Shown in pieces: positions 1 to 32,774 of a stretch of DNA of 32,774 nt. Made by a program: the position numbers and the translations under genes. The notes under the pieces are model-generated. The model saw only the letters and a program-made list of their open reading frames with translations, ran no database searches and was not told the origin of the DNA. Position 1 is the stretch's first letter, and every line of letters starts with the position of its first letter. Origin of the DNA: a virus; IMG/VR virus record IMGVR_UViG_3300037961_001352, positions 1-32,774 of that record; one strand, 5' to 3'.

Positions 1-101
1 AATTAAAAGATGCTGAAACACAAAAAGCAAATGACAAAACATCTGCACATAATAAATTAAAAGCATTAGGTTTAACTGATGCAGAAATAGAGGCATTATA
101 A
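1..101 (+). CDS. Tail-associated protein, C-terminal fragment (5' end outside window)
   Basis: An open frame enters at base 3 and stops with TAA at 99-101, giving 32 residues that end in KALGLTDAEIEAL. This Lys/Ala-rich helical tail with a GLTDxEIxAL ending is common at the C-terminus of phage tail proteins (recalled, not searched). The next gene starts one base after the stop, so they are probably co-transcribed. Too little remains for a family assignment. Confidence 0.55.
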   Translation, partial: LKDAETQKANDKTSAHNKLKALGLTDAEIEAL

Positions 102-102
102 C

Positions 103-600
103 ATGGCAATAATTAAACCAAATAACAATACAATATCTGCGATAACAGCTCTACCAGCAGCTATTACTACTGGTAAAGTTTTGCAAGTAGCAAATGATTT
201 GGATAGTGCAAATATTGTTTTATCTACAAGTTCATGGGTTGATACAAATTTATCAATTTCATTTACTCCAGTTTCTGCATCTTCAAAACTTTTAATGTTA
301 GCCACAATTCAAGGTTATTGTAATGGTGGTTCAACAAATTACTATGGAGAATTTCAAGCTAAATTTGTTCATGATGGTTCTGATGCAGGAGAATTATACG
401 CAAGATTAACTGGAGCTGCGTCTGGTAATACAGCAGTAACTAGCATACATGAAGCATATTCGTATCAAATAGATTCTGGTAGCACAAATACTAGAACAAT
501 TAAAGTTCAAGTTAAAAATCCACAAACAAATCAAAATTATTGCACATATAATCAATATAATGGTTATAGTTCTTTATCAATATGGGAGTATGTAACATAA
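103..600 (+). CDS. Small tail/fibre-associated virion protein
   Basis: 165 residues beginning MAIIKPNNNTISAITALPAA, rich in Ser, Thr, Asn and Tyr. The composition suits an all-beta virion domain, and the N-terminal IIKPNNNTISxITxLPAA pattern recurs in tail proteins of marine phages (recollection). It shows no signal peptide or membrane segment. The position next to the end of another tail gene, and before a gene resembling small tail-cluster proteins, supports a fibre-tip or tail-accessory role. The exact function is unknown. The stop TAA overlaps the ATG of the next gene, implying translational coupling. Confidence 0.7.
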   Translation: MAIIKPNNNTISAITALPAAITTGKVLQVANDLDSANIVLSTSSWVDTNLSISFTPVSASSKLLMLATIQGYCNGGSTNYYGEFQAKFVHDGSDAGELYARLTGAASGNTAVTSIHEAYSYQIDSGSTNTRTIKVQVKNPQTNQNYCTYNQYNGYSSLSIWEYVT

Positions 601-866
601 TGGATCAAGCAAGAAAAATATTTGAAGCAATTAAAAAAATAAATTCTAATGCTGAGTTTATAATAAAAGATGCAACTATAGAAGGTGTAGAATGGCACAA
701 TGGAACAACACCTATTTCTCAAGCTGATATAGAAGCTAAGATGGCAGAGTTACCTACTGCTGAAGAAGAAGCTACTGCAAGAGAAAATTTAAAAGCTAGT
801 GCCAAAGCTAAACTAATAGCTGGTGAACCGCTAACTGAAGAAGAAGCTAACACGATTGTGTTATAA
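600..866 (+). CDS. Small conserved tail-cluster protein
   Basis: 88 residues from ATG 600, which overlaps the previous stop as TAATG; a longer frame from 582 is possible but would overlap the upstream gene further. The N-terminal half (KIFEAIKKINSNAEF, then VEWHNGTTPIS) looks like the compact domain seen in many marine phage tail operons. The C-terminal half is a Glu/Ala/Lys-rich helix. A structural accessory or tail-fibre assembly role is plausible from position only. The stop TAA is followed immediately by the next ATG (TAATG). Confidence 0.7.
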   Translation: MDQARKIFEAIKKINSNAEFIIKDATIEGVEWHNGTTPISQADIEAKMAELPTAEEEATARENLKASAKAKLIAGEPLTEEEANTIVL

Positions 867-1081
867 TGAAGTTTGTATTGGCTTACACTATCTGCTCGGC
901 TATCACAGGTATTTGTAATACACCAGTAGTACATCCGGTAGATTTTAATACTTGGACCGATTGCACAAAATCTGGTGCAGTAATAACTATAAAAACTACC
1001 AATGATTTTTTAGAAAGATTTGAAGAACAAAAATTATACGTTAGTTATTTTTGTAATTCAGTGGAGAGAGATAATGCCTAA
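866..1081 (+). CDS. Small Cys-containing protein with hydrophobic N-terminus
   Basis: 71 residues. The first about 20 (MKFVLAYTICSAITGICNTP) are hydrophobic with two Cys, so a membrane or export segment is possible, although a charged n-region and a clear cleavage site are weak. Further Cys occur at about residues 33 and 63. Short proteins with this MKFVLxxTICS start are frequent beside tail genes of marine podoviruses (recollection). It overlaps the next gene's start by 8 bases. Function unknown; the place between tail and lysis genes is compatible with a lysis or virion-accessory role. Confidence 0.6.
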   Translation: MKFVLAYTICSAITGICNTPVVHPVDFNTWTDCTKSGAVITIKTTNDFLERFEEQKLYVSYFCNSVERDNA

Positions 1082-1268
1082 GAACTCTGCGCTTGAAAGA
1101 ATAGAATCACACGAAAAACTTTGCAGAATAATGCAGAAACAAACTCATCAAAAAATTCATAATATCGAAACAGAAATTAAAGATATAAAAAAACATTTAT
1201 ACTATGCTATGTCTGCGCTCATAGGTGGTATGTTCACAATTATAGTTATATTATTTCAGAAACTTTAA
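1074..1268 (+). CDS. Coiled-coil, C-terminally anchored membrane protein (lysis candidate)
   Basis: 64 residues from ATG 1074, chosen because GGAGAG sits a few bases upstream; an in-frame ATG at 1020 lacks this and would overlap the previous gene by 62 bases. A charged helix (residues about 5-42, ESHEKLCRIMQKQTHQKIHN onward) is followed by one hydrophobic span (YYAMSALIGGMFTIIVILF). This helix-plus-C-terminal-anchor plan resembles XhlA-like haemolysin/holin accessory proteins, but no diagnostic motif is visible. The adjacent holin-like gene at 1780 supports a lysis role. Confidence 0.65.
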   Translation: MPKNSALERIESHEKLCRIMQKQTHQKIHNIETEIKDIKKHLYYAMSALIGGMFTIIVILFQKL

Positions 1269-1282
1269 ACTTTAAGGCTGCT

Positions 1283-1588
1283 ATGGCTAGAAGAAAAAAG
1301 GCAATCACTGGTTTAGTTAGCGAAATGAAAGTACAAATAGAACTTGCAGAAGATCCAAACTTGTTAGTATTTACACCGCTTGGTGGTCTAGGTCCGGTAG
1401 ATATTGTTACTTTAAATATGACTACAGGTGAGTATACTGGATATGATGTTAAGTCAAAAAACTACAGAAAGAAAGATAGTTATGTTGCACCAGATGGGTA
1501 CAAAAGAAATCTTAAAGGAACTTTTATATCGAGAGGTGCTACTAAAGAACAAAAGAAATTAAAGATAAAGATAATATATGCCAAATGA
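1283..1588 (+). CDS. Small PD-(D/E)XK nuclease-like protein
   Basis: 101 residues. An early Glu (E14 in GLVSEMKVQ), an Asp after a glycine-rich turn (GLGPVDIVTLN, D40) and YDVKSK (D55, K57) give the E...D...(D/E)xK order typical of a minimal PD-(D/E)XK fold, as in Holliday-junction resolvases and restriction-like endonucleases. The basic C-terminus (KEQKKLKIKIIYAK) would suit DNA binding. The substrate is unknown; branch resolution before packaging or host DNA degradation are possible. It overlaps the next gene by 11 bases. No catalytic residue of the motif appears to be missing. Confidence 0.6.
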   Translation: MARRKKAITGLVSEMKVQIELAEDPNLLVFTPLGGLGPVDIVTLNMTTGEYTGYDVKSKNYRKKDSYVAPDGYKRNLKGTFISRGATKEQKKLKIKIIYAK

Positions 1589-1790
1589 TAATTCACTAGA
1601 TATTATTAATGAGTATAAAGAGCAGGTTAGAATACTCAAGGGACAGATTGCAGAGCTTGAAGATGCAAATAAGTCTAAAGATTCAGCCAATAAAAGGTGT
1701 TTGCAAAAGCTAGAATTTTGTACTAAAGATTTAGATGATGCTCAAAAGAAAATCAAAGAATTAGAGGAGAAAATAGATAATGCCATTTGA
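1578..1790 (+). CDS. Coiled-coil protein
   Basis: 70 residues, almost entirely charged helix with heptad-like spacing (KEQVRILKGQIAELEDANKS and later AQKKIKELEEKID), with two Cys at about 41 and 48. There is no signal or membrane segment, so it is not itself a spanin. It starts inside the end of the nuclease gene (ATGCCAAATGA) and ends overlapping the holin-like gene by 11 bases, so the three are translated together. A scaffold or partner role in the lysis cluster is inference. Confidence 0.6.
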   Translation: MPNDNSLDIINEYKEQVRILKGQIAELEDANKSKDSANKRCLQKLEFCTKDLDDAQKKIKELEEKIDNAI

Positions 1791-2211
1791 AATGATAACA
1801 ATGCTAGGCTCTACTGTACTAGGTGGAGTAATGAGTATTTGGTCCCAAAGTATTAAAGCAAAAAGAGAAGAACAAAAGATGTTAATACAAAGAGCAGAAG
1901 TACAAACTGCTGCTTTTAAAGAAGCAAGAGAGTATGAGAACACAGGCTTTCAATGGACCCGAAGAATAATCGCACTTACTGCTATCTTTGCTATAGTTGT
2001 ATTGCCAAAAATTTTACCTCTGATCTCTCCAGATGCTCACGTTGTAGTTGGCTACACACAATTTAAACCCGGATTTTTATTCTTTGAAGGTAAAGAAATT
2101 ATGAAGTGGGTACCTATGGATGCTAAAGGAATAATCATTACACCATTAGATACCAACTTAGTATCTGCAATCATTGGTTTATATTTTGGTGGTTCCTTAG
2201 TTAAAAAATGA
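1780..2211 (+). CDS. Holin-like protein with three hydrophobic segments
   Basis: 143 residues. Hydrophobic segments lie at about 5-20 (MITMLGSTVLGGVMSIW), 62-82 (RIIALTAIFAIVVLPKILPL) and 126-140 (NLVSAIIGLYFGGSLV), separated by a charged amphipathic helix (about 25-55). The order, with the EYENTGFQWTRR block before the middle span and LYFGGSLVKK at the end, resembles the 3-TM holins of gene-transfer-agent type and similar proteins in marine podoviruses (recollection). It would form membrane lesions at lysis. No separate endolysin gene is visible nearby. It overlaps the next gene's ATG by 4 bases. Confidence 0.6.
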   Translation: MPFEMITMLGSTVLGGVMSIWSQSIKAKREEQKMLIQRAEVQTAAFKEAREYENTGFQWTRRIIALTAIFAIVVLPKILPLISPDAHVVVGYTQFKPGFLFFEGKEIMKWVPMDAKGIIITPLDTNLVSAIIGLYFGGSLVKK

Positions 2212-2705
2212 TTGATCCCAATCAAGACAAACTATCTCATTTTGCGCACTGGTATTTAACCTCTGGTGAAGTAGATAAAGTATATACACCTATGAAAAAT
2301 GGTTTAGTATTTATAGAAGGTGTTAGTGGTATAGTTTTATATAGAGTAAAATCTTTTCAAGTAGAACTATTTATATGTCAGCCTAACTGTGTAATACCAC
2401 AACACACACATCCAGATGTAGATAGTTATGAATGTTTTTTATATGGAATGAAATTTACTCACTCTGGTGAAACTATAATTGATCACGAAGAAGCATTTAA
2501 AGAAGAGAATGGTTTTCCAATTAATCTTTATCAAACTATAAGAGTAAAACCAAATGATCCTCATGGCGGAACAGCATCTGATAAGGGAGGTGCTTTTATA
2601 TCTATTCAACACTGGTTAAATAATGTAGAACCTACTCATGTAAGTTCTAATTGGGATGGAAATTATATGGGTAAAGAACATTTAAAACAAGCAAACACAA
2701 AATGA
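2208..2705 (+). CDS. Cupin-fold protein
   Basis: 165 residues with a metal-binding cupin pattern: PQHTHPDVDSYE (H66, H68, E75) followed about 44 residues later by NDPHGG (H119). That is the G(X)5HXH(X)3-6E(X)6G ... G(X)5PXG(X)2H(X)3N logic in degenerate form. Many cupins bind Fe, Mn or Ni and act as dioxygenases, isomerases or sugar/ligand binders. The ligand here cannot be read from sequence. The gene starts in ATGA overlap with the holin-like gene, so it is expressed with late/lysis genes. Alternative: a virion protein with a non-catalytic cupin barrel. Confidence 0.65.
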   Translation: MIDPNQDKLSHFAHWYLTSGEVDKVYTPMKNGLVFIEGVSGIVLYRVKSFQVELFICQPNCVIPQHTHPDVDSYECFLYGMKFTHSGETIIDHEEAFKEENGFPINLYQTIRVKPNDPHGGTASDKGGAFISIQHWLNNVEPTHVSSNWDGNYMGKEHLKQANTK

Positions 2706-2830
2706 AATTGTATGCACAACAATATAGTAAAAAGGTAACACACTTATCACAACAAGGATATGGCAAAAAAAAAGTTCAATCTAGAAAAACTAGAACACGT
2801 AAGAATACCAAAAAAAACAAGTATAGGTAG
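2702..2830 (+). CDS. Tiny basic protein (overlapping alternative frame)
   Basis: 42 residues starting MKLYAQQYSKKVTHLSQQGY with a Lys/Arg-rich tail. The ATG overlaps the cupin stop (ATGA), which favours re-initiation. It shares its 3' 71 bases with the tiny ORF at 2760 in another frame. Either may be the real gene, or both. No family recognised. Confidence 0.35.
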   Translation: MKLYAQQYSKKVTHLSQQGYGKKKVQSRKTRTRKNTKKNKYR

Positions 2831-2909
2831 ACGACCTAAACTATCTTCTATGAATAAACATAGAAAGAGACAAAAAGGTAAATCAAAAAATCGTGGACAA
2901 GGGAAGTAA
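2760..2909 (+). CDS. Tiny basic protein (MNKxxRRQ-type)
   Basis: 49 residues from ATG 2760 with CAAGGAT just upstream. The segment IPKKTSIGRRPKLSSMNKHR is typical of tiny basic proteins that recur between tail/lysis and replication genes in marine podoviruses (recollection). It is rich in Lys, Arg and Gly at the C-terminus, so nucleic-acid binding is plausible. No enzymatic motif. Confidence 0.55.
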   Translation: MAKKKFNLEKLEHVRIPKKTSIGRRPKLSSMNKHRKRQKGKSKNRGQGK

Positions 2910-2920
2910 TATCTTATAAT
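2894..2920 (+). promoter_or_regulatory. Possible sigma-70-like promoter
   Basis: TGGACA (2894-2899, 5 of 6 to TTGACA) and a perfect TATAAT (2915-2920) are separated by 15 bases, slightly short. A strong Shine-Dalgarno (CGGAGGA) and the ATG at 2942 follow. The -35 half lies inside the preceding tiny gene. Candidate start point for the 2942-4158 run. Confidence 0.3.
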
Positions 2921-2941
2921 AAAAACTCGGAGGATATAAAT

Positions 2942-3082
2942 ATGAATGATGATATACCTACACATGAACAAAACTTAAATATGATACAAAAGATTAAGAA
3001 TAAAGCTATGCACTATTGGACAGACCATAGAGAAATGGTTATCGTAGTAGCTGTAGTATTAGTTATTGCTATCATTATATAA
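2942..3082 (+). CDS. Tail-anchored single-span membrane peptide
   Basis: 46 residues with a strong Shine-Dalgarno (CGGAGGA, 8 bases upstream). An N-terminal polar helix (NDDIPTHEQNLNMIQKIKNK) is followed by HYWTDHRE and one long hydrophobic C-terminal span (MVIVVAVVLVIAIII). The shape is that of a C-tail-anchored inner-membrane peptide with a cytoplasmic head. It may be a lysis accessory or superinfection factor; no family name can be supported. Confidence 0.65.
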   Translation: MNDDIPTHEQNLNMIQKIKNKAMHYWTDHREMVIVVAVVLVIAIII

Positions 3083-3101
3083 TCAAACACAAGGACAACC
3101 T

Positions 3102-3191
3102 ATGGAGATAGACAGGATGAACTACTATTTCACAGGTGTCTTAATAGTTATGATGGTCCTTCTGGCTTTTTGTGGAGGACCAGCTATATGA
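3102..3191 (+). CDS. 29-residue membrane peptide
   Basis: A short frame MEIDRMNYYF followed by a hydrophobic span TGVLIVMMVLLAFCGG. The stop overlaps the next ATG (ATGA), and AGGACAACCT lies upstream as a weak ribosome site. Its support is the neat coupling with flanking genes rather than length. Function unknown. Confidence 0.45.
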   Translation: MEIDRMNYYFTGVLIVMMVLLAFCGGPAI

Positions 3192-3295
3192 TTGATAAAT
3201 TTATCTATAATTTTTTTGGAAAATTAGATATACTTTGTGGTTGGATAGACAAACTATTTGCGCCACGTTGTAAATGTAAGAAGAAAAAGAAATGA
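3188..3295 (+). CDS. 35-residue amphipathic/basic peptide
   Basis: MIDKFIYNFFGKLDILCGWI then DKLFAPRCKC and a run of Lys. The aromatic helix followed by a CxC and polylysine tail recurs as a tiny gene family in marine podoviruses (recollection). Both ends overlap neighbours by 4 bases (ATGA), a strong sign that it is translated. Membrane-surface association is likely; role unknown. Confidence 0.5.
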   Translation: MIDKFIYNFFGKLDILCGWIDKLFAPRCKCKKKKK

Positions 3296-3657
3296 AGATA
3301 AGTGAAAATACATCTGTAAGTATGCCTGTCAAAAATATGATTGCGATCATTGCAGGTGTAGCTGCAGGAATTTTCGCATACACAGAGCTTACCTCTAGGC
3401 TGACTTCGTTAGAAACTTCAAGAGAACTTATGTTAAATGATTTACTCAAGGCTAGTGATCAAAAACCTATAGATCAAGAGCAGTTCATGCTTCTCGAAGC
3501 TCTGTTTAAAGACACAGAAAAACTTACAGAAAATCAAGAACAGAATATGACTAACAAAGTTAATATAGAATTTTTAAAAAACCAACTAGAAAAAGCATTA
3601 AAAGATATTGAAGATTTAAAAGATAAAGTAAGAGCAAATGGTAATGGTCATGGTTGA
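3292..3657 (+). CDS. Membrane-anchored coiled-coil protein
   Basis: 121 residues. A short N-terminus (MKISENTSVSMPVKN) precedes one hydrophobic span (MIAIIAGVAAGIFAYTEL, residues about 17-34), then a long helical region with heptads (LTSLETSRELMLNDLLKAS and a C-terminal EKALKDIEDLKDKVR). The N-terminal motif MKISENTSVSMPxKN is one I recall as conserved among marine podoviruses in this position. The topology suits an inner-membrane protein with a long soluble coiled coil, as in spanin-like or holin-associated proteins. Function unproven. Confidence 0.7.
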   Translation: MKISENTSVSMPVKNMIAIIAGVAAGIFAYTELTSRLTSLETSRELMLNDLLKASDQKPIDQEQFMLLEALFKDTEKLTENQEQNMTNKVNIEFLKNQLEKALKDIEDLKDKVRANGNGHG

Positions 3658-3877
3658 AACAGTAGTAGCATTATTAATGATTATTAATGGAGAAATTAAA
3701 GAACATAGAATACAAGAATCTATGTCTCAATGTTTAAAAGGTAAGAGATTTGCTACAAGAAATGAAAAAAAATATAACTCGGGTAGTAAAATTACTCATC
3801 AATGTATAAAATCTCTGGCTGAAACAGAGTTAAATATTGATGGAAGTAAATCAATTAAGAAACTTATATTAGAATAA
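3650..3877 (+). CDS. Small conserved hypothetical protein with hydrophobic N-terminus
   Basis: 75 residues from ATG 3650, which overlaps the previous stop by 8 bases; in-frame ATGs at 3638 and 3644 are also possible. The protein starts MVETVVALLMIINGEIKEHR, followed by a charged body with two Cys (SQCLKG, HQCIKS) and SKSIKKLILE at the end. The hydrophobic start is too polar in its second half for a certain membrane anchor. This start pattern (VxALLMIxNGExKEHR) is one I recall from marine phages directly after the preceding family. Function unknown. Confidence 0.6.
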   Translation: MVETVVALLMIINGEIKEHRIQESMSQCLKGKRFATRNEKKYNSGSKITHQCIKSLAETELNIDGSKSIKKLILE

Positions 3878-3879
3878 TT

Positions 3880-4158
3880 ATGGCAAAAGATAAGCAACCA
3901 CCAAGAACTAAAAAGTATTACAGGTCCACCAAGTCTGGTGCCGGTATGACTAAAGCTGGTGTTGCTAGATACCGAAGAGAAAATCCCGGGTCCAAATTAA
4001 AAACTGCTGTAACAGGTAAAGTTAAGAAAGGATCTAAAGCAGCTAAACGTAGAAAAAGTTATTGTGCAAGATCAGCCGGACAAATGAAAAAGTTTCCAAA
4101 GGCAGCTAAAGATCCTAACTCAAGACTAAGACAAGCAAGACGTAGATGGAAATGCTAA
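3880..4158 (+). CDS. Small, strongly basic protein (DUF6321-like)
   Basis: 92 residues, about one third Lys/Arg. The blocks KYYRSTKSGAGMTKAGVARY, NPGSKLKTAVTGKVKKGSKA and RRKSYCARSAGQMKKFPKA are a well-conserved marine phage signature that I recall as DUF6321. The basic charge, glycine-rich turns and Cys residues suggest DNA binding or virion packaging of DNA. The gene converges with the leftward gene at 4155, sharing 4 bases. The family assignment is from memory; the function of the family is not established. Confidence 0.75.
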   Translation: MAKDKQPPRTKKYYRSTKSGAGMTKAGVARYRRENPGSKLKTAVTGKVKKGSKAAKRRKSYCARSAGQMKKFPKAAKDPNSRLRQARRRWKC

Positions 4159-4451
4159 CCTAAAGTTCTTTGAATAAGCATATAACATTCTGGTCTTTCT
4201 TCTTGTTTCTTTTGAAATTTTTTTAAAACTTTATTTCTTTTTTTTATTTCTTTTTCTCTTTCTTTAAAATATTTTTTAAATAATCTTTTTGTATATCTCC
4301 AACATTCTAAAGCATCAGATTTTTTTGCAAATAGTTTTTTAGTTTGATATTCATAAATACCAACATCTAAATGACTTATAAAATCAACCATAAGTTCTTT
4401 TTTTACTCCAACGTGTAAGTTGTTGTGATCTACTATATATACATATTTCAT
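4155..4451 (-). CDS. Leftward early-type hypothetical protein under a consensus promoter
   Basis: 98 residues. The N-terminal half (MKYVYIVDHNNLHVGVKKEL, then YEYQTKKLFAKKSDALECW) looks like a small alpha/beta domain. The second half is a highly charged helix (FKEREKEIKKRNKVLKKFQK). AAAGGAT precedes the ATG. It is the only leftward gene inside the rightward small-gene run, and a perfect sigma-70 promoter lies 33 bases upstream. An early role acting on the host is inferred from the promoter. No family recognised. Confidence 0.65.
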   Translation of the reverse strand: MKYVYIVDHNNLHVGVKKELMVDFISHLDVGIYEYQTKKLFAKKSDALECWRYTKRLFKKYFKEREKEIKKRNKVLKKFQKKQEERPECYMLIQRTLG

Positions 4452-4483
4452 TTTTTTATCCTTTTGTTTTTTTTTATAAATCT

Positions 4484-4512
4484 ATTATATACTATTTGGA
4501 TATGCTTGTCAA
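4484..4512 (-). promoter_or_regulatory. Consensus host sigma-70 promoter, leftward
   Basis: On the minus strand: TTGACA (4512-4507), a 17-base spacer, then TATAAT (4489-4484). All 12 consensus bases match at optimal spacing. Transcription would begin near 4477 and reach the ATG at 4451 after a short leader containing AAAGGAT. This is the clearest host-type promoter in the window. Confidence 0.85.
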
Positions 4513-4539
4513 GTGTTTTTTTTTGTAGTAAAATTAAGA

Positions 4540-4743
4540 GTGCGAAAAAAAACTTGGAAAAAAAGAGAATCAGTTAGACTTTGTGGTTATTGCGAAGAAT
4601 GTAATAAAGAACTATTGAGTAATGAAGGCGGATGGATTATAACTCATACCAAGAAGTATTTTTGCCATGATGGTAAAGATGGTTCTTGTTTTGATAATTA
4701 TTGTAAACGTAAACTAAAGGAGAAACAATATGCCGGGATATAA
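4540..4743 (+). CDS. Small zinc-finger-like protein
   Basis: 67 residues from a GTG at 4540; a GTG at 4513 in the same frame would add 9 hydrophobic residues, and neither has a clear ribosome site. Cysteines at 15, 18 and 21 (CGYCEEC) and at 42, 50 and 55 (FCHDGKDGSC..NYC), with His 36 and 43, suggest one structural zinc site. A basic start and end suit nucleic-acid binding. The stop lies 14 bases into the next gene. Possible anti-host or transcription-modulating protein; not assigned. Confidence 0.5.
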   Translation: MRKKTWKKRESVRLCGYCEECNKELLSNEGGWIITHTKKYFCHDGKDGSCFDNYCKRKLKEKQYAGI

Positions 4744-4837
4744 AAAGAGCAAAGGTAAATTAACAGCTAAACAAAAAACTTTACCACCTTTTTTAAAAAA
4801 AAAGATAATGAAGTCTAAAGCTAAAAAGAAAAAGTAA
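4730..4837 (+). CDS. Tiny basic protein (KLTAKQKTLPPFLK family)
   Basis: 35 residues with an excellent Shine-Dalgarno (AAAGGAG, 7 bases before ATG). The core KLTAKQKTLPPFLKKKIMKS is a motif I recall from many marine phage genomes as a tiny basic protein of unknown function. The stop TAA overlaps the next ATG (TAATG). Confidence 0.6.
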   Translation: MPGYKKSKGKLTAKQKTLPPFLKKKIMKSKAKKKK

Positions 4838-4977
4838 TGGCTAAACTTTGTGCAAAAGGTAAGGCTGCTGCCAAACGTAAGTTCAAAGTATACCCCTCTG
4901 CGTATGCTAACATGTACGCAGCTGGTGTATGTAGTGGTAGAATAAAACCTAAAGGTACAAGAAAAAAAAGAAAGTAA
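4837..4977 (+). CDS. Tiny basic Cys-containing protein (KVYPSAYAN family)
   Basis: 46 residues. AKRKFKVYPSAYANMYAAGV followed by CSGR and a Lys/Arg-rich tail is a recurring small phage protein pattern, recalled from marine phages. Cys at 5 and 32. Coupled on both sides by TAATG. Probably nucleic-acid or virion associated; unproven. Confidence 0.65.
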   Translation: MAKLCAKGKAAAKRKFKVYPSAYANMYAAGVCSGRIKPKGTRKKRK

Positions 4978-5216
4978 TGTCTCTTAGAAAATGGACTTCT
5001 GAAAACTGGGTAGATATAGCCAACAGAAAAAAGGGTGGTGGTTTTCCTAAATGTGGTAGAAGCAAAGGTGAAAAAAGAAAGAACTATCCCAAATGTGTTC
5101 CTGCTGCTAAAGCTAGGTCCATGTCTGCAAGTCAGAGAGCTGCTGCAGTATCAAGAAAAAAGAAAGCTGAAAGAAAAACTAGACAAGGTAAGAAACCTAA
5201 CTACGCAAGAACATAA
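4977..5216 (+). CDS. Small basic protein (YPKCVPAAKA family, DUF5872-like)
   Basis: 79 residues. The order KWVDIxNxKKGGGFxKCGR, then NYPKCVPAAKARSMSASQRA, then a Lys/Arg-rich tail ending GKKPNYART is a widespread marine phage pattern; the DUF name is from memory. Two Cys in repeated PKC contexts might bind metal. It is the last gene of the rightward run, and converges with the leftward DnaA-like gene with 3 bases between stops. No terminator hairpin separates them. Confidence 0.7.
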   Translation: MSLRKWTSENWVDIANRKKGGGFPKCGRSKGEKRKNYPKCVPAAKARSMSASQRAAAVSRKKKAERKTRQGKKPNYART

Positions 5217-5219
5217 ATA

Positions 5220-5753
5220 CTATTCTCTAATAGTTTCTGCTACAGTATCTTTTATCTTTTCGTACTCTTGCCACAAAGTTTTTTCCGGGGACCAAAATCT
5301 TCTTTGATCTCGTTTCATCTCTATTGAATGTAAAACTGTGGTGTGATCTTGTCCGAAGTATCTACCAATATCTGTTAGACCCATATTATATTTTTCAAAT
5401 AATAAATTATGAATAACATTTCTAGCTCTGACTATGCTTGATGTTCTTGACTTACCCATCAATGTTTCTTTATGAACTTCAAAGTGAATACAAACTTTAT
5501 TGATAACTGATTGCACATCAGATGGCTTCGGTGTTTTAAAACTAAACCCTACAATCTTTTTATTTGGTGGCGCAACTTGGACCGGTCTTTTTCTCTCCTG
5601 CATTTCTTTGCAGCCATTGATAAAGCCAAGTCTATAAATTTTCTTTTTCTCTTCGCTTAACAAATCGTATGATGCTTTAACTTCATAGATAAATTCATTT
5701 TGATTTAAGTATTTAATATGATTATCGTACACTTGATTTATATTTTTGGTCAT
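5220..5753 (-). CDS. Stand-alone DnaA domain IV (DNA-binding) protein
   Basis: 177 residues. Residues about 76-150 match bacterial DnaA domain IV: VINKVCIHFEVHKETLMGKS, SSIVRARNVIHNLLF, and the signature LTDIGRYFGQDHTTVLHS (126-143), which in DnaA binds the 9-mer box. There is no AAA+ Walker A or B, so it cannot bind ATP or unwind an origin. The usual FGGRDHTTV loop is one residue shorter (FGQDHTTV) and lacks the Arg. Residues 1-70 are a charged helical region of unknown role. GTAGGGGATCT precedes the ATG. Likely roles: marking a phage origin, recruiting or blocking host DnaA, or regulating transcription. Confidence 0.85.
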   Translation of the reverse strand: MTKNINQVYDNHIKYLNQNEFIYEVKASYDLLSEEKKKIYRLGFINGCKEMQERKRPVQVAPPNKKIVGFSFKTPKPSDVQSVINKVCIHFEVHKETLMGKSRTSSIVRARNVIHNLLFEKYNMGLTDIGRYFGQDHTTVLHSIEMKRDQRRFWSPEKTLWQEYEKIKDTVAETIRE

Positions 5754-5803
5754 AGATCCCCTACGTTTTCCTTCAGTTTTTTTTAATAATTAAATTAATA
5801 AGT

Positions 5804-5965
5804 TTATGTTCTCATTAATTCTTCTTTTGTCTGCTCAATTTTCCAGATTAATTCAAAAGAATCTTTTTGCTTTTGCTCAACCTCTCTCTTAGCAGCTAAA
5901 TATTCCTCATGTTTTTTCGCTTGAAGATCCTTTAGCTTCTGCAGACGCAATCTGATCTGTTCCAT
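5804..5965 (-). CDS. Coiled-coil peptide
   Basis: 53 residues from the second of two adjacent ATGs (5965; the first is 5968), preceded by AAAAGGAG. The sequence MEQIRLRLQKLKDLQAKKHE continues as one charged helix with heptads, ending IEQTKEELMRT. It overlaps the 3' end of the next-upstream gene by 59 bases in another frame. The strong ribosome site is the main support. Possibly a partner of the DnaA-like protein encoded 50 bases downstream; inference only. Confidence 0.55.
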   Translation of the reverse strand: MEQIRLRLQKLKDLQAKKHEEYLAAKREVEQKQKDSFELIWKIEQTKEELMRT

Positions 5966-6128
5966 CATGCTCCTTTTTTACTGTTGTAAAATCAATCTTC
6001 AAATTCTTGATCTTACATTCTACAAGCTCTCCACTATTGGAGTTGTTTGCAGCCTTCTTTACATCATCAAATAATTCAATCATCTCGAATGAACATTCTC
6101 CATTGATAATTCTTCGGTATTTTTTCAT
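5907..6128 (-). CDS. Small hypothetical protein
   Basis: 73 residues, MKKYRRIINGECSFEMIELF onward, with an acidic/amphipathic middle and a Ser/Glu/Lys-rich end. The ATG overlaps the stop of the upstream gene (ATGA), and AAGGAT lies upstream. Its last 59 bases are also read by the coiled-coil gene in another frame. No family recognised. Confidence 0.55.
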   Translation of the reverse strand: MKKYRRIINGECSFEMIELFDDVKKAANNSNSGELVECKIKNLKIDFTTVKKEHDGTDQIASAEAKGSSSEKT

Positions 6129-6427
6129 ACTTTATCCTTTTTGGCAACCTCTTTTTTGTGTATTTCTCTGGTCATTTTATTGTACACACTAAGGTCCAAA
6201 TAGTTATCTGCTTTAAAATTTTTTGTTGATCTATATAGTTTTAGAGCCATCATTAATTGACCTACTTGGTGTGGTTTTATTCGTTTCTTTAAATTACCAG
6301 CCAAGATAATTGTAAACATTTCTGCTAACATTACAAAATTTTCTTGATAGTTACCATAATCTTTCTCTCGATCATTGATAACTTTTTTTTCAATCTCTTG
6401 ATCTATATCTGTTATTTTATTGTCCAT
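6125..6427 (-). CDS. DUF6378-like protein
   Basis: 100 residues. The pattern INDREKDYGNYQENFVMLAE, then HQVGQLMMALKLYRSTKN, then ADNYLDLSVY matches the phage family I recall as DUF6378 (R..DYG...NF..A ... MM.LK..R ... D...D...Y). Its all-helical arrangement is reminiscent of MazG-type nucleotide pyrophosphohydrolases, but the acidic metal motif of MazG is not obvious. No Shine-Dalgarno is visible before this ATG; a 9-bp stem with a 38-base loop lies just upstream. Confidence 0.65.
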   Translation of the reverse strand: MDNKITDIDQEIEKKVINDREKDYGNYQENFVMLAEMFTIILAGNLKKRIKPHQVGQLMMALKLYRSTKNFKADNYLDLSVYNKMTREIHKKEVAKKDKV

Positions 6428-6439
6428 ATTAAGAGAGGT

Positions 6440-6495
6440 GTCTTGGGGAAGAAAACTACCGAAAGGGAACTAGAAAGAAAAAACTCCCCCAAGAC
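6440..6495 (-). promoter_or_regulatory. Long-loop inverted repeat in leftward leader
   Basis: GTCTTGGGG (6440-6448) and CCCCAAGAC (6487-6495) form a perfect 9-bp stem with a 38-base loop, in the gap between two leftward genes. No T-tract follows on either strand, so it is not an intrinsic terminator. It may stabilise or process mRNA, or shield the start of the DUF6378-like gene at 6427. Confidence 0.55.
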
Positions 6496-6518
6496 TAGAT
6501 ATAAGTTAAACCTAGGAG

Positions 6519-6827
6519 TTAAAACTTATATGATTGTTTATTACCATAATTAGGTTTGCTTTGAAACCCTTTATTTGCAGTTGCAGGTTTATCAGTATTG
6601 GAAGTAGGTGGTGAAATCTTGACAGTTATACCAACAACATTCCCTTCTCCATCCTGTTCATCCCAAGCGCACTGGTTCCACCAACTACCATCTGCCATCT
6701 TCACACCTTTGGTCCATTTCTTTCCCTCTGGTGCATTTTCGTTTGGTGGTGCTACCCAATCCGGTTGCTTCGCTTCATTCTTGTTATGGTTTCTTACAAG
6801 ATTACACCATACTACATCTTCACTCAT
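6519..6827 (-). CDS. Small protein of the recombination operon (possible ssDNA-binding-like)
   Basis: 102 residues starting MSEDVVWCNLVRNHNKNEAK. ATG 6827 is chosen because AAAGGAG lies 7 bases upstream; a longer frame from 6848 exists. The core KQPDWVAPP..APEGKKW..GVKMADGSWWNQ..W and VVGITVKISPP suggests a small beta domain, followed by a Gly/Asn/Lys-rich tail ending QSYKF. The position directly after the ERF gene and the flexible tail are compatible with an SSB-like helper, but no OB-fold signature can be proven by eye. Confidence 0.6.
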   Translation of the reverse strand: MSEDVVWCNLVRNHNKNEAKQPDWVAPPNENAPEGKKWTKGVKMADGSWWNQCAWDEQDGEGNVVGITVKISPPTSNTDKPATANKGFQSKPNYGNKQSYKF

Positions 6828-6847
6828 TGTTTTCTCCTTTGTTATCA

Positions 6848-7495
6848 TCAGCTTTGCTGATCATTGTTTAATTGTAATTCACGAGTTTCGGCAATATCTG
6901 TTACCTGTCTATATGCTCGTAAATTATTTCTCATCAGAAAATCAACATCCTTTCTAATTAAATCTTTAACTTCATTAAATTCAGCTAAAGAGTTAGTTGC
7001 TTTCAAAGCACGTTTCATTTCTTCTACATCTATAGTATCATCCATATATGTAGGTTCTTCGACAGATTGCTCTGTAGAATCTTCTTCAAATGGTTTAGCT
7101 TCGTAACCATCTTCATCTTTGATACCTGTTTTAAGATTTAATAAATTTAAAAACGCATACTTTCTTGAGTATGACATAGCATTACCTGTTCCAAATTTAT
7201 CAAGATTACCAAATGCTGAACACCCATCAACAAGTATATGTTGCGTTGGATCATCAACATCATAAACTCGCATGGTACATACGACCATAACTTGTTTTAT
7301 GTTTGGTACAATCTCTGTCAGATAATTACAAGTTGCATACAAACCATTGTCTAACAAGGCTTGTGTTGCAGTTGCTTGTACATCATCATGTAATAATGGG
7401 TTAAAGTGCATCCCATTTGCCTTTGCACCTTTCTTGACACCTTTTGCGCTTAAACAAGCATCATGTAATTTTTGGTATATATTTTTTTTAGTCAT
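6848..7495 (-). CDS. erf: ERF-family single-strand annealing recombinase
   Basis: 215 residues from ATG 7495 (AAAGGAAAA upstream; a GTG at 7507 would add four residues). Residues about 91-133 carry the ERF signature: GCSAFGNLDKFGTGNAMSYS, RKYAFLNLLNLKTG and DEDGYEA. The N-terminal part has the family's helix/strand layout (FNPLLHDDVQATATQALLDN, then YVxDV). ERF proteins anneal complementary ssDNA during phage recombination and genome circularisation. The C-terminal third is acidic then polar. The partner exonuclease is encoded upstream in the same operon. Overlaps the secreted-protein gene by 8 bases. Confidence 0.85.
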   Translation of the reverse strand: MTKKNIYQKLHDACLSAKGVKKGAKANGMHFNPLLHDDVQATATQALLDNGLYATCNYLTEIVPNIKQVMVVCTMRVYDVDDPTQHILVDGCSAFGNLDKFGTGNAMSYSRKYAFLNLLNLKTGIKDEDGYEAKPFEEDSTEQSVEEPTYMDDTIDVEEMKRALKATNSLAEFNEVKDLIRKDVDFLMRNNLRAYRQVTDIAETRELQLNNDQQS

Positions 7496-7694
7496 TTTTC
7501 CTTTCACAGTTTTCTTTGTTTATATCTTTTTGCCAATTAGAATTTTTTTGTACTTTCCAAACGTAAGAAGTAACTATTGTATTATTATTTACAGTACACT
7601 TCTTACCAAATACTAATTTGGTTTTTGGTTCTTCGTGTGCAAACGCACTTGTTGTTATTATTAAAGACAACAATATTACTATTATTTTACTCAT
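7488..7694 (-). CDS. Small secreted (signal-peptide) protein
   Basis: 68 residues from ATG 7694. MSKIIVILLSLIITTSAFA is a classic signal peptide with an AFA|HE cleavage site at 19/20. The mature 49 residues hold two Cys (GKKCTV and ENCERK), which could form a disulfide, plus VTSYVWKVQKNSNWQ. It overlaps the exonuclease end by 4 bases and the ERF start by 8, so it is translated within the recombination operon. A periplasmic protein there is unexpected; superinfection exclusion or envelope stress is a guess. Confidence 0.65.
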   Translation of the reverse strand: MSKIIVILLSLIITTSAFAHEEPKTKLVFGKKCTVNNNTIVTSYVWKVQKNSNWQKDINKENCERKND

Positions 7695-8623
7695 GCTTTT
7701 ATTCCCCATAGGTTAGTTATTAATTGTAATTGTTCCGGAGCTAAATCTTTATAATAAAAAAAATGATTCATGTCTGGTGGCTCACACATCAATGCAAGTT
7801 CAGACAGATTACCTTTGCAAAACATAATCATACGTTCCCAAAGTATAATCTTTTCAACCATCTTAAAGTATAAATGCTCCAGATGTTCTTTCTTCATTAA
7901 CTCATGCGATTGATCAAAGATGATATGATCTTTATCATTTACATAAATTAAATATGGTACCTTCTTGGTAGTCATATAATAAAATGAAGTCTGTGTTAGG
8001 TTATCTATTGCAGGTTCAGTGGGTAGTTCTTGTGTACTCATGTACCACTCATCCTTGTTCTTAACCTTTCTAACATTCGGTGGTTTTGTTTTTAATTCTA
8101 TAAATAATTTTTCTGTCAGATAATCTACTCTACCGGTTATCGGTTTGATCATGGTAAATTCTTTGTGATCAACATATTTTTCGCAAACTAATTTATCAGT
8201 TCCTACTAAATCTTTCACTACTTTTTTTGTAATACCTATACAATCGTGTGCATAACTTACCATTTCTTTTCTTGCATACTCATCTTTTTTATCTACCGGA
8301 TCTTTTTTATTAATTTCTTCTAGCTCTTTATTAAAACAAACATTATAATCCCGGTCCCATTCTGCAGCGACAGAAGTTTTTGTTTTGAATAAAACATCTG
8401 CAATCAATCTTTGTACTGTATTGTTTACAAGGTTGCCAAAGTTAGGCTTGTATCTCCATGACCAACTTCTTCTAATTTTTTCCGGGAAAGTATATTGAAT
8501 TAAATTTTTTGCAAAAGGTGTAGAGGTTGAAGTATAGGACCAATGATCTAATCCATCACCACCATTAAATATTGCAAATGCTTCTTCTATTAATTGTTCT
8601 TTTGTTTTTTCTCTGAGTTTCAT
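7691..8623 (-). CDS. Cas4/RecB-like PD-(D/E)XK exonuclease
   Basis: 310 residues from ATG 8623, chosen for AAAGGAAC just upstream; the frame extends to 8656 without a ribosome site. Catalytic motifs: GRVDYL (D167), FIELKTK (E176, K178) and the RecB-type QTSFY (211-215) on the following helix. H at about 27-40 may supply an upstream metal-site residue. It would resect DNA ends to give ssDNA for the ERF protein. A four-Cys iron-sulfur cluster as in Cas4 is not evident (few, scattered Cys). First gene of the leftward operon. Confidence 0.8.
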   Translation of the reverse strand: MKLREKTKEQLIEEAFAIFNGGDGLDHWSYTSTSTPFAKNLIQYTFPEKIRRSWSWRYKPNFGNLVNNTVQRLIADVLFKTKTSVAAEWDRDYNVCFNKELEEINKKDPVDKKDEYARKEMVSYAHDCIGITKKVVKDLVGTDKLVCEKYVDHKEFTMIKPITGRVDYLTEKLFIELKTKPPNVRKVKNKDEWYMSTQELPTEPAIDNLTQTSFYYMTTKKVPYLIYVNDKDHIIFDQSHELMKKEHLEHLYFKMVEKIILWERMIMFCKGNLSELALMCEPPDMNHFFYYKDLAPEQLQLITNLWGIKA

Positions 8624-8721
8624 AAGTTCCTTTAGTTTTCCACCATCTATACACATATTTTTTTTGTTGTAAAGAAAATAATATAATATATATAGATACG
8701 AATTAGATAAAGAAAGGACTT
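8624..8721. promoter_or_regulatory. Divergent control region
   Basis: A 98-base gap between the leftward exonuclease operon and the rightward regulator operon. A perfect TATAAT (8682-8687) faces the regulator, but the matching -35 is only a T-run. On the minus strand, TTTACA, a 16-base spacer and TATAGA is a weak candidate. TATA-rich repeats fill 8680-8695. A natural site for binding by the Cro/CI-like protein encoded at 8722. Confidence 0.5.
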
Positions 8722-8949
8722 ATGACACTTGAAGAATATCGCAAAAAGAAAGGTTTATCCTACTATAATTTTGGACTTGAGCTTGGCATTGTAGGTGTAC
8801 AAAATCCCGGCACGTCAGTTCAAAGGTGGTGTTTAACTGCTAAAGTTAAAAGATTTCCGGACCCAGATATGGTAAAGAAAATCTTAGAAGTAACCAACAA
8901 TGAAGTAACATTAGAGGATCTGTACAGTGCTTGGTACGAAAAAGTTTAA
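8722..8949 (+). CDS. Cro/CI-like helix-turn-helix regulator
   Basis: 75 residues, with AAAGGAC upstream. MTLEEYRKKKGLSYYNFGLE onward reads as a short lambda-repressor-type fold: helix 1 (2-9), helix 2 (about 13-22, LSYYNFGLELG) and a recognition helix around SVQRWC (32-37), then RFPDPDMVKKILEVTNNEVT, the usual fourth/fifth helix and EVTxxDLY ending. It lacks a cleavable C-terminal domain. It sits divergent from the recombination operon, so it probably controls the switch between the two operons at the shared 98-base region. Confidence 0.75.
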   Translation: MTLEEYRKKKGLSYYNFGLELGIVGVQNPGTSVQRWCLTAKVKRFPDPDMVKKILEVTNNEVTLEDLYSAWYEKV

Positions 8950-9190
8950 ATACAAAAGAGTAAAAATTATTTGGCAAGATATTGTATCTTCATCTGATTG
9001 GACCACTCTTGAGAAAGCTAAAGAGCAAACGTACAGTTGGTGCGAGGACACCGGTTATCTTTTATTGAAGGACCCAAAGAAAGTTATCATCTTTGCTTCG
9101 CATAGCTTTGATGATGATGGTTCCCTTACAGTTGGTAATACTACAGTATATCCAAGATCGGTGGTAAAAAAGATTGAGGTTTTGAAATGA
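8927..9190 (+). CDS. Conserved small hypothetical protein
   Basis: 87 residues from GTG 8927; GAGGA lies 8 bases upstream and no ATG is available in the frame. KRVKIIWQDIVSSSDWTTLE, CEDTGYLLLKDPKKVIIFAS and VVKKIEVL describe a small alpha/beta domain. The W-x-D-I start and G-W/Y-L-L pattern is frequent in phage operons (recollection), without known function. Overlaps the regulator gene by 23 bases and the next by 4. Confidence 0.65.
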   Translation: MLGTKKFKYKRVKIIWQDIVSSSDWTTLEKAKEQTYSWCEDTGYLLLKDPKKVIIFASHSFDDDGSLTVGNTTVYPRSVVKKIEVLK

Positions 9191-9354
9191 CATACGAGGG
9201 TATGTTTGATGAGATTGATTGTAAATTTGAATTAAAAAGAGCAAAGAAATATATCAAGAAACAATCTGATTTAATACTAGCACTTGAAAAACAATTAGAA
9301 GAAAAAGAAAACGAAATATTAATAATTAAAGATAAAAAGAAAGGGAAAAAATGA
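9187..9354 (+). CDS. Coiled-coil peptide
   Basis: 55 residues. MTYEGMFDEIDCKFELKRAK is followed by a continuous charged helix (SDLILALEKQLEEKENEILI) and a polylysine end. Four-base ATGA overlaps on both sides show coupling. No family recognised. Confidence 0.55.
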   Translation: MTYEGMFDEIDCKFELKRAKKYIKKQSDLILALEKQLEEKENEILIIKDKKKGKK

Positions 9355-9443
9355 TTGATGTATTTTTAGGCGCACCTATGGAACTACAAGTGTTGCTATC
9401 ATCTTTTATACTTGTATTAGTTTGGGGTATATTTAGGAACTAA
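9351..9443 (+). CDS. 30-residue membrane peptide
   Basis: MIDVFLGAPMELQVLLSSFI followed by LVLVWGIFRN: one hydrophobic span with a short basic end. Starts in ATGA overlap and stops in TAATG overlap with neighbours, and GGGAAAAA lies upstream. Translation is likely from this packing; role unknown. Confidence 0.5.
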   Translation: MIDVFLGAPMELQVLLSSFILVLVWGIFRN

Positions 9444-9823
9444 TGGCACGTTGGACTTATGCTTTTTCCAATGGCAATTATAACGATTGGCATAGGAAAT
9501 ACGAGGGTATAGCTATGATTGATGTTGATAGTATTGAGGTTTGTCCTCGCTGCTACGAGCCTTTGGCTATACTTGAAACTTGTTATGATAAAAATCAGAA
9601 ATATAAGGCTACAAACCTTGTAAAGACCCTTGCTAGTCGCTTAAATATACCCTGTTTTTTAGTTTTTTATAGAAATCTGACCCCAACTACCCTAACCTTT
9701 AGAGTTAAGCGAATAACAAGCTCTCCGACAGAGTTTGAGCTGATGAATGAGGACCAATGGTTGTCCATCTTGCTAGACCTCCAGCGAAATCACAGAAACT
9801 ATTGTAAAAACTATGCAGACTAG
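9443..9823 (+). CDS. Conserved hypothetical protein with DIDSIEVC..C motif
   Basis: 126 residues. MARWTYAFSNGNYNDWHRKY, then IDVDSIEVCPRCYEPLAILE with a CxxC, then KATNLVKTLASRLNIPCFLV. The acidic residues, the CxxC and the strand-helix-strand order give a faint resemblance to a compact restriction-endonuclease-like fold, with later Lys, but this is not strong. The family recurs in marine podoviruses beside a replication-initiator-like gene (recollection). Its base composition is less AT-biased than its neighbours. It overlaps the next gene by 11 bases. Confidence 0.6.
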   Translation: MARWTYAFSNGNYNDWHRKYEGIAMIDVDSIEVCPRCYEPLAILETCYDKNQKYKATNLVKTLASRLNIPCFLVFYRNLTPTTLTFRVKRITSSPTEFELMNEDQWLSILLDLQRNHRNYCKNYAD

Positions 9824-10505
9824 AGGTTTTATACACATAACGTACAAATTGTACTTCCATCTTAACAGATTGTCCGGTCAAAAGAAATCTAACTGTCTAA
9901 ATGTATTCATGGCATTGATGAAACACTGTTGGAAGAAGAATAACTACTCGGCTGGTCTTAGGCATATGACTTTAGCTAAAGATACTAACTTATCTAGGTC
10001 CACGATTAAAAGATCATTAGATACATTAGAGAAGATGAATGTAGTTTATTCTATCAAAGGTCGCAGTGGTAAGACCTACTCTATCAATCAATTATTCATT
10101 AAAAATGAGGGTCTATTTCAAGGTAGCTCAAATCTACACACCTCAATGTCTAAATCTGAACTACCTAATGCGCAAATAAGAGCTACATTAGTAGATACAT
10201 TAGAAGTATATACTATAGAAAATATAATTAGAGATAATAGAGGTAATCAACAAGCTATAGTAGACAATTTAGCGAAGCTCCCCCTTGCAGAGCTTAATTC
10301 AGATAATAAAAATCCATACTATATAAAACTTGCTAAAGAAAGAAAGGCTGAACTGGACCGGGAAAGTAAAGCTAATTATGTACACCCTCAAAAAGTATTA
10401 AGTGAACTCTCTAAAATAAGTAAGAATAGTAATCCAAGATACAAAGAGAAAGTTGCATATAATAAACGTAATAATTTAGATTGGAAAGGGAGACCAAAGA
10501 AATAA
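9813..10505 (+). CDS. Winged-helix replication-initiator-like protein
   Basis: 230 residues. Residues about 30-95 form a winged helix: a first helix LNVFMALMKHCW, HMTLAKDTNLSRSTIKRSLD as helix-turn-helix, TLEKMNVVYSIKGRSGKTYS as the wing. This is the HTH_36/RepA_N-like layout of replisome organisers and plasmid/phage initiators. Residues 100-230 are polar and basic, with no helicase or primase motif. A TTATACACA match lies in its own 5' end (9829-9837). Function as initiator is inference; a transcription regulator is the alternative. Confidence 0.65.
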   Translation: MQTRGFIHITYKLYFHLNRLSGQKKSNCLNVFMALMKHCWKKNNYSAGLRHMTLAKDTNLSRSTIKRSLDTLEKMNVVYSIKGRSGKTYSINQLFIKNEGLFQGSSNLHTSMSKSELPNAQIRATLVDTLEVYTIENIIRDNRGNQQAIVDNLAKLPLAELNSDNKNPYYIKLAKERKAELDRESKANYVHPQKVLSELSKISKNSNPRYKEKVAYNKRNNLDWKGRPKK

Positions 10506-10921
10506 TGCCGGGTAGACCAATGCGTAAAGTATTCTGTCAAGGCTACACTCGTGCCGGTAGACGTGAGGGTAAACTCATTCCTTGTAGAATGAAAGGTTAT
10601 CAGTTGGCAAATGGTACCTTTTATTGTAAGTATCATGGGTACCAAAATGTTAAAGGGTTTAGGAAAGCAAATTATACAGATGAAACTAGAATAAAACAAC
10701 TAAGTAAACTACAACAATTTAGAAAGTATACAGATGAGCAACTCAAAGAATATTACTACACCAAAGTCAAAGTCAGAATTGATAACAACGAACCAAGCAG
10801 ATATAATTTGCGAAAAACTAACGAGAGGTCTAACCCTTACAGAAATTTTAGAGGAAAAACAGTACGAGTTCAGCTTGATGAAGTTCTATGCTCACTTAAA
10901 AAAAAATCCAGAATTGAATGA
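10505..10921 (+). CDS. HGG-type zinc-binding protein upstream of terminase small subunit
   Basis: 138 residues; ATG overlaps the preceding stop (TAATG). C11, C27, C41 and H44 in FCQGYTRAGRREGKLIPC ... FYCKYHGYQNVKGF form the C-C-C-H pattern of the HGG(x)STG family often encoded directly before small terminases; here HGG is HGY. The middle, YTDEQLKEYYYTKVKVR, is helical. The last about 60 residues are read from DNA that also encodes the terminase small subunit in the +1 frame (10734-10921). The C-terminus is therefore either genuine dual coding or run-through after a frameshift. Confidence 0.6.
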   Translation: MPGRPMRKVFCQGYTRAGRREGKLIPCRMKGYQLANGTFYCKYHGYQNVKGFRKANYTDETRIKQLSKLQQFRKYTDEQLKEYYYTKVKVRIDNNEPSRYNLRKTNERSNPYRNFRGKTVRVQLDEVLCSLKKKSRIE

Positions 10922-11207
10922 AAGAATAACTGAGGCAAGAAAGAATGGTGTACAAACTTTAATTGATAAACTGTTGCAAATCTTTCAATATCAAGAGGTT
11001 GAAAATCCTAACCAGATATTATGGATAAGAGAGAAAACAAAATTTATTACGTTCTTGGCTAACAAATTAACTGATCTGTATTCTGATAATAAAGTGCAGC
11101 AAGTTAAGACAGATCAATCTATTAAGATTTCATGGGAAGATAATCAATCGGATATGATTGATGTATCAGAGGATATAGTTGATATACCCTCTGATAATAA
11201 AGATTAA
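10734..11207 (+). CDS. terS: Terminase small subunit
   Basis: 157 residues. Residues about 15-75 carry the usual small-terminase helix-turn-helix order: TTNQADIICEKLTRGLTLTE, then FSLMKFYAHLKKNPELNERI (a short turn before the FYxHLKKNPE helix), then TEARKNGVQTLIDKLLQI. The acidic C-terminal tail (SDMIDVSEDIVDIPSDNKD) would contact TerL or portal. It recognises the packaging site on phage DNA. The start ATG lies 188 bases inside the upstream gene in another frame; the conserved helix begins soon after, so a later start is unlikely. TerL is about 3 kb away rather than adjacent. Confidence 0.75.
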   Translation: MSNSKNITTPKSKSELITTNQADIICEKLTRGLTLTEILEEKQYEFSLMKFYAHLKKNPELNERITEARKNGVQTLIDKLLQIFQYQEVENPNQILWIREKTKFITFLANKLTDLYSDNKVQQVKTDQSIKISWEDNQSDMIDVSEDIVDIPSDNKD

Positions 11208-11390
11208 TTATTTTTCATTTATATATTCACAATAATTAAGGCAAGTTGCAATATCTTTTGCTGATCTTTTATCAAGACAAATAGCAACAACATCATAACT
11301 TCCATCTTGACAATCTCTTTTTACTGCACTTCCATCATTAAAATATAAACCTTGTTCGTTTGCTTTTTTAATTATTTTTTTTGTTATCAT
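11208..11390 (-). CDS. Small island protein (60 aa)
   Basis: 60 residues, MITKKIIKKANEQGLYFNDG onward, four Cys (RDCQDG, AICLDK, ATCLNYCEY). GAAAGGGAATA precedes the ATG. It ends directly against the terS stop on the other strand. The last gene of the leftward island. Not recognised. Confidence 0.55.
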   Translation of the reverse strand: MITKKIIKKANEQGLYFNDGSAVKRDCQDGSYDVVAICLDKRSAKDIATCLNYCEYINEK

Positions 11391-11401
11391 TATTCCCTTT
11401 C

Positions 11402-11485
11402 TTATAAAATACCATTTGCTTTCATACCCATTATAATTAAGTTTCCAACAATGAGCATAAGTATAACTAATAATATTTTAATCAT
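11402..11485 (-). CDS. 27-residue membrane peptide in island
   Basis: MIKILLVILMLIVGNLIIMG then MKANGIL: one hydrophobic span after a Lys. The ATG follows the stop of the upstream gene without a gap, so re-initiation is likely. Too short for homology; supported by packing and hydrophobic pattern. Confidence 0.45.
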   Translation of the reverse strand: MIKILLVILMLIVGNLIIMGMKANGIL

Positions 11486-11701
11486 TTAATCGTGATCGTA
11501 TTGTTTCATTACAATATTAAAAGTAATATTGTTATGTGCTTGATGGCTATCAGCTAGTTCTTCAAGTATATTTATTAATGCTTTAACATTCATACCATCA
11601 TTGCTTTCATAGGTAGCTAACACTTGATCTTTCATTTGTTTATCAGTTTTCTCGTGATATTTATTACCTTTTATTTCTACTTTGTATTTGTCTATGTACA
11701 T
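11486..11701 (-). CDS. Small island protein (71 aa)
   Basis: 71 residues starting MYIDKYKVEIKGNKYHEKTD, with a predicted helix ALINILEELADSHQAHNN and a C-terminal strand ITFNIVMKQYDHD. A clear ribosome site (AAAGGGAAAAT) precedes the ATG. An alpha/beta early protein of unknown role. Confidence 0.6.
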   Translation of the reverse strand: MYIDKYKVEIKGNKYHEKTDKQMKDQVLATYESNDGMNVKALINILEELADSHQAHNNITFNIVMKQYDHD

Positions 11702-11721
11702 TATTTTCCCTTTCTTGTTTA

Positions 11722-11985
11722 TTAATCATTTAACCATTCATCTATATTTTCTTTATTATCTTCATAGTAAGACAATAAAATCTTATCGTCCATACCTGCC
11801 AATAAATCATCACATTGACCCCACTCTGTTATATTACCACAAACGTAGCACCACGTTTCAGCACCCTCTACCCAATAAATAGAGCCTTTATTGGTACCAA
11901 AATAAAGATTATCTGTTTGTGAGCCATTTCTTAAATCATCCTCGCAATAATTTTTAACAGCTTGTATCTTTTGTTCCTTGTTCAT
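11722..11985 (-). CDS. Small acidic island protein (87 aa)
   Basis: 87 residues, acidic (many Asp/Glu), beginning MNKEQKIQAVKNYCEDDLRN. TWCYVCGN and GQCDD supply a CxxC and a further Cys. AAAGGGAAAACT precedes the ATG. The C-terminus SYYEDNKENIDEWLND is very acidic, which is common in phage proteins that mimic nucleic acid or bind host enzymes, but this is only suggestive. Not recognised. Confidence 0.6.
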   Translation of the reverse strand: MNKEQKIQAVKNYCEDDLRNGSQTDNLYFGTNKGSIYWVEGAETWCYVCGNITEWGQCDDLLAGMDDKILLSYYEDNKENIDEWLND

Positions 11986-12124
11986 AGTTTTCCCTTTCTT
12001 GTTTTGCTAGTTGTATATTTTGTTCAGTAAGTTTTATAAGCTGCATTACATAGCCACTTATAAATTCTACCTCATCAAAATTTCGTTCCTGTCTTAGTTG
12101 TTTAATTAAAAAAATATTTTCCAT
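11954..12124 (-). CDS. Small island protein (56 aa)
   Basis: 56 residues from ATG 12124; a TTG at 12163 would lengthen it by 13. MENIFLIKQLRQERNFDEVE onward is helical, with KLTEQNIQLAKQERENYEQG. No good ribosome site, but it overlaps both neighbours (23 and 32 bases), which suggests coupling. Lower confidence than its neighbours. Confidence 0.45.
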   Translation of the reverse strand: MENIFLIKQLRQERNFDEVEFISGYVMQLIKLTEQNIQLAKQERENYEQGTKDTSC

Positions 12125-12353
12125 TTTTAGAAATACTTTTTTGTATTGTTTTATATTTATCAACTACATTTTTTGAACATATCCAACACAAAGATAATTT
12201 AATTAAATCTTTGTGGTTTAATTGTTCTTTTATGTAATTAATAAGTTTTTTTTCTGATTTAATTGCGCTTTCCCAAACACCACAAGTAAAAAATTCTTGT
12301 TCATTTGTTTTATATGTAGCAATTACTTCAAGTCTTAGATCATTTATAAACAT
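12102..12353 (-). CDS. Small island protein (83 aa)
   Basis: 83 residues from ATG 12353 (AAAGGGAAAAATAAT upstream; the frame extends to 12380). MFINDLRLEVIATYKTNEQE, a helix KKLINYIKEQLNHKDLIKLS, and CWICSKN with a CxxC. Alpha/beta small protein. Not recognised. Confidence 0.55.
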   Translation of the reverse strand: MFINDLRLEVIATYKTNEQEFFTCGVWESAIKSEKKLINYIKEQLNHKDLIKLSLCWICSKNVVDKYKTIQKSISKNGKYFFN

Positions 12354-12354
12354 A

Positions 12355-12543
12355 TTATTTTTCCCTTTTGTTTTTTTCATTTACCATATCAACCAAATCA
12401 TTTGGCAATGGTTCTATGTCATAGTCATAAAGTATGTTTAAACTATGTTCTTCTTCTTGCTTTAGTTTATCTAAATAGTTGTTCCAATCATCAATCATTT
12501 TACCTAGTTTATCTACTTTTTTATTTTTACTATCATCAATCAT
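12355..12543 (-). CDS. Small acidic helical island protein (62 aa)
   Basis: 62 residues, MIDDSKNKKVDKLGKMIDDW, then YLDKLKQEEEHSLNILYDYD and IEPLPNDLVDMVNEKNK. Helical and charged. It starts directly after the stop of the upstream tiny gene, with AAAGGACC upstream. No family recognised. Confidence 0.55.
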   Translation of the reverse strand: MIDDSKNKKVDKLGKMIDDWNNYLDKLKQEEEHSLNILYDYDIEPLPNDLVDMVNEKNKREK

Positions 12544-12711
12544 TTATTGGTCCTTTTTTATATATAAAGTTGGTATTAGTGAAAATGGATTATCATATTT
12601 ACAAGTAAAAAATAAATCATCAATTTTAATTTTTGGATTATTTATTTTTTCTTTTTTAAATAATATTTTTGCTTGTCTTTTTAAATATTTATTTAATGTA
12701 TTATATTTCAT
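12544..12711 (-). CDS. Small basic island protein (55 aa)
   Basis: 55 residues, MKYNTLNKYLKRQAKILFKK, then KINNPKIKIDDLFFTCKYDN and a short end. AAAAAGGGAACC precedes the ATG, and the stop abuts the next ATG. Very Lys- and Asn-rich. Not recognised. Confidence 0.55.
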   Translation of the reverse strand: MKYNTLNKYLKRQAKILFKKEKINNPKIKIDDLFFTCKYDNPFSLIPTLYIKKDQ

Positions 12712-12721
12712 GGTTCCCTTT

Positions 12722-13000
12722 TTATTTGTTTAAATCTGTTAAGATGTACTCACCCGATTTAATTTTCTTTTTAGTTTCTGTTATTGTTTCACCTAAAAAT
12801 ATATTTCTATATTTGCCGGTAGTGTTTGAGTAGTTCCAATATTTTTGATCAAGATATATTTTAACTTGATCACCCTCATAGTCTTTTTTTACAATCATTG
12901 AATTGTATGATTGAAAATACTCATTTTGTTTATCATCAGTAATAACAAATTGATTTGCTATTTTGTTTCCTTTGCTGCTTTCTATGTTTTCTACTTTCAT
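12722..13000 (-). CDS. Phage early-type protein (DUF8033-like)
   Basis: 92 residues. The order NQFVITDDKQNEYFQSYNSM, then IYLDQKYWNYSNTTGKYRNI, then FLGETITETKKKIKSGEYIL is a pattern I recall from many phage early regions (NQFVI ... fQSYxSxI ... WxYSxTTxKY ... FL ... IxxGEY), named DUF8033 from memory. It suggests one compact beta/alpha domain. CGAAAGGAAAACACA precedes the ATG. Function not established. It is the only island protein with a family I can suggest, and supports the island being early phage genes. Confidence 0.65.
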   Translation of the reverse strand: MKVENIESSKGNKIANQFVITDDKQNEYFQSYNSMIVKKDYEGDQVKIYLDQKYWNYSNTTGKYRNIFLGETITETKKKIKSGEYILTDLNK

Positions 13001-13052
13001 TGTGTTTTCCTTTCGTTAGTTAATTAAAGTTAATAAATAAATGTGGCTAGAT

Positions 13053-13331
13053 TTAGGCATCAATTTCAAATTTAAAAATATGCTCTGTTTTTGCATTTTT
13101 ATCACGCATTTTAAAAATAATATCTCTAACTATTTCTCTGTCTATACTATCCCCATCAAATTCAAGTTTCATATTAGATAATCTAATTTCTATTGCTCTA
13201 TCTAATTCTCTAATGGTTAAGTTATTATCAAAAAAATCTTTATATATTCCAACGTCTTTCCCATAGAAAGACCAAAAATAATCTTTAAAGTTTTTTGTGT
13301 GTTCATTTATTCTAATTTTATTTTTTGTCAT
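13053..13331 (-). CDS. Island protein (92 aa)
   Basis: 92 residues from ATG 13331, chosen because CCAAAGGAAACA precedes it; the open frame continues upstream to 13430. MTKNKIRINEHTKNFKDYFW, then FFDNNLTIRELDRAIEIRLS, SIDREIVRDIIFKMRDK and a beta-like end EHIFKFEIDA. Predominantly helical and charged. Not recognised. Confidence 0.55.
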   Translation of the reverse strand: MTKNKIRINEHTKNFKDYFWSFYGKDVGIYKDFFDNNLTIRELDRAIEIRLSNMKLEFDGDSIDREIVRDIIFKMRDKNAKTEHIFKFEIDA

Positions 13332-13344
13332 TGTTTCCTTTGGT

Positions 13345-13593
13345 TTAATTGTTTCTAGCTTTTTGTAGTTTTCTTTCAAATTGTTTCCAAACTTTAAGAA
13401 TTTTTTTTGTCTCTTTAATTTGCTGATCACTTAAACAAGATAAAATATATTTCATTATTTCATATTGATTGTCATTATCTTCTAGTTCTCTATATGCTAC
13501 ATCTATTTTGTTAATATCAATTATTCTTTTTTGATCATTAACTGGTGTTGTGTTTGGTAGTTCATTTAATATTATTTGATCTATCTTATCCAT
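13345..13593 (-). CDS. First gene of leftward island (82 aa)
   Basis: 82 residues from ATG 13593 with CCAAAGGAAAAAAA upstream; an open frame extends to 13719 but without a ribosome site. MDKIDQIILNELPNTTPVND, then DVAYRELEDNDNQYEIMKYI, CLSDQQIKETKKILKVWKQF and a basic end. Helical. It lies next to the gene-free region that should hold the island promoter. Not recognised. Confidence 0.55.
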   Translation of the reverse strand: MDKIDQIILNELPNTTPVNDQKRIIDINKIDVAYRELEDNDNQYEIMKYILSCLSDQQIKETKKILKVWKQFERKLQKARNN

Positions 13594-13644
13594 TTTTTTT
13601 CCTTTGGTTGATTTGTTTTTTTCATAATGAAAGCATCTTAAATT

Positions 13645-13666
13645 AATAAGGCATAAATAAGGCATA
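13645..13666. repeat. Tandem 11-bp repeat
   Basis: AATAAGGCATA occurs twice head-to-tail with no mismatch. On the minus strand the pair falls between TTGTAT and TATTAA spaced 17 bases apart, a weak promoter-like arrangement pointing into the island. Candidate operator or iteron. Confidence 0.6.
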
Positions 13667-13873
13667 TACAAAAAAGATTTAATATTTATTTGTGTGATAT
13701 ATTTGCAGCAGTGTTGCATATTTACAGTTTAGAATTATTTTAATGTTTATTGGGTTTAGTTGAAGTTGTTTTGAAATGTTCCTATTTTAATTTATAGAGC
13801 GCAAACTTTTTTTATGCGATAAAACAAACGACAGTATTATTGACCTATCTATAGAAAATAAAACATTGACCGG

Positions 13874-13910
13874 TTTAGGTTTGATAATCTTTTATTATCA
13901 CTAATCTAAA
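13874..13910. repeat. Interrupted inverted repeat
   Basis: TTTAG (13874-13878) pairs with CTAAA (13906-13910), and GATAAT (13883-13888) with ATTATC (13894-13899) around a 5-base CTTTT loop; unpaired bases separate the two stems. Either a regulator-binding palindrome or an RNA hairpin. Seen directly; function unknown. Confidence 0.5.
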
Positions 13911-14039
13911 AAAGATATATATATAGAACAAGGACTTATTTTTTGGAAACCTTGACCCCCTATACCCCCAAAAACCTGTCGCATTTTTTATTATATATAT
14001 AGACCGGACTTGAGGACACCCTTAGATCCAGCCACCCCT

Positions 14040-14048
14040 TTATACACA
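14040..14048 (+). promoter_or_regulatory. DnaA-box consensus match
   Basis: TTATACACA fits the bacterial DnaA box TTATNCACA exactly and lies in the gene-free region. Identical 9-mers occur inside genes at 9829 and 27176, and a few are expected by chance in such AT-rich DNA, so this alone is weak. Its interest comes from the phage-encoded DnaA domain IV protein. Confidence 0.3.
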
Positions 14049-14095
14049 AACACTTTTTTAGTTTTATTTTTTTTCAAATGCACTAAATGTAGTAT

Positions 14096-14284
14096 ATGGA
14101 TTACTTTAGTATGGATGATTTAGATTCAGTTGCTTACATTGAAGAAGGCACAAACAACGTAATAATTAAGTTTTATGGCTTTCCCAATAAGAAAACTGCT
14201 AATTTATTTATTACTTATGCTATGCTTAGTATGGGTTTTGACTATCAACCTATTAGTAGTATGAAGTCTGACAGAATACACTAA
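14096..14284 (+). CDS. Small conserved protein before TerL
   Basis: 62 residues, MDYFSMDDLDSVAYIEEGTN, then VIIKFYGFPNKKTANLFITY and a short tail. One compact alpha/beta domain. The MDYFxMxDLDSVxY start and KFYGFPNKKTANLF block are ones I recall beside TerL in marine podoviruses. TAA is two bases before the TerL ATG. Perhaps a packaging accessory; function unknown. Confidence 0.65.
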   Translation: MDYFSMDDLDSVAYIEEGTNNVIIKFYGFPNKKTANLFITYAMLSMGFDYQPISSMKSDRIH

Positions 14285-14286
14285 AT

Positions 14287-15558
14287 ATGGATATTAAAAT
14301 ACCCTACACACCAAGGAAGCATCAAGCCTACTTGCACAAACAAATAGACAATCACAGATGGAATGTACTGGTATGCCACAGAAGGTTTGGCAAGACAGTA
14401 TGTATGATCAACCACCTAATTAGGTCAGCATTGTTGTCCCAAAATAAAAACCCTAGGTATGCCTATATTGCACCCACCTTCAAACAAGCAAAGTCTATTG
14501 CATGGGATTACATGAAACAGTTTACCGCCAAGATACCCCACACCAAGTTTAATGAAACAGAGCTGCGTGTAGATTTACCAAATGGCTCTCGTATCACCTT
14601 GCTAGGCTCCGAATCCCCAGATGGGTTAAGAGGTATATATCTTGATGGCTGCGTAATTGATGAGTACGCAAACGTAAACAGTAAGTTGTTTCCAGAAATA
14701 ATTAGACCGGCACTATCTGACAGAAAGGGTTACTGCGTATTTATAGGTACACCTTCTGGTATGCAGAATAACTTTTACGAATTGTACCAACACGCACAAG
14801 GTGCGGATGATTGGTTTCACTACAAAGCTAAAGCTAGTTCTACAAAGATAGTTGATCAAGATGAATTAGATAAGGCAAAAGAAGTTATGGGAGATAAGAA
14901 GTATCAGCAAGAGTTTGAATGCGATTGGATTGCCAACATAGAAGGTGCAGTATATGGAGATGTGATTGCAAAACTAGATGATGACAGACAGCTTACCAGA
15001 GTGCCTTACGATCCTGCGCTACCAGTATCAACAGCATGGGACCTTGGAGTATCAGATCACAGTTCTATAATATTTTATCAGCAGCTTGGTAGATCCATTA
15101 ATATAATTGATTACCACGAAGAAAAAGGTCAAGGTCTACCTTATTACATTAAGATGATTAATGAAAAAGAATATATCTACAAAGATCATTTTGCTCCGCA
15201 TGACATTGAAGTTACCGAATTTGGAAATGGCAAAACCCGAAGAGAGGTCGCTACGCAATTAGGATTAAGGTTTAAAGTCGTACCAAAAATTCCATTAGAA
15301 GATGGCATCCATGCAACAACAATGATGTTACCTAGATGTTGGATTGATGTTGAGCATTGCAAAAGTTTGATAGATGCGTTAAGACATTACCACAGGAAGT
15401 ATATTGATAAAAACAGAATGTTTAGATCAAAACCTGTCCATGATTGGAGCAGCCATGCGTGTGATGCCATGAGGTATCTCGCTGTTGGTCTCCAAGAAAT
15501 TAATACTAGACAAACTGCTCCACAAGTTGTAGCAGATAATAATTATAGGATTTTATAA
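14287..15558 (+). CDS. terL: Terminase large subunit
   Basis: 423 residues. ATPase: deviant Walker A CHRRFGKT (30-37), Walker B with catalytic Glu CVIDEYA (122-128), coupling motif FIGTPSG (152-158). Nuclease (RNase H-like): WDLGVSD (251-257), APHD (303-306) and HDWSSHACDAMRY (385-397), which supply the metal-binding acids. It packages DNA into the prohead through the portal and cuts it. The length is that of compact podovirus-type large terminases. The codon use is visibly less A/T-biased in the first half than in neighbouring genes. The small subunit is about 3 kb upstream, beyond the leftward island. Confidence 0.95.
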   Translation: MDIKIPYTPRKHQAYLHKQIDNHRWNVLVCHRRFGKTVCMINHLIRSALLSQNKNPRYAYIAPTFKQAKSIAWDYMKQFTAKIPHTKFNETELRVDLPNGSRITLLGSESPDGLRGIYLDGCVIDEYANVNSKLFPEIIRPALSDRKGYCVFIGTPSGMQNNFYELYQHAQGADDWFHYKAKASSTKIVDQDELDKAKEVMGDKKYQQEFECDWIANIEGAVYGDVIAKLDDDRQLTRVPYDPALPVSTAWDLGVSDHSSIIFYQQLGRSINIIDYHEEKGQGLPYYIKMINEKEYIYKDHFAPHDIEVTEFGNGKTRREVATQLGLRFKVVPKIPLEDGIHATTMMLPRCWIDVEHCKSLIDALRHYHRKYIDKNRMFRSKPVHDWSSHACDAMRYLAVGLQEINTRQTAPQVVADNNYRIL

Positions 15559-15560
15559 TT

Positions 15561-15788
15561 ATGGGTTCAATTTTTAAACCAAAAATGCCAACATTACCAC
15601 CACCACCTCCGGCACCGGAGCCACCGAGTGATGAGCTTTCAGCAGAAGAAAAAGAAAGAATTAAAAAAGAACAAGATGCTATCGCTAGAAGAAGAAGAGG
15701 TAGAAAAGAAACTATCCTTACTGGACCTCTTGGAATACAAGAAACAGAAGAAGATGCGTTAGACACATTATTAGGAAAGAAGGATTAA
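15561..15788 (+). CDS. Pro-rich small head-cluster protein
   Basis: 75 residues. A proline-rich start (MGSIFKPKMPTLPPPPPAPE) leads into a charged helix (ELSAEEKERIKKEQDAIARR) and RRGRKETILTGPLG, with an acidic end. The MGSIFKPKMP and RRxGRxxTILTG pattern recurs directly after TerL or before the portal in podoviruses (recollection). Probably a minor head protein. Two bases separate it from the TerL stop. Confidence 0.7.
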   Translation: MGSIFKPKMPTLPPPPPAPEPPSDELSAEEKERIKKEQDAIARRRRGRKETILTGPLGIQETEEDALDTLLGKKD

Positions 15789-15789
15789 T

Positions 15790-16542
15790 ATGGGTGCAGG
15801 ATCAGCAGGAAGCAGCGGAAGCAACGATACTGAAGTATCTGCATACGAGAAGGCATTAAGTAAAGAAAAAGGTCTGACTACTTATTCAGAAAAAAAAATA
15901 AAAAAAAATAAAATTACTAATTCAGAAAAAGATGATACAGATGCTAAAATAGAAGTATTTAAAACTAAAGGTGCTACAGATATTGAAAACAAAAAATTAA
16001 TAGGAGCTACAGGTCTTTTTAAAGAAGGATTTAAAAAAGGATCAGTAGCAACTAGAACAATGTTTTATGATGATGTTTTAACATCTAAAAGAGCAAAAAC
16101 AAATATTGGATATACACAAGAAGAATTTAGAAATTTAAGCAGCACAAAACAAGAAGAAGTTTATAAAAGTTATTTAGATAACAGAACGTCTGGTGCAACA
16201 GATGCTTATGGAAATGTATCTGCAGGTTATAGTAGAGAGAAAATTGTTCACACAAATAAAGATGGAACAAAAGTATTTAAAAATGTTATTATGAAAAGTG
16301 GTGATGGAGGAGGAGATAACCAAGCAAGAGCTAATGTTGTAACTGAAAAAAAAGTAGGTGGTCAAACTATATTAACTACAGAAGGTAAGGTTGCTGAAGA
16401 AAAAGCTAAGTCAGATGAATATGATGTTAGAAAAGTTAAGAAAGAAGGAAGAAAAAGATATACATTAACTTCATCAAAAGGTGTAACAAAAGTTTCAGAT
16501 GATTACTCTTTAGGTAAGAAAAGTTTATTAGGAAACGTATAA
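15790..16542 (+). CDS. Hypothetical protein between TerL and portal
   Basis: 250 residues, Lys/Thr/Ser/Gly-rich and low in hydrophobics, so much of it may be disordered. It begins MGAGSAGSSGSNDTEVSAYE; repeated KVFKN / TKGxT motifs are seen, with a Gly run near SGDGGGDNQA. No enzyme motif or membrane segment. The position suggests a virion-associated or head-assembly protein. Its stop overlaps the portal ATG by one base. Function unknown. Confidence 0.65.
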   Translation: MGAGSAGSSGSNDTEVSAYEKALSKEKGLTTYSEKKIKKNKITNSEKDDTDAKIEVFKTKGATDIENKKLIGATGLFKEGFKKGSVATRTMFYDDVLTSKRAKTNIGYTQEEFRNLSSTKQEEVYKSYLDNRTSGATDAYGNVSAGYSREKIVHTNKDGTKVFKNVIMKSGDGGGDNQARANVVTEKKVGGQTILTTEGKVAEEKAKSDEYDVRKVKKEGRKRYTLTSSKGVTKVSDDYSLGKKSLLGNV

Positions 16543-18170
16543 TGGCAAAAACAGATTTAACTAAATCCTTATTATCAAGATTTGATAGATTAAAAGCGCA
16601 AAGACAAAATTGGGAAACCCATTGGCAAGAAGTTGCAGACTACATGCAACCAAGAAAAGCTGATGTTACTAAGACAAGATCAAAAGGTGATAAGAGAACA
16701 GAATTAATTTTTGATTCATCTCCAATACAAGCAGTAGAATTATTAGCAGCATCATTACATGGGATGCTAACCAATCCTTCAACACCTTGGTTCTCATTAA
16801 GATTTAAAGATTCATCTTTAGAAATGGAAGATGAAGCTAAACTTTGGTTAGAGAACGCAACTGAAGTTATGTACACAGCATTTAACAGATCAAACTTTCA
16901 ACAAGAAATATTTGAACTGTACCATGATCTAATTACTTTTGGTACAGCAGCAATGTTTATACAAGAAGATAATCAAGATATTTTAAAATTTTCTACAAGA
17001 CACATTAATGAAATCTTTATTGCTGAAGATGATAAAGGTGGAATAGATACAGTATACAGAAAATTTAAACTATCAGTAAGAGCCGCAATACAACAGTTTG
17101 GTGATAAAGTTTCAAGCGATATTAAAATGCAATCAGCAAAAGATCCATACAACGAAGTAGAGATGTTACATGTTGTATACCCAAGATCAGATTACAATCC
17201 TAAATTAAAAGATACAGATAACATGCCATTTGAATCTGTGTACATTGAAATGAAAAATGGTAATGAATTATCAGTATCGGGTTTCCAAGAGTTTCCTTTT
17301 GTAGTGCCTAGATACTTAAAAGCATCACACGAAATCTATGGAAGATCACCAGCTATGACAGCCTTGCCAGACGTAAAGATGCTAAACGAGATGTCAAAAA
17401 CTACAATCAAAGCTGCGCAGAAACAGGTGGACCCACCACTATTAGTTCCGGATGATGGTTTCTTATTACCAGTTAGAACTGTACCGGGTGGATTAAATTT
17501 TTATAGAAGTGGTACAAGAGATAGAATTGAACCATTAAACATTGGTGCAAACAATCCATTAGGTTTAAACATGGAAGAGCAAAGAAGAACTGCTATCAGA
17601 AATGTTTTTTATGTAGATCAACTATTGATGCAACAAGGACCACAAATGACAGCAACAGAAGTTATACAAAGAAACGAAGAGAAGATGAGATTGTTAGGTC
17701 CAGTGTTAGGTAGATTACAATCAGAATTATTAAAACCATTAATTGATAGATGCTTTAATATTTTATTTAGAAGAGAACAGTTTGCTCCTGCACCAGAATT
17801 TTTATCTGGTCAAGACATAGAGATAGAATATGTTTCTCCTTTAGCTAAAGCACAAAAATCTACAGAGCTTTCATCAATCACTAGAGGTATAGAAATACTA
17901 GGATCACTTGCTAATGTAGCTCCAGTATTTGATTATATTAACTTTGATGCGTTAGTTAAACATGTTGCTGATCTTGTAGGAGTTCCACAAAAAGTTTTAA
18001 AACTACAATCACAAGTTAATGCAGAAAGAGAAGAAGCAGCACAAGCTGCACAACAACAACAACAAATGGCTCAGATGCAACAAGTTGCACAAGCCGCAGG
18101 AGATGTAGCACCACTAGCGAAAGCATTGCCGGAAGAAGCAAGAGCTTTAGCAAATACTGAAGTGGAATAG
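16542..18170 (+). CDS. Portal / head-to-tail connector protein
   Basis: 542 residues, like T7 gp8. The N-terminal block SRFDRLKAQRQNWETHWQEV, then DYMQPRKAD, FDSSPIQAVELLAASLHGML and PWFSLRF is the hallmark of podovirus head-tail connecting proteins. The centre contains the expected wing/stem region (YGRSPAMTALPDVKMLNEM, then QMTATEVIQRNEEKMRLLGP). The C-terminus is Gln/Ala-rich (QQQQQMAQMQQVAQ), a flexible barrel extension. It forms the dodecameric ring for DNA entry. TAATG overlap with the upstream gene. Confidence 0.95.
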   Translation: MAKTDLTKSLLSRFDRLKAQRQNWETHWQEVADYMQPRKADVTKTRSKGDKRTELIFDSSPIQAVELLAASLHGMLTNPSTPWFSLRFKDSSLEMEDEAKLWLENATEVMYTAFNRSNFQQEIFELYHDLITFGTAAMFIQEDNQDILKFSTRHINEIFIAEDDKGGIDTVYRKFKLSVRAAIQQFGDKVSSDIKMQSAKDPYNEVEMLHVVYPRSDYNPKLKDTDNMPFESVYIEMKNGNELSVSGFQEFPFVVPRYLKASHEIYGRSPAMTALPDVKMLNEMSKTTIKAAQKQVDPPLLVPDDGFLLPVRTVPGGLNFYRSGTRDRIEPLNIGANNPLGLNMEEQRRTAIRNVFYVDQLLMQQGPQMTATEVIQRNEEKMRLLGPVLGRLQSELLKPLIDRCFNILFRREQFAPAPEFLSGQDIEIEYVSPLAKAQKSTELSSITRGIEILGSLANVAPVFDYINFDALVKHVADLVGVPQKVLKLQSQVNAEREEAAQAAQQQQQMAQMQQVAQAAGDVAPLAKALPEEARALANTEVE

Positions 18171-18171
18171 T

Positions 18172-18396
18172 ATGGAAACAAAACAACTAGAGAAAGTAAT
18201 AAAAGAACTACAAACAAATTATAAATTTATATTCAATACAGAAGAAGGCAAGAAAGTCTTAGCTGATCTTGAAAAAAGATGTCATTATCATTCTACCACT
18301 AATGTAAAAGGTGATAGCCATGAGAGTGCATACATGGAAGGACAACGCAGTGTTCTTCTATTTATTAAATCAATGCTGCAAAACAAGGAAAAATAA
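18172..18396 (+). CDS. Small head-cluster protein (Bbp19-like)
   Basis: 74 residues. YKFIFNTEEGKKVLADLEKR followed by CHYHST and EGQRSVLLFIKSMLQ fits the small family seen between portal and scaffold in BPP-1-like podoviruses (YxxVFxTxxGxxVLxDLxxxC ... GQRxVxxxI), recalled as Bbp19-like. All-helical. Role in head assembly is inferred from its constant position. Confidence 0.7.
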   Translation: METKQLEKVIKELQTNYKFIFNTEEGKKVLADLEKRCHYHSTTNVKGDSHESAYMEGQRSVLLFIKSMLQNKEK

Positions 18397-18398
18397 AA

Positions 18399-19277
18399 AT
18401 GTCAAATGAACAGATAACACAGGAAACTGTGCCTGTAGATCAAGCGACTACAGAAGCACAACCACAAGCAACACAAACAACAGTTGCCACTGCAGACACA
18501 CCTGCACCGCAACCAACTCAATCAACTTGGAAAGATTCTATTAGTGAAACATATAGAAATGATCCTAGCATAGAAAAATTTACAGAGATAGATGCGTTAG
18601 CAAAAAGCTATATCAACGCAACTAGAATGATTGGTCAAGATAAAATTGTAGTACCAAATAAAAATTCTACAGAAGAAGTTTGGGAAGAAGCCTATACAAA
18701 ACTTGGCAGACCAGAAACACCAGATCAATATAATTTAAAAATTGAATCAGATGTTGTAAAGATGGATGATAGTGCAATTAAATCTTTTGCCGAACAATCT
18801 CATAAACTTGGTTTAAATAACAAACAAGCTGAAGGTATCTTAGATTTTTATAAAAATAATATGGAAGGCATTGCACAACAATCAAAGATAGATACTGAAA
18901 CTGCACAAGCTCAATCTGAACAAGTGTTAAGACAAGAATGGGGTAGAGACTTTGATGCAAAAGTAAAACAAGCTGGTGCGATTGCTAAAGCAAATATTAA
19001 TCCAGAAGTATTAGATATGACTTTATCAAATGGGACCAGACTTGGTGATCATCCAGAAATAATAAAAGGCTTTGCAAAGATAGCAAGTATGATGTCAGAA
19101 GATAAAATGGTTACAACTGAAAGCGAGAATGTTAATTCAAACGCAGACATTGAAACTGAAATATCAAGCATTACCAATGATATTAATGGTCCATATTGGA
19201 ATAAGTCTCATCCAGATCACGACAAAGTTGTTCAACAAGTTTATACTTTAAGAGAGATGTTGAATGATGGAAAGTAA
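18399..19277 (+). CDS. Capsid scaffold protein
   Basis: 292 residues. A Gln/Thr/Pro-rich unstructured start (residues 1-45, MSNEQITQETVPVDQATTEA) is followed by STWKDSISETYRNDPSIEKF, ALAKSYINATRMIGQDKIVV, GRPETPDQYNL and long charged helices to the end (KVVQQVYTLREML). The order matches podovirus scaffolds, which guide capsid assembly and leave the prohead. It sits between portal and major capsid genes as expected. Confidence 0.85.
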   Translation: MSNEQITQETVPVDQATTEAQPQATQTTVATADTPAPQPTQSTWKDSISETYRNDPSIEKFTEIDALAKSYINATRMIGQDKIVVPNKNSTEEVWEEAYTKLGRPETPDQYNLKIESDVVKMDDSAIKSFAEQSHKLGLNNKQAEGILDFYKNNMEGIAQQSKIDTETAQAQSEQVLRQEWGRDFDAKVKQAGAIAKANINPEVLDMTLSNGTRLGDHPEIIKGFAKIASMMSEDKMVTTESENVNSNADIETEISSITNDINGPYWNKSHPDHDKVVQQVYTLREMLNDGK

Positions 19278-19440
19278 TCATTTAAACAATGAAGAGATTA
19301 AACTGGAGATACTAAGGATCGTAAAAGAGAATGGAACAGAGTTCCAAAAAAATGATCCCTTGCCAATCTGCGAAAATTATTATAAATGGATTAAAAGTAA
19401 GACAATTCTTAAAAAGAACCTTACTGACAAGAAGGAATAG
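19267..19440 (+). CDS. Small helical protein between scaffold and capsid
   Basis: 57 residues from ATG 19267, 11 bases inside the scaffold end. MESNHLNNEEIKLEILRIVK, then PLPICENYYKWIKSKTIL and a Lys-rich end. The LEILRIV...YYKWI pattern is frequent as a tiny gene at this place in related phages (recollection). Function unknown. Confidence 0.6.
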   Translation: MESNHLNNEEIKLEILRIVKENGTEFQKNDPLPICENYYKWIKSKTILKKNLTDKKE

Positions 19441-19446
19441 ACTTCT

Positions 19447-19499
19447 AGTCTAAAAGACTTTAAATCCAAGAGATGCCTACGCAGGTGGATAACTTCTCT
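19447..19499 (+). promoter_or_regulatory. Structured leader before major capsid gene
   Basis: Four complementary sets lie in about 55 bases: AGTCT/AGACT around AAA (19447-19459), ATCC/GGAT (19464-19467 with 19487-19490), CCT/AGG around ACGC (19476-19485) and AGAGA/TCTCT (19469-19473 with 19495-19499). The ATCC and AGAGA pairings cross, as in an H-type pseudoknot or two alternative folds. Noncoding, 36 bases before the capsid ATG (GGGAG ribosome site). Possible processing or translation control element. Confidence 0.5.
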
Positions 19500-19535
19500 G
19501 TTGTTTAACATAAATCATAACAATGGGAGACTAAT

Positions 19536-20399
19536 ATGTCATCACAAATAACTACAGCATTTGTACAGCAATATTCTGCTAACATTCAAATGTTGTCTCA
19601 ACAAATGGGATCGTTATTAAGAGACAAAGTACGTCTGGAATCTGTTGTCGGAAAAAATGCTTTCTTCGATCAAGTAGGAAGTGTAACTGCTGTTGAAAAA
19701 ACTAGCAGACATTCTGACACTCCACAAATTGACACTCCACATGCAAGAAGAAGAGTATCTCTTGCGGATTACGAATTTGCGGATTTAATAGACCAACAGG
19801 ACAAAGTACGTCTTTTAATAGACCCGACTTCATCTTATGCTCAAGCTGCAGCTATGGCTATGGGTAGAGCTATGGATGACGTAGTAATCAGTGCCGCTTT
19901 AGGAACTGCATTTACTGGTGAAACAGGATCAACATCAACTGTATTACCTTCAGCTCAGAAAATTACTGAATCTGGTACAGCTGGTTTAACTATTGCAAAG
20001 TTAAGAACTGCAAAAGAAAAGTTCGACTTAGCAAGTGTAGATCCTTCAATCGCTAGATACATTGTGGTATCACCTAGACAGATCACTGATCTATTAGGTA
20101 CTACTGAAGTAACAAGTTCCGATTTTAACACTGTCAAAGCATTGGCAAATGGTGAAATCAACTCGTTCCTTGGTTTTAACTTTATTGTATCAAACAGACT
20201 ATCTATTGCATCTTCTAAAAGATCATGTATCGCATTTGCACAAGATGGTATTACATTAGCAGTTGGTAAAGATGTTTCAGCTAGAATAGACGAAAGAGCT
20301 GATAAATCTTATGCTACTCAAGTGTACTACTGCATGAGCATTGGTGCTACAAGAATGGAAGAAGAAAAAGTAGTAGAGGTCCAAGCTCACGAAGCATAA
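19536..20399 (+). CDS. Major capsid protein
   Basis: 287 residues. FVQQYSANIQMLSQQMGSLL, RRRVSLADYEFADLIDQQDK, DPTSSYAQAAAMAMGRAMDD and YIVVSPRQITDLLGTTEV are the ordered blocks of a podovirus-type HK97-fold capsid protein, with an N-arm, E-loop region and a P-domain helix. The codon choice is more biased to strong Gly/Ala/Ser codons, as expected for the most abundant protein. A structured leader and a strong ribosome site (GGGAG) precede it. It shells the head around the scaffold. Confidence 0.92.
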   Translation: MSSQITTAFVQQYSANIQMLSQQMGSLLRDKVRLESVVGKNAFFDQVGSVTAVEKTSRHSDTPQIDTPHARRRVSLADYEFADLIDQQDKVRLLIDPTSSYAQAAAMAMGRAMDDVVISAALGTAFTGETGSTSTVLPSAQKITESGTAGLTIAKLRTAKEKFDLASVDPSIARYIVVSPRQITDLLGTTEVTSSDFNTVKALANGEINSFLGFNFIVSNRLSIASSKRSCIAFAQDGITLAVGKDVSARIDERADKSYATQVYYCMSIGATRMEEEKVVEVQAHEA

Positions 20400-20411
20400 T
20401 AGGAGGAAAAT

Positions 20412-20876
20412 ATGGCTACAGTTTATTCGACACAAAAGACTAAATGGAATCAGAATGTTCCTTCCGAGAAAATTGATACTACTGAACTAGCAGGTAGAAT
20501 AAGAGTTGCTCATGCAGAATATGAAGCATCTTCTCTAGCTTCTGGTGATGTGATCGAAATGTTCAATTTACCAAATGGTGCAAGAATTGTATCTGGTAGA
20601 TTAGCACATGACGCATTAGGTAGTTCAACTACTCTATCAGTAGGTTATGCTGCGCATAATGATGCTGATGGTACTTCTGTAAGTGCTGCTGCTGCTGCTT
20701 ATAAAGCGGCTGCATCATCTGCATCTGCAGGTGCGGCTAATGCTGCTAATACTATTGCATTAGGTGAAAACTCACTTGTAAATGCTGACAAGGATGGACT
20801 TCCTGTGTCAGTAACTATGGGTGGTGCTGCAGGTACTGGAACTATTCAATTAACTATGATGTACGTTGTAGATTAA
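20412..20876 (+). CDS. Capsid decoration/stabilising protein
   Basis: 154 residues. MATVYSTQKTKWNQNVPSEK, RIRVAHAEYEASSLASGDVI, MFNLPNGARIVSGRLAHDAL then a Ser/Ala/Gly-rich beta-type stretch. The combination TQxTKxxxxxPS.K, ASGDxIxxFxLPxGAxI resembles the cement protein of BPP-1-like podoviruses (Bbp16-like, from memory). A strong ribosome site (AGGAGGAAA) precedes it, consistent with high expression. It probably binds the outer capsid. Followed by a strong hairpin. Confidence 0.75.
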   Translation: MATVYSTQKTKWNQNVPSEKIDTTELAGRIRVAHAEYEASSLASGDVIEMFNLPNGARIVSGRLAHDALGSSTTLSVGYAAHNDADGTSVSAAAAAYKAAASSASAGAANAANTIALGENSLVNADKDGLPVSVTMGGAAGTGTIQLTMMYVVD

Positions 20877-20886
20877 TAAAAAGAAT

Positions 20887-20922
20887 TTTAGGCGGGGAAA
20901 GCGAGAGTGGAACCCGCCTAAA
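20887..20922 (+). terminator. Strong hairpin after capsid genes
   Basis: TTTAGGCGGG (20887-20896) and CCCGCCTAAA (20913-20922) form a perfect 10-bp stem with a 16-base loop. It is followed by GTGC, not by a T-run, so it is an attenuator, RNA-processing or stability element rather than a clear intrinsic terminator. The position equals T7 terminator T-phi after gene 10. Confidence 0.65.
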
Positions 20923-20926
20923 GTGC

Positions 20927-21136
20927 ATGAAAAAGATAAAAGATTTAAAACCTGTATTACATTTCAAGAAAGATAACTATGTATATAGGTATGTTTTGGT
21001 AGACAGATTCAAACATGGTCCCAAGTATCATTATGGATTTGATCTAAAAGAAGAGAGAACAGAGAAAGAAATTTGGCAACTAGAAAATAATAGAGAGATC
21101 AGAAGAAAATATATATTAAAAAATGACAATAGCTAG
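20927..21136 (+). CDS. Small YRY-motif protein, paralogue 1
   Basis: 69 residues. LKPVLHFKKDNYVYRYVLVD, then a variable loop and EKEIWQLENN. It aligns by eye with its neighbour at 21123: [LHF]..DN..YRY.LV[DE] and [KE]EIW shared. No enzyme motif. Lies just after the capsid hairpin; overlaps the next gene by 14 bases. Possibly a head-tail completion factor. Function unknown. Confidence 0.6.
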   Translation: MKKIKDLKPVLHFKKDNYVYRYVLVDRFKHGPKYHYGFDLKEERTEKEIWQLENNREIRRKYILKNDNS

Positions 21137-21347
21137 ATTTGATCCAAGACTAATTGATTTATATAAAGATCCTAGACTTTTGTTGCATTTTCAATGGGGA
21201 AGAGATAATAAAATCTATAGATATGCTTTAGTTGAAAAAATTGATATAACAGATATTAATGATGTAACTAAGCAGAAAAAAGATGAGTTGAAATTAACTC
21301 AAAAAGAAATATGGAGTAAGTATGGCATCAACAGTAGATATTTGTAA
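21123..21347 (+). CDS. Small YRY-motif protein, paralogue 2
   Basis: 74 residues. ARFDPRLIDLYKDPRLLLHF, GRDNKIYRYALVEKID, and TQKEIWSKYG. It shares the LHF-DN-YRY-LVE-EIW core with the gene before it, suggesting a tandem duplication. It overlaps the tail tube A gene by 26 bases, so the three are probably co-translated. Function unknown. Confidence 0.6.
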   Translation: MTIARFDPRLIDLYKDPRLLLHFQWGRDNKIYRYALVEKIDITDINDVTKQKKDELKLTQKEIWSKYGINSRYL

Positions 21348-21903
21348 TGGAGCATTAAATCAACTTGGTGCTACAACCATACTTTCATTAACAGAAGATT
21401 CAAAAAATGCTAGACTTTGTAATTCAAGATATACTCAAGTAAGAGATGCAGTATTCAGATCACATCCTTGGAACTGCTTACAAGAAAGATTAGAACTAGC
21501 ACAATCAACAACAACTCCTGCATGGGGTTACAGTTTTAAATATGATCTACCCGGTGATTGTTTAAGATTACTTAGAATACTAGATTATGATTCAGATCAT
21601 AAAGTAGAAGGTAGATCAATATTATCTAACAACTCTTCAATGAAAATATTATACATCTCAAGAGTTACAGATCCAAACCAATATGATGAAAATTTAAGAG
21701 AAACATTATCAGCAGCACTAGCTGCAGATATAGCTTATGCTATTACATCTAACAACACCACACAACAAAACATGATTGCTCTTTATCAAGAAAAATTAAG
21801 AGATGCTAGATTTGTTGATTCAACTGAAGGATATAATACTACACAAGAAGATGGAATGGCAGATGTTATAGATGCTGGTACATTTATTAACTCAAGGTTC
21901 TAA
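21322..21903 (+). CDS. Tail tubular protein A (T7 gp11-like adaptor)
   Basis: 193 residues. It starts VDICNGALNQLGATTILSLT, then NSRYTQVRDAVFRSHPWNCL, YSFKYDLPGDCLRLLRILDY and a long C-terminal helical part. This helical adaptor forms the ring below the portal. The size matches T7 gp11. Directly followed by tail tube B with three bases between. Confidence 0.9.
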   Translation: MASTVDICNGALNQLGATTILSLTEDSKNARLCNSRYTQVRDAVFRSHPWNCLQERLELAQSTTTPAWGYSFKYDLPGDCLRLLRILDYDSDHKVEGRSILSNNSSMKILYISRVTDPNQYDENLRETLSAALAADIAYAITSNNTTQQNMIALYQEKLRDARFVDSTEGYNTTQEDGMADVIDAGTFINSRF

Positions 21904-21906
21904 TAC

Positions 21907-23913
21907 ATGGCTAGAGTAGCTGCACAACTTTCAAATTTTACAGCGGGTGAATTATCACCAAGATTAGATGGTAGAAATGATTTAGCAAAATATTCTGCTG
22001 GTTGCGCAACTGTAGAGAACATGGTTATCTATCCACATGGTGCTGCAGCTCGTAGACCCGGCACAACTTTTATTGCTGAAGTAAAAACAAGTAGTGCTAA
22101 AACAAGATTAATATCTTTTGAATTTTCTACAACACAAACTTATATTTTAGAATTAGGTAATCAGTATATGAGATTCTATAGAGATAATGGTCAGATATTA
22201 TCTAGCGGATCTCCTTATGAAATATCTACACCTTATCTTACTGCAGAACTTTTTGATATTAAGTTCGCACAATCTGCTGACGTTATGTACATTACACATC
22301 CAAATCATGCAACGAGAAAACTATCAAGAACAGGTCATACCTCTTGGACATTAACAGAGGTAGATTTTACTAATGGTCCATACCTAGATACTAACACATC
22401 AACTACAACAATTACAGCTTCAGCACACACAGTAGGAACTGGTAGAACTTTTACTGCTAGTGCTAATACATTTGCATCAACAGATGTTGGAAGATTAATT
22501 AGATTTAGAGATGGACATGCAAAAGTAACAGGATTTACAGATGCAACAATAGTAACTGTAGAAATATTAGTAGACACAGGATCATCCAGTGCATCTACTG
22601 ATTGGAACTTAGGTGCGTTTTCAGACACTACTGGTCATCCTTCTTGTGTATCATTCTTTGAACAACGATTAGTTTTTGCCGCAACTTTATCACAACCACA
22701 AACAGTATTCTTTTCTAAATCTGGTGATTACGAAAACATGGATGCAAACATTGGTGGTACTGTAGCAGATGATGATGCAATTATTTATACAATCGCATCT
22801 AACCAAGTTAATGCTATTAGATTTATGGCAGCTAGTAGAACTTTAATTATTGGTACTGCAGGTGGTGAGTTTACAGTTAGTGGTGGTGGAGATAATGATG
22901 CTGTAACACCAACAAACATTCTAATTAAAAAACAATCTAACCATGGTGCCGCAAACATAGATGCTGTTGCAGTTGCTAATGCTACTTTGTTTGTACAAAG
23001 AGCTAAAAGAAAACTAAGAGAACTTGCTTATAACTTTGATGTAGATGGTTACATAGCTCCGGATCTAACTATCCTTGCCGAACATGTTACTGATGGAGGT
23101 ATTGTAGAGATGGCATACCAAGAAGAACCACTAGCAATTATTTGGTGTGTAAGAAATGATGGTGAGTTAGTTGCACTAACATATCAAAGAGAACAAGAAG
23201 TAGTTGCTTGGCATAGACATGTTTTTGGCGGAGCCTTTGGAAGTGGTAAAGCAGTTTGTGAATCTGTTGCAGTAATACCAACTGAAGATAGTGAGTATGA
23301 ATTGTACATGATTATTAAAAGAACAATCAATGGCGCAACTAAAAGATATGTAGAATTTTTAAATACATTTGATTTTGATGAAAGTGATAACACATCATTT
23401 AATTTTTTAGATTCACAATTATCTTACAGTGGATCAGCAGCAACAACTATTTCTGGATTATCACATCTTGAAGGACAAACAGTTTCTATATTAGCAGATG
23501 GCGCAACGCATCCAGATAAAACTGTTAGTTCGGGTTCAATAACATTAGACCGATCTGCTACTGATGTTAAAGTAGGATTAGGATATACATCATTATTAAA
23601 AACAATGAGAATAGATGCTGGTGCGCAGAATGGTACATCACAAGCTAAAACAAAAAGAATATATGAAGTTACTGCAAGATTATATGAAAGTGTTGGTGTT
23701 GAAATAGGACCCGACCTAAGTAATATGGAGAGAGTTCCCTTTAGAACATCAAGTGATCCTATGGACCAAGGTATTCCACCATTCACAGGAGATAAAGAAG
23801 TAGAGTTTAGAGGAAATTATGATACAGATGGATTTATGATTGTTAGACAAACACAACCTTTACCTCTGACAATCTTATCATTATACCCGAGGTTAGTAAC
23901 AAATGATGGATAA
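21907..23913 (+). CDS. Tail tubular protein B (T7 gp12-like nozzle)
   Basis: 668 residues. The N-terminus LSNFTAGELSPRLDGRNDLA, KYSAGCATVENMVIYPHGAA and ARRPGTTFIAEVK is the standard signature of podovirus nozzle proteins. The middle is beta-rich (propeller), with FFEQRLVFAATLSQPQTVFF and TLFVQRAKRKLRELAY. It forms the tail tube end and holds the fibres. The C-terminus overlaps the next gene by 11 bases. Confidence 0.92.
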   Translation: MARVAAQLSNFTAGELSPRLDGRNDLAKYSAGCATVENMVIYPHGAAARRPGTTFIAEVKTSSAKTRLISFEFSTTQTYILELGNQYMRFYRDNGQILSSGSPYEISTPYLTAELFDIKFAQSADVMYITHPNHATRKLSRTGHTSWTLTEVDFTNGPYLDTNTSTTTITASAHTVGTGRTFTASANTFASTDVGRLIRFRDGHAKVTGFTDATIVTVEILVDTGSSSASTDWNLGAFSDTTGHPSCVSFFEQRLVFAATLSQPQTVFFSKSGDYENMDANIGGTVADDDAIIYTIASNQVNAIRFMAASRTLIIGTAGGEFTVSGGGDNDAVTPTNILIKKQSNHGAANIDAVAVANATLFVQRAKRKLRELAYNFDVDGYIAPDLTILAEHVTDGGIVEMAYQEEPLAIIWCVRNDGELVALTYQREQEVVAWHRHVFGGAFGSGKAVCESVAVIPTEDSEYELYMIIKRTINGATKRYVEFLNTFDFDESDNTSFNFLDSQLSYSGSAATTISGLSHLEGQTVSILADGATHPDKTVSSGSITLDRSATDVKVGLGYTSLLKTMRIDAGAQNGTSQAKTKRIYEVTARLYESVGVEIGPDLSNMERVPFRTSSDPMDQGIPPFTGDKEVEFRGNYDTDGFMIVRQTQPLPLTILSLYPRLVTNDG

Positions 23914-24367
23914 AGAATTACATATAGTGCCTTATACAAAAGAACATGGACAGTTTATACTATCCTGTCAAATGAACCATAAGGTTTTAGAAGCAGATAG
24001 ACACTTCATTAATGTAGAAGGTGATGCTAAAAATTTAGAACAAAACAACTTAGCTTTTACAGGTATTGTTAATTATCAACCTATCTTTGCTGCCGGAATG
24101 AAAATGGTTTGGGGTCGAGTAGCCGAAGGTTGGGTAATTGCAACAAATGAGATTTGGAAAAACCCTTTAGCTGTAGCTCGTGCAATAAAAAAAGATTTTG
24201 CTAGAGTTGCAAGAGAACACAATATAGAAAGAGTACAAACTGCAATTAGAAAAGATTTTAAACAAGGTCAAAGATTTGCAGAATGGTTAGGTTTGGAGAA
24301 CGAAGGCTTAATGAAAAAATTTGGTTTTGATGGTACAGATCAGTACAGATATGCGAGGATATTTTAA
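23903..24367 (+). CDS. Internal virion protein A-like (T7 gp13-like, DUF2833/GNAT-like)
   Basis: 154 residues, starting at the first of two adjacent ATGs. AAGMKMVWGRVAEGWVIATN, then RVQTAIRKDFKQGQRFAEWL and GLENEGLMKKFGFDGTDQYR match the acetyltransferase-like T7 gp13 family (RvqA...f...awaexLGFexEGxmrkyGxdGxDyxxYar). It is needed in T7 for internal core assembly; enzymatic activity is unproven. The position after tail tube B is typical. Confidence 0.85.
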   Translation: MMDKELHIVPYTKEHGQFILSCQMNHKVLEADRHFINVEGDAKNLEQNNLAFTGIVNYQPIFAAGMKMVWGRVAEGWVIATNEIWKNPLAVARAIKKDFARVAREHNIERVQTAIRKDFKQGQRFAEWLGLENEGLMKKFGFDGTDQYRYARIF

Positions 24368-24828
24368 TGTCTGGAGCTATACCTTTTATTGGACCAGTAT
24401 TAAGTGTAGCAGCAGCTACCTCTGCAAATGAAATAGGAAAATTTAATCAAGAAGTTGCAAATAGAAATGCAATCATTGCAGAGCAAGAAGCAGAAGCTCA
24501 AGCTAAATTAACAGAATTTAATATTGCAAAATTCAATCAAAGTTTTGAGAAGTTTCAATCTACTACAAAAGTTGCTGTATTAAAAAGTGGTGTAGAACTA
24601 TCGGGTACTGCGTTAAAGATTTTACAATCTAATGCTGAACAAGCAGAACTTCAAAGAGATATTATAGAATATAATGGTAAAGTTGCTGAAGCTAAAAAAT
24701 TAGAAGAAGCTAACTTTGCTAGAATATCTGGTGCATTAGCTAGAGCGCAAGGTAGACAACAAGCAATAGGTTATTTAGCTGGAGCAGGAACAAGTTTATT
24801 AACTATGAAACAAATGGGGATGGTTTAA
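24367..24828 (+). CDS. Internal virion protein B-like (T7 gp14-like)
   Basis: 153 residues. A hydrophobic start (MSGAIPFIGPVLSVAAATSA), then a long Ala/Glu/Lys helix (IIAEQEAEAQAKLTEFNIAK) and a C-terminal IGYLAGAGTSLLTMKQ. Such a small, Ala-rich helical protein with membrane-active ends between gp13- and gp15-like genes is the T7 gp14 position and look; in T7 it is ejected into the outer membrane. One-base overlap with the upstream stop. Confidence 0.75.
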   Translation: MSGAIPFIGPVLSVAAATSANEIGKFNQEVANRNAIIAEQEAEAQAKLTEFNIAKFNQSFEKFQSTTKVAVLKSGVELSGTALKILQSNAEQAELQRDIIEYNGKVAEAKKLEEANFARISGALARAQGRQQAIGYLAGAGTSLLTMKQMGMV

Positions 24829-24831
24829 TCA

Positions 24832-26970
24832 ATGGCAAAGATACCTACATTTGAAGCTACTGTTTCACCTACTGCTGAAGTTGGAGCTGTAAAAAGTAAT
24901 ATACAGGTTTCACCTAAATCAAGTTTAGCTGGAGCTTTACTACCAGCCGCAGATGCGATTACACAATTCTATGTAAAAGAAAAAGAAATATCTAATAAGG
25001 TAGAAGGTGGACAACTAATTGCAGATGCTAATCAAGAATTATTAGAAATAAAAGAACAAGCTAAATTAAAAGCTACACCAGATGAAGGTGTTAATTTTTT
25101 TAATGCTGGTTACAAACAAGTTGTTGATAAATATAAATCAAAAGCAAGTAATAATTATATTCAAAAATATTTTGATTTAAACATTTCATCTAACAAACCT
25201 TCTTACATTAATAATATTTTAAAACAAACTAGAGCTAACATGGTTAAAGCAAGAGTTGATCAAGTAACTAATAGTGTTGAAAATAAAATATTAAATGCAG
25301 TTGAGAGTGGTAATGATTTTGATCTTGCAACTGTAGGAGAATCTATTACCGCAGAATATCAAGGCTTAGTTAATGATGGATTAATTTCTGAACAAGATTT
25401 ACAAATCTACAAAGATAAAATTCCTAACTTAATTGAAGTTGCACAGGTAAGAAAAATAGCAAGAAACAATGCTTCACAAGCATTTTTAATTTTATCTGAT
25501 GTAACTAATTTTACTACCATACAAGGTGATGAAAGAAGAAAACTAATAAGTGAATTTGGTACACTTGCTAAACAACAAGCAGATGTAACAAGTGCTGTTT
25601 TAAATCAAAGTATTATTGAAAAATCAAAACAGTTTATGGAAAAATATGGAGATAAACAAAAATTTGGTTTTAGCACAGAAGAATTAGAAGAATTTAAAAC
25701 AGGTGATGAAGAAACTGACAATCAAATAGTAATCTTAAATGAAAAAATGGTTAATAAAGAATTTAGTTTTGATACAAACTATAACATTAACACAGATGTT
25801 ATAAGTAAAATAGTATCTGGAGAAATACAAAACACTTCAACTAAATTTTTATTATCTGGAGAAACAGAGCCTAAAAGTATTTTAGAAAGAGCTGGTAATA
25901 AAACAATTAATGATAATGATTTTAAATTTTTATCAGATGTTATTACAAGAAGTAAAAATAATACTTTCAAAAAACAAGATCAACAATTTTTAAAATACTT
26001 TGAAAACCTTGTACCATTACTTCAAGGTAATACTTTTTTAAATTATTTTGATAAAGAGTATAATGCAAAAGCTAGTGAGTTAAGACAAACATTACATAAA
26101 AGATATTTAGATGGATTAGCTCAAGGTGCTAACCCAACTGATTTATTAAGTTACACATCTGAAAATTATATTGCTAAAGATATAAAAAATTTTTTACCTA
26201 AGACTTCAGATTTAAGTAGCATTGTAGTTGAAATGGCTACAGAAAATAATCAAACTGTTTATGGACCACCGAGACTTGAAGGAGAAACAGCAGAAGAATA
26301 TTTAAAAAGAATACAACTAGAAGAAAAAAAAATTGATATAGGTGATGAAGATAGTTTAGATTTAAGTGCTAGTTTAAATGTAGATGAAAATATAAAACAA
26401 GTAGGATTATTTGGAAAATTACTTTTTGGTGAAAATGAAGTTTTAATTAAAAACTGGAGTAACAAATATCAAACAGAAGGTAGTATTTTTAATGCTTTAA
26501 AAGCAAAAGAACGATTAGATCGTATGAATGAACCCGGTTATAAAATTCCAAACAAAGCAATATCTGCAATAGAAAATGCAGCTACAAACTTTGATGGTGA
26601 TGGTGGTTTTTCAAAAGAAACTTTAATAGATTATTTAACTAAAATTGGTCAAATAGAAAGTCAATATAAAAGTAAAGTACAAAAAACAGACAAACCTGTA
26701 AAAGAAGAAACAAAATTCTTAGCAAGATCATATTGGCAAATAGAAGTAGATACAGCCAAAGATATATTAAAAAATTCTGCTCCTATATTTGGTAATAATT
26801 TTGAATCTACTTTTTCTAAAAAATATAAAGGAGAATATGAAACAGCAAGAGAAAGTTTATTAAATTTAAGCGACAGAGATTTAGTTAATTTATTAGAAAA
26901 AGATGACACGTTAGCTGCCAATATTGCAGCAGCATTAATAGTAACTAGATTTAACACAGAAGAAGCATGA
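24832..26970 (+). CDS. Internal virion protein with lytic-transglycosylase-like end (T7 gp15-like position)
   Basis: 712 residues, largely helical. Residues about 605-640 carry IGQIESQYKSKVQK and later ARSYWQIE, resembling an SLT-type muramidase active site (E608 as catalytic Glu, ARSYWQVE as the QxxP/GxxQ-type block). In T7 the transglycosylase motif is in gp16, so here it would have moved to this protein. It may cut peptidoglycan during DNA ejection. The N-terminal 600 residues show no family signature by eye. ATGA overlap with the next gene. Confidence 0.75.
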   Translation: MAKIPTFEATVSPTAEVGAVKSNIQVSPKSSLAGALLPAADAITQFYVKEKEISNKVEGGQLIADANQELLEIKEQAKLKATPDEGVNFFNAGYKQVVDKYKSKASNNYIQKYFDLNISSNKPSYINNILKQTRANMVKARVDQVTNSVENKILNAVESGNDFDLATVGESITAEYQGLVNDGLISEQDLQIYKDKIPNLIEVAQVRKIARNNASQAFLILSDVTNFTTIQGDERRKLISEFGTLAKQQADVTSAVLNQSIIEKSKQFMEKYGDKQKFGFSTEELEEFKTGDEETDNQIVILNEKMVNKEFSFDTNYNINTDVISKIVSGEIQNTSTKFLLSGETEPKSILERAGNKTINDNDFKFLSDVITRSKNNTFKKQDQQFLKYFENLVPLLQGNTFLNYFDKEYNAKASELRQTLHKRYLDGLAQGANPTDLLSYTSENYIAKDIKNFLPKTSDLSSIVVEMATENNQTVYGPPRLEGETAEEYLKRIQLEEKKIDIGDEDSLDLSASLNVDENIKQVGLFGKLLFGENEVLIKNWSNKYQTEGSIFNALKAKERLDRMNEPGYKIPNKAISAIENAATNFDGDGGFSKETLIDYLTKIGQIESQYKSKVQKTDKPVKEETKFLARSYWQIEVDTAKDILKNSAPIFGNNFESTFSKKYKGEYETARESLLNLSDRDLVNLLEKDDTLAANIAAALIVTRFNTEEA

Positions 26971-29900
26971 AGCTAAGTGATCAGCAAACATTATTAGAGC
27001 AAGGTGGCTTTAGTCAAAAAGAAATAGAAGATTGGAAGAAAGATAAAATATTAAAACTAAACAATGCCGGATTTTCTAATGCAGAAATATTAGAAGAGTT
27101 TAGTGTAGTTCCTGCAGACAACAAAGCTAATGTAAAGTATTTTAAAAAAATAAAAGAAGAATTAGAAAACGAATATTATACACAAGAATCAATATCACCA
27201 GATGATGAGCTTTTATATCAATCAAAAATAGATCAAGCTGATGCACCATCTTTAAAAGAATTAGTAGTAGGTAAAGAGTTTGATGGAGATGAAATATTAA
27301 AAAGAGGTTGGGGTAAAACACTATATGATATGACATATAGATTAGCTACTGATGGAGGTTTGTCAGAAGCATTTACAGAAGAAGAGCCAGAAGATTATAC
27401 TTGGTTTGAAGGTTTATTAGAAAGAGGTTTAACACTTGGTGCAGAGCTACCTATATATGGTGGAGCTTTTTTAGCAGGTACAGGTGCTACAGGAAATCCT
27501 ATAGCCGGTGCATTTACTGCTGGTGCTATTCCGGGTGCTGCAAGAGAAACAATCTTAAAAGGTTTAGAACAACAATCTTATGGTCAGCCAGTTGAAATAT
27601 TAAAAAATTTTTTGAAAGATGGTATTATTGAAGGTGTCAAACAAGGAGCTATTTTTACAGGAGCTGCATTAGCTCCACAAGTAACATTACCTTTTGTTGG
27701 TAAACTTGGAGATAAATATTTAACAAGAGTAGCATCACAGCTTACAGCATTTGAAGGAGCCGGTGCAATACTGAATCAACAACTTCCAACACTAAGAGAA
27801 TTTAGTTATTCAGCAGTTTTATTTGGTGCGTTAGGTGTAAGACTACCTAAAAAAACTATGGAAGATAGAACTAAAAAAATATTTGTAGATACTGGTAAAA
27901 AACCTAATCAAGTATTTAAAGATTCTTTAGTTGATAAAACAATATTAGAAGATGTATCATCAAGAACTTATGTCAGAGCTTATGATAAATTATTAGATAG
28001 AAAAACTGTAAAAGAAAAACCACAACCAGAAAAACCAGAACAATTATTTAAAGATGATTTAGCAAATAAAGCTGCAGAAAACATTGCTTTCAAACCTAAA
28101 GTAGAAATACCAACTACTGAGAGATTAAAGGAAATGGGATCAACAGTTAAAAAGAAAGCAATTATAGAAGCTATAGATACTAAATATCCTGTGCTAGAAG
28201 CATTGAGAGAAGCAAAGGTAAATACTAAAACTGGTATTGAAAAATTAAATCTATACGAACAAACAAGAATACTTGAAGGTATGCCAAATAGAGCTGCATA
28301 CTTTATAGAATTTAATACACTAAATGGAAAAACTTTAACAGATAAAGGTTTAGGATTAAAAGATATTACAGCAGATATTGTAAAAAAAGGTAAGAATGAA
28401 ATGCAGTTATTTGAAACTTATCTAACCAATAGAAGAGCAGTAGAGTTAGATGCTAGAGGTATTGAAACAGGGTTTGATATTTCTACTGCAAAAACATTTG
28501 TTAAAAAATATAAATTACAATTTGAAGAAACAGCAAAAAAAATTGATACTTATCAAAGACACCTTTTAGAGTATGCGGTTGATGGTGGTCTAATATCTCA
28601 ACAAGCATTTAATGCTATGACCGAAGCAAATAAAAATTATGTTACTTTTGCAAGAGAGCTTCCTAAAGATGGTAAGAAAGGTTACACTGAAGGATCAGTA
28701 AATCCATTTAAAAGAATCAAAGGAAGTAAGGAGAGAGTATTTCCACCTTTAGATACTATTGTAAAAAATACAAATAAAATTGTAAATCTTGCTGAACGAA
28801 ATAAAGTCAAAGTTAATTTTATAGATTTTATTGCAAAACAAAAAGATGCAGCAAAAGCTGTTAATGCTCCAGATCCATATCCTTATTATAATAAAGTAAA
28901 ACCAATATTAAAACCTATAAAAATTCAAAGAAAAGAATTGGAAAGATTTTTTGAAAAATCAGAAATAGATAAAATGTCAGATAAAACTGTAAGTGAGTTT
29001 ACAATATTTAGACAAGAATTTACAGCTACAGATAAAGGTCAAATACTTATTAAGAGAGATGGTAAAACTGAAGCATGGGATGTAGGTGTTGATTTAGCAA
29101 ATGCCTTTAAGACAATGGACCAGCAAGGAGCCAATATGTTTATGCACTACCTTGGCGCACCTGCAAGAACTCTTAGAGCTGGTGCAATATTGATACCAGA
29201 TTTTGCTGTTCCAAACTTTTTTAGAGATACAATTCAAGCAAGTTTTTTAAATAAAGTTGGTTTCATTCCAATACAAGATTCAATCATTGGTGCATTTAAT
29301 ATTATTACAAAAGGTAATAATAAAAAAGCAATGGAGATGTACAAAAAATATGTCAAGTCTGGTGGTATGCAATCTACATTATTAGCTGTTGATAAACCTA
29401 ATATATTTGATGGTAAAGTTTATGATATTCTTTCTAAAGGACCAATAAGAAATTCTGACAGAGGTATATTAGCTCCATTCAAAGCATTAACAAGATTATC
29501 AGAAGAGATGACAAGGTTTAGAATTTTTGAAAAAACTTATAAAAAAGCTATTGAAAAAGGTTTGACAGAAAAACAAGCACTTGAAAGAGGTGGTTTTGAA
29601 GCTAGAAATCTTTTAGATTATGCTAAACGAGGATCATTAGGTGCAAACATAAATAGATTAGTTCCATTCTGGAACGCAAGAGTTCAAGGTTTAACAAGAA
29701 TATACGAAGCATTTAGAGATCAACCCGGAAGAACATCTGCTATGATTGGTGCTTACATTGTTATACCAACTTTAGGTTTTTACATGTTAAATAAAGATGA
29801 TCCAGATTATCAAGAAGAACCAGATTGGATTAAACAAAACTATTGGTATTTTAAAATAGGTGATAAACCTTACAGATTTCCAAAACCATTTGAGGTTGGT

Positions 29901-30728
29901 ACATTAATTTCATCTGTTATTGAAAAAACTTTAGATTGGGTAAGAACAAATGAACCTCAAGAATTTGCAAAGTTTGCAAAACAATTTTTTATAAATAATG
30001 CAAAAGGATTTAATCCTATGCCTACTGTAATTAGACCTTTTGTAGAAAATTTTATGAATTATAGTTTCTTTAGAGATGCACCATTAGTTCCAAAATCATT
30101 AGATAAAAATCTACCTAATAAATTTTACTATACTGAATATACATCTGAAACATTTAAGTTAGTTTCAAAACTATTAAATGGATTAGTAGGAGATGATAGT
30201 TTTCTAGCAACCAATCCTATTCATGCAGAGAATGTATTTAGATCATGGACCGGTGGATTAGGTAGATATATTATAGATACTTTAGATTTTGCTATAATTA
30301 AAGGTAAAATAATAGATGATCCTATCAAACCTACAGATACTCTATCCAAGATACCTATTGTTAGAGCTTTTGATGTAAGAGATGTACCCGGATATTCAGC
30401 TCAATCTATAGTTAAATTTTTTGAAGAATATGCCAAAGTTGAGAAGATACTTAATGGTATGGATTTTGCTAAAAAAGCAGGAGATTTTGAAGAGTATCAA
30501 AAATTAAAAGAAACATTAAATGTAGACGAGCAAAAATTATTAGACTATAGAAAGTCTATAAAAGAGATAGATAAGCAGATAAGAAACATATATAACTTGA
30601 AAGAGTTTCCAAATGGTAAAATACCTACACCAGATGAGAAACGAGAGTTAATAGATGACTATTATAAATTGATGATAAATTTTGCTCAACAAGCATTAAG
30701 TTATCTTGAATTAGTAAGAGAAAAGTAA
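26967..30728 (+). CDS. Large internal virion (ejection) protein, LPD38-type
   Basis: 1253 residues, the largest in the window and in the T7 gp16 position. Residues about 145-200 hold small-residue hydrophobic stretches (GAFLAGTGATGNPIAGAFTA). Residues about 740-910 fit the large-polyvalent-protein domain LPD38: PDFAVPNFFRDTIQASFLNK, then a GGMQS block, SEEMTRFRIFEKTYKKAIEK, ARNLLDYAKRGSLGANINRL and VPFWNARVQG. The region 955-1020 (YWYFKIGDKPYRFPKPFEVG) follows as usual. It is probably ejected to build the transenvelope channel. No transglycosylase motif seen here. Confidence 0.85.
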   Translation: MKLSDQQTLLEQGGFSQKEIEDWKKDKILKLNNAGFSNAEILEEFSVVPADNKANVKYFKKIKEELENEYYTQESISPDDELLYQSKIDQADAPSLKELVVGKEFDGDEILKRGWGKTLYDMTYRLATDGGLSEAFTEEEPEDYTWFEGLLERGLTLGAELPIYGGAFLAGTGATGNPIAGAFTAGAIPGAARETILKGLEQQSYGQPVEILKNFLKDGIIEGVKQGAIFTGAALAPQVTLPFVGKLGDKYLTRVASQLTAFEGAGAILNQQLPTLREFSYSAVLFGALGVRLPKKTMEDRTKKIFVDTGKKPNQVFKDSLVDKTILEDVSSRTYVRAYDKLLDRKTVKEKPQPEKPEQLFKDDLANKAAENIAFKPKVEIPTTERLKEMGSTVKKKAIIEAIDTKYPVLEALREAKVNTKTGIEKLNLYEQTRILEGMPNRAAYFIEFNTLNGKTLTDKGLGLKDITADIVKKGKNEMQLFETYLTNRRAVELDARGIETGFDISTAKTFVKKYKLQFEETAKKIDTYQRHLLEYAVDGGLISQQAFNAMTEANKNYVTFARELPKDGKKGYTEGSVNPFKRIKGSKERVFPPLDTIVKNTNKIVNLAERNKVKVNFIDFIAKQKDAAKAVNAPDPYPYYNKVKPILKPIKIQRKELERFFEKSEIDKMSDKTVSEFTIFRQEFTATDKGQILIKRDGKTEAWDVGVDLANAFKTMDQQGANMFMHYLGAPARTLRAGAILIPDFAVPNFFRDTIQASFLNKVGFIPIQDSIIGAFNIITKGNNKKAMEMYKKYVKSGGMQSTLLAVDKPNIFDGKVYDILSKGPIRNSDRGILAPFKALTRLSEEMTRFRIFEKTYKKAIEKGLTEKQALERGGFEARNLLDYAKRGSLGANINRLVPFWNARVQGLTRIYEAFRDQPGRTSAMIGAYIVIPTLGFYMLNKDDPDYQEEPDWIKQNYWYFKIGDKPYRFPKPFEVGTLISSVIEKTLDWVRTNEPQEFAKFAKQFFINNAKGFNPMPTVIRPFVENFMNYSFFRDAPLVPKSLDKNLPNKFYYTEYTSETFKLVSKLLNGLVGDDSFLATNPIHAENVFRSWTGGLGRYIIDTLDFAIIKGKIIDDPIKPTDTLSKIPIVRAFDVRDVPGYSAQSIVKFFEEYAKVEKILNGMDFAKKAGDFEEYQKLKETLNVDEQKLLDYRKSIKEIDKQIRNIYNLKEFPNGKIPTPDEKRELIDDYYKLMINFAQQALSYLELVREK

Positions 30729-30742
30729 TATAGGAAAGTAAA

Positions 30743-32125
30743 ATGACAGTATCAACTACAATTATAAAAAACTCTCACAATGGAAATGGTAGCACAACTA
30801 CCTTTGCTTACAGTTTCAAAATTTTTGCGGACAGCGACTTAGTAGTAATTATTAGATCATCTACAGGAACTGAGACAACTAAAACATTAACCACTCATTA
30901 TACAGTTACAGGAGCAGGATCTGCTTCTGGAGGAACTGTTGTTTTTACTACTGGTAATATACCAGCTTCGGGTGAAACAGTTGTTATAAGAAGGAATGTC
31001 CCGCAAACTCAAGTGATAGATTATATCGCTAATGATCCATTCCCTGCGGAGACCCACGAAGAGGGTCTGGATCGTAACACTATGATTGCTCAACAGGTAT
31101 CGGAAGCAACAGACAGATCCATCAAACTATCAAGAACAAATACTATGACATCTACAGAGTTTACTGTAGGTGCAACAGATAGAGCTAGTAAAGTTTTAGG
31201 ATTTGATTCTAATGGTGAACTTACTGTTACGCAAGAACTTGGGACCTTTAGAGGAAATTGGTCTGCATCAACTTCTTATTCTGCAAGAGATTTAGTAAAA
31301 GACACATCTACCAATAATATTTTTTTAGCTAACACAGCTCATACTTCTTCTGGTTCACAACCACTTACAACAAATACAGATTCAGCTAAATGGGATTTAA
31401 TAGTAGACGCAGCTTCTGCAACTTCATCTGCTTCTGCCGCTGCTTCAAGTGCTACAGCCGCAGCTAGTAGTGCAACTGCAGCCGCATCATCAGCAACTAA
31501 CGCAGCCAACTCTGCAACTTCAGCATCTACTTCTGCAACAACCGCAACTACAAAAGCGAGTGAAGCATCAACGTCAGCATCTAATGCTTCGACTTCAGAA
31601 ACAAATGCTGCATCATCTGCAACGAGTGCTGCGAGTTCAGCTACAACAGCGACCACTAAAGCAAGTGAAGCAAGTACGTCTGCAACCAATGCTGCTACTT
31701 CAGCAACATCTGCTTCTACTTCTGCAACGACAGCTACGACAAAAGCATCAGAAGCCGCTTCATCAGCTACCAGTGCTGCATCTAGCGCAACAACTGCTAC
31801 AACTAAAGCATCCGAAGCAGCCACTTCAGCGACTAATGCTGCAACAAGTGCTACTTCTGCTGACACAGCTAAAACTGCTGCTCAAGCAGCTCAAGCCGCT
31901 GCCGAAGCCGCAGCTGATAATTTTGATGATACTTATTTAGGTGCGAAAGCTAGTGATCCTACAGTAGATAATGATGGGGACGCACTAACTGCCGGAGACC
32001 TCTATTTTAATACAACGAATAATGTACTTCGTGTATATAATGGATCATCTTGGCAAGATGCTGCAGTAAGTACAACAGGTTTAGCAACTAATGGATTTGC
32101 GGTTGCAATGGCAATAGCATTATAG
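30743..32125 (+). CDS. Tail fibre with T7 gp17-type N-terminal domain
   Basis: 460 residues. Residues 1 to about 150 (FAYSFKIFADSDLVVIIRSS, ETVVIRRNVPQTQVIDYIAN, FPAETHEEGLDRNTMIAQQV) match the T7 tail-fibre N-terminal domain that binds the tail. A stretch GTFRGNWSASTSYSARDLVK (about 165-190) looks like a small carbohydrate-binding-type beta unit. Residues about 229-389 are 23 uninterrupted Ala/Ser/Thr heptads. The C-terminal about 70 residues (YLGAKASDPTVDNDGDALTA, LYFNTTNNVLRVYNGSSWQD) resemble a common phage fibre end module. Confidence 0.88.
   Translation: MTVSTTIIKNSHNGNGSTTTFAYSFKIFADSDLVVIIRSSTGTETTKTLTTHYTVTGAGSASGGTVVFTTGNIPASGETVVIRRNVPQTQVIDYIANDPFPAETHEEGLDRNTMIAQQVSEATDRSIKLSRTNTMTSTEFTVGATDRASKVLGFDSNGELTVTQELGTFRGNWSASTSYSARDLVKDTSTNNIFLANTAHTSSGSQPLTTNTDSAKWDLIVDAASATSSASAAASSATAAASSATAAASSATNAANSATSASTSATTATTKASEASTSASNASTSETNAASSATSAASSATTATTKASEASTSATNAATSATSASTSATTATTKASEAASSATSAASSATTATTKASEAATSATNAATSATSADTAKTAAQAAQAAAEAAADNFDDTYLGAKASDPTVDNDGDALTAGDLYFNTTNNVLRVYNGSSWQDAAVSTTGLATNGFAVAMAIAL
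31427..31909 (+). repeat. 21-bp periodic repeat encoding 23 heptads
   Basis: 483 bases, 23 units of 21 bases, encode SAxxAxx heptads without a break. The heptad KASEAxx occurs as units 7, 12, 16 and 19 (gaps of 5, 4 and 3), three of them after SATTATT on both sides of the pattern. This should form a trimeric Ala-rich coiled-coil shaft. Prone to recombination and copy-number change. Confidence 0.85.
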
Positions 32126-32137
32126 TAAAGGAGATAT

Positions 32138-32467
32138 ATGGCACAAGATTTTGAAAGAGTATTAAAAACTAGCATAGGTACATCTGCTACAGAAATAAGA
32201 GCTGCAGCAAATAGTGATGATGCAATTATTGGTATGAGATTTGCAAACAAATCTACATCATCTGTAACTGTAGATGCTACAGTAAAAAATAGTAGTACAA
32301 GTTACTATCTAATTAAAGACGCACCAATACCTGCTGGTGGATCATTAGAATTAATTGATGGAGGATCAAAAGTAGTTTTACAATCTGGTGATTCTGTAGA
32401 GGCATTAGCTTCAACAGGTAGTGCAGTTGATGTAATACTTTCTGTTGTTGATTCCATAAGTACATAG
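32138..32467 (+). CDS. Small fibre-cluster virion protein
   Basis: 109 residues with a strong ribosome site (AAAGGAG). VLKTSIGTSATEIRAAANSD, IIGMRFANKSTSSVTVDATV, SYYLIKDAPIPAGGSLELID and QSGDSVEALASTGSAVDVIL form a beta-sandwich-like pattern common among small phage tail-associated proteins (IxGxxxxNxSxxxvxvdv ... yyLikdxpIPxgxSlel). A fibre or tail-tip accessory is likely. Eleven bases separate its stop from the next start. Confidence 0.7.
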   Translation: MAQDFERVLKTSIGTSATEIRAAANSDDAIIGMRFANKSTSSVTVDATVKNSSTSYYLIKDAPIPAGGSLELIDGGSKVVLQSGDSVEALASTGSAVDVILSVVDSIST

Positions 32468-32477
32468 GAGAATACAT

Positions 32478-32774
32478 TTGGCTTATTTAGGTAACAGACC
32501 AGCAGAAGCATACAGTGCTTTTCAAAAGCAAGACTTTAGTACAAGTGCAACTACTTCGTACACTTTGGACCACCCTGTTTCTAATCAAAATGAAATCGCA
32601 TTGTTTATTAATTTCGTTAGGCAAGAACCTACAACTGCATACACTGCTAGTGGTACTACATTAACATTAACAAGTGCAACATCTGGATCAGATGATATGT
32701 ACTGTATTTATTTAGGTAAAGCTGTTCAAACAGTAAATCCTCCAAGTGGTTCTGTTGGAAGCTCACAAGTAGCA
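32478..32774 (+). CDS. Tail fibre protein, N-terminal fragment (runs off window)
   Basis: 99 codons are open to the end of the window. The start is a TTG (32478) with TAGGAG seven bases upstream; no ATG or GTG fits better. AYLGNRPAEAYSAFQKQDFS, TSYTLDHPVSNQNEIALFIN and YCIYLGKAVQTVNPPSGSVG form a module I recall at the N-terminus of many marine phage fibres, where the remainder varies by host. Frame and sequence do not join to the fragment at base 1. Confidence 0.75.
   Translation, partial: MAYLGNRPAEAYSAFQKQDFSTSATTSYTLDHPVSNQNEIALFINFVRQEPTTAYTASGTTLTLTSATSGSDDMYCIYLGKAVQTVNPPSGSVGSSQVA

Follow-up and report, generated by a model that had tools for sequence, protein, structure and literature searches.

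The DnaA_C gene and its genomic setting

The window, by which we mean the whole stretch of 32,774 nucleotides that was analysed, lies in a virus record of 33.4 kb. Whole-genome synteny and TerL place it with the HTVC010P-type pelagiphages, and its gene order matches that of HTVC203P and nine other isolates. Phages of this type rank among the most abundant viruses of the ocean and have as their hosts SAR11 bacteria, the commonest bacteria there. The gene at positions 5220-5753 (minus strand) is an intact open reading frame with an ATG start that encodes 177 aa, and its product is 96.6% identical to gp22 of HTVC203P, the nearest isolate, where the record carries the annotation 'DNA replication initiation (DnaA)'. 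Matches to DnaA_C were found in 19 Pelagibacter phage records. The gene closes the exo-ERF operon, which belongs to the early region. All 10 isolates examined show the same succession of nuclease, single-strand annealing protein, small genes and DnaA_C, with HTVC010P and part of Lederberg (products unnamed) placed in that order by position.

The protein class is not new, since the gene is already annotated in isolates and DnaA_C proteins that stand alone occur widely among uncultured phages. The DnaA proteins of HTVC010P-type phages (HTVC203P gp22, Skadi1_28 and Greip_gp42) agree with the one described here in gene, position and domain; they are annotated with replication initiation, and the descriptions consulted give neither a target site nor a separate initiator. 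DnaA is present in all HTVC010P-related genomes according to Chen et al. 2019 (PMC6811365). Among uncultured Caudovirales, 51 viral models match the fold at E<=0.001; the name DnaA C-terminal is attached to many of these proteins, and most of them align across domain IV only.

Domain and fold of the DnaA_C protein

The original prediction took the protein to be a DnaA domain IV that comes with no ATPase, and both the profile search and the predicted fold bear this out. Bac_DnaA_C (PF08299) was matched by residues 81-145 (5319-5513, minus strand) with E=2e-17 and 63.4 bits against a curated cut-off of 31.5, and it is the only Pfam domain above cut-off in the 177 aa, AAA+ being absent. The AlphaFold model has a mean pLDDT of 76, with domain IV mostly at 87-92 and its last helix extending to about residue 172. 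When this model was searched with Foldseek at E<=0.001, DnaA alone was matched, namely domain IV of M. tuberculosis DnaA (3PVP) and of E. coli DnaA (1J1V), with TM to target of 0.82-0.85 and E of about 3e-4.

The N-terminal region (residues 1-75; 5529-5753, minus strand) is predicted to be all-helical, with helices at residues 5-18, 20-30 and 34-53 modelled at modest confidence, and no relative of it was found in Pfam or by a PDB profile search. The phage protein thus shares the fold and the retained contact residues with domain IV of bacterial DnaA, whereas it differs in having no AAA+ domain, in an N-terminal part that is unrelated in sequence, in the change of R432 to Gln and, in most of the phage proteins, in the change of P423 to Thr or Ser.

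Recognition loop and contact residues

The motif LTDIGRYFGQDHTTVLHS occupies residues 126-143 of the protein and includes the recognition motif QDHTT at residues 135-139 (5337-5351, minus strand). Our alignments show that all aligned HTVC010P-type proteins have QDHTT, with Gln in place of the host Arg, and that their loop is one residue shorter than that of host SAR11 DnaA, which reads FANRDHTT or FSNRDHTT. The shorter loop noted in the original prediction therefore holds in comparison with the host, but it is not specific to phages, as the loop of M. tuberculosis DnaA (FGRDHTTV) is equally short and that of the DnaA_C protein of a distant phage, C72C1 (FGRDHSTV), is also short. The length of the loop is consequently not decisive; the replacement of Arg432 by Gln is.

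The residues of DnaA that contact the box include R399, D433, H434 and T435 (PMC7561715), and residues 432-435 have been described as a base-contacting stretch (PMC5043019). Host SAR11 DnaA carries the full contact set. The pelagiphage proteins that we aligned, with identities as low as about 37-40%, retain the counterparts of R399, D433, H434 and T435, and all of them carry Gln at position 432, the sole change among these five residues. The lost Arg had been thought to contact the backbone of the box; the Arg position is indeed changed, but R432 falls within the stretch described as base-contacting.

A single conserved DnaA box before the late operon

A non-coding divide (13720-14095), which we aligned across 18 phages, separates the early genes, which read leftward, from the late operon, which reads rightward. 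The late operon opens with an ORF of 62 aa (14096-14284, plus strand; conserved in 11 phages), which is followed by terL (14287-15558; PHROG match) and by the head and tail genes. A single conserved DnaA box, TTATACACA, is located at 14040-14048 (plus strand), 56 nt before the operon in the window. In 73 of 74 distinct versions of the region, a box that departs from TTATNCACA at no more than one position was found 55-67 nt upstream of the first late ORF. It is exact in 60 of the 74, and the variation is mostly at the free position 5 (A, C or G). After shuffling, 4-12% of regions had a box with at most one mismatch at this place, and 0.1-0.9% had an exact one.

As the 74 regions are related and not independent, all 9-mers of the window's region were ranked without reference to DnaA. 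At the top of this ranking stood TTATACACA, which was present in 18 of 18 diverse representatives (11 exact); a second word tied at 18, ACTAAATGT (10 exact), adjoins the start codon. Mean pairwise identity reached 0.91 within the box and 0.41 and 0.48 in its two 20-nt flanks, in an alignment anchored on the box, which favours the box somewhat. The distance from the box to the ATG is tight (55-67 nt, sd 2.9) and the distance from TATATA to the box is loose (14 to 126, sd 15.7). The only region of the 74 without the box, L298, lies on a fragment that carries no DnaA_C region; it has apparently lost a segment between two short repeats that are still present in HTVC010P, with an assembly effect as another possibility. 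The contigs without DnaA_C in this set are fragments.

The search for clustered boxes that the original prediction had suggested gave neither a cluster nor an enrichment in the phage genomes, with 0-4 exact copies of TTATNCACA in each of 11 genomes against about 3 expected; what emerged instead was the one conserved site. This site is the standard TTATNCACA, and the altered box preference that had also been proposed is not supported. When the alignments were inspected, the box variants showed no visible tendency to change together with the protein.

A T-rich tract lies 3' of the box (14054-14074, plus strand) in most relatives; it is not diagnostic because the genome is AT-rich. No sigma70-like late promoter scored above shuffled sequences. 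Other conserved elements were noticed in 13720-14000, namely GGTCAGTATTACTGACC-like elements and TTGATAA/TTATC inverted repeats, an ACCCC(C)TATACCCC stretch and TATATATATA. The TTGATAA/TTATC inverted repeat was considered as a general operator and rejected, being inconsistent across genomes.

A separate candidate initiator of lambda-O type and a candidate origin

The gene at 9813-10505 (plus strand) is usually annotated as a 'putative transcriptional regulator'. We observed that 11-12 of the 13 members of its family match PHROG replication-initiation families, O-like included, with best E of about 4e-9 to 6e-9; the O-like match itself was found in 11 of the 13 members (best E 5.7e-9). The gene occurs in 19 Pelagibacter phage records, the same phages that carry DnaA_C. 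The model of its product has a winged-helix N-terminus, a disordered linker (residues 99-132) and a helical C-terminus, and in Foldseek it gave generic winged-helix matches only, none of them at E<=0.001.

The DNA that encodes the linker carries iteron-like 22-bp repeats followed by an AT-rich stretch (10107-10241, plus strand), which make up a candidate origin. A lag of 22 ranks first or second of 29 lags for direct repeats in 15 of 15 phages, with a 21-base lag ranking first in two phages. As 22 cannot be divided by three, this lag is not accounted for by repeats in the peptide. The 22-bp repeats are individually weak in several phages, and clear 24-bp repeats were seen in the 'replication initiation protein' gene of the distant phage C72C1. 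In 7 of 11 O-like genes the 50-base stretch richest in A and T starts at or just 3' of the repeats; in the window's own gene the AT peak lies just 3' of them.

This arrangement resembles that of lambda, in which the iterons lie in the middle of the O gene and are followed by AT-rich DNA (PMC7466680). The winged-helix N-terminus and the disordered linker with direct repeats and then AT-rich DNA are the points of likeness to O and ori-lambda, whereas the product falls below the Pfam cut-off for Phage_rep_O (E=0.0048) and the repeats are weak in some phages. Judged from sequence, the gene and its internal repeats look like a lambda-type system and are the better candidate for initiator and origin, which weakens the proposal in the original prediction that the DnaA_C protein defines a phage origin. 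Primary initiation of replication is probably not the task of the DnaA_C protein, whose standing annotation with replication initiation is probably misplaced.

Proposed role at the late operon

The separate initiator, the single conserved box and the missing ATPase together lead us to read the DnaA_C protein as a docking factor for the late operon. We tentatively favour a protein that recognises a single target box on the phage genome, controls the late operon through RNA polymerase and does not act as the primary initiator, although we place this reading at somewhat under even odds. Produced from the last position of the exo-ERF operon, thus among the early genes, the protein would dock at the box at 14040-14048 through its single domain IV. 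The helical N-terminal part might then act on the host RNA polymerase, by which the late operon would be switched, most likely on. The protein would do so with no unwinding of DNA; the O-like protein, together with the repeats inside the gene that encodes it, would carry out primary initiation. One such site in front of one long late operon speaks in favour of a late switch, as do the retained contact residues, the conservation and steady spacing of the box and the shared presence of the DnaA_C and O-like genes in the 19 records. Against it speak the place of DnaA_C beside replication-type genes (DUF1376, primase) in other alphaproteobacterial phages, the failure of any sigma70-like late promoter to exceed chance, the missing counterparts of the omega-binding and sigma-like parts of GafA, the lack of visible covariation and the boxless region L298. 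Should late transcription begin at the TATATATA element, the box would fall in the 5' leader, and a repressor would be likelier than an activator.

The closest parallel is GafA of Rhodobacter capsulatus, whose DnaA-like domain is needed for activation of the GTA operon, headed by a terminase gene, via the omega subunit of RNA polymerase, and which binds 75-125 nt upstream of TerS (PMC9638019). DnaA itself can act as a transcription factor (PMC8203912). GafA and the split DnaA-like gene of Hyphomicrobiales resemble the present case in that a DnaA-like domain for DNA binding occurs in a protein other than DnaA and belongs to an alphaproteobacterial system derived from phages. GafA acts upstream of a terminase-led operon; the conserved box here, a putative binding site, is found 55-67 nt upstream of the first late ORF. 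In contrast, the DnaA-like domain of GafA is N-terminal, with Glu8 in place of Arg399 of DnaA (PMC9638019), and GafA has omega-binding and sigma-like parts with no detectable counterpart in the phage protein: neither an omega-binding region nor a sigma-like C-terminal domain was found in the Pfam scan or in the PDB profile search of the N-terminus. As these other domains of GafA were not found here, the likeness is one of function and not of membership.

Of the alternatives to a docking factor for the late operon, the strongest is that the protein helps replication by marking the box next to the T-rich tract as a second origin or accessory site, where it would assist the O-like protein in recruiting the host replisome. 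It owes this rank to the comparable genes of Rhizobium and Aurantimonas phages, which lie beside replication-type genes. A close relative is missing its own DNA polymerase, helicase and primase (PMC10504331), and the place of the gene in the exo-ERF operon and the T-rich stretch adjoining the box fit the same reading. The cumulative GC skew has its minimum at 13-14.5 kb, which would also fit, but the skew is fully confounded with gene strand and was rejected as evidence for an origin. A helper role is nevertheless rather unlikely in our view, because a separate O-like initiator with in-gene repeats exists and because one box bound by a protein with no ATPase could not be melted in the way that DnaA melts DNA.

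Two further readings give host DnaA a part. The box might serve host DnaA and tie late expression or replication to the host, with the phage domain IV competing with or displacing it; the full contact set of SAR11 DnaA, the consensus sequence of the conserved box and the stimulation of ori-lambda transcription by host DnaA in E. coli (PMC8203912) are consistent with this. However, that a phage conserves the site along with a protein that shares its specificity is most simply explained by the two working together. We infer that the box is used by the phage protein and not by host DnaA, and consider the host-dependent reading improbable. Still less probable is that the protein sits on the DnaA boxes of the host oriC, blocks chromosome initiation and frees the replisome. 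Domain IV alone would compete for boxes, and prophage proteins that block DnaA are known, for example YfdR (PMC4776307), but this reading would leave unexplained why the late region of the phage itself keeps a box, and the change of Arg432 to Gln might lower affinity.

If a docking role at the late operon is correct, the one-site switch would correspond, on the phage side, to GafA and would take the place of lambda Q, and the control principle of GafA, in which a DnaA-type domain governs packaging and structural genes, may have a phage relative. The wider statement, that a DnaA box-binding domain has been turned into a one-site switch for late genes, apart from a lambda-O-type initiator, in abundant marine phages, is put forward with more reserve than the docking role itself. 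The results narrow the question to one protein, one 9-bp site and one candidate origin elsewhere; a literature search covering papers other than Du et al. 2021, the main one on HTVC010P-type phages, found no experimental account of how these phages time replication and late genes.

Other conserved features

A conserved leader consisting of an A-tract and GTAGGGGATCT is located directly before the ATG of the DnaA_C gene (5754-5785, minus strand), and its conservation exceeds what a ribosome site seems to need. We considered it as a repeated binding motif and rejected this, as the best match in each genome is this site only; a motif that occurs once per genome gives no regulon.

The gene of a DUF6378 protein (6125-6427, minus strand) sits in the exo-ERF-DnaA_C operon, and the PHROG label phosphofructokinase for it looks mislabelled. 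The product of 10734-11207 (plus strand) matches the Sf6-type terminase small subunit (PF20901) above cut-off; the isolates name its counterpart 'putative DNA binding protein', and in C72C1 a terminase small subunit is annotated at the corresponding place.
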